Translations under genes and position numbers: made by a program
Shown here: positions 1 to 39,733 of the stretch, one piece after another
Layout: every line of letters begins with the position of its first letter
Numbering within the stretch: position 1 is the stretch's first letter
The notes under the pieces: generated by a model
Database searches by the model: none
What the model was told of the DNA's origin: nothing
Seen by the model: the letters and a program-made list of their open reading frames with translations, nothing else
NCBI GenBank assembly: GCA_016218705.1
Contig: JACRDC010000118.1
Location: 1 to 39,733 of the forward strand
Length of the DNA: 39,733 nt
Direction of reading: 5' to 3'
From: Desulfarculus sp.
GTDB taxonomy: Bacteria > Desulfobacterota > Desulfarculia > Desulfarculales > Desulfarculaceae

Positions 1-57
1 AGTCCACCCCGCGCCGGCACCCGCATCGGCAAAGCCAGTATGGCCGGGCGGCTCTAG
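1..57 (+). CDS. Possible 3' end of a truncated gene
   Basis: An open frame enters from the left edge and stops at TAG (55-57), giving 18 residues ending in SMAGRL. Third codon positions are mostly G or C, as in the real genes here, whereas the competing frame that runs to 82 has poor codon bias. That is the only support. Nothing can be said about function, and it may be non-coding. Confidence 0.2.
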   Translation, partial: SPPRAGTRIGKASMAGRL

Positions 58-182
58 CGGGACACAAAAAGAAACCGCTTAGTTTTCCTTGGACCGCCTA
101 TACCGTAAGGGCTGTACCCAGAGGAAACCTGTCGAGAAAACCATACGTCTGATCTTAAATGCGTATGAATTTTTTCAGGACG

Positions 183-986
183 CTAGGGCCGTATCTCGCC
201 GCTGGCCCGCCGGTTGTTCTCAAAGGCCAGGCCAATGGCTATGGGGATCAGCGGCGCGGTCACGAACACGCCCACGTAGCACAGGATGACGCCCGACAGG
301 CCCACCAGGCTGATGACGAACAAGAATAGCGCATGGTTCCAGAGGTGGCCCTCCACCATCTTGCCGCTGGCCTTGATGGCGTCGCCGATGGACATCTCCT
401 CCAGGGCCACCAGGGGCACCACATACAGCAGGTAGGCCCCGGCCAGCAGGCCGGGGATGATGAAGAACAGCATGCCCAGGCCCACGGCGAAGCTGAAGAT
501 CAAACCAGCGCCCAGCACCAGGCCAAAGCGGTCGAAGCCCTTGAAGATGTCGCCGAACTCCACGGGCTCGCCGGCCCGCGCCTTGCGCACCATAAGCATG
601 ACGCCGGCATACCAGTTGCCGATCAAGAGGCCGCCGGTGAAGGAGCTGATTATCATGAACACGATGTTGCCCAGCAGGAAGGGACCCGGGTATTTCTTTA
701 TCAGGCCGAAGGCCTCGCTCAGGCAAGCCCCTATGCTGGCCGCCTGGCCCTCGGCCCCGTTGTTCGCCTGGGGCGGGCGGGCCATGGGCGGGGGCACTTG
801 GGCGAACTGCGGCGCCAATTCCGTCTGGCCGGCCGGCAGCCAAGTGGCCATGCCCTCGCTCCAGACCAGGGTGTCCCTGGTGATTCTGCCCGACTGAATC
901 AAGGCGGTGATTTCCTGGGCACCCACGGGGCCGCTCTGGGCATTGTTGATGACGTAGTACCAGGACCGGTTCGTTGTTTCATCCAT
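183..986 (-). CDS. GYF_2 (DUF4339) domain membrane protein
   Basis: 267 residues. The N-terminal ~55 residues form a GYF_2-type domain: SWYYV near residue 8, then GPVG, then the ITRDTLVWSEGMATW block that is typical of this fold. A Pro/Ala-rich linker follows (about 60-80). From about residue 95 there are several hydrophobic segments, including a GIFF-type stretch near IFSFAVGLGMLFFIIPGLL, so this is a polytopic inner-membrane protein. GYF_2 domains are thought to bind proline-rich peptides, and proteins of this shape are usually of unknown role. The start is supported by GGAAGG seven bases upstream. It lies 51 bases after the DUF2752 gene on the same strand and is probably co-transcribed with it. 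The C-terminal half resembles glycerophosphoryl-diester/DUF975-type membrane regions, but this is not firm. Confidence 0.85.
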   Translation of the reverse strand: MDETTNRSWYYVINNAQSGPVGAQEITALIQSGRITRDTLVWSEGMATWLPAGQTELAPQFAQVPPPMARPPQANNGAEGQAASIGACLSEAFGLIKKYPGPFLLGNIVFMIISSFTGGLLIGNWYAGVMLMVRKARAGEPVEFGDIFKGFDRFGLVLGAGLIFSFAVGLGMLFFIIPGLLAGAYLLYVVPLVALEEMSIGDAIKASGKMVEGHLWNHALFLFVISLVGLSGVILCYVGVFVTAPLIPIAIGLAFENNRRASGEIRP

Positions 987-1037
987 GACGCCGCCTTCCG
1001 AAAAGTGGGGTTGTGTCCTGGGCCTGCCTGGGGGCGC

Positions 1038-1493
1038 TCATTGGCCCCAGGCCAACCCCGCCAACCGCAGGGCCCAGGAGCTTAGGATCACCGCGCACAC
1101 CAAGAATACCTGCCCCTTGGACCATAGGAAACCCAGCCACCTGGGCTTGCCGGCCAGGCCGGCCCAGCCCAGGACAGCAAAGAGGCAGGCCCAGGCGAAG
1201 AGCACCGCCCCGGCGGGGTTGAACTCCATGGCTTGGGTCAGTTGCAGCCGGCCCACGCACAGGAGGGACCTGGTCAGGCCGCACAGGGGGCAGGGCCAGC
1301 CGCTGAACTCCTGGAACAGACAGGGCCAGGCCGGCAGATGGCTGGCCAGGGCCTGACCGGAGGCCCCCAGGGGCACGACCGACAAAACCAGCAGCAGGGA
1401 GAACAGCCACAGCCCCGCGGGCAGGCCCTGGCCCCCCGGGCCGGGCAGGCGCTGGCGCGCGGCCGCGGCAGTGTTGTTGACGGTTCCTGGCAT
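1038..1493 (-). CDS. DUF2752 family small membrane protein
   Basis: 151 residues from the chosen ATG at 1493, which has AGGAGG seven bases upstream. A longer frame back to 1727 has no such site and would run into the neighbouring receiver gene, so it was rejected. The protein has a first hydrophobic segment near residues 25-42, then the family signature CPLCGLTRSL, then two further hydrophobic segments. This Cys-Pro-x-Cys-Gly-x-Thr-Arg signature defines DUF2752, a family of short integral membrane proteins of unknown biochemical role. In many genomes it sits beside other small membrane proteins, and here it precedes the GYF_2 membrane protein in the same direction. Confidence 0.85.
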   Translation of the reverse strand: MPGTVNNTAAAARQRLPGPGGQGLPAGLWLFSLLLVLSVVPLGASGQALASHLPAWPCLFQEFSGWPCPLCGLTRSLLCVGRLQLTQAMEFNPAGAVLFAWACLFAVLGWAGLAGKPRWLGFLWSKGQVFLVCAVILSSWALRLAGLAWGQ

Positions 1494-1632
1494 GGATGCC
1501 TCCTCGGCCTCCCATGATACATGAGACGCCCCCTGCCTGGGCAACCGTTGCCGCGCAGCCTGTCGCGAAAATATTGGAGGTAAGGCCAGCGGGGCGGCGC
1601 TGGCCGCCAGCGGCCAGGGACTGGAGGCCGTA
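1494..1632. other. Intergenic region with a GC-rich hairpin
   Basis: The gap between the receiver gene and the DUF2752 gene holds overlapping inverted repeats around 1590-1618: GCCAGCG/CGCTGGC, and CGCTGG/CCAGCG with a three-base loop. On the minus strand they follow the receiver stop codon, so they could end that transcript. There is no clear U-tract, so a terminator call is only tentative. Confidence 0.35.
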
Positions 1633-2067
1633 TCAGTAGGCTGGGGCCACGCAGAGCCAGGGATCGCGAACGTCCGGCGGCGTCCGGCGGCCTTGCAGCA
1701 CCTGGCCGCAGCAGCGCTCCAGGTCATCCAGGGCCACTGGCTTGGCCAGGTAGGCGTCCAGCAGGGCCAAGTTGGGGTGGCGGCCCTGGCACCAGGACCA
1801 GGGGTTCAACCCGCTGACCATCACCACCTTGAGGGCTGGATGCTGGTCCTTGGCCAGGCCAGTCAACTCCAGGCCGTTCAGTTGGGGCATGATGAGGTCG
1901 GTGACCAATAGATCGGCCCGGTTTCGGCGCAGGTGGTCCAGGGCCTGGGGCGAGGAAGTGAACCAATCCACGCGAAAGCGGCCGGCCAGGTATTGCGAGA
2001 AAAGACCGGCCACGGCGGGCTCGTCATCCACGACCACCACCCTGGCCTGCTTGAGCAAGGCTGCCAT
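1633..2067 (-). CDS. Single-domain response regulator receiver (CheY-like)
   Basis: 144 residues from the ATG at 2067; the longer frame would need a TTG at 2112. Residues follow the receiver pattern: an acidic pair in VVVDDEPAV near the N-terminus, the phospho-acceptor Asp in LLVTDLIMPQLNG, and the conserved Lys in YLAKPV. There is no output domain, only a short Cys-containing tail. Such stand-alone receivers act as phosphorelay intermediates or by protein-protein contact. No histidine kinase is adjacent, so the partner is unknown. The ribosome-binding site is weak (GGGGCG), so the exact start is uncertain. Confidence 0.8.
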   Translation of the reverse strand: MAALLKQARVVVVDDEPAVAGLFSQYLAGRFRVDWFTSSPQALDHLRRNRADLLVTDLIMPQLNGLELTGLAKDQHPALKVVMVSGLNPWSWCQGRHPNLALLDAYLAKPVALDDLERCCGQVLQGRRTPPDVRDPWLCVAPAY

Positions 2068-2190
2068 TGAACGCCCCACGGCAATGATTGAGGGCAGGCA
2101 ATACCCTATCAATCCGCTGGGGCAGGCGGCAATTTATAGACTAGGCGCAATCCCCCACTCAGTCAACATGTTTTTCACTGGGCCTGTGAA

Positions 2191-3342
2191 TTATATGGCC
2201 CCTATCAGCCTGGCTATGACCAGGCGTTGAATCTCGCTGGTGCCCTCGCCGATGGTCAGGAGCTTCTGGTCGCGGTAGAAGCGCTCCACGTTGTATTCCT
2301 TCATCAGGCCGTAACCGCCATGCAGTTGCACGGCCTCGTTGACCACCCGGCCCATGACCTCCGAGGCGTAGAGCTTGCCCATGGCAGCGGACTTGCTGAA
2401 GGACTTGTGCTGGTCCTTTTGCCAGCAGGCCTGGTAGAGCAACAGGCGGGCGGCCTCGATCTCCATGGCCATGTCGGCCAGCTTGAAGGCGTTGACCTGG
2501 AAGGTGGAGATGGGCCGGCCGAACTGCTGGCGCTCCTTGGCGTAGCGCAGCGCCAACTCGTAAGCGCCCTGGGCCCCACCCACGCCCATGGCCCCGATGG
2601 ACAGCCGGCCGGCGTCCAGGGTCTCCAGCATCTGGTGGAATCCCTTGCCGCGCAGGCCCAGCATGTTGTCCTTGGGCACCCGGCAGTCCTCGAAGTACAG
2701 CTCGCTGGTGTTGGAGCCGCGCCACATCATCTTGCCGTGCATCTCGCGGGCCTCGAAGCCCTTGGTGCCGTTCTCCACCAGAATGCAACTTAGCTCGGGG
2801 CGTTTTTCGTCGCGGGAGCCGGTCTTGCACATCACGGTGACGCCCCGGCTGATGGGGGTGCTGGCGTTGGTGATGAATATCTTGGAGCCGTTGATGACCC
2901 ACTCGTTGCCGTCCAGCACCGCCGTGGTGGCCGAGCCGCCTGCGTCGGAGCCGGCGCCCGGTTCGGTGAGCCCGAATCCCCACAGGGCCTTGCCGGCGCA
3001 GAGGTCGGGCAGGTATTTATGTTTCTGCTCCTCGCTGCCGTAGTAGTACAGCGGACCGATGCCCAGCGAGTTGCCGGCGGCCACCGTGGCGGCGTGGGAG
3101 CCGTCCACGCGGGCGATCTCCTCCACGGCGATGATGTAGGAGATGTAGTCCATGCCCTGGCCGCCGTATTCCTCGCTGACCACCATGCCAAACAGGCCCA
3201 GATCGCCCATGGCGGCCATGGTCTGTAGGCTGAACTGCTCCTTTTCGTCCAGTTCCCGCGCCTTGGGCGCGATCTCCTTCTCGGCGAAGTCGCGCACGGT
3301 CTTGCGCAGGATATCCTGCTCCATGGATAGCTCAAAGTCCAT
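2191..3342 (-). CDS. Acyl-CoA dehydrogenase
   Basis: 383 residues, the usual length for the short/medium-chain family. It would oxidise an acyl-CoA to the 2-enoyl-CoA using FAD and pass electrons to ETF. The N-terminal helical domain starts at residue 1. The middle domain carries the flavin and substrate signature GLTEPGAGSDAG (about 124-135) and WVINGSKIFITN. The C-terminal domain has QFGRPI, LHGGYG and the terminal GEGTSEIQRLVIAR, where Glu366 matches the catalytic base position of short- and medium-chain enzymes. GGAGG lies upstream of the start. It is the last gene of the cluster below the XRE regulator, separated from the DUF35 gene by a strong hairpin. The substrate cannot be read from sequence; short straight- or branched-chain acyl-CoA is likely. 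Confidence 0.93.
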   Translation of the reverse strand: MDFELSMEQDILRKTVRDFAEKEIAPKARELDEKEQFSLQTMAAMGDLGLFGMVVSEEYGGQGMDYISYIIAVEEIARVDGSHAATVAAGNSLGIGPLYYYGSEEQKHKYLPDLCAGKALWGFGLTEPGAGSDAGGSATTAVLDGNEWVINGSKIFITNASTPISRGVTVMCKTGSRDEKRPELSCILVENGTKGFEAREMHGKMMWRGSNTSELYFEDCRVPKDNMLGLRGKGFHQMLETLDAGRLSIGAMGVGGAQGAYELALRYAKERQQFGRPISTFQVNAFKLADMAMEIEAARLLLYQACWQKDQHKSFSKSAAMGKLYASEVMGRVVNEAVQLHGGYGLMKEYNVERFYRDQKLLTIGEGTSEIQRLVIARLIGAI

Positions 3343-3402
3343 CGCCGCCTCCGAGCGTTAGTAATGGCCTCAACCACAATATAGCCTGGCGATGCCAAGC
3401 GG

Positions 3403-3436
3403 GGGGGGCGAAAAGCCTTTGGGCTTTCCGCCCCCC
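3403..3436 (-). terminator. Strong GC hairpin between DUF35 and acyl-CoA dehydrogenase genes
   Basis: A 15-base-pair stem (3403-3417 with 3422-3436, one mismatch) and a four-base loop sit just after the DUF35 stop codon on the minus strand. No U-tract follows on that strand, so it may be a partial terminator or an RNA 3'-end stabiliser that lowers expression of the dehydrogenase relative to the thiolase pair. Confidence 0.5.
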
Positions 3437-3447
3437 GGGGCCGTTTT

Positions 3448-3948
3448 CTAGGCCGGCACCCAGCACACATCCAGGATGGTGTGGGTGGGGTTCTCGGTGC
3501 GGAACTTGGCCTTGACCTTCATGCCGATCTCGGGTTTTCCATACTCCAGGTAGCCCTTGAAGATGGTGTCCACGCCCTTGATGGCCACGTCAATCTGCCA
3601 GTAGGGGGTCTTCATCTCCACGCCGATGCCGGCGTAGTCCACCAGGGTGAAGGTGTAGATGGTGCCTTGGCTGGGCACCTTGACCCACTTCATGCGCTCG
3701 TAGCAGTCGGGGCAGTCGGCCCGGGGGGGCAGCCACACGCTGGGATGGGGGCACTTGGGGTTGACGCACTTGGTGGCCATGAGCTTGCCCTGGGTCAGGC
3801 CCTGGAAAAAGGGCGTAAGCAAGCCGTAGGTGTGGATGTGGGACATGGCCCGGGGAGAATCCACCACCCAGGCCGGCTTTTCGTCATGCAGGGTGAGCGG
3901 CTTGCCGATGTACTTGGTCTTAATGGCTTTTTCGTAATTTTCCGCCAT
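3448..3948 (-). CDS. DUF35 Zn-ribbon/OB-fold partner of thiolase-like enzyme
   Basis: 166 residues. The middle carries a zinc ribbon, CVNPKCPHP then ADCPDCYERM, giving the four cysteines expected of the rubredoxin-like ribbon. An OB-fold follows, with the usual TIYTFTLVDYAG strand and the FKGYLEYGKPEIGMKVKAKF block. This is the DUF35 (COG1545) architecture. Members form complexes with thiolase-fold enzymes, for example the benzoylsuccinyl-CoA thiolase subunit BbsA, ChsH2-DUF35 with the aldolase Ltp2, and the archaeal thiolase/HMG-CoA synthase bridge protein. It lies 15 bases after the thiolase-like gene, with AAGGAG before its ATG, so the two are surely co-expressed and probably form one complex. 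Confidence 0.92.
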   Translation of the reverse strand: MAENYEKAIKTKYIGKPLTLHDEKPAWVVDSPRAMSHIHTYGLLTPFFQGLTQGKLMATKCVNPKCPHPSVWLPPRADCPDCYERMKWVKVPSQGTIYTFTLVDYAGIGVEMKTPYWQIDVAIKGVDTIFKGYLEYGKPEIGMKVKAKFRTENPTHTILDVCWVPA

Positions 3949-3963
3949 GATGCCGACTCCTTC

Positions 3964-5331
3964 CTACCAGGCCTTGCGCAGGATGCCGACGGTGACGTGG
4001 GAGCCCACGCCGGCGTGACTGACCCACAGGGCCTGCTTGGGGTCCTTGACCTGCAGGCTGGTCCAATTCTTGGGCTTCTTTTTGCCAGCCCGCTTCCACC
4101 ACTTGGGGTCGCCGTGGAAGTAATCGTAGCGGCCCTGGAGCTGCCACAGACACTCGGCGGCCTGCCAGATGCCGGTGGCGCCCACGGCGTGCATGGTGCC
4201 CAAGAGGCCGCCGGAGAGGTTGGCCGGGCACTTGCCGCCGTAATAGGCGTCACCGCTCTCGATGTAGTCAATCTCCTGGCCGTAGGGGCGCAGGCCGATG
4301 TCGCCGTAGGTCTGCACGTCGCTGATGGTGAAGGCGTCGTGCAGCTCCACCAGGTCCAGCTCCTCCACCGGCTCCTTGATGCCAGCCATGCGGTAGGTCA
4401 GGTAGGCGGCGAAGCGGGCGGCCAGGAAGGACTCGAAGCCTGGCCAACGGGGATTTTTCTTAAGGAAGGCGTCGTACATGCCCGGTTTTTCGTTGGGCAG
4501 CAGAGGGATGTCCATGGGGCGCCGGTCGGCCACGCGCAGGGTGTGGCTGCCGCCGGCGATGAAGACCTCCACCGGGTGATCGGAGAGCTTGTAGGCCATC
4601 TCCTCGTCGCACAGCAGCACCGAGGCCGAGCCGGCGGTCATGGCGCAGCACTCCAGGAAGCGCAGGGGGTAGGCGCTCATGCGGCTGCTCAGGACCTCTT
4701 CCTCGGTGTGGTCGCCGGGCTGCTGGGCGTTGGGGTTCATGGTGGCGTAGTGGCGGTTCTTGATGGCGATCTTGGCCCGCACCTGATCATTGAGGTCATA
4801 GGCCCAGGCGAAACGGTTGGCCATGGGGGCGTAGTACGAGGAGTAGATGCGCCCCATGCGGGTCTCGAAGTCCTTGCAGGCCGCCGTGGAGATGTAGAAG
4901 TTGCCGGTGCGGGTGTCCACCTCGTCCATGCGCTCCCAGCCGGCCACCAGGCAGCAGTTGGCGTAGCCCGAGGCAATGGCCTGGGCGCCCATGAGCACGG
5001 CGCTGCCACCCGTGGCGCCGCCGGTCTTGATACCCACGTTGTACAGGGGGTCCAGGCCCAGGTAGTCGTGGATCTTGGACTCGCACAGAAGCTGGTCCTG
5101 GAAGTGGTCGGCGAACTCGCCATAGACCGCGAACTGGATGCTGTCCTTGATCTCCAGGGGCGACAGCTTGAGGTTGTTATCCTCCAGCATCATCTTGTAG
5201 GCCATCATGACCAGCTCTTCCAGCTTGTACTCGGGATAGTACTTGCGGAAGGGCGTGCAACCGCCGGCCACCATGAACACGCGCTTGGACCATTTCGGTA
5301 TGCGCAGGTTCCCCTTGCCGAATGTAATCAT
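3964..5331 (-). CDS. Thiolase-fold enzyme lacking the catalytic cysteines
   Basis: 455 residues of the thiolase superfamily (SCP2/archaeal-type branch). The His motif HDAF (331-334), NLSGG (371-375) and HAVGATG (381-387) are all in place. At the nucleophile loop, where thiolases read approximately GACASG, this protein reads TGGATGGS (103-110), with no Cys. The C-terminal Cys-x-Gly-Gly-Gly position reads SHAGVGSH (438-445), again with no Cys. Known Cys-less thiolase-fold enzymes paired with DUF35 proteins include the steroid side-chain retro-aldolase Ltp2, so a C-C bond-cleaving aldolase or non-classical Claisen role is possible. That is an inference; a classical thiolase is unlikely. GAGGAGG precedes the ATG. 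It is the first structural gene after the XRE-cupin regulator and is followed closely by its DUF35 partner and an acyl-CoA dehydrogenase. Confidence 0.85.
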   Translation of the reverse strand: MITFGKGNLRIPKWSKRVFMVAGGCTPFRKYYPEYKLEELVMMAYKMMLEDNNLKLSPLEIKDSIQFAVYGEFADHFQDQLLCESKIHDYLGLDPLYNVGIKTGGATGGSAVLMGAQAIASGYANCCLVAGWERMDEVDTRTGNFYISTAACKDFETRMGRIYSSYYAPMANRFAWAYDLNDQVRAKIAIKNRHYATMNPNAQQPGDHTEEEVLSSRMSAYPLRFLECCAMTAGSASVLLCDEEMAYKLSDHPVEVFIAGGSHTLRVADRRPMDIPLLPNEKPGMYDAFLKKNPRWPGFESFLAARFAAYLTYRMAGIKEPVEELDLVELHDAFTISDVQTYGDIGLRPYGQEIDYIESGDAYYGGKCPANLSGGLLGTMHAVGATGIWQAAECLWQLQGRYDYFHGDPKWWKRAGKKKPKNWTSLQVKDPKQALWVSHAGVGSHVTVGILRKAW

Positions 5332-5454
5332 GCCCTGTTCCTCCTCTGGCTCTCGGTTAATGATAATCCAAGGCTATTGGCTTCTTTTGCCCTGCCACGG
5401 CCACCGCCCCCCGGCGGTCCTGGCGATGCATCCCATTGCCCAAGCCCATGGCCC

Positions 5455-5997
5455 CTACAGGGTGCCCACCCACAGGGCCACGGCCAGGCCCGATCCCACG
5501 TTGGTGATGCGCTGTTTCTGGGGCTGGGACCAAAAATGCACTGCGTCGCCGGTCTCCATCCTCACCGCCTCGTCACCCTGCACCAGCTCCAGGGTGCCCT
5601 GGAGCACGCAGAGCACCTCCTGGCCGTTCTTGAGGTTCTTGCGCACGGGGATGGATTTCTGGGGCTCGATGACCAGGATGGCGCTGTCAATTAGCGAGCG
5701 GTCCTGGGGCGCGCAGAATCGCCGGGTGGCGAAGCCGGTGTGGGGGATGTCCAGGTCCTCCCACTCGCTCTGCCGGATCACGAAGCGCCGCTCCTTGTCC
5801 TTGAGCTGGTTGAGCACCTGGCCGGCGTCCACGCCGATGGCCTCCCCAATCTTGATGAGGGTGTCCAGGGAGGGCGACTTGACGTTGTTCTCAACCTGGC
5901 TCATGAAGCCCTCGGAGACCCCGACCTTTTCGGCCACGGCCTTGAGGGTGAGCTTGTGCTGCTTGCGATGCCAGCGCAGTAAGGATCCCAGGTTCAT
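5455..5997 (-). CDS. XRE-family regulator with C-terminal cupin sensor
   Basis: 180 residues. Residues 6-60 form a lambda-repressor-like helix-turn-helix (LTLKAVAEKVGVSEGFMSQVENN, quoted in part: KAVAEKVGVSEGFMSQ). Residues about 105-178 form a small beta-barrel cupin with the pattern GQEVLCVLQGTLEL and GDAVHF. This layout matches PuuR/SutR-type regulators that bind a small molecule in the cupin. AGGGG lies five bases before the ATG. It is 123 bases upstream of the thiolase-like gene on the same strand, so it probably controls the 5.3-2.2 kb catabolic genes and perhaps itself, through the palindrome at 6053-6068. Confidence 0.9.
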   Translation of the reverse strand: MNLGSLLRWHRKQHKLTLKAVAEKVGVSEGFMSQVENNVKSPSLDTLIKIGEAIGVDAGQVLNQLKDKERRFVIRQSEWEDLDIPHTGFATRRFCAPQDRSLIDSAILVIEPQKSIPVRKNLKNGQEVLCVLQGTLELVQGDEAVRMETGDAVHFWSQPQKQRITNVGSGLAVALWVGTL

Positions 5998-6052
5998 GCT
6001 TGCCCCTTAGAGCCCCGGCCCACGGCAGTGCCCTGCCGCATCGTTGGCTAAC

Positions 6053-6085
6053 ATTAACCATGGGTAATTAATTTCCACTTGTCAA
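6053..6085 (-). promoter_or_regulatory. Candidate promoter/operator of the XRE regulator
   Basis: A perfect minus-strand -35-like TTGACA lies at 6085-6080. Just downstream is the near-palindrome ATTAACCATGGGTAAT (6053-6068), placed where a -10 box and an autoregulatory operator would be. No good -10 hexamer is seen at 17 bases, so the promoter part is tentative. Confidence 0.35.
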
Positions 6086-6221
6086 GATTTTTTTGGGGTA
6101 CAAGAGAACTATCGCCGCTTCCCACCATGGCCCAATTCCCCATGGGTATCAACTGAAATAGCACCGGCCAGCCCGCGCCCTCTCCCGCCCGGCCAGGAGG
6201 AGGCCAGAATTGCGTTTCATT

Positions 6222-6421
6222 ATACCAAGTTGCGATCAAACGAATAGTTTGATCGCAACTTGGTATGCGGGCCATGGACGGCCCGCCGGGCGCGTAAGCG
6301 CCCGGGAGGCTGGGCAAAAACCGGGGTCCCCACAAAGCGCTAGCTTTGTGGGGTGGAATCACGCTTTTGCCCGGCCGATCAGCAATCAAAGCCATGGATG
6401 GCTTTGATTGCATATTGGTAT
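6222..6421. repeat. 200-bp composite palindromic element, copy 1
   Basis: Bounded by imperfect inverted ends (19 positions, 16 alike) that start ATACCAA and end TTGGTAT. The left end is itself a perfect 20-bp-stem hairpin with loop GAATA (6222-6266). The right end contains a 13-bp stem with loop GG (about 6383-6410). Between them are a GCGGGCC/GGCCCGC stem, a CCGGGCGC/GCGCCCGG stem with loop GTAA, and a GGGCAAAA/TTTTGCCC stem that encloses a CCCCACAAAGC hairpin. A second copy lies at 27811-28012. The size, inverted ends and lack of coding capacity fit a non-autonomous MITE-like or REP-type element. Open frames running through it are shadows of the repeat. Confidence 0.8.
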
Positions 6422-6559
6422 TGCGCCATTTGCCCGGTGGAACCAAAAAAATGCCCCCGGCCTTGGAACCTGGCCCCGGGTTCTGTTATTACATCAAGTG
6501 CCGAGGCCCCCGTGCCCGCCGCGCGGGCCTAGGGGCAATTAATATTGTTGGGAGGACCC
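6422..6559. other. Leader region before the Fe-S protein gene
   Basis: Contains two GC-rich inverted repeats (CCCGGCC/GGCCCCGGG near 6453-6481, and AGGCCC/GGGCCT near 6504-6531) and then an AT-rich patch with the ribosome-binding site. No convincing -35/-10 pair was found. Confidence 0.3.
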
Positions 6560-7768
6560 ATGGACCAGGCCGCCTGGAAGACCGCCCTGGGGGCTGCGCG
6601 GGCCTGCATCGGCTGCGGGGCCTGCATGCAGGTCTGCCCGGTGTACCGCGTAGGCCGGCGCGAGGAGCTGTCGGCCCGGGGCAAGCTCCGGCTGCTGCAG
6701 GGCCTGGCCCAGGGGCCGCTGCCGGCCAGCCGGCACTTGGCCGAGGTCCTGAGCCGTTGCCTGCTCTGCGGCCGTTGCAGCCAACACTGCCCCAACCAGG
6801 TGCCGGCCATGGAGGGCCTGCGGGCCGGCCGGGAGGTGCTGGCCAGCGTGGCCGGCGCGCCCCTGCTCACGCGCCTATTGCTGGAGGAGGCCCTGCCCCG
6901 CCCCCGGCGTCTAAACCTGCTGGCCATGGCCGGCGGCCTGGCCCTGCCCCTGTTGAGCGGCCTGCGCCTCAAGCTGGGGGGCCTGGAGCCCTCGGCCTGC
7001 CTGCCGCCTTTGTCCCAGCGCCCCTTTCTGGACACCGCCCCCCGGGAGGTGCCCGGGCCGGCCGGGTCCCCCCGCCTGGGCTTCTTCGTGGGCTGCGTGG
7101 CCAACTACCTGCGGCCGGGCCTGGCCCGGCGCGCGCTGCGCCTGCTTAGGCGGGTGGCCACGGTGGTGATACCGCCCCAGGGCTGCTGCGGCCTGGCCGC
7201 CGTGGGCGCCGGCCTGAGCGCCACGGCTCGTGATCTTCTGAGCGCCAACCTGCGGGCCTTCACCCAGGCCCGGGTGGACAAGGTGGTGACCGCCTGCGGC
7301 TCCTGCGCCTATGCCCTGGCCAAGGAGCTGCCTCGTCTGCTGGACACTCCCCAAGCCCAGGCCCTGGCCGGCTCGGTGCTGGAGATAAGCCAGGTGCTGG
7401 TGGAGCATCCCCGCCTGTTGGCTGGCTTGGGCCATGAAAGGCGTCCAGTGGCGGTGCACGACCCCTGCCACCTCAAGATGGGTCTGAAGGTCCATGAGGA
7501 GCCCCGCCAGATGCTGCGCCAGTCCGGCCTGGACCTGGTGGAGATGGAGAGCGCTGACGCCTGCTGCGGTGGGGGCGGGCTTTTCGCGGTCAATCAGCCG
7601 GGCCACAGCCAGGACATCCTGGCGCCCCGCCTGCTGGACTTTGAGCGCAGCGGGGCCGGCGTGCTGGCCACCAGTTGCGGCGGCTGCCACCTGCAATGGC
7701 GGGGCGGCCTGCCCGCCGGCCGCCAGGTGGTCCATCCCCTGGAGTTGCTGACAGTGCCCCAATCGTGA
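6560..7768 (+). CDS. GlcF/HdrD-type Fe-S oxidoreductase subunit
   Basis: 402 residues from the ATG at 6560, preceded by GGAGGA. Two ferredoxin-like [4Fe-4S] motifs open the protein: CIGCGACMQVCP (Cys16, 19, 22, 26) and CLLCGRCSQHCP (Cys67, 70, 73, 77). Two CCG domains follow, with GCCGLAAVGAG and later ACCGGGGLF plus SCGGCHLQW. This is the layout of the iron-sulfur subunit of glycolate or lactate oxidases and of HdrD-like proteins, which pass electrons from a flavoprotein partner to quinone or another carrier. No FAD-linked oxidase (GlcD/LldD) is adjacent, so the partner must lie elsewhere and the substrate is unknown. It is followed at 57 bases by the lipoprotein gene. Confidence 0.88.
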   Translation: MDQAAWKTALGAARACIGCGACMQVCPVYRVGRREELSARGKLRLLQGLAQGPLPASRHLAEVLSRCLLCGRCSQHCPNQVPAMEGLRAGREVLASVAGAPLLTRLLLEEALPRPRRLNLLAMAGGLALPLLSGLRLKLGGLEPSACLPPLSQRPFLDTAPREVPGPAGSPRLGFFVGCVANYLRPGLARRALRLLRRVATVVIPPQGCCGLAAVGAGLSATARDLLSANLRAFTQARVDKVVTACGSCAYALAKELPRLLDTPQAQALAGSVLEISQVLVEHPRLLAGLGHERRPVAVHDPCHLKMGLKVHEEPRQMLRQSGLDLVEMESADACCGGGGLFAVNQPGHSQDILAPRLLDFERSGAGVLATSCGGCHLQWRGGLPAGRQVVHPLELLTVPQS

Positions 7769-7825
7769 TAGCCTCTGCCTGAACCCGACAATCTGGGTCC
7801 GATCTCGTCATCCAAGGAGAACTCC

Positions 7826-8551
7826 ATGCGCCTAATCAGGCCTGCCCAGGCCCTGCTGCTGTCCCTGGCCCTGCTGGCCGCCGGCTGCGCCGCCACCGCG
7901 CCCACCCCGGCTCCCGAGGCGCCCGCCCCCTCCACCGTGGGAGCCAATGCACCGTTGGAGCACACCAAGTCGCCCGTGGTGCGCACGCCCATGACCGAGA
8001 AGCCCCTGGGTCCGGTCAACAACAAGGCCGCCCAGAGGGCCGAGGCCCAGACCAGGAAGGCCACGGTCGCCCCCCAGCCCGCCGAAAAGCCGGCCCCGGC
8101 GGCGCGCGCCGCCAAGGGCAAGCCCGCACCCCTACCGGACAAGGGCAAGACCAAGGCCGCCCAGCCCGCCGAGAAGGCCAAGACCACCGCCGGCAAGCCA
8201 CCCAAGGACCTCAACCTGGACAAGGCCAGGCTCAGCCAGAACAGCCTCTTCAAGGTCAGCTACCAGCCCCAGCCGGCCCAGACCCAGGCCAAGCGCCCCC
8301 AGGAATGGAAGATCAAGGTGCTGAACAAGGCCGGCAAGCCGGTCACCGGCGCCAAGGTGCGCCTGAGCGGGGCCAGCCCCCAGAACGGCCACAAGCTCAG
8401 CCCGGCCTCCCTGGAGGCCACCAACCTGGGCCATGGCTACTATAGGGCCAAGGGCCTGGTCTTCTCCCAGCCCGGCTGGTGGGTGGTCACCGTGGAGGTG
8501 AACAACCAGGGCAAGGGCGACCGCGCCCAGTTCAACCTGCTCCTGAAGTAG
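7826..8551 (+). CDS. Lipoprotein with Lys/Ala/Pro-rich linker and FixH-like domain
   Basis: 241 residues. A lipoprotein signal peptide ends with LLAAGC, so Cys21 would be lipidated. Residues 22-140 are low-complexity Ala/Pro/Lys-rich and probably act as a flexible spacer across the periplasm. Residues about 145-240 form a beta-sandwich-like domain (WKIKVLNKAGKPVTGAKVRL, then GHGYYRAKGLVFSQPGWW), resembling FixH/YtkA-type domains found in copper-handling and cell-envelope proteins. AAGGAGA precedes the start. A terminator follows. The molecular role is unknown; an anchored periplasmic binding module is the likely design. Confidence 0.8.
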   Translation: MRLIRPAQALLLSLALLAAGCAATAPTPAPEAPAPSTVGANAPLEHTKSPVVRTPMTEKPLGPVNNKAAQRAEAQTRKATVAPQPAEKPAPAARAAKGKPAPLPDKGKTKAAQPAEKAKTTAGKPPKDLNLDKARLSQNSLFKVSYQPQPAQTQAKRPQEWKIKVLNKAGKPVTGAKVRLSGASPQNGHKLSPASLEATNLGHGYYRAKGLVFSQPGWWVVTVEVNNQGKGDRAQFNLLLK

Positions 8552-8567
8552 CCTACCTAATTGGTGT

Positions 8568-8609
8568 AAAAAAACTATGCAGCCCCCTCCAGGCTTGCGT
8601 AGTTTTTTT
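8568..8609 (+). terminator. Rho-independent terminator after the lipoprotein gene
   Basis: The A-rich arm AAAAAAACTATGCA pairs with TGCGTAGTTTTTTT across a C-rich loop. This gives a stem of about 14 bp with one G-T pair and a 7-T run. The symmetric A and T tracts could make it work in both directions. Confidence 0.85.
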
Positions 8610-8613
8610 GCGG

Positions 8614-8624
8614 CCCGTCACGGG
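8614..8624. promoter_or_regulatory. Short perfect palindrome upstream of the sigma-54 promoter
   Basis: CCCGTCACGGG, five-base arms about one, lies about 85 bases upstream of the -24 element before zraP. Enhancer-binding proteins of the ZraR/NtrC type bind dyads at this sort of distance. It is short and single, so it is only a candidate. Confidence 0.2.
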
Positions 8625-8707
8625 CGTCCTGGGGGCCGGCGGGAATCGTCGCGCACATCTCATTTAATTAACTAATAATTTAGCCGCAACCCCCTTAATG
8701 GCCAATC

Positions 8708-8723
8708 TGGCACGCCTCCTGCT
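8708..8723 (+). promoter_or_regulatory. Sigma-54 promoter of the zraP-like gene
   Basis: TGGCACG-CCTC-CTGCT matches the -24/-12 consensus TGGCACG-N4-TTGCW with a single change, and GG and GC are correctly spaced. It lies 71 bases before the zraP ATG. The nearby ZraR-like regulator is a sigma-54 activator, which fits. Confidence 0.75.
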
Positions 8724-8794
8724 TTGTACCCGGGCAAGTGAGAACACAAACCACTTGGCAATTTTAGATTGGTATTAAGCAAGGAGGATATGAC

Positions 8795-9277
8795 ATGAAG
8801 AAGTTCGCAGCTCTCACGGCCGCCGTGGGTCTGGCCGCCCTCATCAGCACCGCCGCCCTGGCCGCCCCCGGCGGTCCCGGCATGGGTCCCGGCTATGGTC
8901 CCGGCTACCACCATGGCTGGTCCCAGCTCACCCCCGAACAGCAGGCCGAGGCGACCAAGGCCCGGGCCGAGTTCATGAACGAAACCCTGGCCCTGCGCCA
9001 GAAGATGGCCAGCAAGAAGGCCGAGCTGGTCACCCTGCGCGCCCAGCCCACCCCCGACCAGGCCAAGATCAAGGCCGTGGCCGATGAACTGGTGGACCTG
9101 GGCGCCCAGTTGGCCAAGAAGCGCAATGAGTTCATGGCCAAGTACCCCAACGCCTTTGGTCCGGGCATGGGGCGCGGCATGGGCATGGGCGGCGGCTGCG
9201 GCATGGGCGGCGGCATGGGCGGCGGCATGGGCGGCGGCTACGGCATGGGCGGTGGCATGGGTGGCGGCTGGCGCTAG
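8795..9277 (+). CDS. zraP: ZraP/Spy-like periplasmic metal-responsive chaperone
   Basis: 160 residues. A Sec signal peptide (about 1-23, ending AALA-AP) directs it to the periplasm. The mature part begins with a Gly/Pro/His-rich stretch, then LTPEQQAEATKAR and a helical region (about 45-110) with ALRQKM and ELVDLGAQL, matching the ZraP/CpxP/Spy (heavy-metal resistance) fold. The C-terminal 45 residues are almost only Gly and Met with one Cys in GGGCGMG, similar to the metal-binding tail of ZraP but much longer. ZraP binds zinc, acts as a chaperone and modulates ZraS. AAGGAGG precedes the ATG, and zraS and zraR follow, giving the classic order. Confidence 0.9.
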   Translation: MKKFAALTAAVGLAALISTAALAAPGGPGMGPGYGPGYHHGWSQLTPEQQAEATKARAEFMNETLALRQKMASKKAELVTLRAQPTPDQAKIKAVADELVDLGAQLAKKRNEFMAKYPNAFGPGMGRGMGMGGGCGMGGGMGGGMGGGYGMGGGMGGGWR

Positions 9278-9295
9278 ACCCTGCCCTTAGGCTAG

Positions 9296-9332
9296 AATCA
9301 GGGCCCAGGGCAATAGCCTCTGGGCCCTGATT
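9296..9332 (+). terminator. 13-bp hairpin between zraP and zraS
   Basis: A perfect 13-bp stem (9296-9308 with 9320-9332) and an 11-base loop lie 19 bases after the zraP stop. The downstream sequence is only moderately U-rich (TTGTCTCTT). It may act as a leaky terminator or a 3'-stabiliser, making zraP more abundant than the kinase and regulator. Confidence 0.6.
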
Positions 9333-9359
9333 GTCTCTTAACACCACGAGGAATACCCC

Positions 9360-10957
9360 TTGTCCCTGGCCACCACCCCAGACCCCGAGAAGCGCGGCGG
9401 CTGGAACGCCCTCTTGCTGGGCGGGGTGCTGGTGTTGCTCCTGGCGGCCCTGGCCATCACCACCCACGACCGCATCCAGCGCGCCCGCGAGTTGATGGTG
9501 CAGTCCTTGACCCACCACGGCACCCTCATGGTGCAGACCCTGGAGGGTGCCACCCGGGCCACCATGCGCCAGGGGTCCTGGCGGACGATGATGCTCCAGG
9601 TCCTGGTGGATGAAATGGTGGAGCACCCCCATGTGCTGGCCATCGCCATCCTGGGTCCCCAGGGCAACCTGGTGGCCTCGGCCCACAACGAAAGCCTGGA
9701 GCCGCCCGGCCAGGAGATGACCAACGATCCCCTGGCCGGCCTGCCGGCGGACCTGCGCCGCCAGATAAAGGAACGCCAGATACTGAACACCTTCCTGCCG
9801 GGCGAGCTGGTGGTGGGCCGCCGCTTCGAGCCCTTTCACCGTCTGCTGCGCATGGGACATTCGCGGCCGCCCTGGTCCAGGCACATGGATGCCCGCCAAG
9901 CCCCCGAGCTCCTGGCGGGCGGCCCAGCCGCCGATCCGGCCGAATCAGGCCCCGCCCCGCCGGGGCCGCCGGTCAGGCCCGGCGATCCTCCCGATGCCTC
10001 CTGCCACCCGGAAACGCCCCCGCCCCCTCCGGGCCCGCGCGAAGGCGGCATGATGAGCCGCGATATGGGCACGGGCCTGATGCAGGGCCGCCTGCGCCTG
10101 GGCCAGGCCTACGTGTTGGTGCGCCTGTCCACCAAGGCCTTCGAGGAAGACCGCCAGAAGGACCTGCGCCAGGCCCTGTTGCTGGCCGGCCTGATCTTCG
10201 CCGCGGCCCTGTTGGCCGGCCTGGGGCTGGTGGCCGCCACCCGCCGCCGCGACCGCGAGTTGACGCGCCTGCGCAAGGAAGTGGCCGAGGCCGCCCACCT
10301 GGCCGCCGTGGGCCGCCTGGCCGGCTCGGTGGCCCATGAGGTGCGCAATCCCCTGTCGGCCCTGCGGGGCCTGGTGCAGTTTTTGGCCAAGGGCCGCGAG
10401 CCCGGCTCCAAGGAGGCCGAGTACGCCAGCGTGGCCGTGTCCGAGGTGGACCGCCTGGAGCGGGTGGTCTCGGGCCTGTTGGAGTACACCCGACCCCGCC
10501 AGCCCCGGCGCTTCCCCCTGGACCTGGGCGAATCCCTGCGCGGCACCCTGGACCTCATGGCCGACGACCCCCGCGCCCAGGGCGTGACCATGGACCTGGA
10601 GGTGCCCGAAGGCCTGCCGCCGGTGCAGGCCGACCCCGACCAGTTGCGCCAGGTGCTGGTCAACCTGGTGGTCAACGCCCTGGAGGCCCTGGATGGCCGC
10701 GGCCGCCTGCTCATCCAGGCCCAGGCCAAAAAGGAACGCGTGGAGGTCAAGGTCAGCGACAACGGCCCCGGCCTGCCGCCCGGCGACCCCCAGCAGGTCT
10801 TCGATCCCTTCTTCAGCACCCGCGAGCGCGGCAGCGGCCTGGGCTTGGCCATCGCCCGGCGCATCGCCCAGGCCCACGGCGGCGACCTCCAGGCCGCCAA
10901 TGCCGCCCAGGGCGGCGCCGTCTTCACCCTGACCCTGCCCCTGAATGGAGCCAAGGC

Positions 10958-10961
<4 letters not shown>
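9360..10961 (+). CDS. zraS: ZraS-like sensor histidine kinase
   Basis: 533 residues, reading from TTG at 9360 with GAGGAA upstream; no ATG fits better. TM1 spans about 16-35 and TM2 about 271-293, enclosing a periplasmic sensor region of about 235 residues. That region includes a Pro/Gly-rich stretch (185-228) and scattered His/Met/Cys (His160, 167, 175, Cys215-His216, several Met at 231-241) that could bind metal. The HisKA box is GSVAHEVRNPLSAL with His326. The ATPase has NLVVNALEAL (Asn439), DNGPGLP and GSGLGLA. It phosphorylates the next gene product; the ATGA overlap shows tight coupling. The NtrB-type catalytic core and gene order support the ZraS assignment, but the inducing signal is not proven. 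Confidence 0.9.
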
Positions 10962-12334
<1,373 letters not shown>

Positions 12335-12390
12335 CCCGGGTGCAGGGAGTGAGCCCAGGAGGCCGGAACGCTCTTTTTGTCTTGGGTAGC

Positions 12391-12552
12391 CTGGACAACT
12401 TGTTGTCCAGGTCGCGTAGCGACAAGAGGTATCAGGGAAAGGGGCGAGGCAAACAAGTGCGGTTAATATGGCGGGCGCTAAGAATAACCTCTTGTGCCTA
12501 CGGCACCCGGACAACAAACTTACTCCGGGCCACCCCGCGAGTTGGGTGGGCC
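12391..12552. repeat. Cluster of nested hairpins (structured repeat element)
   Basis: Contains CTGGACAAC-TT-GTTGTCCAG (12391-12410), GTCGC-GTA-GCGAC (12411-12423), a long-range pair ACAAGAGGT (12422-12430) with ACCTCTTGT (12487-12495), GTGCC-TAC-GGCAC (12494-12506), CCCGG/CCGGG (12506-12529) and CCACCC/GGGTGG (12530-12549). This density of stems is not expected by chance and suggests a multi-branched DNA or RNA element. It sits between zraR and the AT-rich orphan gene. Confidence 0.6.
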
Positions 12553-12562
12553 AGCCGCTACG

Positions 12563-13351
12563 TTATTTATCCCTATCCGATTGCACCAGGATTTTTCCTG
12601 TATGCTGCTGCATTGGAATGGGCTGGAGATGCTGGAAGCCATATTTAGCACACAAATAACTTAGGATTTGGTCAGAATCTTTTCTTGTTAAATCACAGTC
12701 TGCAATCATAACGTCATCGTCATCTTCCGCGAGCTGTTGGGGATCGCATAGTCCGCCAGCCATACCTACTACAAGCTTAGACTTACGGAAGTCATCCACT
12801 CTTGGTGAAAGTGAATTAATGCAAAGCTGGCAATTATTGCTATAGGTGAGAATTGCGCCATCTAGGTAGTCTCGCCAGGAATAAAATGCACTTTCATGAA
12901 AATAATAACAGGTAATTATATTGGAAGCATGCAAACTAAAAAGAGTCTCGCTTCCAAAAAGAGTCGAACGAAAGCGCTCAAAGTGCAAATAAGAGTCTTG
13001 ACCAGCGGAATGTAGCCAAATTACTCGAAAACTATTACCTACAGGATCATGTTCTAGCATTTGCTGAACACCACTCCTTATAATAGACCCCAGGGTATTT
13101 CTGGGACCGACAGGAATGGACTTACTTACAATGCCACCTTTTAATAAAATCTTGCGTTCTTGTGCGATAAGTTCGGGGTCGTCCCCCTTAATCTTCAATT
13201 CTATCGTATAGCTATCGTTATCACCAATGGCCTCAAAATCAGGGGTTGGAACTTCTTGCCTTGGTGGTATATCAATTACCATCAGCCCTAAGTTTTTCAG
13301 CAACTCCTTAACTATAGGCTTAAACGTTCGTTCATCCATATTACCTGCCAT
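12563..13351 (-). CDS. Orphan AT-rich protein with PD-(D/E)XK nuclease-like motif
   Basis: 262 residues from the ATG at 13351; a second ATG at 13339 has a slightly better AGG upstream, so either start is possible. No family is recognised outright. Near the N-terminus, VKELLKNLGLMVIDIP leads to PTPDF with Asp38, and 13 residues later IELKIK with Glu51 and Lys53. This Asp...Glu-x-Lys spacing is that of PD-(D/E)XK nucleases. The rest has no visible membrane segment, repeats or zinc ligands. Base composition and codon choice are clearly more AT-rich than in every other gene here, and palindromic elements flank both sides, which points to recent horizontal transfer. It may be a solo restriction-like or defence protein; this is an inference. 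Confidence 0.7.
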   Translation of the reverse strand: MAGNMDERTFKPIVKELLKNLGLMVIDIPPRQEVPTPDFEAIGDNDSYTIELKIKGDDPELIAQERKILLKGGIVSKSIPVGPRNTLGSIIRSGVQQMLEHDPVGNSFRVIWLHSAGQDSYLHFERFRSTLFGSETLFSLHASNIITCYYFHESAFYSWRDYLDGAILTYSNNCQLCINSLSPRVDDFRKSKLVVGMAGGLCDPQQLAEDDDDVMIADCDLTRKDSDQILSYLCAKYGFQHLQPIPMQQHTGKILVQSDRDK

Positions 13352-13365
13352 TTATTTTAGGTGGC

Positions 13366-13411
13366 TAGGTACTCGTTGGGTTTCGGGCCTAACGCCCCTC
13401 AACCCAACCTA
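13366..13411. repeat. Widespread GTTGGGT...ACCCAAC hairpin repeat
   Basis: Inverted repeat GTTGGGT (13375-13381) with ACCCAAC (13402-13408), an inner GGGC/GCCC stem and an outer TAGGT/ACCTA. Similar GTTGGGTTTCG...CCTCAACCCAAC units are common dispersed intergenic repeats in many proteobacterial genomes. It lies upstream of the AT-rich orphan gene. Confidence 0.7.
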
Positions 13412-13458
13412 CACGATGCCAGATTGCCTTGGCAAGCGCCCAGCCTCTACTTCCCTCC

Positions 13459-13851
13459 TCAGATCAGCGCCGGCATGAACTTGGCCAGGAGCCACACGCC
13501 CTCATCCCCAGCCACGATGCGGTGCTTGATGTCCGGGGGCATCAGGGCCGAGACGCCGGGCAGGTACTGAAGCTCCTGGCCCATGGTCAGGCACACGCCT
13601 TTGCCCGCCACCACCTCGTGCAGCTCGTACTTGCCCTCGTGCAAATGCTCGCCGATCTCGTGGCCGGGATCCACGCGCACCAGGTGGCTGGAAAACAGCC
13701 CTCCCGTGTCGGCGCCTTTGAGCAGGTGCTTGAGAAACACGCCCGCGAATGCCGGATGCGGGTTCCAGGGCAGCTCGGCCACCAGGCGGGTATCCGTGGG
13801 CGCGATCATCATGCCCTGCTCCAGGGCGGCCAGGAAATCACGGTCAGCCAT
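13459..13851 (-). CDS. Small single-domain cupin protein
   Basis: 130 residues from the ATG at 13851, with GGAGA eight bases upstream; a longer frame overlaps the upstream kinase gene and was rejected. Cupin motif 1 is visible as GHEIGEHLHEGKYELHEVV followed by AGKG, with two His and a Glu as metal ligands. Motif 2 has PPDIKHRIVA, with the third His. Single-domain cupins of this type bind Fe, Mn or Zn and serve as isomerases, dioxygenases or binding proteins; the activity here cannot be told. It is 20 bases downstream of the lipid kinase gene and is probably the last gene of that transcript. Confidence 0.85.
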   Translation of the reverse strand: MADRDFLAALEQGMMIAPTDTRLVAELPWNPHPAFAGVFLKHLLKGADTGGLFSSHLVRVDPGHEIGEHLHEGKYELHEVVAGKGVCLTMGQELQYLPGVSALMPPDIKHRIVAGDEGVWLLAKFMPALI

Positions 13852-13871
13852 GCTCGTCTCCTTGCCTGGCG

Positions 13872-14765
13872 TCAGGCGGTTGGGGATAGGTCCAAGACCT
13901 TGAGCGCCGCCGGCAACACCTCGATGAACAGCGGCGCCTGGCCCACGGGCTCGCCGTCGGCCCACAGTTCCAAGAGGCCGTCGCTCTCCACCTTCAGGGT
14001 GCGCGTACTGAAGAAGCTCACCTCGGGCAGGCCGGCGTGACGCCCGGCTAGCAGGGTGGGCAAGAGACGCAGCACCCGGAAGAAGCTGAGCGGCTTGACC
14101 AGGCACACGTCCAGCAGGCCGTCGTCGGGCCGCGCCGGGGGCACGATGGGTATCTGGTTGCCGTAGGTGGGCGTGTTGGCGATGGCTGCCAGGAACAAGG
14201 CGCCTTGGTAGGAGCCGCTGTCCCAGGTCAGACGCACGCGCCGGGGCTCAAAGCCCATCAGCACCCGCACGACACCCCACAGATAGGCCGGCTGGCCCTG
14301 GAAAGGCAGCCGCGCCTGGTCCACGTAGCGGCTGACCAGGGCGTCGAAGCCCAGGGCGCCCACGGTGCAGTACAGGCGTCCATCGGCGCGGGCCAGGTCC
14401 ACGCGTCGCCAGCGGGGGGCGGCCAGGCTGCGGGCCAGGCCGGCGGGCGTGGGCACCGGCCCCAGGGCGCGGGCAAAGTCGTTGCAGCGCCCCGTGGGCA
14501 GAATGGCCAGGCCCACTTCGCCGCCGGCCAGGGCCTGGACAACCTCCTGCACGGTGCCGTCGCCACCGCAGACCAGCACCAGGCCCGCCCCCTCGGCCAC
14601 GGCCTGGGCGGCCAGCTTCTGGGCGTGGCCACGCCCCTGGGTGTGCATCACCCGCGCGGGCAGGCCCTGGCCACTCAGGGCGGCCAGCATTTCCTCGCCC
14701 AGGCGACGGCCCCGCCCACGGCCGCTGGCCGGGTTGACGATCAGGGTTATTAGCGGCGCATCCAT
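13872..14765 (-). CDS. Diacylglycerol-kinase-family lipid kinase (YegS/DgkB-like)
   Basis: 297 residues, typical length. The N-terminal nucleotide-binding domain shows IVNPASGRGRG (near residue 9) and the glycine-rich GGDGTVQEV (67-75), the DAGK catalytic signature. The next motif, usually P-x-GTGND, reads PTGRCNDFAR (90-99), so the GTG is altered but the Asn-Asp is kept. The C-terminal beta-sandwich has YGNQIPIVPPARPDDGLLDV, with the Asp-Gly pair typical of the family. It would phosphorylate a lipid alcohol such as diacylglycerol using ATP at the inner membrane. It lies six bases after the EndoQ-UvrD fusion gene and 20 before the cupin gene. Confidence 0.9.
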   Translation of the reverse strand: MDAPLITLIVNPASGRGRGRRLGEEMLAALSGQGLPARVMHTQGRGHAQKLAAQAVAEGAGLVLVCGGDGTVQEVVQALAGGEVGLAILPTGRCNDFARALGPVPTPAGLARSLAAPRWRRVDLARADGRLYCTVGALGFDALVSRYVDQARLPFQGQPAYLWGVVRVLMGFEPRRVRLTWDSGSYQGALFLAAIANTPTYGNQIPIVPPARPDDGLLDVCLVKPLSFFRVLRLLPTLLAGRHAGLPEVSFFSTRTLKVESDGLLELWADGEPVGQAPLFIEVLPAALKVLDLSPTA

Positions 14766-14771
14766 TGATTA

Positions 14772-17639
14772 TCAGAAAAGCCCCATCTGCCTAGGCTTGC
14801 GGGGGCGGATGGTCATATGTTCGGTTTGCAGCAGGGCGTACGGTATCTCACTCAGATAGGGCGTGAGGCCGGGCTGGCGCTCGCGGCCAAAGAGGCTGCG
14901 CCGGGTGGCGCGGCTTAGGTACAGGCGCTGGCGAGCGCGGGTCAGGGCCACGTAGAGCAGGCGGCGCTCCTCGTCCAGGGGGGACGCCGGGCGCTCGGGC
15001 GGCTGGTAGGGCAAGAGCCCCTCCTCCAAGCCCGTCACGAAGACCACCGGAAACTCCAGGCCCTTGGCCGCGTGCATGGATAGCAGGCTGACCCGCTGGG
15101 CCTTGAAGTCCAGGGGATCGGTCTCGGCCAGGGGTTCCTGGGCAGCCACCTGCACCGGCACCCCAGCCCGCTCAAGGGCCTCGGCGATGATCGGCGCCTG
15201 GGCGTGCAGGCGGTAGAGCACCGCCACCTCGCCGGCGGCGTAGCCCCCCCCTGTCTTGCCTTCGCCGGCCTCCACCTGGCGCGAGTCCAGGCCGCCCAAC
15301 AACTCCACCACCTTGCCGGCCACCCACTGGGCCTCGGCCTCGGGGCTGGGCAAATGAGCATGGAGCGGCAAGGGGCCTGCTCCGGCCTGGGCTTCCAGGT
15401 TTGGCCGCGTGGGATCGGGCTGGGCGCTGATGAGGGCCTGGGCCGCCGCCAGGATGGACGCGGTGCTGCGGTAGTTGCGGGTCAGGGCCAAGGCGCGCGC
15501 CCCGGCGAAATCCTGGCTAAAACGCGCGAACAGGCGGCTCTCCGCCCCCCGGAAGCCATAGATGGCCTGGTCAGGGTCGCCGATGGCCGCCACCTGGGTG
15601 GCCGGGCCGCACAGGGCCTTGATAAGCGCCACCTGGGCCGGGTTGACGTCCTGATACTCGTCCACCAGCAGGTGGTCCAGACGCTCCTGCCAGGCCCGGG
15701 CCAGGTCCGGCTGGGCCAGCAGGGCCAGGGCGGCCCGGCGCACCAGGTCGTCCAGGTCCAGGACGCCCTCGCGCTCCAGTGCCTCCTGGTAGGCCCGGAA
15801 CCAGGGACGCAACGCCGGCTCGGCCGGGTCCTCCATGCGTTGTTTGGCCAGGGTCAGGGCCGAGGCCAGGTAGCCGGCCTTGAGGCCCGCCTTCTTGGCC
15901 AACCGGCCCACCAGGGCCAGGCGGGCCTCCTCGTCCAGCACTTGCAGGGGGCGGTCCAGGACCTGGCCCAGCACCTGGCGGCCCAAAGAATGGAAGGTGC
16001 CCACACCCGCCGCCGCCTCCGGCGACGCGGCGCCCAGGCGCTCGGCCAACTCGGCGGCGGCCTTGCGGGTGAAGGTGACGAGTTGCAGACGCTCCGGCGC
16101 CAGGCCCTCGCCCAGCAGACTGGCGGCGCGGGCCACCAGCAGGCGGGTCTTGCCGGTGCCCGGCCCGGCCCGCAGGATGAGGTGCCCGCCGCGATAGTCC
16201 ACGCCCTGGCGCTGCTCGTCATTCAGTTCCCCCAGGCCAGGCATGGCGGCCTGGGGCCGGCTGGCCAGGAGGGACAAGTCCGGCGGGGGCGAGGCTGGGG
16301 CCGTGGAGCCCGAATTGGCCGCGCGGCGCGGCGGCGGCTCCGGCGCGGGCGCGGCCTGCCACAGGGCCTTCTGGCCAGTCAGCTCCCGGCGCTCAGCGGG
16401 GTCGAACAGCCGCACCACCCCGAACTCGCCGTCGTAGCCGCCCTCCAGCCAGACCCGGCCCGAGCGCATGCGGCCGATGGCCTCGGCCAAGAGCGGCCCG
16501 CCGACCCGGCGCAGTTCCTCCAGGGGTGCCTGGCGCAGGATGTACAGCTCCGGCCCCAGCTTGGCGCATAGCTCGCCCAAGGCCTGGCGCACGCCCTTGG
16601 TGTTGGCCCCGCGCTGCATCACCTCGCCCAGCACCTCGCCCAGAGGTACCAGGGACTCGAAGGGCTTTCGGTGCTGCGGACCCTGGCCGGCCGGGCGGTC
16701 GGCCAGATCCTCCACGCGGCTCAAGACGCCCACGGTGATGGCCCCGCCGCAGACCGGGCAGCGCCCGCCGTGACGCCGTGTTTGATCGGGCATCAGGCGC
16801 TGGCCGCACTTGCGGTGGCCGTCCAGGTGGTACTTGCCCTCGTCGGGGAAGAACTCCAGGGTGCCGGCGAAGCTTTTCCCCTGTCGGTCGGCCAGGGCCG
16901 CGGCCAGGTCTTGGTAGGTGGGCGCGCAGCCCAGCAGGTTGGCCTCGCGGGCCAGATTGGCCGGGCTGTGGGCGTCGGAGTTGGAGACCAGGGTGAAGCG
17001 GTCCAGGGCCGATAGGCGCCAGTTCATGGCCGGATCGCTGGAGAGCCCCGTCTCCAGGGCCTGGATGTGCCCGGTAAGGTCGGCGAAGCAGTCCTCTATG
17101 CGATCAAAGCCGCTCTTGCTGCCGAACAGGCTGAACCAGGGCGTCCAGATGTGGGCCGGGATGAAGATCACCCCCGGCTCCACGTCCAGGCACAGCTCCA
17201 GCAGGTCGCGGGCGTCCAGGCCCAGGATGGGGCGGCCGTCGCTCTTGATATTGCCCAGGCGGGCCAGGCGGGCGTTGAGTTTTTCCACGGCCTCGATGCC
17301 GGGCATGAGGACCAGGACGTGCACCTTGCGCGTGGCGCCGTGGCGCTTGTAGATGCAGGATATCTCGCCGGAGAGCAGGAAGCGCACCGGACGCCGGCAA
17401 CTGGGCAACACCTGGGGGGCCAGGGCGGCCTCCAGGCCGGGGCGCAGGGCAAAGGCCCCGTCGCCGGTGGCCACCAACTTTTCCTTGAGTTCCTCCATCC
17501 AACCCGGGTGGGTGAAGTCGCCCGTGCCCAGGAGGTCCACGCCCTTGTGCTGGGCCGCCAGCCACAAGTGCTCGGGGTCCAGGTCGCGGGCCGTGGCCCG
17601 GGAGAAGCGCGAGTGTATGTGCAGGTCGGCGACGATCAT
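14772..17639 (-). CDS. EndoQ (PHP endonuclease)-UvrD helicase fusion
   Basis: 955 residues. Residues 1-420 are a PHP-fold endonuclease of the EndoQ/TIGR00375 type: DLHIHSRFS (5-13), GTGDFTHPGW (38-47), GEIS (91-94), PAHIWTPWFS (161-170), SNSDAHS (219-225), then the zinc-binding region HRKCGQRL and CPVCGG (Cys278, 294, 297). EndoQ nicks DNA 5' of deaminated bases and abasic sites. A Pro/Ala linker (430-465) leads to an SF1 helicase: Q-motif LNDEQRQGV, Walker A AGPGTGKT (491-498), TFTRKAAAE, GTFHSLG, DEYQDVN (660-666), GDPDQAIYGFRGA, LTRNYRST, SMHAAKGLEFPVVF, and LYVALTRARQRL. The last five residues, QMGLF, resemble a beta-clamp-binding motif. It follows an aminotransferase gene by 73 bases. 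Role: probably deaminated-DNA repair with built-in strand unwinding. Confidence 0.93.
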   Translation of the reverse strand: MIVADLHIHSRFSRATARDLDPEHLWLAAQHKGVDLLGTGDFTHPGWMEELKEKLVATGDGAFALRPGLEAALAPQVLPSCRRPVRFLLSGEISCIYKRHGATRKVHVLVLMPGIEAVEKLNARLARLGNIKSDGRPILGLDARDLLELCLDVEPGVIFIPAHIWTPWFSLFGSKSGFDRIEDCFADLTGHIQALETGLSSDPAMNWRLSALDRFTLVSNSDAHSPANLAREANLLGCAPTYQDLAAALADRQGKSFAGTLEFFPDEGKYHLDGHRKCGQRLMPDQTRRHGGRCPVCGGAITVGVLSRVEDLADRPAGQGPQHRKPFESLVPLGEVLGEVMQRGANTKGVRQALGELCAKLGPELYILRQAPLEELRRVGGPLLAEAIGRMRSGRVWLEGGYDGEFGVVRLFDPAERRELTGQKALWQAAPAPEPPPRRAANSGSTAPASPPPDLSLLASRPQAAMPGLGELNDEQRQGVDYRGGHLILRAGPGTGKTRLLVARAASLLGEGLAPERLQLVTFTRKAAAELAERLGAASPEAAAGVGTFHSLGRQVLGQVLDRPLQVLDEEARLALVGRLAKKAGLKAGYLASALTLAKQRMEDPAEPALRPWFRAYQEALEREGVLDLDDLVRRAALALLAQPDLARAWQERLDHLLVDEYQDVNPAQVALIKALCGPATQVAAIGDPDQAIYGFRGAESRLFARFSQDFAGARALALTRNYRSTASILAAAQALISAQPDPTRPNLEAQAGAGPLPLHAHLPSPEAEAQWVAGKVVELLGGLDSRQVEAGEGKTGGGYAAGEVAVLYRLHAQAPIIAEALERAGVPVQVAAQEPLAETDPLDFKAQRVSLLSMHAAKGLEFPVVFVTGLEEGLLPYQPPERPASPLDEERRLLYVALTRARQRLYLSRATRRSLFGRERQPGLTPYLSEIPYALLQTEHMTIRPRKPRQMGLF

Positions 17640-17712
17640 GGGCCAGGAGCCTACGCCATCGTCCGGGCCTTGGCAAGGCCCGCCTGTCCATGAACCCCGG
17701 GGTGGCCCGCCA

Positions 17713-19041
17713 TCAAGTGGTCACCTTGGCCACCACCTCCGCGAATATCTCCAGGCAGGTGTCTATCTCCTCGGCGCTGACCGTGAGCCCCGGGCAGAAG
17801 CGCACCGTATTCTCGCCGCAGCCCAGGAGCAACAGCCCCCGGTGGAAGGCATCGTGCACGATGCGGTGGCGCCAGTCATGGGCGCGCTCCTTGGTCTGGC
17901 GGTCCTTGACGATCTCGGCCCCCACCATCAGCCCCAGGCCGCGCACGTCGCCCAGGCACTCGTGCTCCCGCTGCAATAGCCGCAAACCCTCCATGAGCCG
18001 CTGGCCCATGGCCTGGGCATTGGCCATGAGACCTTCCTCCAAGAGCTCGATGGTGGCCAGGGCGGCCTGGCAGGAGACCGGGTTGCCGCCGAAGGTGGAG
18101 GCATGGGAGCCGGCCTCCCAGCTCATGATCTTGGCCCGGGCCAGCATGGCCCCCAGCGGCATGCCCGACGCCAGACCCTTGGCCAGGGCCATGATGTCGG
18201 GCTCCACGCCAAAGTGCTCCACGGCGAACATCCTGCCCGTGCGCCCCATGCCCGACTGCACCTCGTCAGCCACCAAGAGGATGCCGTACTTGTGGGCCAC
18301 GCGCGCCAGCTCGCGCAAAAACTCCGGCGGCGGCACCACGTAGCCGCCCTCGCCCTGGATGGGCTCCACGAAGATGGCCGCCACCTCCTCGGGGGGGATG
18401 GTGGTGCGGAACAACGTGTCCTCCAGCCAGCTCACGCACTCCTGGCAGCAGTTGGGATAGACCATGCCGTGGGGACAACGGTAGCAGTAGGCATAGGGTA
18501 TGTGGGTGATGCCCGGCACCACGGGGTGGTAGTGGCGCTTCTGGATGGCCTTGCTGGCGGTGAGCGACAGGGCGCCCATGGTGCGGCCGTGGAACGCCCC
18601 GAAGAAGGCGATGTTCAGTTCGCGGCGGGTGTGCCAGCGGGCCAGCTTGAAGGCCGCCTCCACGGCCTCGGCCCCGGAGTTGCCGAAGAAGACCTTGTGC
18701 GCCCCGCCCCCCGGGGCCAGGCTGGCCAGCTTGTGGGCCAGCATGATCTGGGGCTCGTAGTAGAAATCGGTGCCCGACATGTGCAGCAATTCGCCGGCCT
18801 GGTCGCGTATGGCCTGCACCACCCTGGGGTGGCAGTGGCCGGTGGCGCAGACGGCGATGCCGGCCGTGAAGTCCAGGAACTGGTTGCCGTCCACGTCCTG
18901 AACCCACAAGCCCCGGCCCCGTTTGGCCACCAGGGGATAACCCCGGGTATAGGAGGGCGAGACATAGGCCTGGTCCAGTTGCATCAGGCGCACGGCCTCC
19001 GGGCCGGGCAGGCTCGTGTTTATCTGGGGCAATCTCTTCAT
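17713..19041 (-). CDS. Class-III PLP aminotransferase (GABA/ornithine type)
   Basis: 442 residues. Fold-type I features: NSGAEAVEAAFKLAR (121-135), AFHGRTMG (149-156), EPIQGEGGYVVPP, ADEVQSGMGRTG (258-269, Asp259 to the PLP ring nitrogen) and the Schiff-base Lys288 in MALAKGLASG. A cysteine-rich insert, YCYRCPHGMVYPNCCQEC (185-202), is found in a subgroup of these enzymes that includes archaeal-type omega-aminotransferases and amino-acid racemases. Likely substrates are 4-aminobutyrate, ornithine or acetylornithine. With PutA and an ornithine-cyclodeaminase-like gene nearby, ornithine to glutamate semialdehyde is attractive, but this is an inference. It starts 38 bases after gcvPB in the same direction, so it probably belongs to the gcv transcript. 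Confidence 0.9.
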   Translation of the reverse strand: MKRLPQINTSLPGPEAVRLMQLDQAYVSPSYTRGYPLVAKRGRGLWVQDVDGNQFLDFTAGIAVCATGHCHPRVVQAIRDQAGELLHMSGTDFYYEPQIMLAHKLASLAPGGGAHKVFFGNSGAEAVEAAFKLARWHTRRELNIAFFGAFHGRTMGALSLTASKAIQKRHYHPVVPGITHIPYAYCYRCPHGMVYPNCCQECVSWLEDTLFRTTIPPEEVAAIFVEPIQGEGGYVVPPPEFLRELARVAHKYGILLVADEVQSGMGRTGRMFAVEHFGVEPDIMALAKGLASGMPLGAMLARAKIMSWEAGSHASTFGGNPVSCQAALATIELLEEGLMANAQAMGQRLMEGLRLLQREHECLGDVRGLGLMVGAEIVKDRQTKERAHDWRHRIVHDAFHRGLLLLGCGENTVRFCPGLTVSAEEIDTCLEIFAEVVAKVTT

Positions 19042-19078
19042 ATGCCTGTTTGCCTCGCTAGCTACATGCCGTTTGGAT

Positions 19079-20532
19079 TCAGCGTTGGGCCAGGTCGGGC
19101 TGGCGGGCGGCGCGCACCTCGTCCAGGCGGCCCACGGGCGTGCCGCGGGGCGCGGCGTGCAGCCAGGCCGGGTCCTCCTGGGCCTTCTTGGCTATGAAAG
19201 CCATGGCCTCCACAATCGCGTCCAGGTTCTCCTTGGACTCGGTCTCGGTAGGCTCGATCATGATGGCCTCCTTGACCACCAACGGGAAATACACCGTGGG
19301 CGGATGGAAGCCGAAGTCAATCAGCGCCTTGGCCACGTCCATGGCCGTGACGCCGTGCTGGGCCGCCTGGTCGGCGGCACTGAAGACCACTTCGTGCATG
19401 CACATCCGGTCCACGGCCACCCGCCACTGTGGCGCCAGGCGCGCCCGCAGATAGTTGGCGGCCAGCACCGCGTCTTCGGCCACCCGCTTCAGCCCCTCGC
19501 CGCCCAAAGCCAGGATGTAGGCATAGGCCTTGAGCACCACCCCGAAGTTGCCGTAGAAAGGCGCCACGTAGCCGATGGAGTGGGCGTGGTCATAGTCCAG
19601 GAACAGGGTGCCGTCCTCGCGGCGGGCCACCCGCGAGATGGGCAGGAAGGGCTCCAGCTTGGCCACCACGCCCACCGGCCCGGAGCCCGGCCCACCGCCG
19701 CCGTGGGGCGTGGCAAAGGTCTTGTGCAGGTTGAGGTGCACGATGTCAAAGCCCAGGTCGGCCGGCTTGGCGATGCCCAGGATGGCGTTCAAGTTGGCGC
19801 CGTCATAGTACATCAGCGCATCCACGGCGTGGGCGGCCTCGCTGATGCGCTTGATGTCCGGCTCGAACAGGCCGAGCGTGTTGGGGTTGGTCATCATCAC
19901 CCCGGCCACCTCGGGGCCGAGCATGGCCCGATAGGCCTCGAAGTCCATCACGCCGTCCCTGGAGGGCACGGTGCGCACGCTATAGCCCGCTATGGCCGCG
20001 CTGGCCGGGTTGGTGCCGTGGGCCGAGTCGGGCACCAGCACCAGGGATTTATGGTTGCCCCGGTGGCGGTGGTAGGCGGCCATCAGCATCAGCCCGGTCA
20101 ACTCGCCGTGGGCCCCGGCCAGGGGCTGCATGGTGTAGGCCCGCATGCCGGTGATGGCGCATAGAAGCTGCTCCATCTCGTGGAGCACCTCCAGGGCGCC
20201 CTGGGCCAACAGGCCGCCACGGCGCAGTTGGGGCAGCATGGGGTGCAGGCCGGCGAAGCCAGGCAGCCGGGCAATGTCCTCGGTGAACTTGGGGTTGTAC
20301 TTCATGGTGCAGGAACCCAGGGGGTAGGGTCCCACGTCCACGCCGAAGTTCTGCCGCGAGAGGTTGGTGAAGTGGCGCACCACGTCAATCTCGGCCACCT
20401 CGGGCAACTCGGCGGGCTTTTCCCGCAGCAGCTCCGGCGCCAGGCAGGCCTCCTGAAAGCAGGCGTCGGGCAACAGCGGCGGGGGGAAGGTCACGCCCCG
20501 GCGGCCGGGCCGGCTCATGTCGAAGATGGTCT

Positions 20533-20536
<4 letters not shown>
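19079..20536 (-). CDS. gcvPB: Glycine dehydrogenase (decarboxylating) subunit 2
   Basis: 485 residues from the ATG at 20536, preceded by GGAGG; the longer frame upstream is out-of-frame shadow of gcvPA. It is the C-terminal half of the split P-protein and carries the PLP lysine: Lys272 in HLNLHKTFATPHGGGGPG (quoted in part: NLHKTFATPHGGGGPG). Other signatures are LGSCTMKYNP (73-82), DSAHGTNPASA and TNPNTLG. With GcvPA it decarboxylates glycine and passes the aminomethyl group to lipoylated GcvH. Its ATG overlaps the gcvPA stop codon (ATGA), so translation is coupled, which gives equal amounts of the two subunits. Confidence 0.97.
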
Positions 20537-21852
<1,316 letters not shown>

Positions 21853-21853
21853 G

Positions 21854-22246
21854 TCAGCCTCTCTCTATGAACTTCGCGTAGGCGTCCGCGTCCATGAGTT
21901 CGCCCAGGCCCGAGGCGTCATAGTCCTTGAGCTTGACCAGCCAGCCCGCGCCGTAGCAGTCCTGGTTGATAAGCTCGGGGTGCTCGCCCAAAGCGGCGTT
22001 GGCCTCGGCCACCACCCCGGCCAGGGGCGAAAAGACGTCCGCCGCCACCTTCACCGACTCGATGACGCACAGCTCGGCCATGCGCTCCACGGCCCGCCCC
22101 GCCTCGGGCAGGTCCACATAGGTCACGTCACCCATCTGTTGCTGGGCAAAATCGGTGACCCCCACCACGGCCAGCCCGCCCTCGACCTTGATCCACTCGT
22201 GCTCCTCGGTGTATTTCAACTCCTCTGGCACCGCGTATTGACTCAT
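21854..22246 (-). CDS. gcvH: Glycine cleavage system H protein
   Basis: 130 residues from the ATG at 22246 (GGAGA upstream), the standard H-protein length. The lipoyl domain shows YTEEHEWIKVEGG at the start, VGDVTYVDLP-like MGDVTYVDLPEAG, and the lipoylation site Lys66 in ESVKVAADVFSPLAG. The end, YGAGWLVKLK, is also conserved. The lipoyl arm shuttles the aminomethyl group from GcvPA/B to GcvT and is reoxidised by a dihydrolipoamide dehydrogenase, whose gene is not in this window. It lies 20 bases after gcvT. Confidence 0.97.
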   Translation of the reverse strand: MSQYAVPEELKYTEEHEWIKVEGGLAVVGVTDFAQQQMGDVTYVDLPEAGRAVERMAELCVIESVKVAADVFSPLAGVVAEANAALGEHPELINQDCYGAGWLVKLKDYDASGLGELMDADAYAKFIERG

Positions 22247-22266
22247 GGGCTCTCCTTCCCAAGGCA

Positions 22267-23442
22267 TCACAGCAAGGGTTGCAGATAATTCCCCCCGGGC
22301 TTGACTAAACGATTCACCACCACGCCCGGCAGGGCGCGGCCGCGATAGACGATTTCCACTTTTTGACCAGCCACCACCTGGCGCTCCAGGCAGGCCAGGC
22401 CGATGGCCCGGCTGTAGTGCTCATCCCCGGGCGCGCCGCCCTTGAAGCGCCAGGCTGGCACCGTGGTGCCGCTGGTCAGCTCGCCCACCTGGCGCCCCTC
22501 CACCAACACCGGCGAGCCCTCGCGCATCATGCCCCGCTCTTGGGCTGCCACGCCCCGGATGAGGCAGGGCACCTCGGCCACCTGCCCGCCGGCCAGCTCC
22601 GCCGCTTGGCGCTCCAGGGCGGCGCGGCCCAGGAAGTCCCCGCGCTCCGGGGTCAGGGCAACGCCGTGCCTGGCCAGGGGCAGGGACAGGATGGGCCAGT
22701 CGGGCCGCAGCTCGTGGCCGTAGAGGGGTAGCCCCGCCTCCAGGCGCAGGGTGTCGCGGGCGCCCAGACCGGCGGGCATGAGCCCCAGGCCGGAGCCGGC
22801 CTCGAGAAGGTCCGTCCACAAGCGACCCACCTGGGAGGCCTCCACGAACAGCTCGTAGCTGTGAGGCTCGCCGGTGTAGCCCGTGCGGCTGACCAGCACC
22901 CGCCCGCCGGCCCAGTCCAACCAGGCGCAGTGATTGCGCGCCGCCGGCAGGCCCTCCGCCCCCAGCACCCGGCCCAGCACCGCGCTGCTCAGGGGGCCTT
23001 GCAGGGCCAGCATGGCCATTTGCGCGCTGATATCCTCCAGGCCGGCGCCACTTGGGTCCAGGCCGTGCAACCAGGCCCAATCCTGGCCGCGGTTGCCGGC
23101 GTTGACCACCAGCAGGTAGGCGCCCTCGGGCAGGCGGAAGAGATAAGCGTCGTCCAGGGGCCGGCCTTCAGGGTCTGAGAGAAACGTGTAGTGGGAGCGG
23201 CCAGGCCCCAGACGCGCGGCATCGTTGCTCAGGGTCCGCCGCAGAAAGGCCAAGGCCCCGGGACCGGCCAGCCGAAAACGGCCCATGTGGCTGGTGTCGA
23301 AAAGGGCGGCGGCCTTGCGGCAGGCCAGGTGCTCGGCCACGATGCCGGCCTGGTAGCTCACCGGCAGGCTCCAACCCGCGAACTCGATCAGCTTGCCGCC
23401 GTGTTGGCGGTGCCAGCCGATCAGGGGCGTCTCCAGGGTCAT
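22267..23442 (-). CDS. gcvT: Glycine cleavage system T protein (aminomethyltransferase)
   Basis: 391 residues from the ATG at 23442, which has GGAGG five bases upstream; an upstream in-frame extension to 23478 lacks this and was rejected. The start reads TPLIGWHRQHGGKLIEFAGW, as in GcvT. Later blocks are LFDTSHMGRF, SRTGYTGEPHSYELF, LGARDTLRLEAGLPLYGHEL with the key Asp, and the C-terminal barrel domain (VGELTSGTTVPAW, IGLACL). It transfers the methylene group from the aminomethyl-lipoyl H protein to tetrahydrofolate and releases ammonia. It is the first gene of the gcvT-H-PA-PB cluster and is divergent from putA. Confidence 0.96.
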   Translation of the reverse strand: MTLETPLIGWHRQHGGKLIEFAGWSLPVSYQAGIVAEHLACRKAAALFDTSHMGRFRLAGPGALAFLRRTLSNDAARLGPGRSHYTFLSDPEGRPLDDAYLFRLPEGAYLLVVNAGNRGQDWAWLHGLDPSGAGLEDISAQMAMLALQGPLSSAVLGRVLGAEGLPAARNHCAWLDWAGGRVLVSRTGYTGEPHSYELFVEASQVGRLWTDLLEAGSGLGLMPAGLGARDTLRLEAGLPLYGHELRPDWPILSLPLARHGVALTPERGDFLGRAALERQAAELAGGQVAEVPCLIRGVAAQERGMMREGSPVLVEGRQVGELTSGTTVPAWRFKGGAPGDEHYSRAIGLACLERQVVAGQKVEIVYRGRALPGVVVNRLVKPGGNYLQPLL

Positions 23443-23579
23443 GGCCACCTCCTGGTCATATTCTACAAAAATGGCCAAGGCCGTGGTGAATACACTTGCG
23501 CCTGCTTGCTACAATGTAGGCAGGCATGGTTGGTTGACCCACCACCACAGGTTCGATTGCAGGGAGAGGCCGCGCCATC
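23443..23579. promoter_or_regulatory. Divergent gcvT/putA control region
   Basis: A 137-base gap serves both directions. On the plus strand TGCTACAAT (23508-23516 region) is an extended -10 for putA. On the minus strand TAGAAT lies close before gcvT. GCCTGC and GGCAGGC around the extended -10 form an inverted repeat that could be an operator. It is too short and lacks the paired aptamers of a glycine riboswitch. Confidence 0.4.
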
Positions 23580-26500
23580 ATGAGCAGCCAGTGGGAAGAG
23601 CGCATCGTGCGGCGGGGCCGGGAGCTGATGGCCGGCATCCGCCAGCAGACGCCAACGGTCTTCGACAAGTCCTTCTGGACCGGCAAGGTGCTGGACTGGG
23701 CCATGCACCATGAGGATTTCAAGGTGCAGCTCCTGCGCTTCGTGGACGTGCTGCCCAGCCTGACGAGCGGCGAGTCCCTGCAGCGCCACCTGGAGGAGTA
23801 TTTCGGCCAGGAGGGCGGCGAGGTGCCGCCGGTGCTCAAGTGGGGGGCTGGCCAGGCAGGCCGCCTGGGGCAGGTGGGCGGGCGGGTGCTGGGCAAGGTC
23901 ATCCGCTCCAACCTGGAGGGCCTGGCCCGGCAGTTCGTGGTGGGGCACACCACGGCCGAGGCCCTGCGCCGCCTGGGCCGGCTGCGCCAGGAAGGCTTCG
24001 CCTTCACCGTGGACCTCTTGGGCGAGGCCACGGTGAGCGAGGACGAGGCCGACACCTACCAGCAGGGCTATCTGGAACTCAGCAAGGCCCTGGCCCGCGA
24101 GCAGGTCCGCTGGCCCGGCCTGGGCGGCGGCAAGCTGGACTGGGGCCACGCCCCCAAGGTCAACCTGTCGCTCAAGCCCAGCGCCCTCTACTCCCAGGCC
24201 AAGCCCGCCGCGCCCGAGGACTCGACGCAAGGCATCCTCAGGCGACTGGAGCCCATCTACCGCGAGGTGGTCTCACTGGGCGGCGGCCTGTGCCTGGACA
24301 TGGAGCAGCACCGCTACAAGGACATCATCCTGGAGGTCTACCGCCGCCTGCGCTCCCATCCCGAGTTCCGTAGCCATCCCCACCTGTGGGTGGTCATCCA
24401 GGCCTACCTCAAGGACAGCGAGCAGGACTTGGAGGCGCTATTGGCTTGGGCCAGGAAGGAGGACTTGCACCTGGGCATCCGCCTGGTCAAGGGCGCCTAC
24501 TGGGAGTACGAGAACACCGTGGCCCTGCAAAGCGGCTGGCCCTCGCCGGTGTGGGAGCACAAGGCCCAGAGCGACCTGAACTTCGAGCGCCTGGCCCGGC
24601 GCATCCTGGAGAACCACCAGACATGCAACCTGGCCTGCGCCTCCCACAACGTGCGCTCCCTGGCGGCGGTGTGGGAGATGGCCCAGGCCCTGGAGGTGCC
24701 GCCGGAGCGCTACGAGTTCCAACTGCTCTACGGCATGGCCGAGCCGGTGCGGCGGGCCTTGCTGGATCAGGGCGGCCGGGTGCGCCTCTACTGCCCCTAC
24801 GGCGAACTGCTGCCGGGCATGGCCTACCTGGTGCGGCGCATCCTGGAGAACACCTCCAACGAGTCCTTCCTGCGCCAAAGCTTCGTGGAAGGCGCCGAAC
24901 TGGAGGACCTGCTGGAAGACCCCCGCAGCGCCCATCAACGCCACCTGGACTGCTCGCCCATCACCCAGCCCCCGCCCGCGCCCGTCTTTGGCGGCCTGGG
25001 TCCCTTTGTCAACCAGCCCCTGATTGACTTCACCCAGCCGGGGCTGCTCGGGGATTATCAGGAGGCCATCCGCCGGGTGCGCGGCCGTCTGGGCGCCACC
25101 TACCCCCTGGTCATCGGCGGCCGCAAGATCACCACCGCCGACACCCAGGCCAGCCACAACCCCGCGGACCCCGGCGAGGTGGTGGGACTGGTCTGCCAGG
25201 CCGGGCCGGAGCAGGTGGACAAGGCCCTGGCCGCCGCCGCCCAGGCCCTGCCCGCCTGGCGCGGCACCCCGGCCAGCCAGCGCATCGCCTATCTGCAAAA
25301 GGCCGCCCAAATCGCCCGCCAGCGTCTGCTGGAGCTGGCGGCCTGGCAGGTGTTGGAGGTGGGCAAGCAACTGGACCAGGCCTACCACGACGTGGCCGAG
25401 GCCATAGACTTCCTGGAATACTACGCCCGCCAGATGCAGCGCCTGGCCACGCCCCAACGCTTGGGCCACGAACCTGGTGAACTCAACCTCTACCACTATC
25501 AGCCCCGGGGCCTGGCGGCGGTCATCGCCCCCTGGAACTTCCCCCTGGCCATTTCCTGCGGCATGGCCGCCGCGGCCCTGGTGGCCGGCAATTGCGTGGT
25601 CTACAAGCCCTCCAGCCTGGCGGCCGTGGTGGGCTTTGGCCTGCACGAGGTATTCGAGCAGGCCGGTCTGCCGCCGGGGGTCTTCAACTACTGCCCGGGC
25701 CGGGGCTCGGTCATGGGCGATTACCTGGTGGAGCACCCGCTGATAAGCCTAATCGCCTTCACCGGCAGTAGCGAGGTGGGGCTACGCATCCAGGAAAAGG
25801 CCGTGCGCCTGTCCGCCGGCCAGGCCCAGAACAAGCGGGTGATCGCCGAGCTGGGCGGCAAGAACGCCATCATCATTGACGACGACGCCGACCTGGACGA
25901 GGCGGTGCCGGCGGTGCTGGCCTCGGCCTTTGGCTATCAGGGTCAGAAGTGCTCGGCCTGCTCGCGGGTGATCGTGCTGGAGGCCGTGTACGGCCGCTTC
26001 ATCGAGCGCCTGCTGGCGGCGGCCCGCTCGCTCGACATCGGCCCGGCCGAGGACCCACGCAACTACCTGGGGCCGGTGGTGGACGCGGCGCAGCAAAAGA
26101 AGGTGCTGGAGTACATCACCCTGGCCGGCCAGGAGGGGCGCATTATCTTCCAGGGCGCGGTGCCGGAGCGGGGCTGCTACGCGCCGCCCACCATCGTGGA
26201 GGGCATCACCCCCCTGCACCGCCTGGCCCAGGAGGAGGTCTTCGGCCCGCTGCTGGCGGTGATGCAGGCCAAGGACTTTGACCAGGCCCTGGCCATGGCC
26301 AACTCCACCCGCCAGGCGCTGACCGGCGGGGTCTTCAGCCGCAGCCCCCGCCACCTGGAGCAGGCCCGGCGCCAGTTCCGCGTGGGCAACCTCTACCTCA
26401 ACCGGGGCATCACCGGCGCCCTGGTGGCGCGCCAGCCCTTCGGCGGCTTCGGCATCTCGGGCCTGGGCTTCAAGGCCGGCGGGCCGGACTACCTGCTGCA

Positions 26501-26585
26501 ATTCATGGACGCCCGTTGCGTGACCGAGAACACCATGCGCCGGGGCTTCGCGCCCGTGGGCCGCGACGACCAGTGGGTCTGCTGA
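23580..26585 (+). CDS. putA: Bifunctional proline dehydrogenase / glutamate-semialdehyde dehydrogenase
   Basis: 1001 residues. No N-terminal DNA-binding domain, so this PutA is purely enzymatic. The proline dehydrogenase barrel (about 135-445) shows DLLGEATVSE, NLSLKPSALY (195-204), RLVKGAYWEYE (301-311), CASHNVRSL and ENTSNESFLRQSF, which bind FAD and proline. The aldehyde dehydrogenase domain (about 490-990) shows APWNFPLAISCG (650-661), KPSS, FTGSSEVG, the Glu757 motif ELGGKNA and the nucleophile Cys791 in GQKCSACSRV. It oxidises proline to glutamate, with electrons going to the quinone pool and NAD. GGGAGAGG precedes the ATG. The next gene is an ornithine-cyclodeaminase-like protein that could supply the proline. 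Confidence 0.96.
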   Translation: MSSQWEERIVRRGRELMAGIRQQTPTVFDKSFWTGKVLDWAMHHEDFKVQLLRFVDVLPSLTSGESLQRHLEEYFGQEGGEVPPVLKWGAGQAGRLGQVGGRVLGKVIRSNLEGLARQFVVGHTTAEALRRLGRLRQEGFAFTVDLLGEATVSEDEADTYQQGYLELSKALAREQVRWPGLGGGKLDWGHAPKVNLSLKPSALYSQAKPAAPEDSTQGILRRLEPIYREVVSLGGGLCLDMEQHRYKDIILEVYRRLRSHPEFRSHPHLWVVIQAYLKDSEQDLEALLAWARKEDLHLGIRLVKGAYWEYENTVALQSGWPSPVWEHKAQSDLNFERLARRILENHQTCNLACASHNVRSLAAVWEMAQALEVPPERYEFQLLYGMAEPVRRALLDQGGRVRLYCPYGELLPGMAYLVRRILENTSNESFLRQSFVEGAELEDLLEDPRSAHQRHLDCSPITQPPPAPVFGGLGPFVNQPLIDFTQPGLLGDYQEAIRRVRGRLGATYPLVIGGRKITTADTQASHNPADPGEVVGLVCQAGPEQVDKALAAAAQALPAWRGTPASQRIAYLQKAAQIARQRLLELAAWQVLEVGKQLDQAYHDVAEAIDFLEYYARQMQRLATPQRLGHEPGELNLYHYQPRGLAAVIAPWNFPLAISCGMAAAALVAGNCVVYKPSSLAAVVGFGLHEVFEQAGLPPGVFNYCPGRGSVMGDYLVEHPLISLIAFTGSSEVGLRIQEKAVRLSAGQAQNKRVIAELGGKNAIIIDDDADLDEAVPAVLASAFGYQGQKCSACSRVIVLEAVYGRFIERLLAAARSLDIGPAEDPRNYLGPVVDAAQQKKVLEYITLAGQEGRIIFQGAVPERGCYAPPTIVEGITPLHRLAQEEVFGPLLAVMQAKDFDQALAMANSTRQALTGGVFSRSPRHLEQARRQFRVGNLYLNRGITGALVARQPFGGFGISGLGFKAGGPDYLLQFMDARCVTENTMRRGFAPVGRDDQWVC

Positions 26586-26607
26586 ACCTCAACCGGAGAA
26601 AGCCGCC

Positions 26608-27723
26608 ATGCCCTTCTGCCTGCCGGTCTATCACCCCCCGCGCTTCCACGAGTCTCCCTTGGCCGGGGCGCCCCTGGCCCGCTTCGCGCCGGCCCCGGCC
26701 GACGGCGTGGCGCCTCCGGGCTATCACGCCACCAGCATCTTCCCCGAGTACGTGCAGACCGAGCCCGGCGTCTGGCGCCTGCTAAAGGCATCGCGCATGG
26801 ACTGCGTGGTGGTTGGGCACCCCCACGGCGAACTGGAGGTCAAGGAGTTTCGCCATCTGACGGCCGGCCAGCCCGTGGCCCTGGGCCGCCGCGAAAACGG
26901 CGAGGACGGCATCTACCTGCACACGGCGGCCTTCAGTCCGCCGGCCCAGGCCACCGACAAGTTCGCCTTTCGCGGCCAACTCAGCCGCGAGTCTCCCTTC
27001 TCCATAGACTACGACCAGCTCTATGAACTCTTGCGCTTCGAGCGCGGCCACGGCCATATCGTCTGGGTGCTGGGTCCGGCCCTGGTCTTCGACGCCGACG
27101 CCCGCCAGGCCATGGCCGGCCTGATCGAGGACGGCTTTGCCCACGCCGTGCTGGCTGGCAACGCCTTGGCCACCCACGACCTGGAGGCGGCGCTGTTGGG
27201 CACCGCCCTGGGCCAGGAGATCTACTCCCAGCGGCGGGCCCCCCTGGGCCATTACCACCACCTGGACGTCATCAACACGGTGCGCGGCCTGGGCGGCATC
27301 CAGGCGGCCCTGGAGCACGGCCTGGTCAAGGACGGCGTGGTGCGGGCTTGCCTAAACAAGGGCCTGCCCCTGGTGCTGGCCGGCTCCATCCGCGACGACG
27401 GCCCCCTGCCCGGCGTCATCGCCGACGTGTACCAGGCCCAGGACCGCATGCGCGCCATTCTGCGCCGGGCCACCACCGTGCTGGGCCTGGCCACCCAACT
27501 GCACGCCATCGCCGCCGGCAACATGGTGCCCAGCTACCAGGTGGCCGAGGACGGCACCGTGCGGCCGGTGTACTTCTACACCGTGGACATGAGCGAGTTC
27601 GCGGCCAACAAGCTGGCCGACCGGGGCTCGCTCTCCGCGCGGGCCATCCTCACCAACGTGCAGGACTTCGTGGTCAACCTGGCCCGGGGCCTGGGGGTGA
27701 AGGGCTGCCCGGCGCCAGAGTAG
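26608..27723 (+). CDS. TIGR00300/LOR-SDH-type protein, probable ornithine cyclodeaminase
   Basis: 371 residues, 22 bases after putA with GGAGA upstream. The sequence matches my recollection of the family called LOR/SDH bifunctional enzyme conserved region (TIGR00300), which includes archaeal ornithine cyclodeaminase and the C-terminal part of cyanobacterial arginine dihydrolase AgrE/ArgZ. Blocks seen are EYVQTEPGVWRLLKASRMD, GHIVWVLGPALVFD, GFAHAVLAGNALATHDLE, LGHYHHLDVINTVRGLGG and VLAGSIRDDGPLPGV, the latter resembling a dinucleotide-binding domain. Such enzymes turn ornithine into proline and ammonia with an NAD cofactor. Pairing with PutA would give ornithine to proline to glutamate. Family membership is likely; the exact substrate is an inference. 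Confidence 0.82.
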   Translation: MPFCLPVYHPPRFHESPLAGAPLARFAPAPADGVAPPGYHATSIFPEYVQTEPGVWRLLKASRMDCVVVGHPHGELEVKEFRHLTAGQPVALGRRENGEDGIYLHTAAFSPPAQATDKFAFRGQLSRESPFSIDYDQLYELLRFERGHGHIVWVLGPALVFDADARQAMAGLIEDGFAHAVLAGNALATHDLEAALLGTALGQEIYSQRRAPLGHYHHLDVINTVRGLGGIQAALEHGLVKDGVVRACLNKGLPLVLAGSIRDDGPLPGVIADVYQAQDRMRAILRRATTVLGLATQLHAIAAGNMVPSYQVAEDGTVRPVYFYTVDMSEFAANKLADRGSLSARAILTNVQDFVVNLARGLGVKGCPAPE

Positions 27724-27749
27724 GGCAGGTGGTGGCGCCCGCCCAATAC

Positions 27750-27775
27750 CATTGGATCGCCAATGCGAGCTTTTT
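27750..27775 (+). terminator. Probable terminator after the putA operon
   Basis: CATTGG-ATCG-CCAATG hairpin (27750-27765) is followed by GCGAGC and a run of five T. The stem is short (6 bp), so efficiency may be low. It lies 26 bases after the last stop codon. Confidence 0.5.
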
Positions 27776-27792
27776 CAGAATCCAAGAATAAT

Positions 27793-28114
27793 GTCATTGC
27801 GAACGCAGTGATACCAAGTTGCGATCAAACGAGTAGTTTGATCGCAACTTGGTATGCGGGCCATGAACCACCCCAAAAAAGCTGCGCTTTTTTGGGGGCC
27901 CGGTGAGATGGCCCGCCGGGCGCGTTAGCGCCCGGGAGGCCGGGCAAAACCACGTTTTTGCCCGGCCGATCAGCAATCAAAGCCATGGATGGCTTTGATT
28001 GCATATTGATATGAAGCAATCTTACACTTCGTTCTTTGCTTTGGCAGGGCCTCCCCTAAGAACGAAAAGGAAGATTGCCGCGTCGCATCCCTGCGGGATG
28101 CTCCTCGCAATGAC
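27793..28114. repeat. GTCATTGCGA...TCGCAATGAC palindromic repeat, interrupted
   Basis: The left arm GTCATTGCGAACGCAGTG (27793-27810) continues after the inserted 200-bp element as GAAGCAATCTT (from 28013). The right arm AAGATTGCCGCGTCGC...CTCCTCGCAATGAC ends at 28114. Joined, the two arms are inverted copies. This repeat type is widespread in Deltaproteobacteria and other phyla. The interior has CGTTCTT/AAGAACG. The right arm carries an extra hairpin, GCATCCC-TGC-GGGATGC (28085-28101). Confidence 0.75.
27811..28012. repeat. 200-bp composite palindromic element, copy 2
   Basis: It shares with copy 1 (6222-6421) the same left 20-bp-stem hairpin (loop GAGTA here), the CCGGGCGC/GCGCCCGG stem (loop GTTA), the GGGCAAAA/TTTTGCCC stem and the identical right 13-bp-stem hairpin. 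The extra CCCC-type hairpin (CCCCAAAAAAGC-TGC-GCTTTTTTGGGG) is in a different branch: it lies inside a GCGGGCCAT/ATGGCCCGC stem rather than inside the GGGCAAAA stem. The ends read ATACCAA and TTGATAT. It interrupts another repeat, which marks it as inserted DNA. Confidence 0.8.
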
Positions 28115-28218
28115 TACCTTTGCCTGATAATCGCCAGCGCTATCGGCCCGCCGGCCACCTGGGGCAATCAACTCAAACAACAGCTTCGCCAGACCGGCCC
28201 ACCACCAGCCGCCACTTC

Positions 28219-29157
28219 CTACAAATGAAAGTGCGTACCCGCCTTGCCCGCCAGGGCGGCCTCGATCTCCTGGGTGGAGCAGATCAGGGCCCGTTGGCCG
28301 CCGCCCTCCAGGAACATGAGCGCCGCGCGCACCTTGGGCCCCATGCTGCCGGGGTGGAACTGGCCCTGCTCCAGATAGCGGCGGGTCTCATCCAGGCTGA
28401 GGCTGTCCAGGAAGCGCTCCCCGGGTTGGCCATAATCCAAGGCCGCGCCGGGCACGTCGGTGGCCATGCAGAAGACCTCCACCCCCACCTCCAGGCCCAG
28501 GCGGGCCGATGCCAGGTCCTTGTCTATCACCGCGTCCACGCCCGCGAAGTGCCGTCCCTGACGCACCACCGGGATGCCGCCCCCACCGCAGCAGATGACG
28601 ATGAAGTCCATGCCGATCAGGCGCTTGATCTCGCGCTTCTCCACGATGCTGATGGGCTGGGGCGAGGCCACCGCCCGGCGCCAGCCCTTGGCGGTGTGCA
28701 TCACCGGGTAGGCCGCGCCGGCTGCCTGCTCGCCGCTCAGCACTGGCCCGATGGGCTTGTCGGGGTTGGCGAAGGCCGGATCGTGCCCATCCACCACCAC
28801 GTAGCTGATGAGGCTGACCAGGGGCTTGAAGACCTCCAGGCCCAGGGCCATGAACTGGTTGTCCAGGCTGGACTCGATCATGTAGCCGATCTGCCCCTGG
28901 GTTTGGGCCACCAGTATCTCCAGGGGTAGCCGGGGCACATCCTGGCAGCACTCCTGCTGCAAGAGCAGGTTGCCCACCTGGGGGCCGTTGCCGTGGGTGA
29001 TGATTACCCGGTGGTCCCGGGAAAGACGGGCGATCTGGGCGATGGGTTCTTGCAGGTTGGCGAACTGCTGGGCGATTGTCCCCTCCTGGCCCTTCTTTAT
29101 GAGGGCGTTGCCGCCCAGGGCCACCAGGAGTATGGGCGCCGCCTGGCCTTTGCTCAC
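28219..29157 (-). CDS. arcC: Carbamate kinase
   Basis: 312 residues, the usual length. Amino-acid-kinase fold motifs are VALGGNALIKKG (about 12-23), ITHGNGPQVGNLLLQQE (about 53-69), SGEQAAGAAYPVMHTAKGWRR, FIVICCGGGGIPVV and DKDLASARLG. It makes ATP and carbamate from carbamoyl phosphate and ADP, the last step of the arginine deiminase route and of several allantoin and purine routes. No arginine deiminase or carbamoyltransferase gene is in this window, so the carbamoyl phosphate source is unknown. It overlaps the upstream cDPGS-like gene by four bases (ATGA), so the two are translationally coupled. Confidence 0.96.
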   Translation of the reverse strand: MSKGQAAPILLVALGGNALIKKGQEGTIAQQFANLQEPIAQIARLSRDHRVIITHGNGPQVGNLLLQQECCQDVPRLPLEILVAQTQGQIGYMIESSLDNQFMALGLEVFKPLVSLISYVVVDGHDPAFANPDKPIGPVLSGEQAAGAAYPVMHTAKGWRRAVASPQPISIVEKREIKRLIGMDFIVICCGGGGIPVVRQGRHFAGVDAVIDKDLASARLGLEVGVEVFCMATDVPGAALDYGQPGERFLDSLSLDETRRYLEQGQFHPGSMGPKVRAALMFLEGGGQRALICSTQEIEAALAGKAGTHFHL

Positions 29158-30485
29158 GGCGCCGCCTCCGTGGCCAGGCCCCGCCGGATGGCCTCCTCCA
29201 GGGTGGGGCCACCGGCGTGGTCCTGGTATTCATAGCGCGCGCGCAGGGCGGGCTTGTCCAGGGCCAGCAGTCGGGTCAGTTGGATGGGGGTGGCGAAGAG
29301 CACCAGGTCGCAGTCGGCCTGGTTGATGGTGGCCGCCAGGTCGCTGACCTGCCGGGGCGTGTAGCCCACGGCCGGCAGCACCGGCCCGATGTGGGGATAG
29401 TCGCTAAAGGCCTGGGCGATGCTGCCCACGGCAAAGGGCCGGGGGTCCACCAGCTCGGCCGCGCCCAAACGCCGGGCCGCCACCGCGCCGGCCCCGAAGG
29501 CCATGCCGCCGTGGGTCAGGGTGGGGCCGTCCTCCACCACCAAAACCCGTTGGCCCGCGATGCGGCCGGGGTCCTCCACCGTCACCGGCGAGTCGGCCAG
29601 CACGACGGTGGCCGCCGGGGCGTGGCGCTCTATGTTGCGGCGCACCTGCTCCACCTGCGCCGGGGTGGCGCTGTCCACCTTGTTTATCACCGCCACGCTC
29701 GCCATGAGCAGGTTGGTCTCACCGGGGTAGTACAACAGCTCGTGGCCGGCGCGCAGCGGGTCAAAGACCACGATGTGCAGGCTGGGAAAGAAAAAGGGCG
29801 TGTCGTTGTTGCCGCCGTCCCAGACTATGACCTCGGCCTCCTGCTCGGCCGCCGCCAGGATGCGGGCGTAGTCCACGCCGGCGTAGACCACCAGGCCCTT
29901 TTCCAGCAGGGGCTCATACTCCTCGCGCTCCTCTATGGTGCAGCCCTGGCGGTCCAGGTCCTGGTAGGTGGCAAAGCGCTGCACGGCCTGGCGCCGCAGA
30001 TCGCCGTAGGGCATGGGGTGGCGCACCACCACCAGGCGCCGGCCCATGGCCCCCAGGATGTCGCAGACCCGGCGGGTGGTCTGGGACTTGCCGCAGCCGG
30101 TGCGCACCGCGCAGACGCTGACCACCGGCCTCTGGGAACGCAGCATGGTGTAGGTGGCGCCGATGAGGATGAAGTCCGCGCCCATGGCCATGACCAGGGA
30201 GGCCTTGTGCATCAGCTCCAGGTGGGGCACGTCGCTGTAGGAAAAGGCCACCAGGTCCACGCGGTGGTCCTTGATGAGGCCGGCCAATTCGGCCTCGGGA
30301 TGGATTGGGATGCCCTGGGGGTAGCCGGTCCCGGCCAGTTCGGGCGGGTAGAGCCGGCCCTCGATGGCCGGTATCTGGGTGGCGGTGAAGGCCACCACCT
30401 GGTAGCGGGGGTTGCCGCGAAAATAGATGTTGAAGTTGTGGAAGTCGCGGCCCGCCGCGCCCATGATGATTACCTTCTCGACCAT
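29154..30485 (-). CDS. Cyclic 2,3-diphosphoglycerate synthetase-like P-loop protein (COG2403)
   Basis: 443 residues from the ATG at 30485; the codon before is TTG. The N-terminal part starts VIIMGAAGRDFHNFN, a Rossmann-like nucleotide-binding loop, and continues FSYSDVPH. The middle has a P-loop, VRTGCGKSQTTRRV (127-140), and later VWDGGNNDTPFF, then VINKVDSATPAQVEQVRRNI, which looks like a GTPase guanine-specificity motif (NKVD). The length and blocks match COG2403, which includes the cyclic 2,3-diphosphoglycerate synthetase of thermophilic methanogens. Bacterial members have no clearly assigned role to my knowledge. It is translationally coupled to carbamate kinase, so a link to carbamoyl phosphate or an acyl-phosphate substrate is suggested by context only. 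Confidence 0.85.
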   Translation of the reverse strand: MVEKVIIMGAAGRDFHNFNIYFRGNPRYQVVAFTATQIPAIEGRLYPPELAGTGYPQGIPIHPEAELAGLIKDHRVDLVAFSYSDVPHLELMHKASLVMAMGADFILIGATYTMLRSQRPVVSVCAVRTGCGKSQTTRRVCDILGAMGRRLVVVRHPMPYGDLRRQAVQRFATYQDLDRQGCTIEEREEYEPLLEKGLVVYAGVDYARILAAAEQEAEVIVWDGGNNDTPFFFPSLHIVVFDPLRAGHELLYYPGETNLLMASVAVINKVDSATPAQVEQVRRNIERHAPAATVVLADSPVTVEDPGRIAGQRVLVVEDGPTLTHGGMAFGAGAVAARRLGAAELVDPRPFAVGSIAQAFSDYPHIGPVLPAVGYTPRQVSDLAATINQADCDLVLFATPIQLTRLLALDKPALRARYEYQDHAGGPTLEEAIRRGLATEAAP

Positions 30486-30552
30486 CAACGCCCCCGTGTC
30501 CCCGGCATGGGTGGATTTGCCGCGCCGGCCTCGGCACTCTCATCCTGTGGTT

Positions 30553-30561
30553 ATTATACCA
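30553..30561 (-). promoter_or_regulatory. Extended -10 promoter for the cDPGS-like/arcC pair
   Basis: On the minus strand TGG-TATAAT forms an ideal extended -10, 68 bases before the ATG at 30485. No good -35 is present, as is common for extended -10 promoters. Confidence 0.5.
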
Positions 30562-30602
30562 ATCCCGGCTGCCCGGCCTGGGACTCTGTGCCATGTTGCC
30601 CC

Positions 30603-30631
30603 TTGAACGCACTGTCCGGAAATGATACACT
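30603..30631 (+). promoter_or_regulatory. Sigma-70-type promoter for the 64-aa gene and regulator
   Basis: TTGAAC (30603-30608), a 17-base spacer, then TACACT (30626-30631), with TG two bases before the -10. It lies 79 bases before the ATG at 30710 and is divergent from the extended -10 at 30553. Confidence 0.65.
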
Positions 30632-30709
30632 CCCTTGCGTCATCTTCGAAAATCAAGTCGCCCGGTGACTGACGCCACGGCCTTGCACACCGTGGAGGGA
30701 GATTTCGCC

Positions 30710-30904
30710 ATGGACGCCGATCCCCTCTGGACCCGTTGCCTGCATCTGAGCGCCGGCACCTGCCCCCACATGCTCATGGAGGCCGGCCTCTTGAGCGGCC
30801 AGGACACCCCGCGCCCCGAGCTGACCCAGGACCTGGCCCTGGCGCGCCTGGCTAACGCCTGCCTGGCCTGCCACCTGGCGCCCACGGACACCCCCCAGAG
30901 CTGA
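30710..30904 (+). CDS. 64-residue four-cysteine protein
   Basis: Starts at the ATG at 30710, which has GGAGGGA eight bases upstream; a longer frame to 30635 begins inside the promoter region and was rejected. The four cysteines fall as Cys10-x7-Cys18-x32-Cys51-x2-Cys54, with a His next to Cys18 and Cys54 (CPH, ACH). That suggests a small zinc or iron site. No family is recognised. It precedes the sigma-54 regulator by 10 bases on the same transcript, so it may be a regulator partner or a ligand-sensing accessory. Confidence 0.65.
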   Translation: MDADPLWTRCLHLSAGTCPHMLMEAGLLSGQDTPRPELTQDLALARLANACLACHLAPTDTPQS

Positions 30905-30914
30905 GCCCAGGGCC

Positions 30915-32342
<1,428 letters not shown>

Positions 32343-32385
32343 TTGGGTTAGGGACAGCCCAGCGACGCAATCAAAAAAGCAAGAC

Positions 32386-32406
32386 GGGCGGGGGTAACCC
32401 CCGCCC
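32386..32406. terminator. Bidirectional terminator between regulator and lon-like gene
   Basis: GGGCGGGGG-TAA-CCCCCGCCC, a perfect 9-bp stem with a three-base loop, lies between two convergent genes. An A-run (about 32373-32378) on one side and a T-rich stretch (TATTTGTTT) on the other let it serve both transcripts. Confidence 0.75.
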
Positions 32407-32474
32407 ATGTATTTGTTTGCCGTGAATGGCTGCCAATGAAATTGGCATCAGCCACGCCCTGCCGGAACCCAGTT

Positions 32475-34895
32475 TCAGGCCCTCTTCTTTTTCTTGGGCT
32501 TCTTCTCCATCTCCGCCATCAGTTCGCGCATGCGCTCCAACTCCTGCTCCACCAGGTAGTTGAGGGTGCCCTTGGGGTAGCGGCCCAGCTTGTTTCGCTG
32601 GCCGGCCTTGAGCCCCGTGAACAGCTCGCACGCCTGGTCCACGTGCTCCACGGCGTAGATGGCGAACTTCTTCTTCTTGACCGCGGCCACGATGTCGGGG
32701 TGCAGCATGAGGTTCTTGACGTTGGCCTGGGGGATCACCACCCCCTGGCCGCCGGTAAGCCCGCGCTCCTGGCACAGCCGGAAGAAGCCCTCGATCTTGG
32801 CGTTGACCCCGCCAATGGCCTGGGCCATTCCCTGCTGGCTCATGGAGCCGGTGATGGCCATGTCTTGGCGCAGGGGCACCCCGGCCAGGCGCGACAAGAG
32901 GGCCAGCACCTCGGCCATGGTGGCCGAATCGCCGTCCACCAGGCCGTAGCTCTGCTCGAAGACCAAGCTGGCGGTCAGCGCCAGCGGGCCCTTGCCAGCG
33001 AAGCGATTGCGCACGAAGCCGGAGAGGATGAGCATGCCCTTGGTGTGGAAGGGGCCGGAGAGCTCGGCCTCGCGCTCGATGTTGATGAGCCCCTCCTGGC
33101 CCAGGCCCAGGCTGGCGGTGATGCGGCTGGGCTGGCCAAAGGCGTGGTCGCCGGTGTCCAGCACGGCCAGGCCGTTGACCTGCCCCACCTGGGCGCCGCT
33201 GGTTTCTATGTGCAAAAAGCCCCGGGTGATGGCCTCGCGCAGGCGGTCCTCCATCAGGGAGGCCCGGTAGCGGCGCTTGTCCACGGCGGTGTCCACGTCC
33301 TGGGCCAGCACCGCCTGACGGCCGGCCTGGCGGGCAAAGAAATTGGCTTCCTTGAGCACGTCCTCCACGATGGCCAGGCGCAGGGTCAGCCGCTCGCGGT
33401 CCTCGGCCAGCTCGGCGGCCAGCTCGATGAGCCGGGCCACCGCCGTGCGGTGCAGGGGTAGCATGTCGCGCTGGCGAGACACGCCGCACAGGTGGGAGAT
33501 GAAGCTGGCCACCTCCTCTCCCTCCCAGTTCATGCGCTCAGCCATCTGGGCGCGCACCTTGAACAGCTTGGGGAACTGGGGATCAAAGCTGTAGAGCAAA
33601 TGGTAGAGCATGGTCTCGCCCACCAGGATGACCTTGAGGTCCAGGGCGATGGGCTCGGGCCTTAAGCTGCGGGTTATCATGTAGCCCAGTTGCTCCAGCA
33701 CGTCCTCCATGACCAGCTCGCGCTGCTTGAGCGCGCGCTTGAGCGCGTCCCAGGGCAGCCACAGGCGCAACAGGTCCAGGGCCGGTAGCACCAGATAGCC
33801 GCCGTTGGCCTGGTGCAGGGCCCCGGCCCGGAGCAGGGTGAAGTCGGTGATGAGCGCTCCGAACTGGGCCTGGCGCTCTATGCGGCCGAAGAGGTTGGGA
33901 TAGGTGGGGTGGCTGACCACCACCACCGGCGCGCCCTCCACCCCGGAGTTGTCCACGAAGACGTTGACCTGGTACTCCCGGAAGCTGGGCTCCTCCACCG
34001 GCATGGGAATGGGCAGTTGGGGGGCCTCTTTCTTCTTGAAGCGCTCGTAGTGCTCGGCGATATCCTCGCGCACCTGCTCCAGGTACACCAACACCTGGCG
34101 CTGCTCGGCATACTTGTCGAAGAGTTCGTCCATTAGGTGGCCGGCCGCGTGCAGCACGCTGTGGCGGTCCAGTTGGCGCAGGGCGGCGTTCAACTCCTTC
34201 TCGGTGGCCGCCACCTGACGCAGGGCGTCGGTGACCTGGCCTTGCAGGATGTCGCTCTTCTGGCGCAGGACCTCTCGCTCCTCCTCGCTCATCTCGCGGA
34301 TGGACTGCTCGCTCATGGGCTCGCCGTCCTCGCCGGCGGGGGCCACCATGATGCCCGTGGCCTCGAAGCGCAGCAGATAGCCTTGGGCCTTGGCCTGGCG
34401 GTCCAGTTCCGCGAATATCTCGCTACGCCGGCGCTTGAAGTCCACCAACAACTGCTCGCGGGCGCTGGTGTATTCCTCGCCCTCGAACAGGGCCGGTATC
34501 TTGGTCTTGAGGTTGTCCACCAGCTCGGCCATCTCCTTGGCGAAGACCTTGCCCTCGCCGGGGGAGAGCCTCAAGGCCCGGGGCTGGTCGGGCTGGTGGA
34601 AGTTGTGCACGTATACCCAGTCGGGCGGGGGCGGCTGGTGGCGGGCGATGGGTTCCAGCAGGCTCTTGACCAGGTGGGTCTTCCCGGTGCGCTGGGGGCC
34701 GGCCACGAAGACGTGGTAGTCCATGTCGTGCATGGCCAGGCCGAACTCCAGGGCCTCCTTGGCCCGTTTTTGCCCCACCACCGCCTCGGGGCATTCCGGG
34801 GTTTGTTCGCTGGTCTCGAAGGGAATGCCGGCCGGATCGAAAGTGCGCCGCAGGTCCTTGATCTTGAGGGGGGTAACAGGTGCGTTAGCCGCCAT
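32475..34895 (-). CDS. LonB-like ATP-dependent protease
   Basis: 806 residues. The first part has a P-loop, VAGPQRTGKTHL (64-75), and a long coiled insert (about 150-290) rich in Glu, Arg and Lys, as in the COG1067 (YcbZ/LonC-like) group. The C-terminal S16 peptidase domain shows VNGLAVLDTGD, LTASLVFEQSYGLVDGDSATMAE with catalytic Ser657, and GGVNAKIEGF with Lys700. The 43-residue Ser-Lys spacing equals that of E. coli Lon. The Walker A is atypical and a clear sensor-2 arginine is not seen, so ATP use is uncertain. The C-terminal tail is very Lys-rich. A soluble quality-control or regulatory protease is likely. It converges with the sigma-54 regulator gene. Confidence 0.92.
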   Translation of the reverse strand: MAANAPVTPLKIKDLRRTFDPAGIPFETSEQTPECPEAVVGQKRAKEALEFGLAMHDMDYHVFVAGPQRTGKTHLVKSLLEPIARHQPPPPDWVYVHNFHQPDQPRALRLSPGEGKVFAKEMAELVDNLKTKIPALFEGEEYTSAREQLLVDFKRRRSEIFAELDRQAKAQGYLLRFEATGIMVAPAGEDGEPMSEQSIREMSEEEREVLRQKSDILQGQVTDALRQVAATEKELNAALRQLDRHSVLHAAGHLMDELFDKYAEQRQVLVYLEQVREDIAEHYERFKKKEAPQLPIPMPVEEPSFREYQVNVFVDNSGVEGAPVVVVSHPTYPNLFGRIERQAQFGALITDFTLLRAGALHQANGGYLVLPALDLLRLWLPWDALKRALKQRELVMEDVLEQLGYMITRSLRPEPIALDLKVILVGETMLYHLLYSFDPQFPKLFKVRAQMAERMNWEGEEVASFISHLCGVSRQRDMLPLHRTAVARLIELAAELAEDRERLTLRLAIVEDVLKEANFFARQAGRQAVLAQDVDTAVDKRRYRASLMEDRLREAITRGFLHIETSGAQVGQVNGLAVLDTGDHAFGQPSRITASLGLGQEGLINIEREAELSGPFHTKGMLILSGFVRNRFAGKGPLALTASLVFEQSYGLVDGDSATMAEVLALLSRLAGVPLRQDMAITGSMSQQGMAQAIGGVNAKIEGFFRLCQERGLTGGQGVVIPQANVKNLMLHPDIVAAVKKKKFAIYAVEHVDQACELFTGLKAGQRNKLGRYPKGTLNYLVEQELERMRELMAEMEKKPKKKKRA

Positions 34896-35016
34896 GGGTG
34901 TCTGTCCTCCGGGTGGTGGGGGCCGGGCCGGGAGTGGGGGCCGCGCGGCCCCAGGCCTGTTGCTGAGGATAGCATACCCAAGACGGCGGGGAGTGGGGAG
35001 GGAAACCGGAAGGCGA

Positions 35017-35046
35017 AAAAATAGGGGGCCCCCGAGAAGGCCCCCG
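35017..35046 (-). terminator. Terminator after the receiver gene (minus strand)
   Basis: GGGGGCC (35025-35031) pairs with GGCCCCC (35040-35046). On the minus strand the stem is followed by TATTTTTTC, a good U-tract. It lies 20 bases after the stop codon. Confidence 0.8.
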
Positions 35047-35065
35047 AGGCTTTACGCCCGCCCGC

Positions 35066-35443
35066 CTAGCAGGCCGGCGTTGCCGCGCTGGACCAGAGCA
35101 TTACCAAGGCCTTCTTGCGCAGGGTGGCGATGAGGGGGGCCAAGTCCGAGGACTTGGGCAGGGAGCACAGGTCGTCACCCTCTGGGGGGCGGCGCCGCTG
35201 GTCCAGGCCCAACACCACCACCGGGCCGGAGTGCACCCGCCGGGCGGCGGGCAACCAGCAGCCCACCTCTCCACCCATGGAGGGCTCGTCGGTGACCAGG
35301 ACCTGGGCCGGCCGGCGGCGCAGGTCGGCCACGGCGGCGTCCAGGCCAGGCCGCACGCGCACCGAGAAACCGGCCTCGGCCAACTCCTCGCTATAGAGCC
35401 TGGCCACCGAGGGATCGCGTTCCACGATTAGCACCGAGATCAT
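35066..35443 (-). CDS. Single-domain receiver protein
   Basis: 125 residues from the ATG at 35443, with AGGGGG upstream; a longer frame to 35491 was rejected for lack of a site. Receiver residues are retained: VERDPSVARLY (acidic pair as Glu-Arg-Asp), phospho-acceptor Asp in VLVTDEPSM, and Lys in SLPKSSD. The middle (VLGLDQRRRPPEGDD) is unusual for a receiver and has lost the usual Thr/Ser at the switch position, so it may be a divergent or pseudo-receiver. No kinase or output domain is adjacent. A clean terminator follows. Confidence 0.75.
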   Translation of the reverse strand: MISVLIVERDPSVARLYSEELAEAGFSVRVRPGLDAAVADLRRRPAQVLVTDEPSMGGEVGCWLPAARRVHSGPVVVLGLDQRRRPPEGDDLCSLPKSSDLAPLIATLRKKALVMLWSSAATPAC

Positions 35444-35962
35444 GGTCTGCCCCCTGCCCGGGTGGGTCCATGGACCTGGCGTTGTCTTCAAGCTTGGGCT
35501 CGAGCTTATTTCAAGGCCCCTGGCGCTGGTCCCGCAATCACATAGCCGCCTTGGTTGGGCGTCCCGGGTGACTGGTTAGCCTGGCGCGCTGAACTTAATG
35601 CTATTGAAAGACCGTGCCTGGTGGGTCCCGCCCTTGAATGCCTTGAAATGCAATATGAATGCCATGGGCCGGCATGACATCCCGCGCCCTTAGGACAGGC
35701 CGCTGGGCGCAAAAATGTACGAAAACCGACAAAAGCCGTGGCAGGATCGGTCCCCTTGCCAAATATGCCAGATAATCAGAGGCCTAGCGGCCAGTGTCCG
35801 CTTTTAGTCATATGTCTGATTTGCGGCATATGCAAAGCCCTCCTAACAAGGCCCGGCTGGCTGCTCTTGGCGGGCCCGCTGGGATGGCAGTTGATAGCTT
35901 TTCCCAATTTATTTATCCGGTTGCCTGGCGGGTCCCATTAAACGCGGGGCGGCCCCGCCGCG
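35444..35962. other. Long non-coding stretch upstream of a sigma-54 promoter
   Basis: About 520 bases with no open frame of good codon bias. Base composition is lower in GC than the flanking genes. It holds several small inverted repeats: ATGCC/GGCAT near 35661-35677, two CATATG palindromes at 35810-35831, and the dyad listed at 35820-35836. It may include the activator sites for the sigma-54 promoter or an unannotated small RNA; nothing more definite was seen. Confidence 0.4.
35820..35836. promoter_or_regulatory. Candidate enhancer dyad for the sigma-54 promoter
   Basis: TTTGC-GGCATAT-GCAAA, five-base arms about a seven-base centre, lies about 127 bases upstream of the -24 element. That is the usual distance for an NtrC-type activator site. 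It is a single dyad, so only a candidate. Confidence 0.3.
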
Positions 35963-35978
35963 TGGCACAAAGTTTGCT
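35963..35978 (+). promoter_or_regulatory. Near-perfect sigma-54 promoter
   Basis: TGGCACA-AAGT-TTGCT fits the -24/-12 consensus TGGCACN-N4-TTGCW at every position. It lies 57 bases before the ATG of the 98-residue gene. Confidence 0.85.
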
Positions 35979-36034
35979 CTAGCTAGTGGCCAAATTAAAG
36001 GCGAAACTCCAACTCTGCGACCAAGGAGTAAACC

Positions 36035-36331
36035 ATGCGCCGGACCAGGAAGACTCGTGGCAAGGCCCTGCCCTTCACCCCCTCGTTGGACGTCAGCGCT
36101 TGGCTCCAGACCCATCCCGACGCATTGATCGCCTGCCCCAACCAGCCCGGCAACCTCAAGCTGATGCCGGCCTCCTGCGTCAAGCGCCACCTGACGGCCA
36201 ATGAACCGCGCTGGGCCACCATCGGCGCCGAGCCCTTTCACCTGTTCGTGTTCAAGATGAACCTGGTGCCCTGCCGCGACTGCAAGATCGGCGCGCGGCT
36301 GGCCCGCCAGCATAAGGAAATAGCGGCTTAG
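36035..36331 (+). CDS. 98-residue four-cysteine protein under sigma-54 control
   Basis: Preceded by AAGGAG. The N-terminal 10 residues are very basic (MRRTRKTRGK). Cysteines fall as Cys34-x13-Cys48-x31-Cys80-x2-Cys83, with the blocks ACPNQPGNLKLMPASCVKR and LVPCRDCKIG, so a zinc-binding fold is likely. No family is recognised. A terminator follows, so it is monocistronic. A basic N-terminus and a metal site could suggest nucleic-acid binding, but that is only an inference. The cysteine spacing resembles that of the 64-residue protein at 30710. Confidence 0.75.
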   Translation: MRRTRKTRGKALPFTPSLDVSAWLQTHPDALIACPNQPGNLKLMPASCVKRHLTANEPRWATIGAEPFHLFVFKMNLVPCRDCKIGARLARQHKEIAA

Positions 36332-36385
36332 CCTCCAGCCTACTCCTCCGCGCCCCGGGGCTGGCGTTCCCTCGCGCCGGCCGAA

Positions 36386-36419
36386 CGAAGCCCACGCCAA
36401 CCGGCGTGGGCTCGTTTTT
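36386..36419 (+). terminator. Rho-independent terminator after the 98-residue gene
   Basis: CGAAGCCCACGCC pairs with GGCGTGGGCTCG across a short loop, giving a 9-bp GC core extended by CGA/TCG with an A bulge. It ends in TTTTT. Confidence 0.88.
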
Positions 36420-36429
36420 GCGGGTGGGG

Positions 36430-36458
36430 TTGCGGCCCCGCTTGCCGGCCCCTAAAAT
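36430..36458 (+). promoter_or_regulatory. Sigma-70-type promoter of the aconitase gene
   Basis: TTGCGG (36430-36435), a 17-base spacer, then TAAAAT (36453-36458), 51 bases before the ATG. Confidence 0.6.
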
Positions 36459-36508
36459 GCACATTGGCGGCCTGGCCAAACCCCTAATTAAGGCGGGAGG
36501 TTACTGAA

Positions 36509-38425
36509 ATGCCCCAGAACCTGGCACAGAAGATCATCGCGGCCCACCTGAGGGAAGGCGTGGCCCAGCCGGGTAGTGAGATCGCCCTGGCCATTGACCA
36601 GACGCTGACCCAGGACGCCACCGGCACCCTGGCGGCCCTGGAATTCGAGGCCCTGGGGCTGTCACGGGTGCGCACCGAGGTCTCGGTCTCCTACGTGGAC
36701 CACAACCTCCTGCAGACCGACTTCAAGAACCCCGACGACCACCGCTTCCTGCGCTCCATGGCCGCCCGTTACGGCCTGTGGTACTCGCCGCCGGGCAACG
36801 GCATCTGCCACCAACTGCACCTTCTGAACTTTGGCCGCCCCGGGGCCACCCTGCTGGGCTCCGACTCCCACACCCCCCACGGAGGCGGCCTGGCCATGCT
36901 GGCCATGGGCGCCGGCGGCCTGGACGTGGCCGCGGCCATGGCCGGCTACCCCTTCTTTTTGTCTTGTCCGGCAGTACTGGGCGTACGTCTCATAGGACAA
37001 CTGTCTCCTTGGGTAGGACCGAAGGACATCATCCTGGAACTGCTGCGCAGGCTGTCGGTCAAGGGCGGGCTGGGATACGTGCTGGAGTATTTCGGCCCCG
37101 GCGTGGAGGGCCTCAGCGTGACCCAGCGGGCGGCCATCTGCAACATGGGCGCCGAGCTGGGGGCCACGGCCAGCCTCTTCCCCAGCGACGGCCAGACCAG
37201 GGCCTTTCTGGAGGCCCAGGGTCGCGGCCAGGTTTGGCTGCCCCTGGCCGCCGATGCCGGCGCCGCCTATGACCGCGTTGAGGAGATAGACCTAACCGGC
37301 CTGGAGCCCCTGGTGGCCTGCCCCTCCAGCCCCGACAAGGTGCGCCCCGTGGCCGAACTCAAGGACGTGGCCGTGGAGCAGGTGATCGTGGGCTCCTGCG
37401 GCGGCGGGGCCTACGAGGACCTCATGACCCTGGCACTGGCACTCAAAGGCCGCAAGCTGGCCCCAGGGGTCAACCTCTACGTCAATCCCGGCTCGCGCCA
37501 GGCCCTGGCCCAGGCGGCGGCCGCCAGCGGCCTCATGCTCCTCTTGGAGGCCGGGGCCAGCATCTTCCAGTCCGGCTGTCTGGGGTGCATCGGCATGAGC
37601 CAGGCCCCGGCCACGGGCACGGCCAGCCTGCGCACCTTCCCGCGCAACTTCCCGGGGCGCTCGGGCACCAAGGGCGACGCCGTGTATCTCTGCGGCCCCG
37701 AGGTGGCGGCGGCCACGGCGCTGGCCGGCCACCTGGCCGACCCCCGGGAGTTGGGTCCCCAGGCAGCCGTACCCCCGGCCCCGCCGGTGCGCCCCGAGGC
37801 CCTGGTGCCGCCGGTGGCCGGCGGCGCGGGCGTGGAGATACTGCGCGGCCCCAATATCGCGCCCTTCCCCCAGTTGGCCGCCCTGACCGAGGATGTGGCC
37901 TGCACCGTGGTGCTCAAGGTGGGCGACAACATCACCACCGACCACATCATGCCCGCCGGCAGCCAGATACTGCCCCTGCGCTCCAACGTGCCGGCCATCA
38001 GCCGCCACGTCTTCGCCGCCCTTGACCCAGAATTCGCCGGCAAGGCCCAGCAAAGCGCCCCGGCGGCGGTGGTGGGCGGCGAGAACTACGGCCAGGGCTC
38101 CTCGCGGGAGCACGCGGCCCTGGCCCCGCGCTACCTGGGGGTGCAGGTGAAGATCGCCAAATCCTTTGCCCGCATCCACAAGGCCAACCTGGTCAACTTC
38201 GGTATCGTGCCCCTGGTGCTGGCCGACCCGGCCGACTACGATTGGCTGGAGGCCGGGCAGGTGGTGGAGTTGAAGGGCCTGCGTCAGGCCATACTGGAGG
38301 GCGAGGAGCGCCTGACCGCCACCGTGCAGGGCAGGGCACTGCCGCTTATTCTCAAGGCCAGCCAGCGCGACCGGCAGATCCTGGCCGCGGGCGGGCTGCT
38401 CAATCTCATCAGGAGCAGCCTGTAG
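36509..38425 (+). CDS. Aconitate hydratase (Aquifex-type)
   Basis: 638 residues, the size of the short monomeric bacterial aconitases. It interconverts citrate and isocitrate through cis-aconitate with a [4Fe-4S] cluster. Seen are GSDSHTPHGGGLAMLAMGAGG (in part: GSDSHTPHGGGLAML, 117-131), cluster ligands Cys297 (VGSCGGGAYED), Cys357 and Cys360 (SGCLGCIGM), NFPGRSG (380-386), and in the swivel domain GDNITTDHIMPAG and GENYGQGSSREHAAL. The first cluster motif normally reads SCTNSS or similar; here the Thr-Asn is replaced by Gly-Gly, which is unusual. GGAGG lies upstream of the ATG. A patch near 36955-37020 uses more A/T-ending codons than the rest. It may work in the citric acid cycle in either direction. 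Confidence 0.94.
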   Translation: MPQNLAQKIIAAHLREGVAQPGSEIALAIDQTLTQDATGTLAALEFEALGLSRVRTEVSVSYVDHNLLQTDFKNPDDHRFLRSMAARYGLWYSPPGNGICHQLHLLNFGRPGATLLGSDSHTPHGGGLAMLAMGAGGLDVAAAMAGYPFFLSCPAVLGVRLIGQLSPWVGPKDIILELLRRLSVKGGLGYVLEYFGPGVEGLSVTQRAAICNMGAELGATASLFPSDGQTRAFLEAQGRGQVWLPLAADAGAAYDRVEEIDLTGLEPLVACPSSPDKVRPVAELKDVAVEQVIVGSCGGGAYEDLMTLALALKGRKLAPGVNLYVNPGSRQALAQAAAASGLMLLLEAGASIFQSGCLGCIGMSQAPATGTASLRTFPRNFPGRSGTKGDAVYLCGPEVAAATALAGHLADPRELGPQAAVPPAPPVRPEALVPPVAGGAGVEILRGPNIAPFPQLAALTEDVACTVVLKVGDNITTDHIMPAGSQILPLRSNVPAISRHVFAALDPEFAGKAQQSAPAAVVGGENYGQGSSREHAALAPRYLGVQVKIAKSFARIHKANLVNFGIVPLVLADPADYDWLEAGQVVELKGLRQAILEGEERLTATVQGRALPLILKASQRDRQILAAGGLLNLIRSSL

Positions 38426-38470
38426 GCGCCGGACCGGGCGGCCCGGCGGCCACAGGCCCAGAAGCCACAG

Positions 38471-38501
38471 GCCCCCCCAACTGGGGGAGCCCGCGTTTTT
38501 C
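38471..38501 (+). terminator. Terminator after the aconitase gene
   Basis: CCCCC-AACT-GGGGG hairpin (extended by flanking G/C), followed after AGCCCGCG by TTTTT. The U-tract is displaced by eight bases, so it is probable rather than certain. Confidence 0.5.
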
Positions 38502-38521
38502 AGCCACGCCGCCAAGGGCGG

Positions 38522-39502
38522 TTAATCATCTTCCGTAAAGTAGAAGCGCGACACCACCGGCATGTGGTCGGAAACCTCGTTGCTGATTTGCTTGAGCAGG
38601 TCCTTGATCTTCCGCCCCTGAGGGTTGCCGGCCAGCATCTTGCTCAAGGGCTTCCAGTGGATGGCCGTGGGCGGGGCTTGCACGTTGTCCAGGGCCGCCA
38701 CCGAGATGGCCCCCAAGTCCAGGCGCGAGCCTATCTCGTTCTTGTTGCGGTACATCAGGTGGCTGATGTTGCTGCTGTCGTTTATCTTGGCGAAGCCCAC
38801 CCTGCCCTGCTTCTCCAGTTGATGGAGGGCCTGCCAGCAGGGCGCGCCGGGCGGCTCGTTCCAGTCGCCCAGTATGATGACGTCTGCGTCCTTGATCTCG
38901 GCCTCCTCGCCCAGCCACTTGGCCAGGCGCTGGCCAGCGGCCCGGCGCTGGTCCTCGCCGCCGCCCCTCTGTGATTTGAGGTGCACCCCCACCAACTGGA
39001 AGTCAAAGGGCTCGGATTGGCGGTTGTTGGTCAGGCTGGTGAAATGGGCCCACAGGGGCAAGCGGGGAAAAACCTCCTTGCCGCCGCCCGTGACCACCTG
39101 GCCCTTGCCGAACAGCTCCACAATGTCGTCCTTGGCCCGCACCCAGTCCAGGTCGTACATGATGGCGATGCGCTGGTTGCCGCCGGTGGTGCCGTAGGCC
39201 ACTTGGTAGTAACCGGCACCTTGCTCGCCCAGGCTCCGGGCCACCACATCCAACGAGCCCTCCAGTATCTCCTCCAAAACCAGCACGTCTGCGTTAAGTT
39301 CGCCCAAGACCTCCACGATATTGGCCACCCGGCGGGGGTCGCGGTCGTGAAAATAGCGGATGTTCCAACAGACCACGTCCAGGAACCTGTCGGTCCCCCG
39401 CAGTTCCTCTGGGACCAATCCATTATTGATGAACAAATCTGACAACTTGTCGTTGTCAGGCTTTTGATAGACGGATTTACCCTTCTTGACCGGCTTGGCC
39501 AT
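38522..39502 (-). CDS. Endonuclease/exonuclease/phosphatase-fold protein
   Basis: 326 residues from the ATG at 39502, which has GGGGG six bases upstream; an ATG at 39508 adds two residues but has no correctly spaced site. The fold signatures are VVCWNIRYFHD (Asn metal ligand), LVLEEI (Glu), VGVHLKSQRGGG, ILGDWNEPPG (Asp-x-Asn) and the terminal SDHMPVVSRF (Asp-His pair). These are the metal-binding and catalytic residues of the DNase I/exonuclease III/inositol phosphatase superfamily. There is no signal peptide; the N-terminus is basic. It could cleave nucleic acid or a phosphoester. It has its own promoter and is not in an operon. Confidence 0.88.
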   Translation of the reverse strand: MAKPVKKGKSVYQKPDNDKLSDLFINNGLVPEELRGTDRFLDVVCWNIRYFHDRDPRRVANIVEVLGELNADVLVLEEILEGSLDVVARSLGEQGAGYYQVAYGTTGGNQRIAIMYDLDWVRAKDDIVELFGKGQVVTGGGKEVFPRLPLWAHFTSLTNNRQSEPFDFQLVGVHLKSQRGGGEDQRRAAGQRLAKWLGEEAEIKDADVIILGDWNEPPGAPCWQALHQLEKQGRVGFAKINDSSNISHLMYRNKNEIGSRLDLGAISVAALDNVQAPPTAIHWKPLSKMLAGNPQGRKIKDLLKQISNEVSDHMPVVSRFYFTEDD

Positions 39503-39551
39503 TTTCATCCCCCGATTAAAATGTAATGGTAACCGCAGGGCAGGTAATTAA

Positions 39552-39581
39552 ATTATATAACTCGCGGCGGGGCAAAGGCAA
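39552..39581 (-). promoter_or_regulatory. Sigma-70-type promoter of the EEP-fold gene
   Basis: On the minus strand TTGCCT (39581-39576), an 18-base spacer and a perfect TATAAT (39557-39552), 50 bases before the ATG at 39502. The surrounding sequence is notably AT-rich for this genome. Confidence 0.7.
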
Positions 39582-39598
39582 TCCCCACAGACGGCCAG

Positions 39599-39733
39599 TG
39601 TAGCTGACACATAAACTGTCCGGACTTGTAGCACATGAGTTGTCCGGTTTGAGTTGGGGTCCATGGAGGTGCCCCGATGAGGCGGACAGAGCTGTTGCAG
39701 GAGGTTCGGAAGATGCGGTTTTTAGAGGCGCAT
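39599..39733 (+). mobile_element. Left end of an insertion sequence (cut by the window edge)
   Basis: The sequence from TGTAGCTGACACATAAACTG contains two copies of TGTCCGG (39617-39623 and 39641-39647), 24 bases apart, as expected for a transposase-binding terminus, then the transposase start. The outer boundary at 39599 is an estimate, because the right end is not in the window. Confidence 0.6.
39677..39733 (+). CDS. Transposase, N-terminal fragment
   Basis: Nineteen codons are visible, MRRTELLQEVRKMRFLEAH, preceded by GGAGG seven bases upstream. This start is very similar to what I recall of ISNCY-type transposases, which begin M-R/K-x-T-E-L-L-Q-E-I-R-K-M-R-F-E-E-A and continue into a helix-turn-helix. 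It runs off the right edge, so intactness cannot be judged. Confidence 0.65.
   Translation, partial: MRRTELLQEVRKMRFLEAH

Follow-up and report, generated by a model that had tools for sequence, protein, structure and literature searches.

A conserved bacterial protein joins an endonuclease Q homologue to a UvrD-type helicase that can lack the 2B subdomain

An endonuclease Q (EndoQ) module and a UvrD-type helicase are joined in one conserved bacterial protein, a new arrangement of known parts that has been overlooked in the literature searched. We describe it from the window, the whole 39,733-nt stretch of Desulfarculus sp. DNA analysed here, in which a minus-strand frame runs uninterrupted from ATG to TGA and encodes 955 residues (Table 1). 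Homologous loci in more than ten phyla, including one on a complete chromosome, show that the fusion is not an artefact. The reading with most support for this architecture is a repair protein that both nicks and unwinds. Our literature searches, which were confined to open-licence papers and do not amount to proof, gave no description of an EndoQ–helicase fusion and, as the earlier note on this DNA had stated, no biochemical study of one.

Table 1 Features of the fusion gene and its neighbours in the window
Feature	Residues	Positions	Strand	Basis or remark
YegS/diacylglycerol-kinase-like lipid kinase, 6 nt downstream		13872..14765	−	Probably co-transcribed; no functional link shown
EndoQ–UvrD fusion gene	1–955	14772..17639	−	955 codons and stop; homologues found
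C-terminal β-clamp motif QMGLF (putative)	951–955	14775..14789	−	Conservation against shuffles and background frames
UvrD/Rep-type SF1A helicase core without 2B subdomain	469–945	14805..16235	−	Profile matches and superposition on Rep
Short low-confidence loop replacing the 2B subdomain of other fusions and UvrD	832–848	15096..15146	−	Length comparison; model of a relative
Walker B/motif II, DEYQD	660–664	15648..15662	−	Conservation in fusions
Walker A, GPGTGKT	492–498	16146..16166	−	Conservation in fusions
Disordered linker	423–468	16236..16373	−	pLDDT below 50
Internal clamp-like motif GQKALW, EndoQ/linker junction	422–427	16359..16376	−	Motif count against shuffles
EndoQ module (PHP domain, zinc region, C-terminal helical domain)	1–421	16377..17639	−	PfuEndoQ alignment and superposition on 5zb8_B
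Zinc region H-x2-C ... CPVC	275–297	16749..16817	−	Conservation among 57 fusions
Class III aminotransferase, upstream neighbour		17713..19041	−	No functional link shown

The N-terminal module is an EndoQ homologue

The earlier note had read the frame as an EndoQ endonuclease fused to a UvrD-type helicase, and this domain assignment holds, with separate matches for the two halves. An AlphaFold2 model built on an alignment of 57 fusions (mean pLDDT 89.7, pTM 0.55) consists of two confident bodies, whose mutual placement is not predicted, and a disordered stretch between them. Residues 3–413 align with full-length PfuEndoQ (5zb8, E 1.3e-46) at 32% identity. The modelled EndoQ body superposes on PfuEndoQ 5zb8_B with Z 49.1 and an r.m.s.d. 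of 2.4 Å over 388 of 398 residues, and on the dU–DNA complex 7k30 with Z 48.0.

The PHP metal ligands and the CPVCGG zinc region named in the earlier note are both present. All eight ligands (H7, H9, D41, E92, H107, H163, D222 and H224) do not vary among the 57 fusions and match, in this order, H8, H10, D42, E76, H84, H139, D193 and H195 of the Pfu enzyme; D222 corresponds to the catalytic D193, a position at which the protein chain of the crystal entries with bound DNA has Asn. In the zinc region, H275, C278, C294 and C297 stand in place of the four cysteines of Pfu. Among the fusions C278, C294 and C297 are invariant and H275 is conserved in at least 90%, and His275, standing in place of the first Cys, is also a possible zinc ligand. 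Outside the PHP ligands, the module shares with Pfu the EndoQ-type stretches N-x3-D/E-G-R-P (GRP 135–137), TPW (166–168), G-L-S-x-D (GLS 198–200) and GKYH (268–271), together with R231 and R308. The fold, the eight metal ligands, a zinc region with four possible ligands and a clamp motif situated at the EndoQ C terminus or directly past it are common to the window module and known EndoQ enzymes (PfuEndoQ PF1551, TkoEndoQ and B. pumilus EndoQ; COG1379/TIGR00375), whereas the latter stand alone at about 400–425 aa and the former is joined to a helicase.

The expected match to TIGR00375, a hypothetical equivalog, stood only as a match: the profile finds the N-terminal half with E 7e-51, but its 173.7 bits fall below the curated cut-off of 326.6 bits, which is passed in none of the 297 genomes sampled from the window's phylum, stand-alone EndoQs included. 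We therefore file the protein as an EndoQ homologue and not as a TIGR00375 member. By homology, the module is predicted to nick 5′ of dU, dI and abasic sites; among bacterial homologues, Bacillus pumilus EndoQ is an active enzyme (PMC6202378).

The helicase lacks a 2B subdomain

Residues 471–831 and 843–911 match UvrD/PcrA (PF00580, 181.9 bits; PF13361, 114.9 bits; TIGR01073, 288 bits) and the last 485 residues align with UvrD, PcrA and Rep; the window protein reaches none of the PcrA, UvrD or Rep equivalog cut-offs. The motifs GPGTGKT, DEYQD, GDPDQ, R724, HAAKGLEF and R901 are intact and mostly invariant among the fusions. On Rep (1uaa_A), the helicase body superposes with Z 42.1 and an r.m.s.d. 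of 1.9 Å over 443 of 636 residues, covering 1A, 1B and 2A. The complete set of SF1 motifs described in the earlier note is therefore there, but a complete UvrD is not, because the 2B subdomain is missing. From residue 826 to 852 the window protein has 27 residues, against a median of 127 across the fusions, and the corresponding stretch is 84–190 residues long in 48 other fusions; the insert is missing from 9 of the 57, the window protein among them. The model of one relative (L022) has a helical insert at the 2B site (about residues 866–1013), and it aligns with D. radiodurans UvrD over 610 of 642 residues, compared with 452 of 638 for the window protein. On the tree, this distribution of 2B asks for four changes, only one of which is forced by strong branches.

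We conclude that the helicase is a 2B-less relative of the UvrD-family SF1A enzymes, for which ATP-dependent 3′→5′ unwinding would be expected by homology. It shares with UvrD, PcrA and Rep the full motif set and the 1A, 1B and 2A fold, but besides 2B it lacks their Tudor-like C-terminal extension, ends in a putative β-clamp motif, carries a nuclease module in front and falls on a branch of its own in the helicase tree. The inactive Rep monomer becomes a helicase when its 2B is deleted, and the subdomain has come to be seen as autoinhibitory (PMC13238157). Given this precedent and the absence of 2B, the window enzyme should unwind as a monomer, and it may be controlled by recruitment, at the nick and the clamp, rather than by autoinhibition.

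One clear and one probable sliding-clamp motif

The earlier note had overlooked the loss of 2B and likewise both clamp motifs. A QLxLF pentapeptide near the C terminus is a bacterial β-clamp motif (PMC4549789, the source of the consensus), and the window protein ends in QMGLF. Of 57 non-redundant fusions, 48 have such a pentapeptide among their last 12 residues, the mean for shuffled tails being 0.24 of 57; the same stretch holds it in 21 of 36 EndoQs that stand alone and in 6 of 8 split proteins. It was found in none of 1,049 other frames of at least 250 aa from the same loci, many of them shadow frames, and is absent from the C termini of all canonical UvrDs examined. Four relatives of the same class (L126, L128, L183 and L184) have lost the Gln of the terminal motif.

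The second clamp-like motif, GQKALW, lies at the point at which stand-alone EndoQs stop, with a motif of their own. The pattern Q-x-x-L-[FWYLIM] occurs at the end of the EndoQ module in 29 of the 57 fusions (shuffle mean 1.1, maximum 6), and 25 carry both the internal and the terminal motif. Both are short, and half of the fusions have a degenerate form of the internal motif. Archaeal EndoQ binds PCNA through a C-terminal PIP box, which stimulates cleavage, and the same study already noted that bacterial EndoQ homologues carry β-clamp consensus sequences in their C-terminal region (PMC4858679); a clamp motif was thus already predicted for these homologues, but not for the fusion. What is new here is the second clamp-like motif retained at the end of the EndoQ module in fusions. 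As judged from the sequence, the protein therefore has one clear (QMGLF) and one probable (GQKALW) sliding-clamp motif, through which it may bind DnaN.

Fused, split and stand-alone forms coexist

A scan of 84,980 species genomes gave at least 590 relatives, for which a match to either half of the query sufficed. Among the best 80 of these, all but one match both halves in one frame or nearly so, the exception (L007) being split. These 80 loci come from Thermodesulfobacteriota, Myxococcota, Chloroflexota, Planctomycetota, Actinomycetota, Gastranaerophilales, Elusimicrobiota, Omnitrophota, Binatota, KSB1, Gemmatimonadota, Bacteroidota and Spirochaetota, and among their sources are Micromonospora and Salinispora isolates and the complete Desulfonema magnum chromosome. 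EndoQ is usually portrayed as an archaeal enzyme that is rare in bacteria. In the window's phylum it was present in 194 of 297 sampled genomes, and the survey of architectures there, which the earlier note had suggested, showed about 51 fused and about 99 stand-alone proteins among the 150 genomes with a listed EndoQ frame. All relatives examined from the window's own family are fused. By comparison, 5 of 198 Actinomycetota genomes gave a match, one of them marginal, with a fused-length frame in three. The window's own genome has a single EndoQ gene, the fusion, together with an ordinary UvrD (L113, 737 aa) and a RecB-like protein.

Split pairs also occur, and in them the two genes remain adjacent: an EndoQ of 433 aa and a helicase of 513 aa are separated by 75 nt in L007, the genes overlap by 8 nt in L130 and they abut in L134. 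Trees of the two halves were quick ones with SH-aLRT support only, and Pfu forms a very long branch. Most stand-alone EndoQs of the phylum fall in one clade (33 and one split protein, support 97), L007 groups with a KSB1 fusion (99) and L134 with Desulfobacula-type fusions (97). Nested in fused clades, L007 and L134 look like fissions in which the neighbour was kept. The helicase tree unites the fused and split helicases with one related stand-alone helicase, L176 (93), separately from the main clade formed by canonical UvrDs of the same lineage (100). The trees are consistent with, without proving, one old association of EndoQ and helicase. The halves of the window gene are alike in G+C content (0.70 for EndoQ and 0.72 for the helicase) and in third-position G+C (0.92 and 0.89), so that the join shows no visible recent graft. 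We found no EndoQ domain in the plasmid or phage collections, and viral contigs gave generic helicases only; a phage or mobile origin was accordingly rejected. The fusion is thus not peculiar to the window organism and coexists with split and stand-alone forms.

Neighbours and other repair genes

The window neighbours of the fusion are metabolic rather than repair genes. Elsewhere, two unrelated lineages have dnaN no more than 6 kb from the gene, in a Desulfobacterales block that also holds gyrB and RdgC and at two Gastranaerophilales loci; the Desulfobacterales cases are one syntenic block and were therefore counted once. Neighbourhood clusters consisted mostly of shadow frames, and filtering left the dnaN/gyrB/RdgC block and the Gastranaerophilales dnaN cluster. 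An endonuclease-IV-like neighbour in the latter scores below the nfo cut-off.

Gene content argues against the fusion standing in for a glycosylase. A UDG is present beside the fusion in the window's own genome, a UDG-superfamily gene occurs in 17 of 17 fusion genomes tested from other groups, and 180 of the 194 EndoQ genomes of the phylum have UDG; replacement of UDG was therefore rejected. One family, f41 (ten genomes), has EndoQ without UDG, and is a single lineage. Replacement of EndoV was not supported, even though no gene of the own genome reaches the EndoV cut-off: EndoV occurs in about 19–20 of the 51–52 fusion genomes of the phylum, no more than in genomes without EndoQ (no significant association across the phylum, P = 0.18). 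As EndoQ is inversely associated with neither UDG nor EndoV in the phylum, gene content does not show whether the repair of uracil or hypoxanthine depends on it.

A proposed model of clamp-tethered incision and unwinding

We propose that the fusion is probably a clamp-tethered incision and unwinding enzyme for DNA with deaminated or missing bases. QMGLF, perhaps together with GQKALW, would dock it on the β sliding clamp, much as the PIP box of archaeal EndoQ docks on PCNA. The EndoQ module, with its conserved fold and catalytic residues, would then flip a uracil, hypoxanthine or abasic nucleotide into its pocket and, as in its homologues, cut the phosphodiester bond 5′ of it, leaving a 3′-OH and a 5′-phosphate on the lesion strand. 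Reaching across about 45 flexible residues, the helicase would load at the nick on the intact strand and, if it has SF1A/UvrD polarity, move 3′→5′, so that the downstream piece, with the lesion at its 5′ end, would be displaced. A polymerase on the same clamp could extend the 3′-OH, and a flap or 5′ nuclease and ligase would finish the repair. Incision, polarity, clamp binding and the order of events are what we infer from homology and motifs. The displacement order fits the EndoQ pathway drawn in PMC4357722, in which a polymerase extends the 3′-OH and a flap nuclease takes off the lesion; EndoQ pathways with strand displacement and flap cleavage, or with removal by a helicase, have already been proposed (PMC4357722, PMC8438529).

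In support of this model, the EndoQ fold and ligands and the helicase core are intact, the two partners are found together repeatedly, either in one chain or as adjacent or overlapping genes (L007, L130 and L134), the helicase has its own branch, the tail motif is conserved, dnaN lies nearby in two lineages and EndoQ is absent from the plasmid and phage collections. Against it we count the missed TIGR00375 cut-off, the coexisting UDG, the short or degenerate clamp motifs and the metabolic neighbours. A more tentative proposal, which we regard as rather doubtful, is that GQKALW and QMGLF may fill both clefts of one β-clamp dimer, holding EndoQ and a constitutively active 2B-less helicase on either side of the same nick.

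The same parts could be arranged differently. The helicase might act before the cut: tracking along DNA, perhaps in company with replication or transcription complexes, it would expose single strands, and EndoQ would cut the lesions found in the opened DNA. Single-stranded DNA deaminates faster (PMC6202378), PfuEndoQ also cleaves at U and Hx when the DNA is single-stranded (PMC11354406) and a 2B-less helicase may be permanently active; yet a nick is already a loading site, the archaeal enzyme acts on duplexes with PCNA but no helicase present (PMC4858679), and the fusion lacks the RNA-polymerase-binding type of C terminus that, on inspection, the canonical UvrDs here appear to carry, and we consider this order unlikely. 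Slightly less likely still is a dual incision, in which EndoQ would cut 5′ of the lesion, another nuclease 3′ of it, and the helicase would lift out the short piece, as UvrD does in NER. Such a scheme has been put forward for archaea, with EndoV making the other cut and a helicase taking part (PMC4357722, Figure 10); the EndoV counts given above, in the own genome and across the phylum, speak against dual incision by the fusion.

Two further readings question the repair role itself. The EndoQ module may have drifted from base recognition to a different role for a PHP nuclease, such as the cleavage of DNA structures that the helicase produces, as its distance from PfuEndoQ, its sub-threshold TIGR00375 score and the change of zinc ligands from CCCC to HCCC might suggest; we hold this to be improbable, since the EndoQ-type stretches outside the PHP ligands are kept and the module superposes in full length on the dU complex. 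An anti-phage nuclease–helicase resembling Gabija (GajA with the UvrD-like GajB) seems very improbable. The PADLOC GajB models match the helicase with up to 221 bits, but the ordinary UvrD of the same genome scores higher (252 bits), and the match is therefore not specific. Membership in Gabija was rejected, with no GajA partner, no surrounding defence genes and no EndoQ domain in the plasmid and phage collections.

Seen beside known machines, the clamp-tethered incision and unwinding enzyme that we favour resembles RecBCD, AddAB, AdnAB and Dna2 in uniting a UvrD-like motor with a nuclease; these have RecB-type nucleases that act on DNA ends or flaps, whereas the fusion has a predicted lesion-specific PHP endonuclease. 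For RecBCD, contact with the β clamp has recently been reported (PMC13254535). FacAGT-EndoV and other fused repair enzymes (PMC4357722) likewise couple a deaminated-base endonuclease to a second repair activity, but their domains differ and include no motor.

The step after the EndoQ nick has been unsettled since the discovery of the enzyme, with polymerase strand displacement and a separate helicase both drawn. A nicking enzyme and a helicase in one chain, or in overlapping genes, offer a concrete and testable answer for this step, and the clamp motifs point to where in the cell to look. Members without 2B, beside relatives that bear it, form a natural series for the debate over whether 2B is only inhibitory in UvrD-type helicases. 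The frequency of EndoQ in one bacterial phylum, moreover, runs against the usual picture of its distribution. If the two-motif, clamp-bound reading is true, the fusion would represent a third bacterial route for deaminated bases, beside glycosylase-first base excision and EndoV.

EndoQ or helicase on its own

The EndoQs of homologous loci L139, L137 and L136 stand alone, without a helicase and without the clamp motif, yet are placed within fused clades of the EndoQ tree. The helicase half has apparently been lost in these loci, and the EndoQ genes are possibly decaying; that of L139 still adjoins dnaN and an RdgC-like gene. Around the L176 helicase, EndoQ is absent from the 11-kb stretch, and the C-terminal end of this protein, RQKTLW, is clamp-like.

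Genes near the fusion and elsewhere in the window

In Gastranaerophilales L011 (4696-6678) and L059, dnaN lies near the fusion, as does an endonuclease-IV-like TIM-barrel gene scoring below the nfo cut-off. In the window, glycine-cleavage genes (gcvPB, gcvPA and gcvT) are found upstream of the aminotransferase. The 262-aa protein matches neither Pfam nor PADLOC; its N-terminal start resembles a nuclease-like core. The PF03372 protein is not obviously ExoIII.

Features of the window and compared loci
Feature	Location	Position	Strand	Remark
262-aa protein	window	12563-13351	-	start PTPDFEA...ELKIKG
Class III aminotransferase and glycine-cleavage genes	window	17713-23478	-	upstream of fusion
Proline dehydrogenase/PutA	window	23580-26585	+	beyond glycine-cleavage genes
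Endonuclease/exonuclease/phosphatase-fold protein	window	38522-39508	-	PF03372
EndoQ, stand-alone	L139	2177-3496		nested in fused clade
Helicase, 675 aa	L176	5518-7542		EndoQ-associated branch

EndoQ without UDG

All ten sampled genomes of family f41 encode EndoQ, in fused form in G213 (L129), and a UDG-superfamily gene was found in none of the ten. The family is a natural test case for whether uracil repair depends on the fusion.
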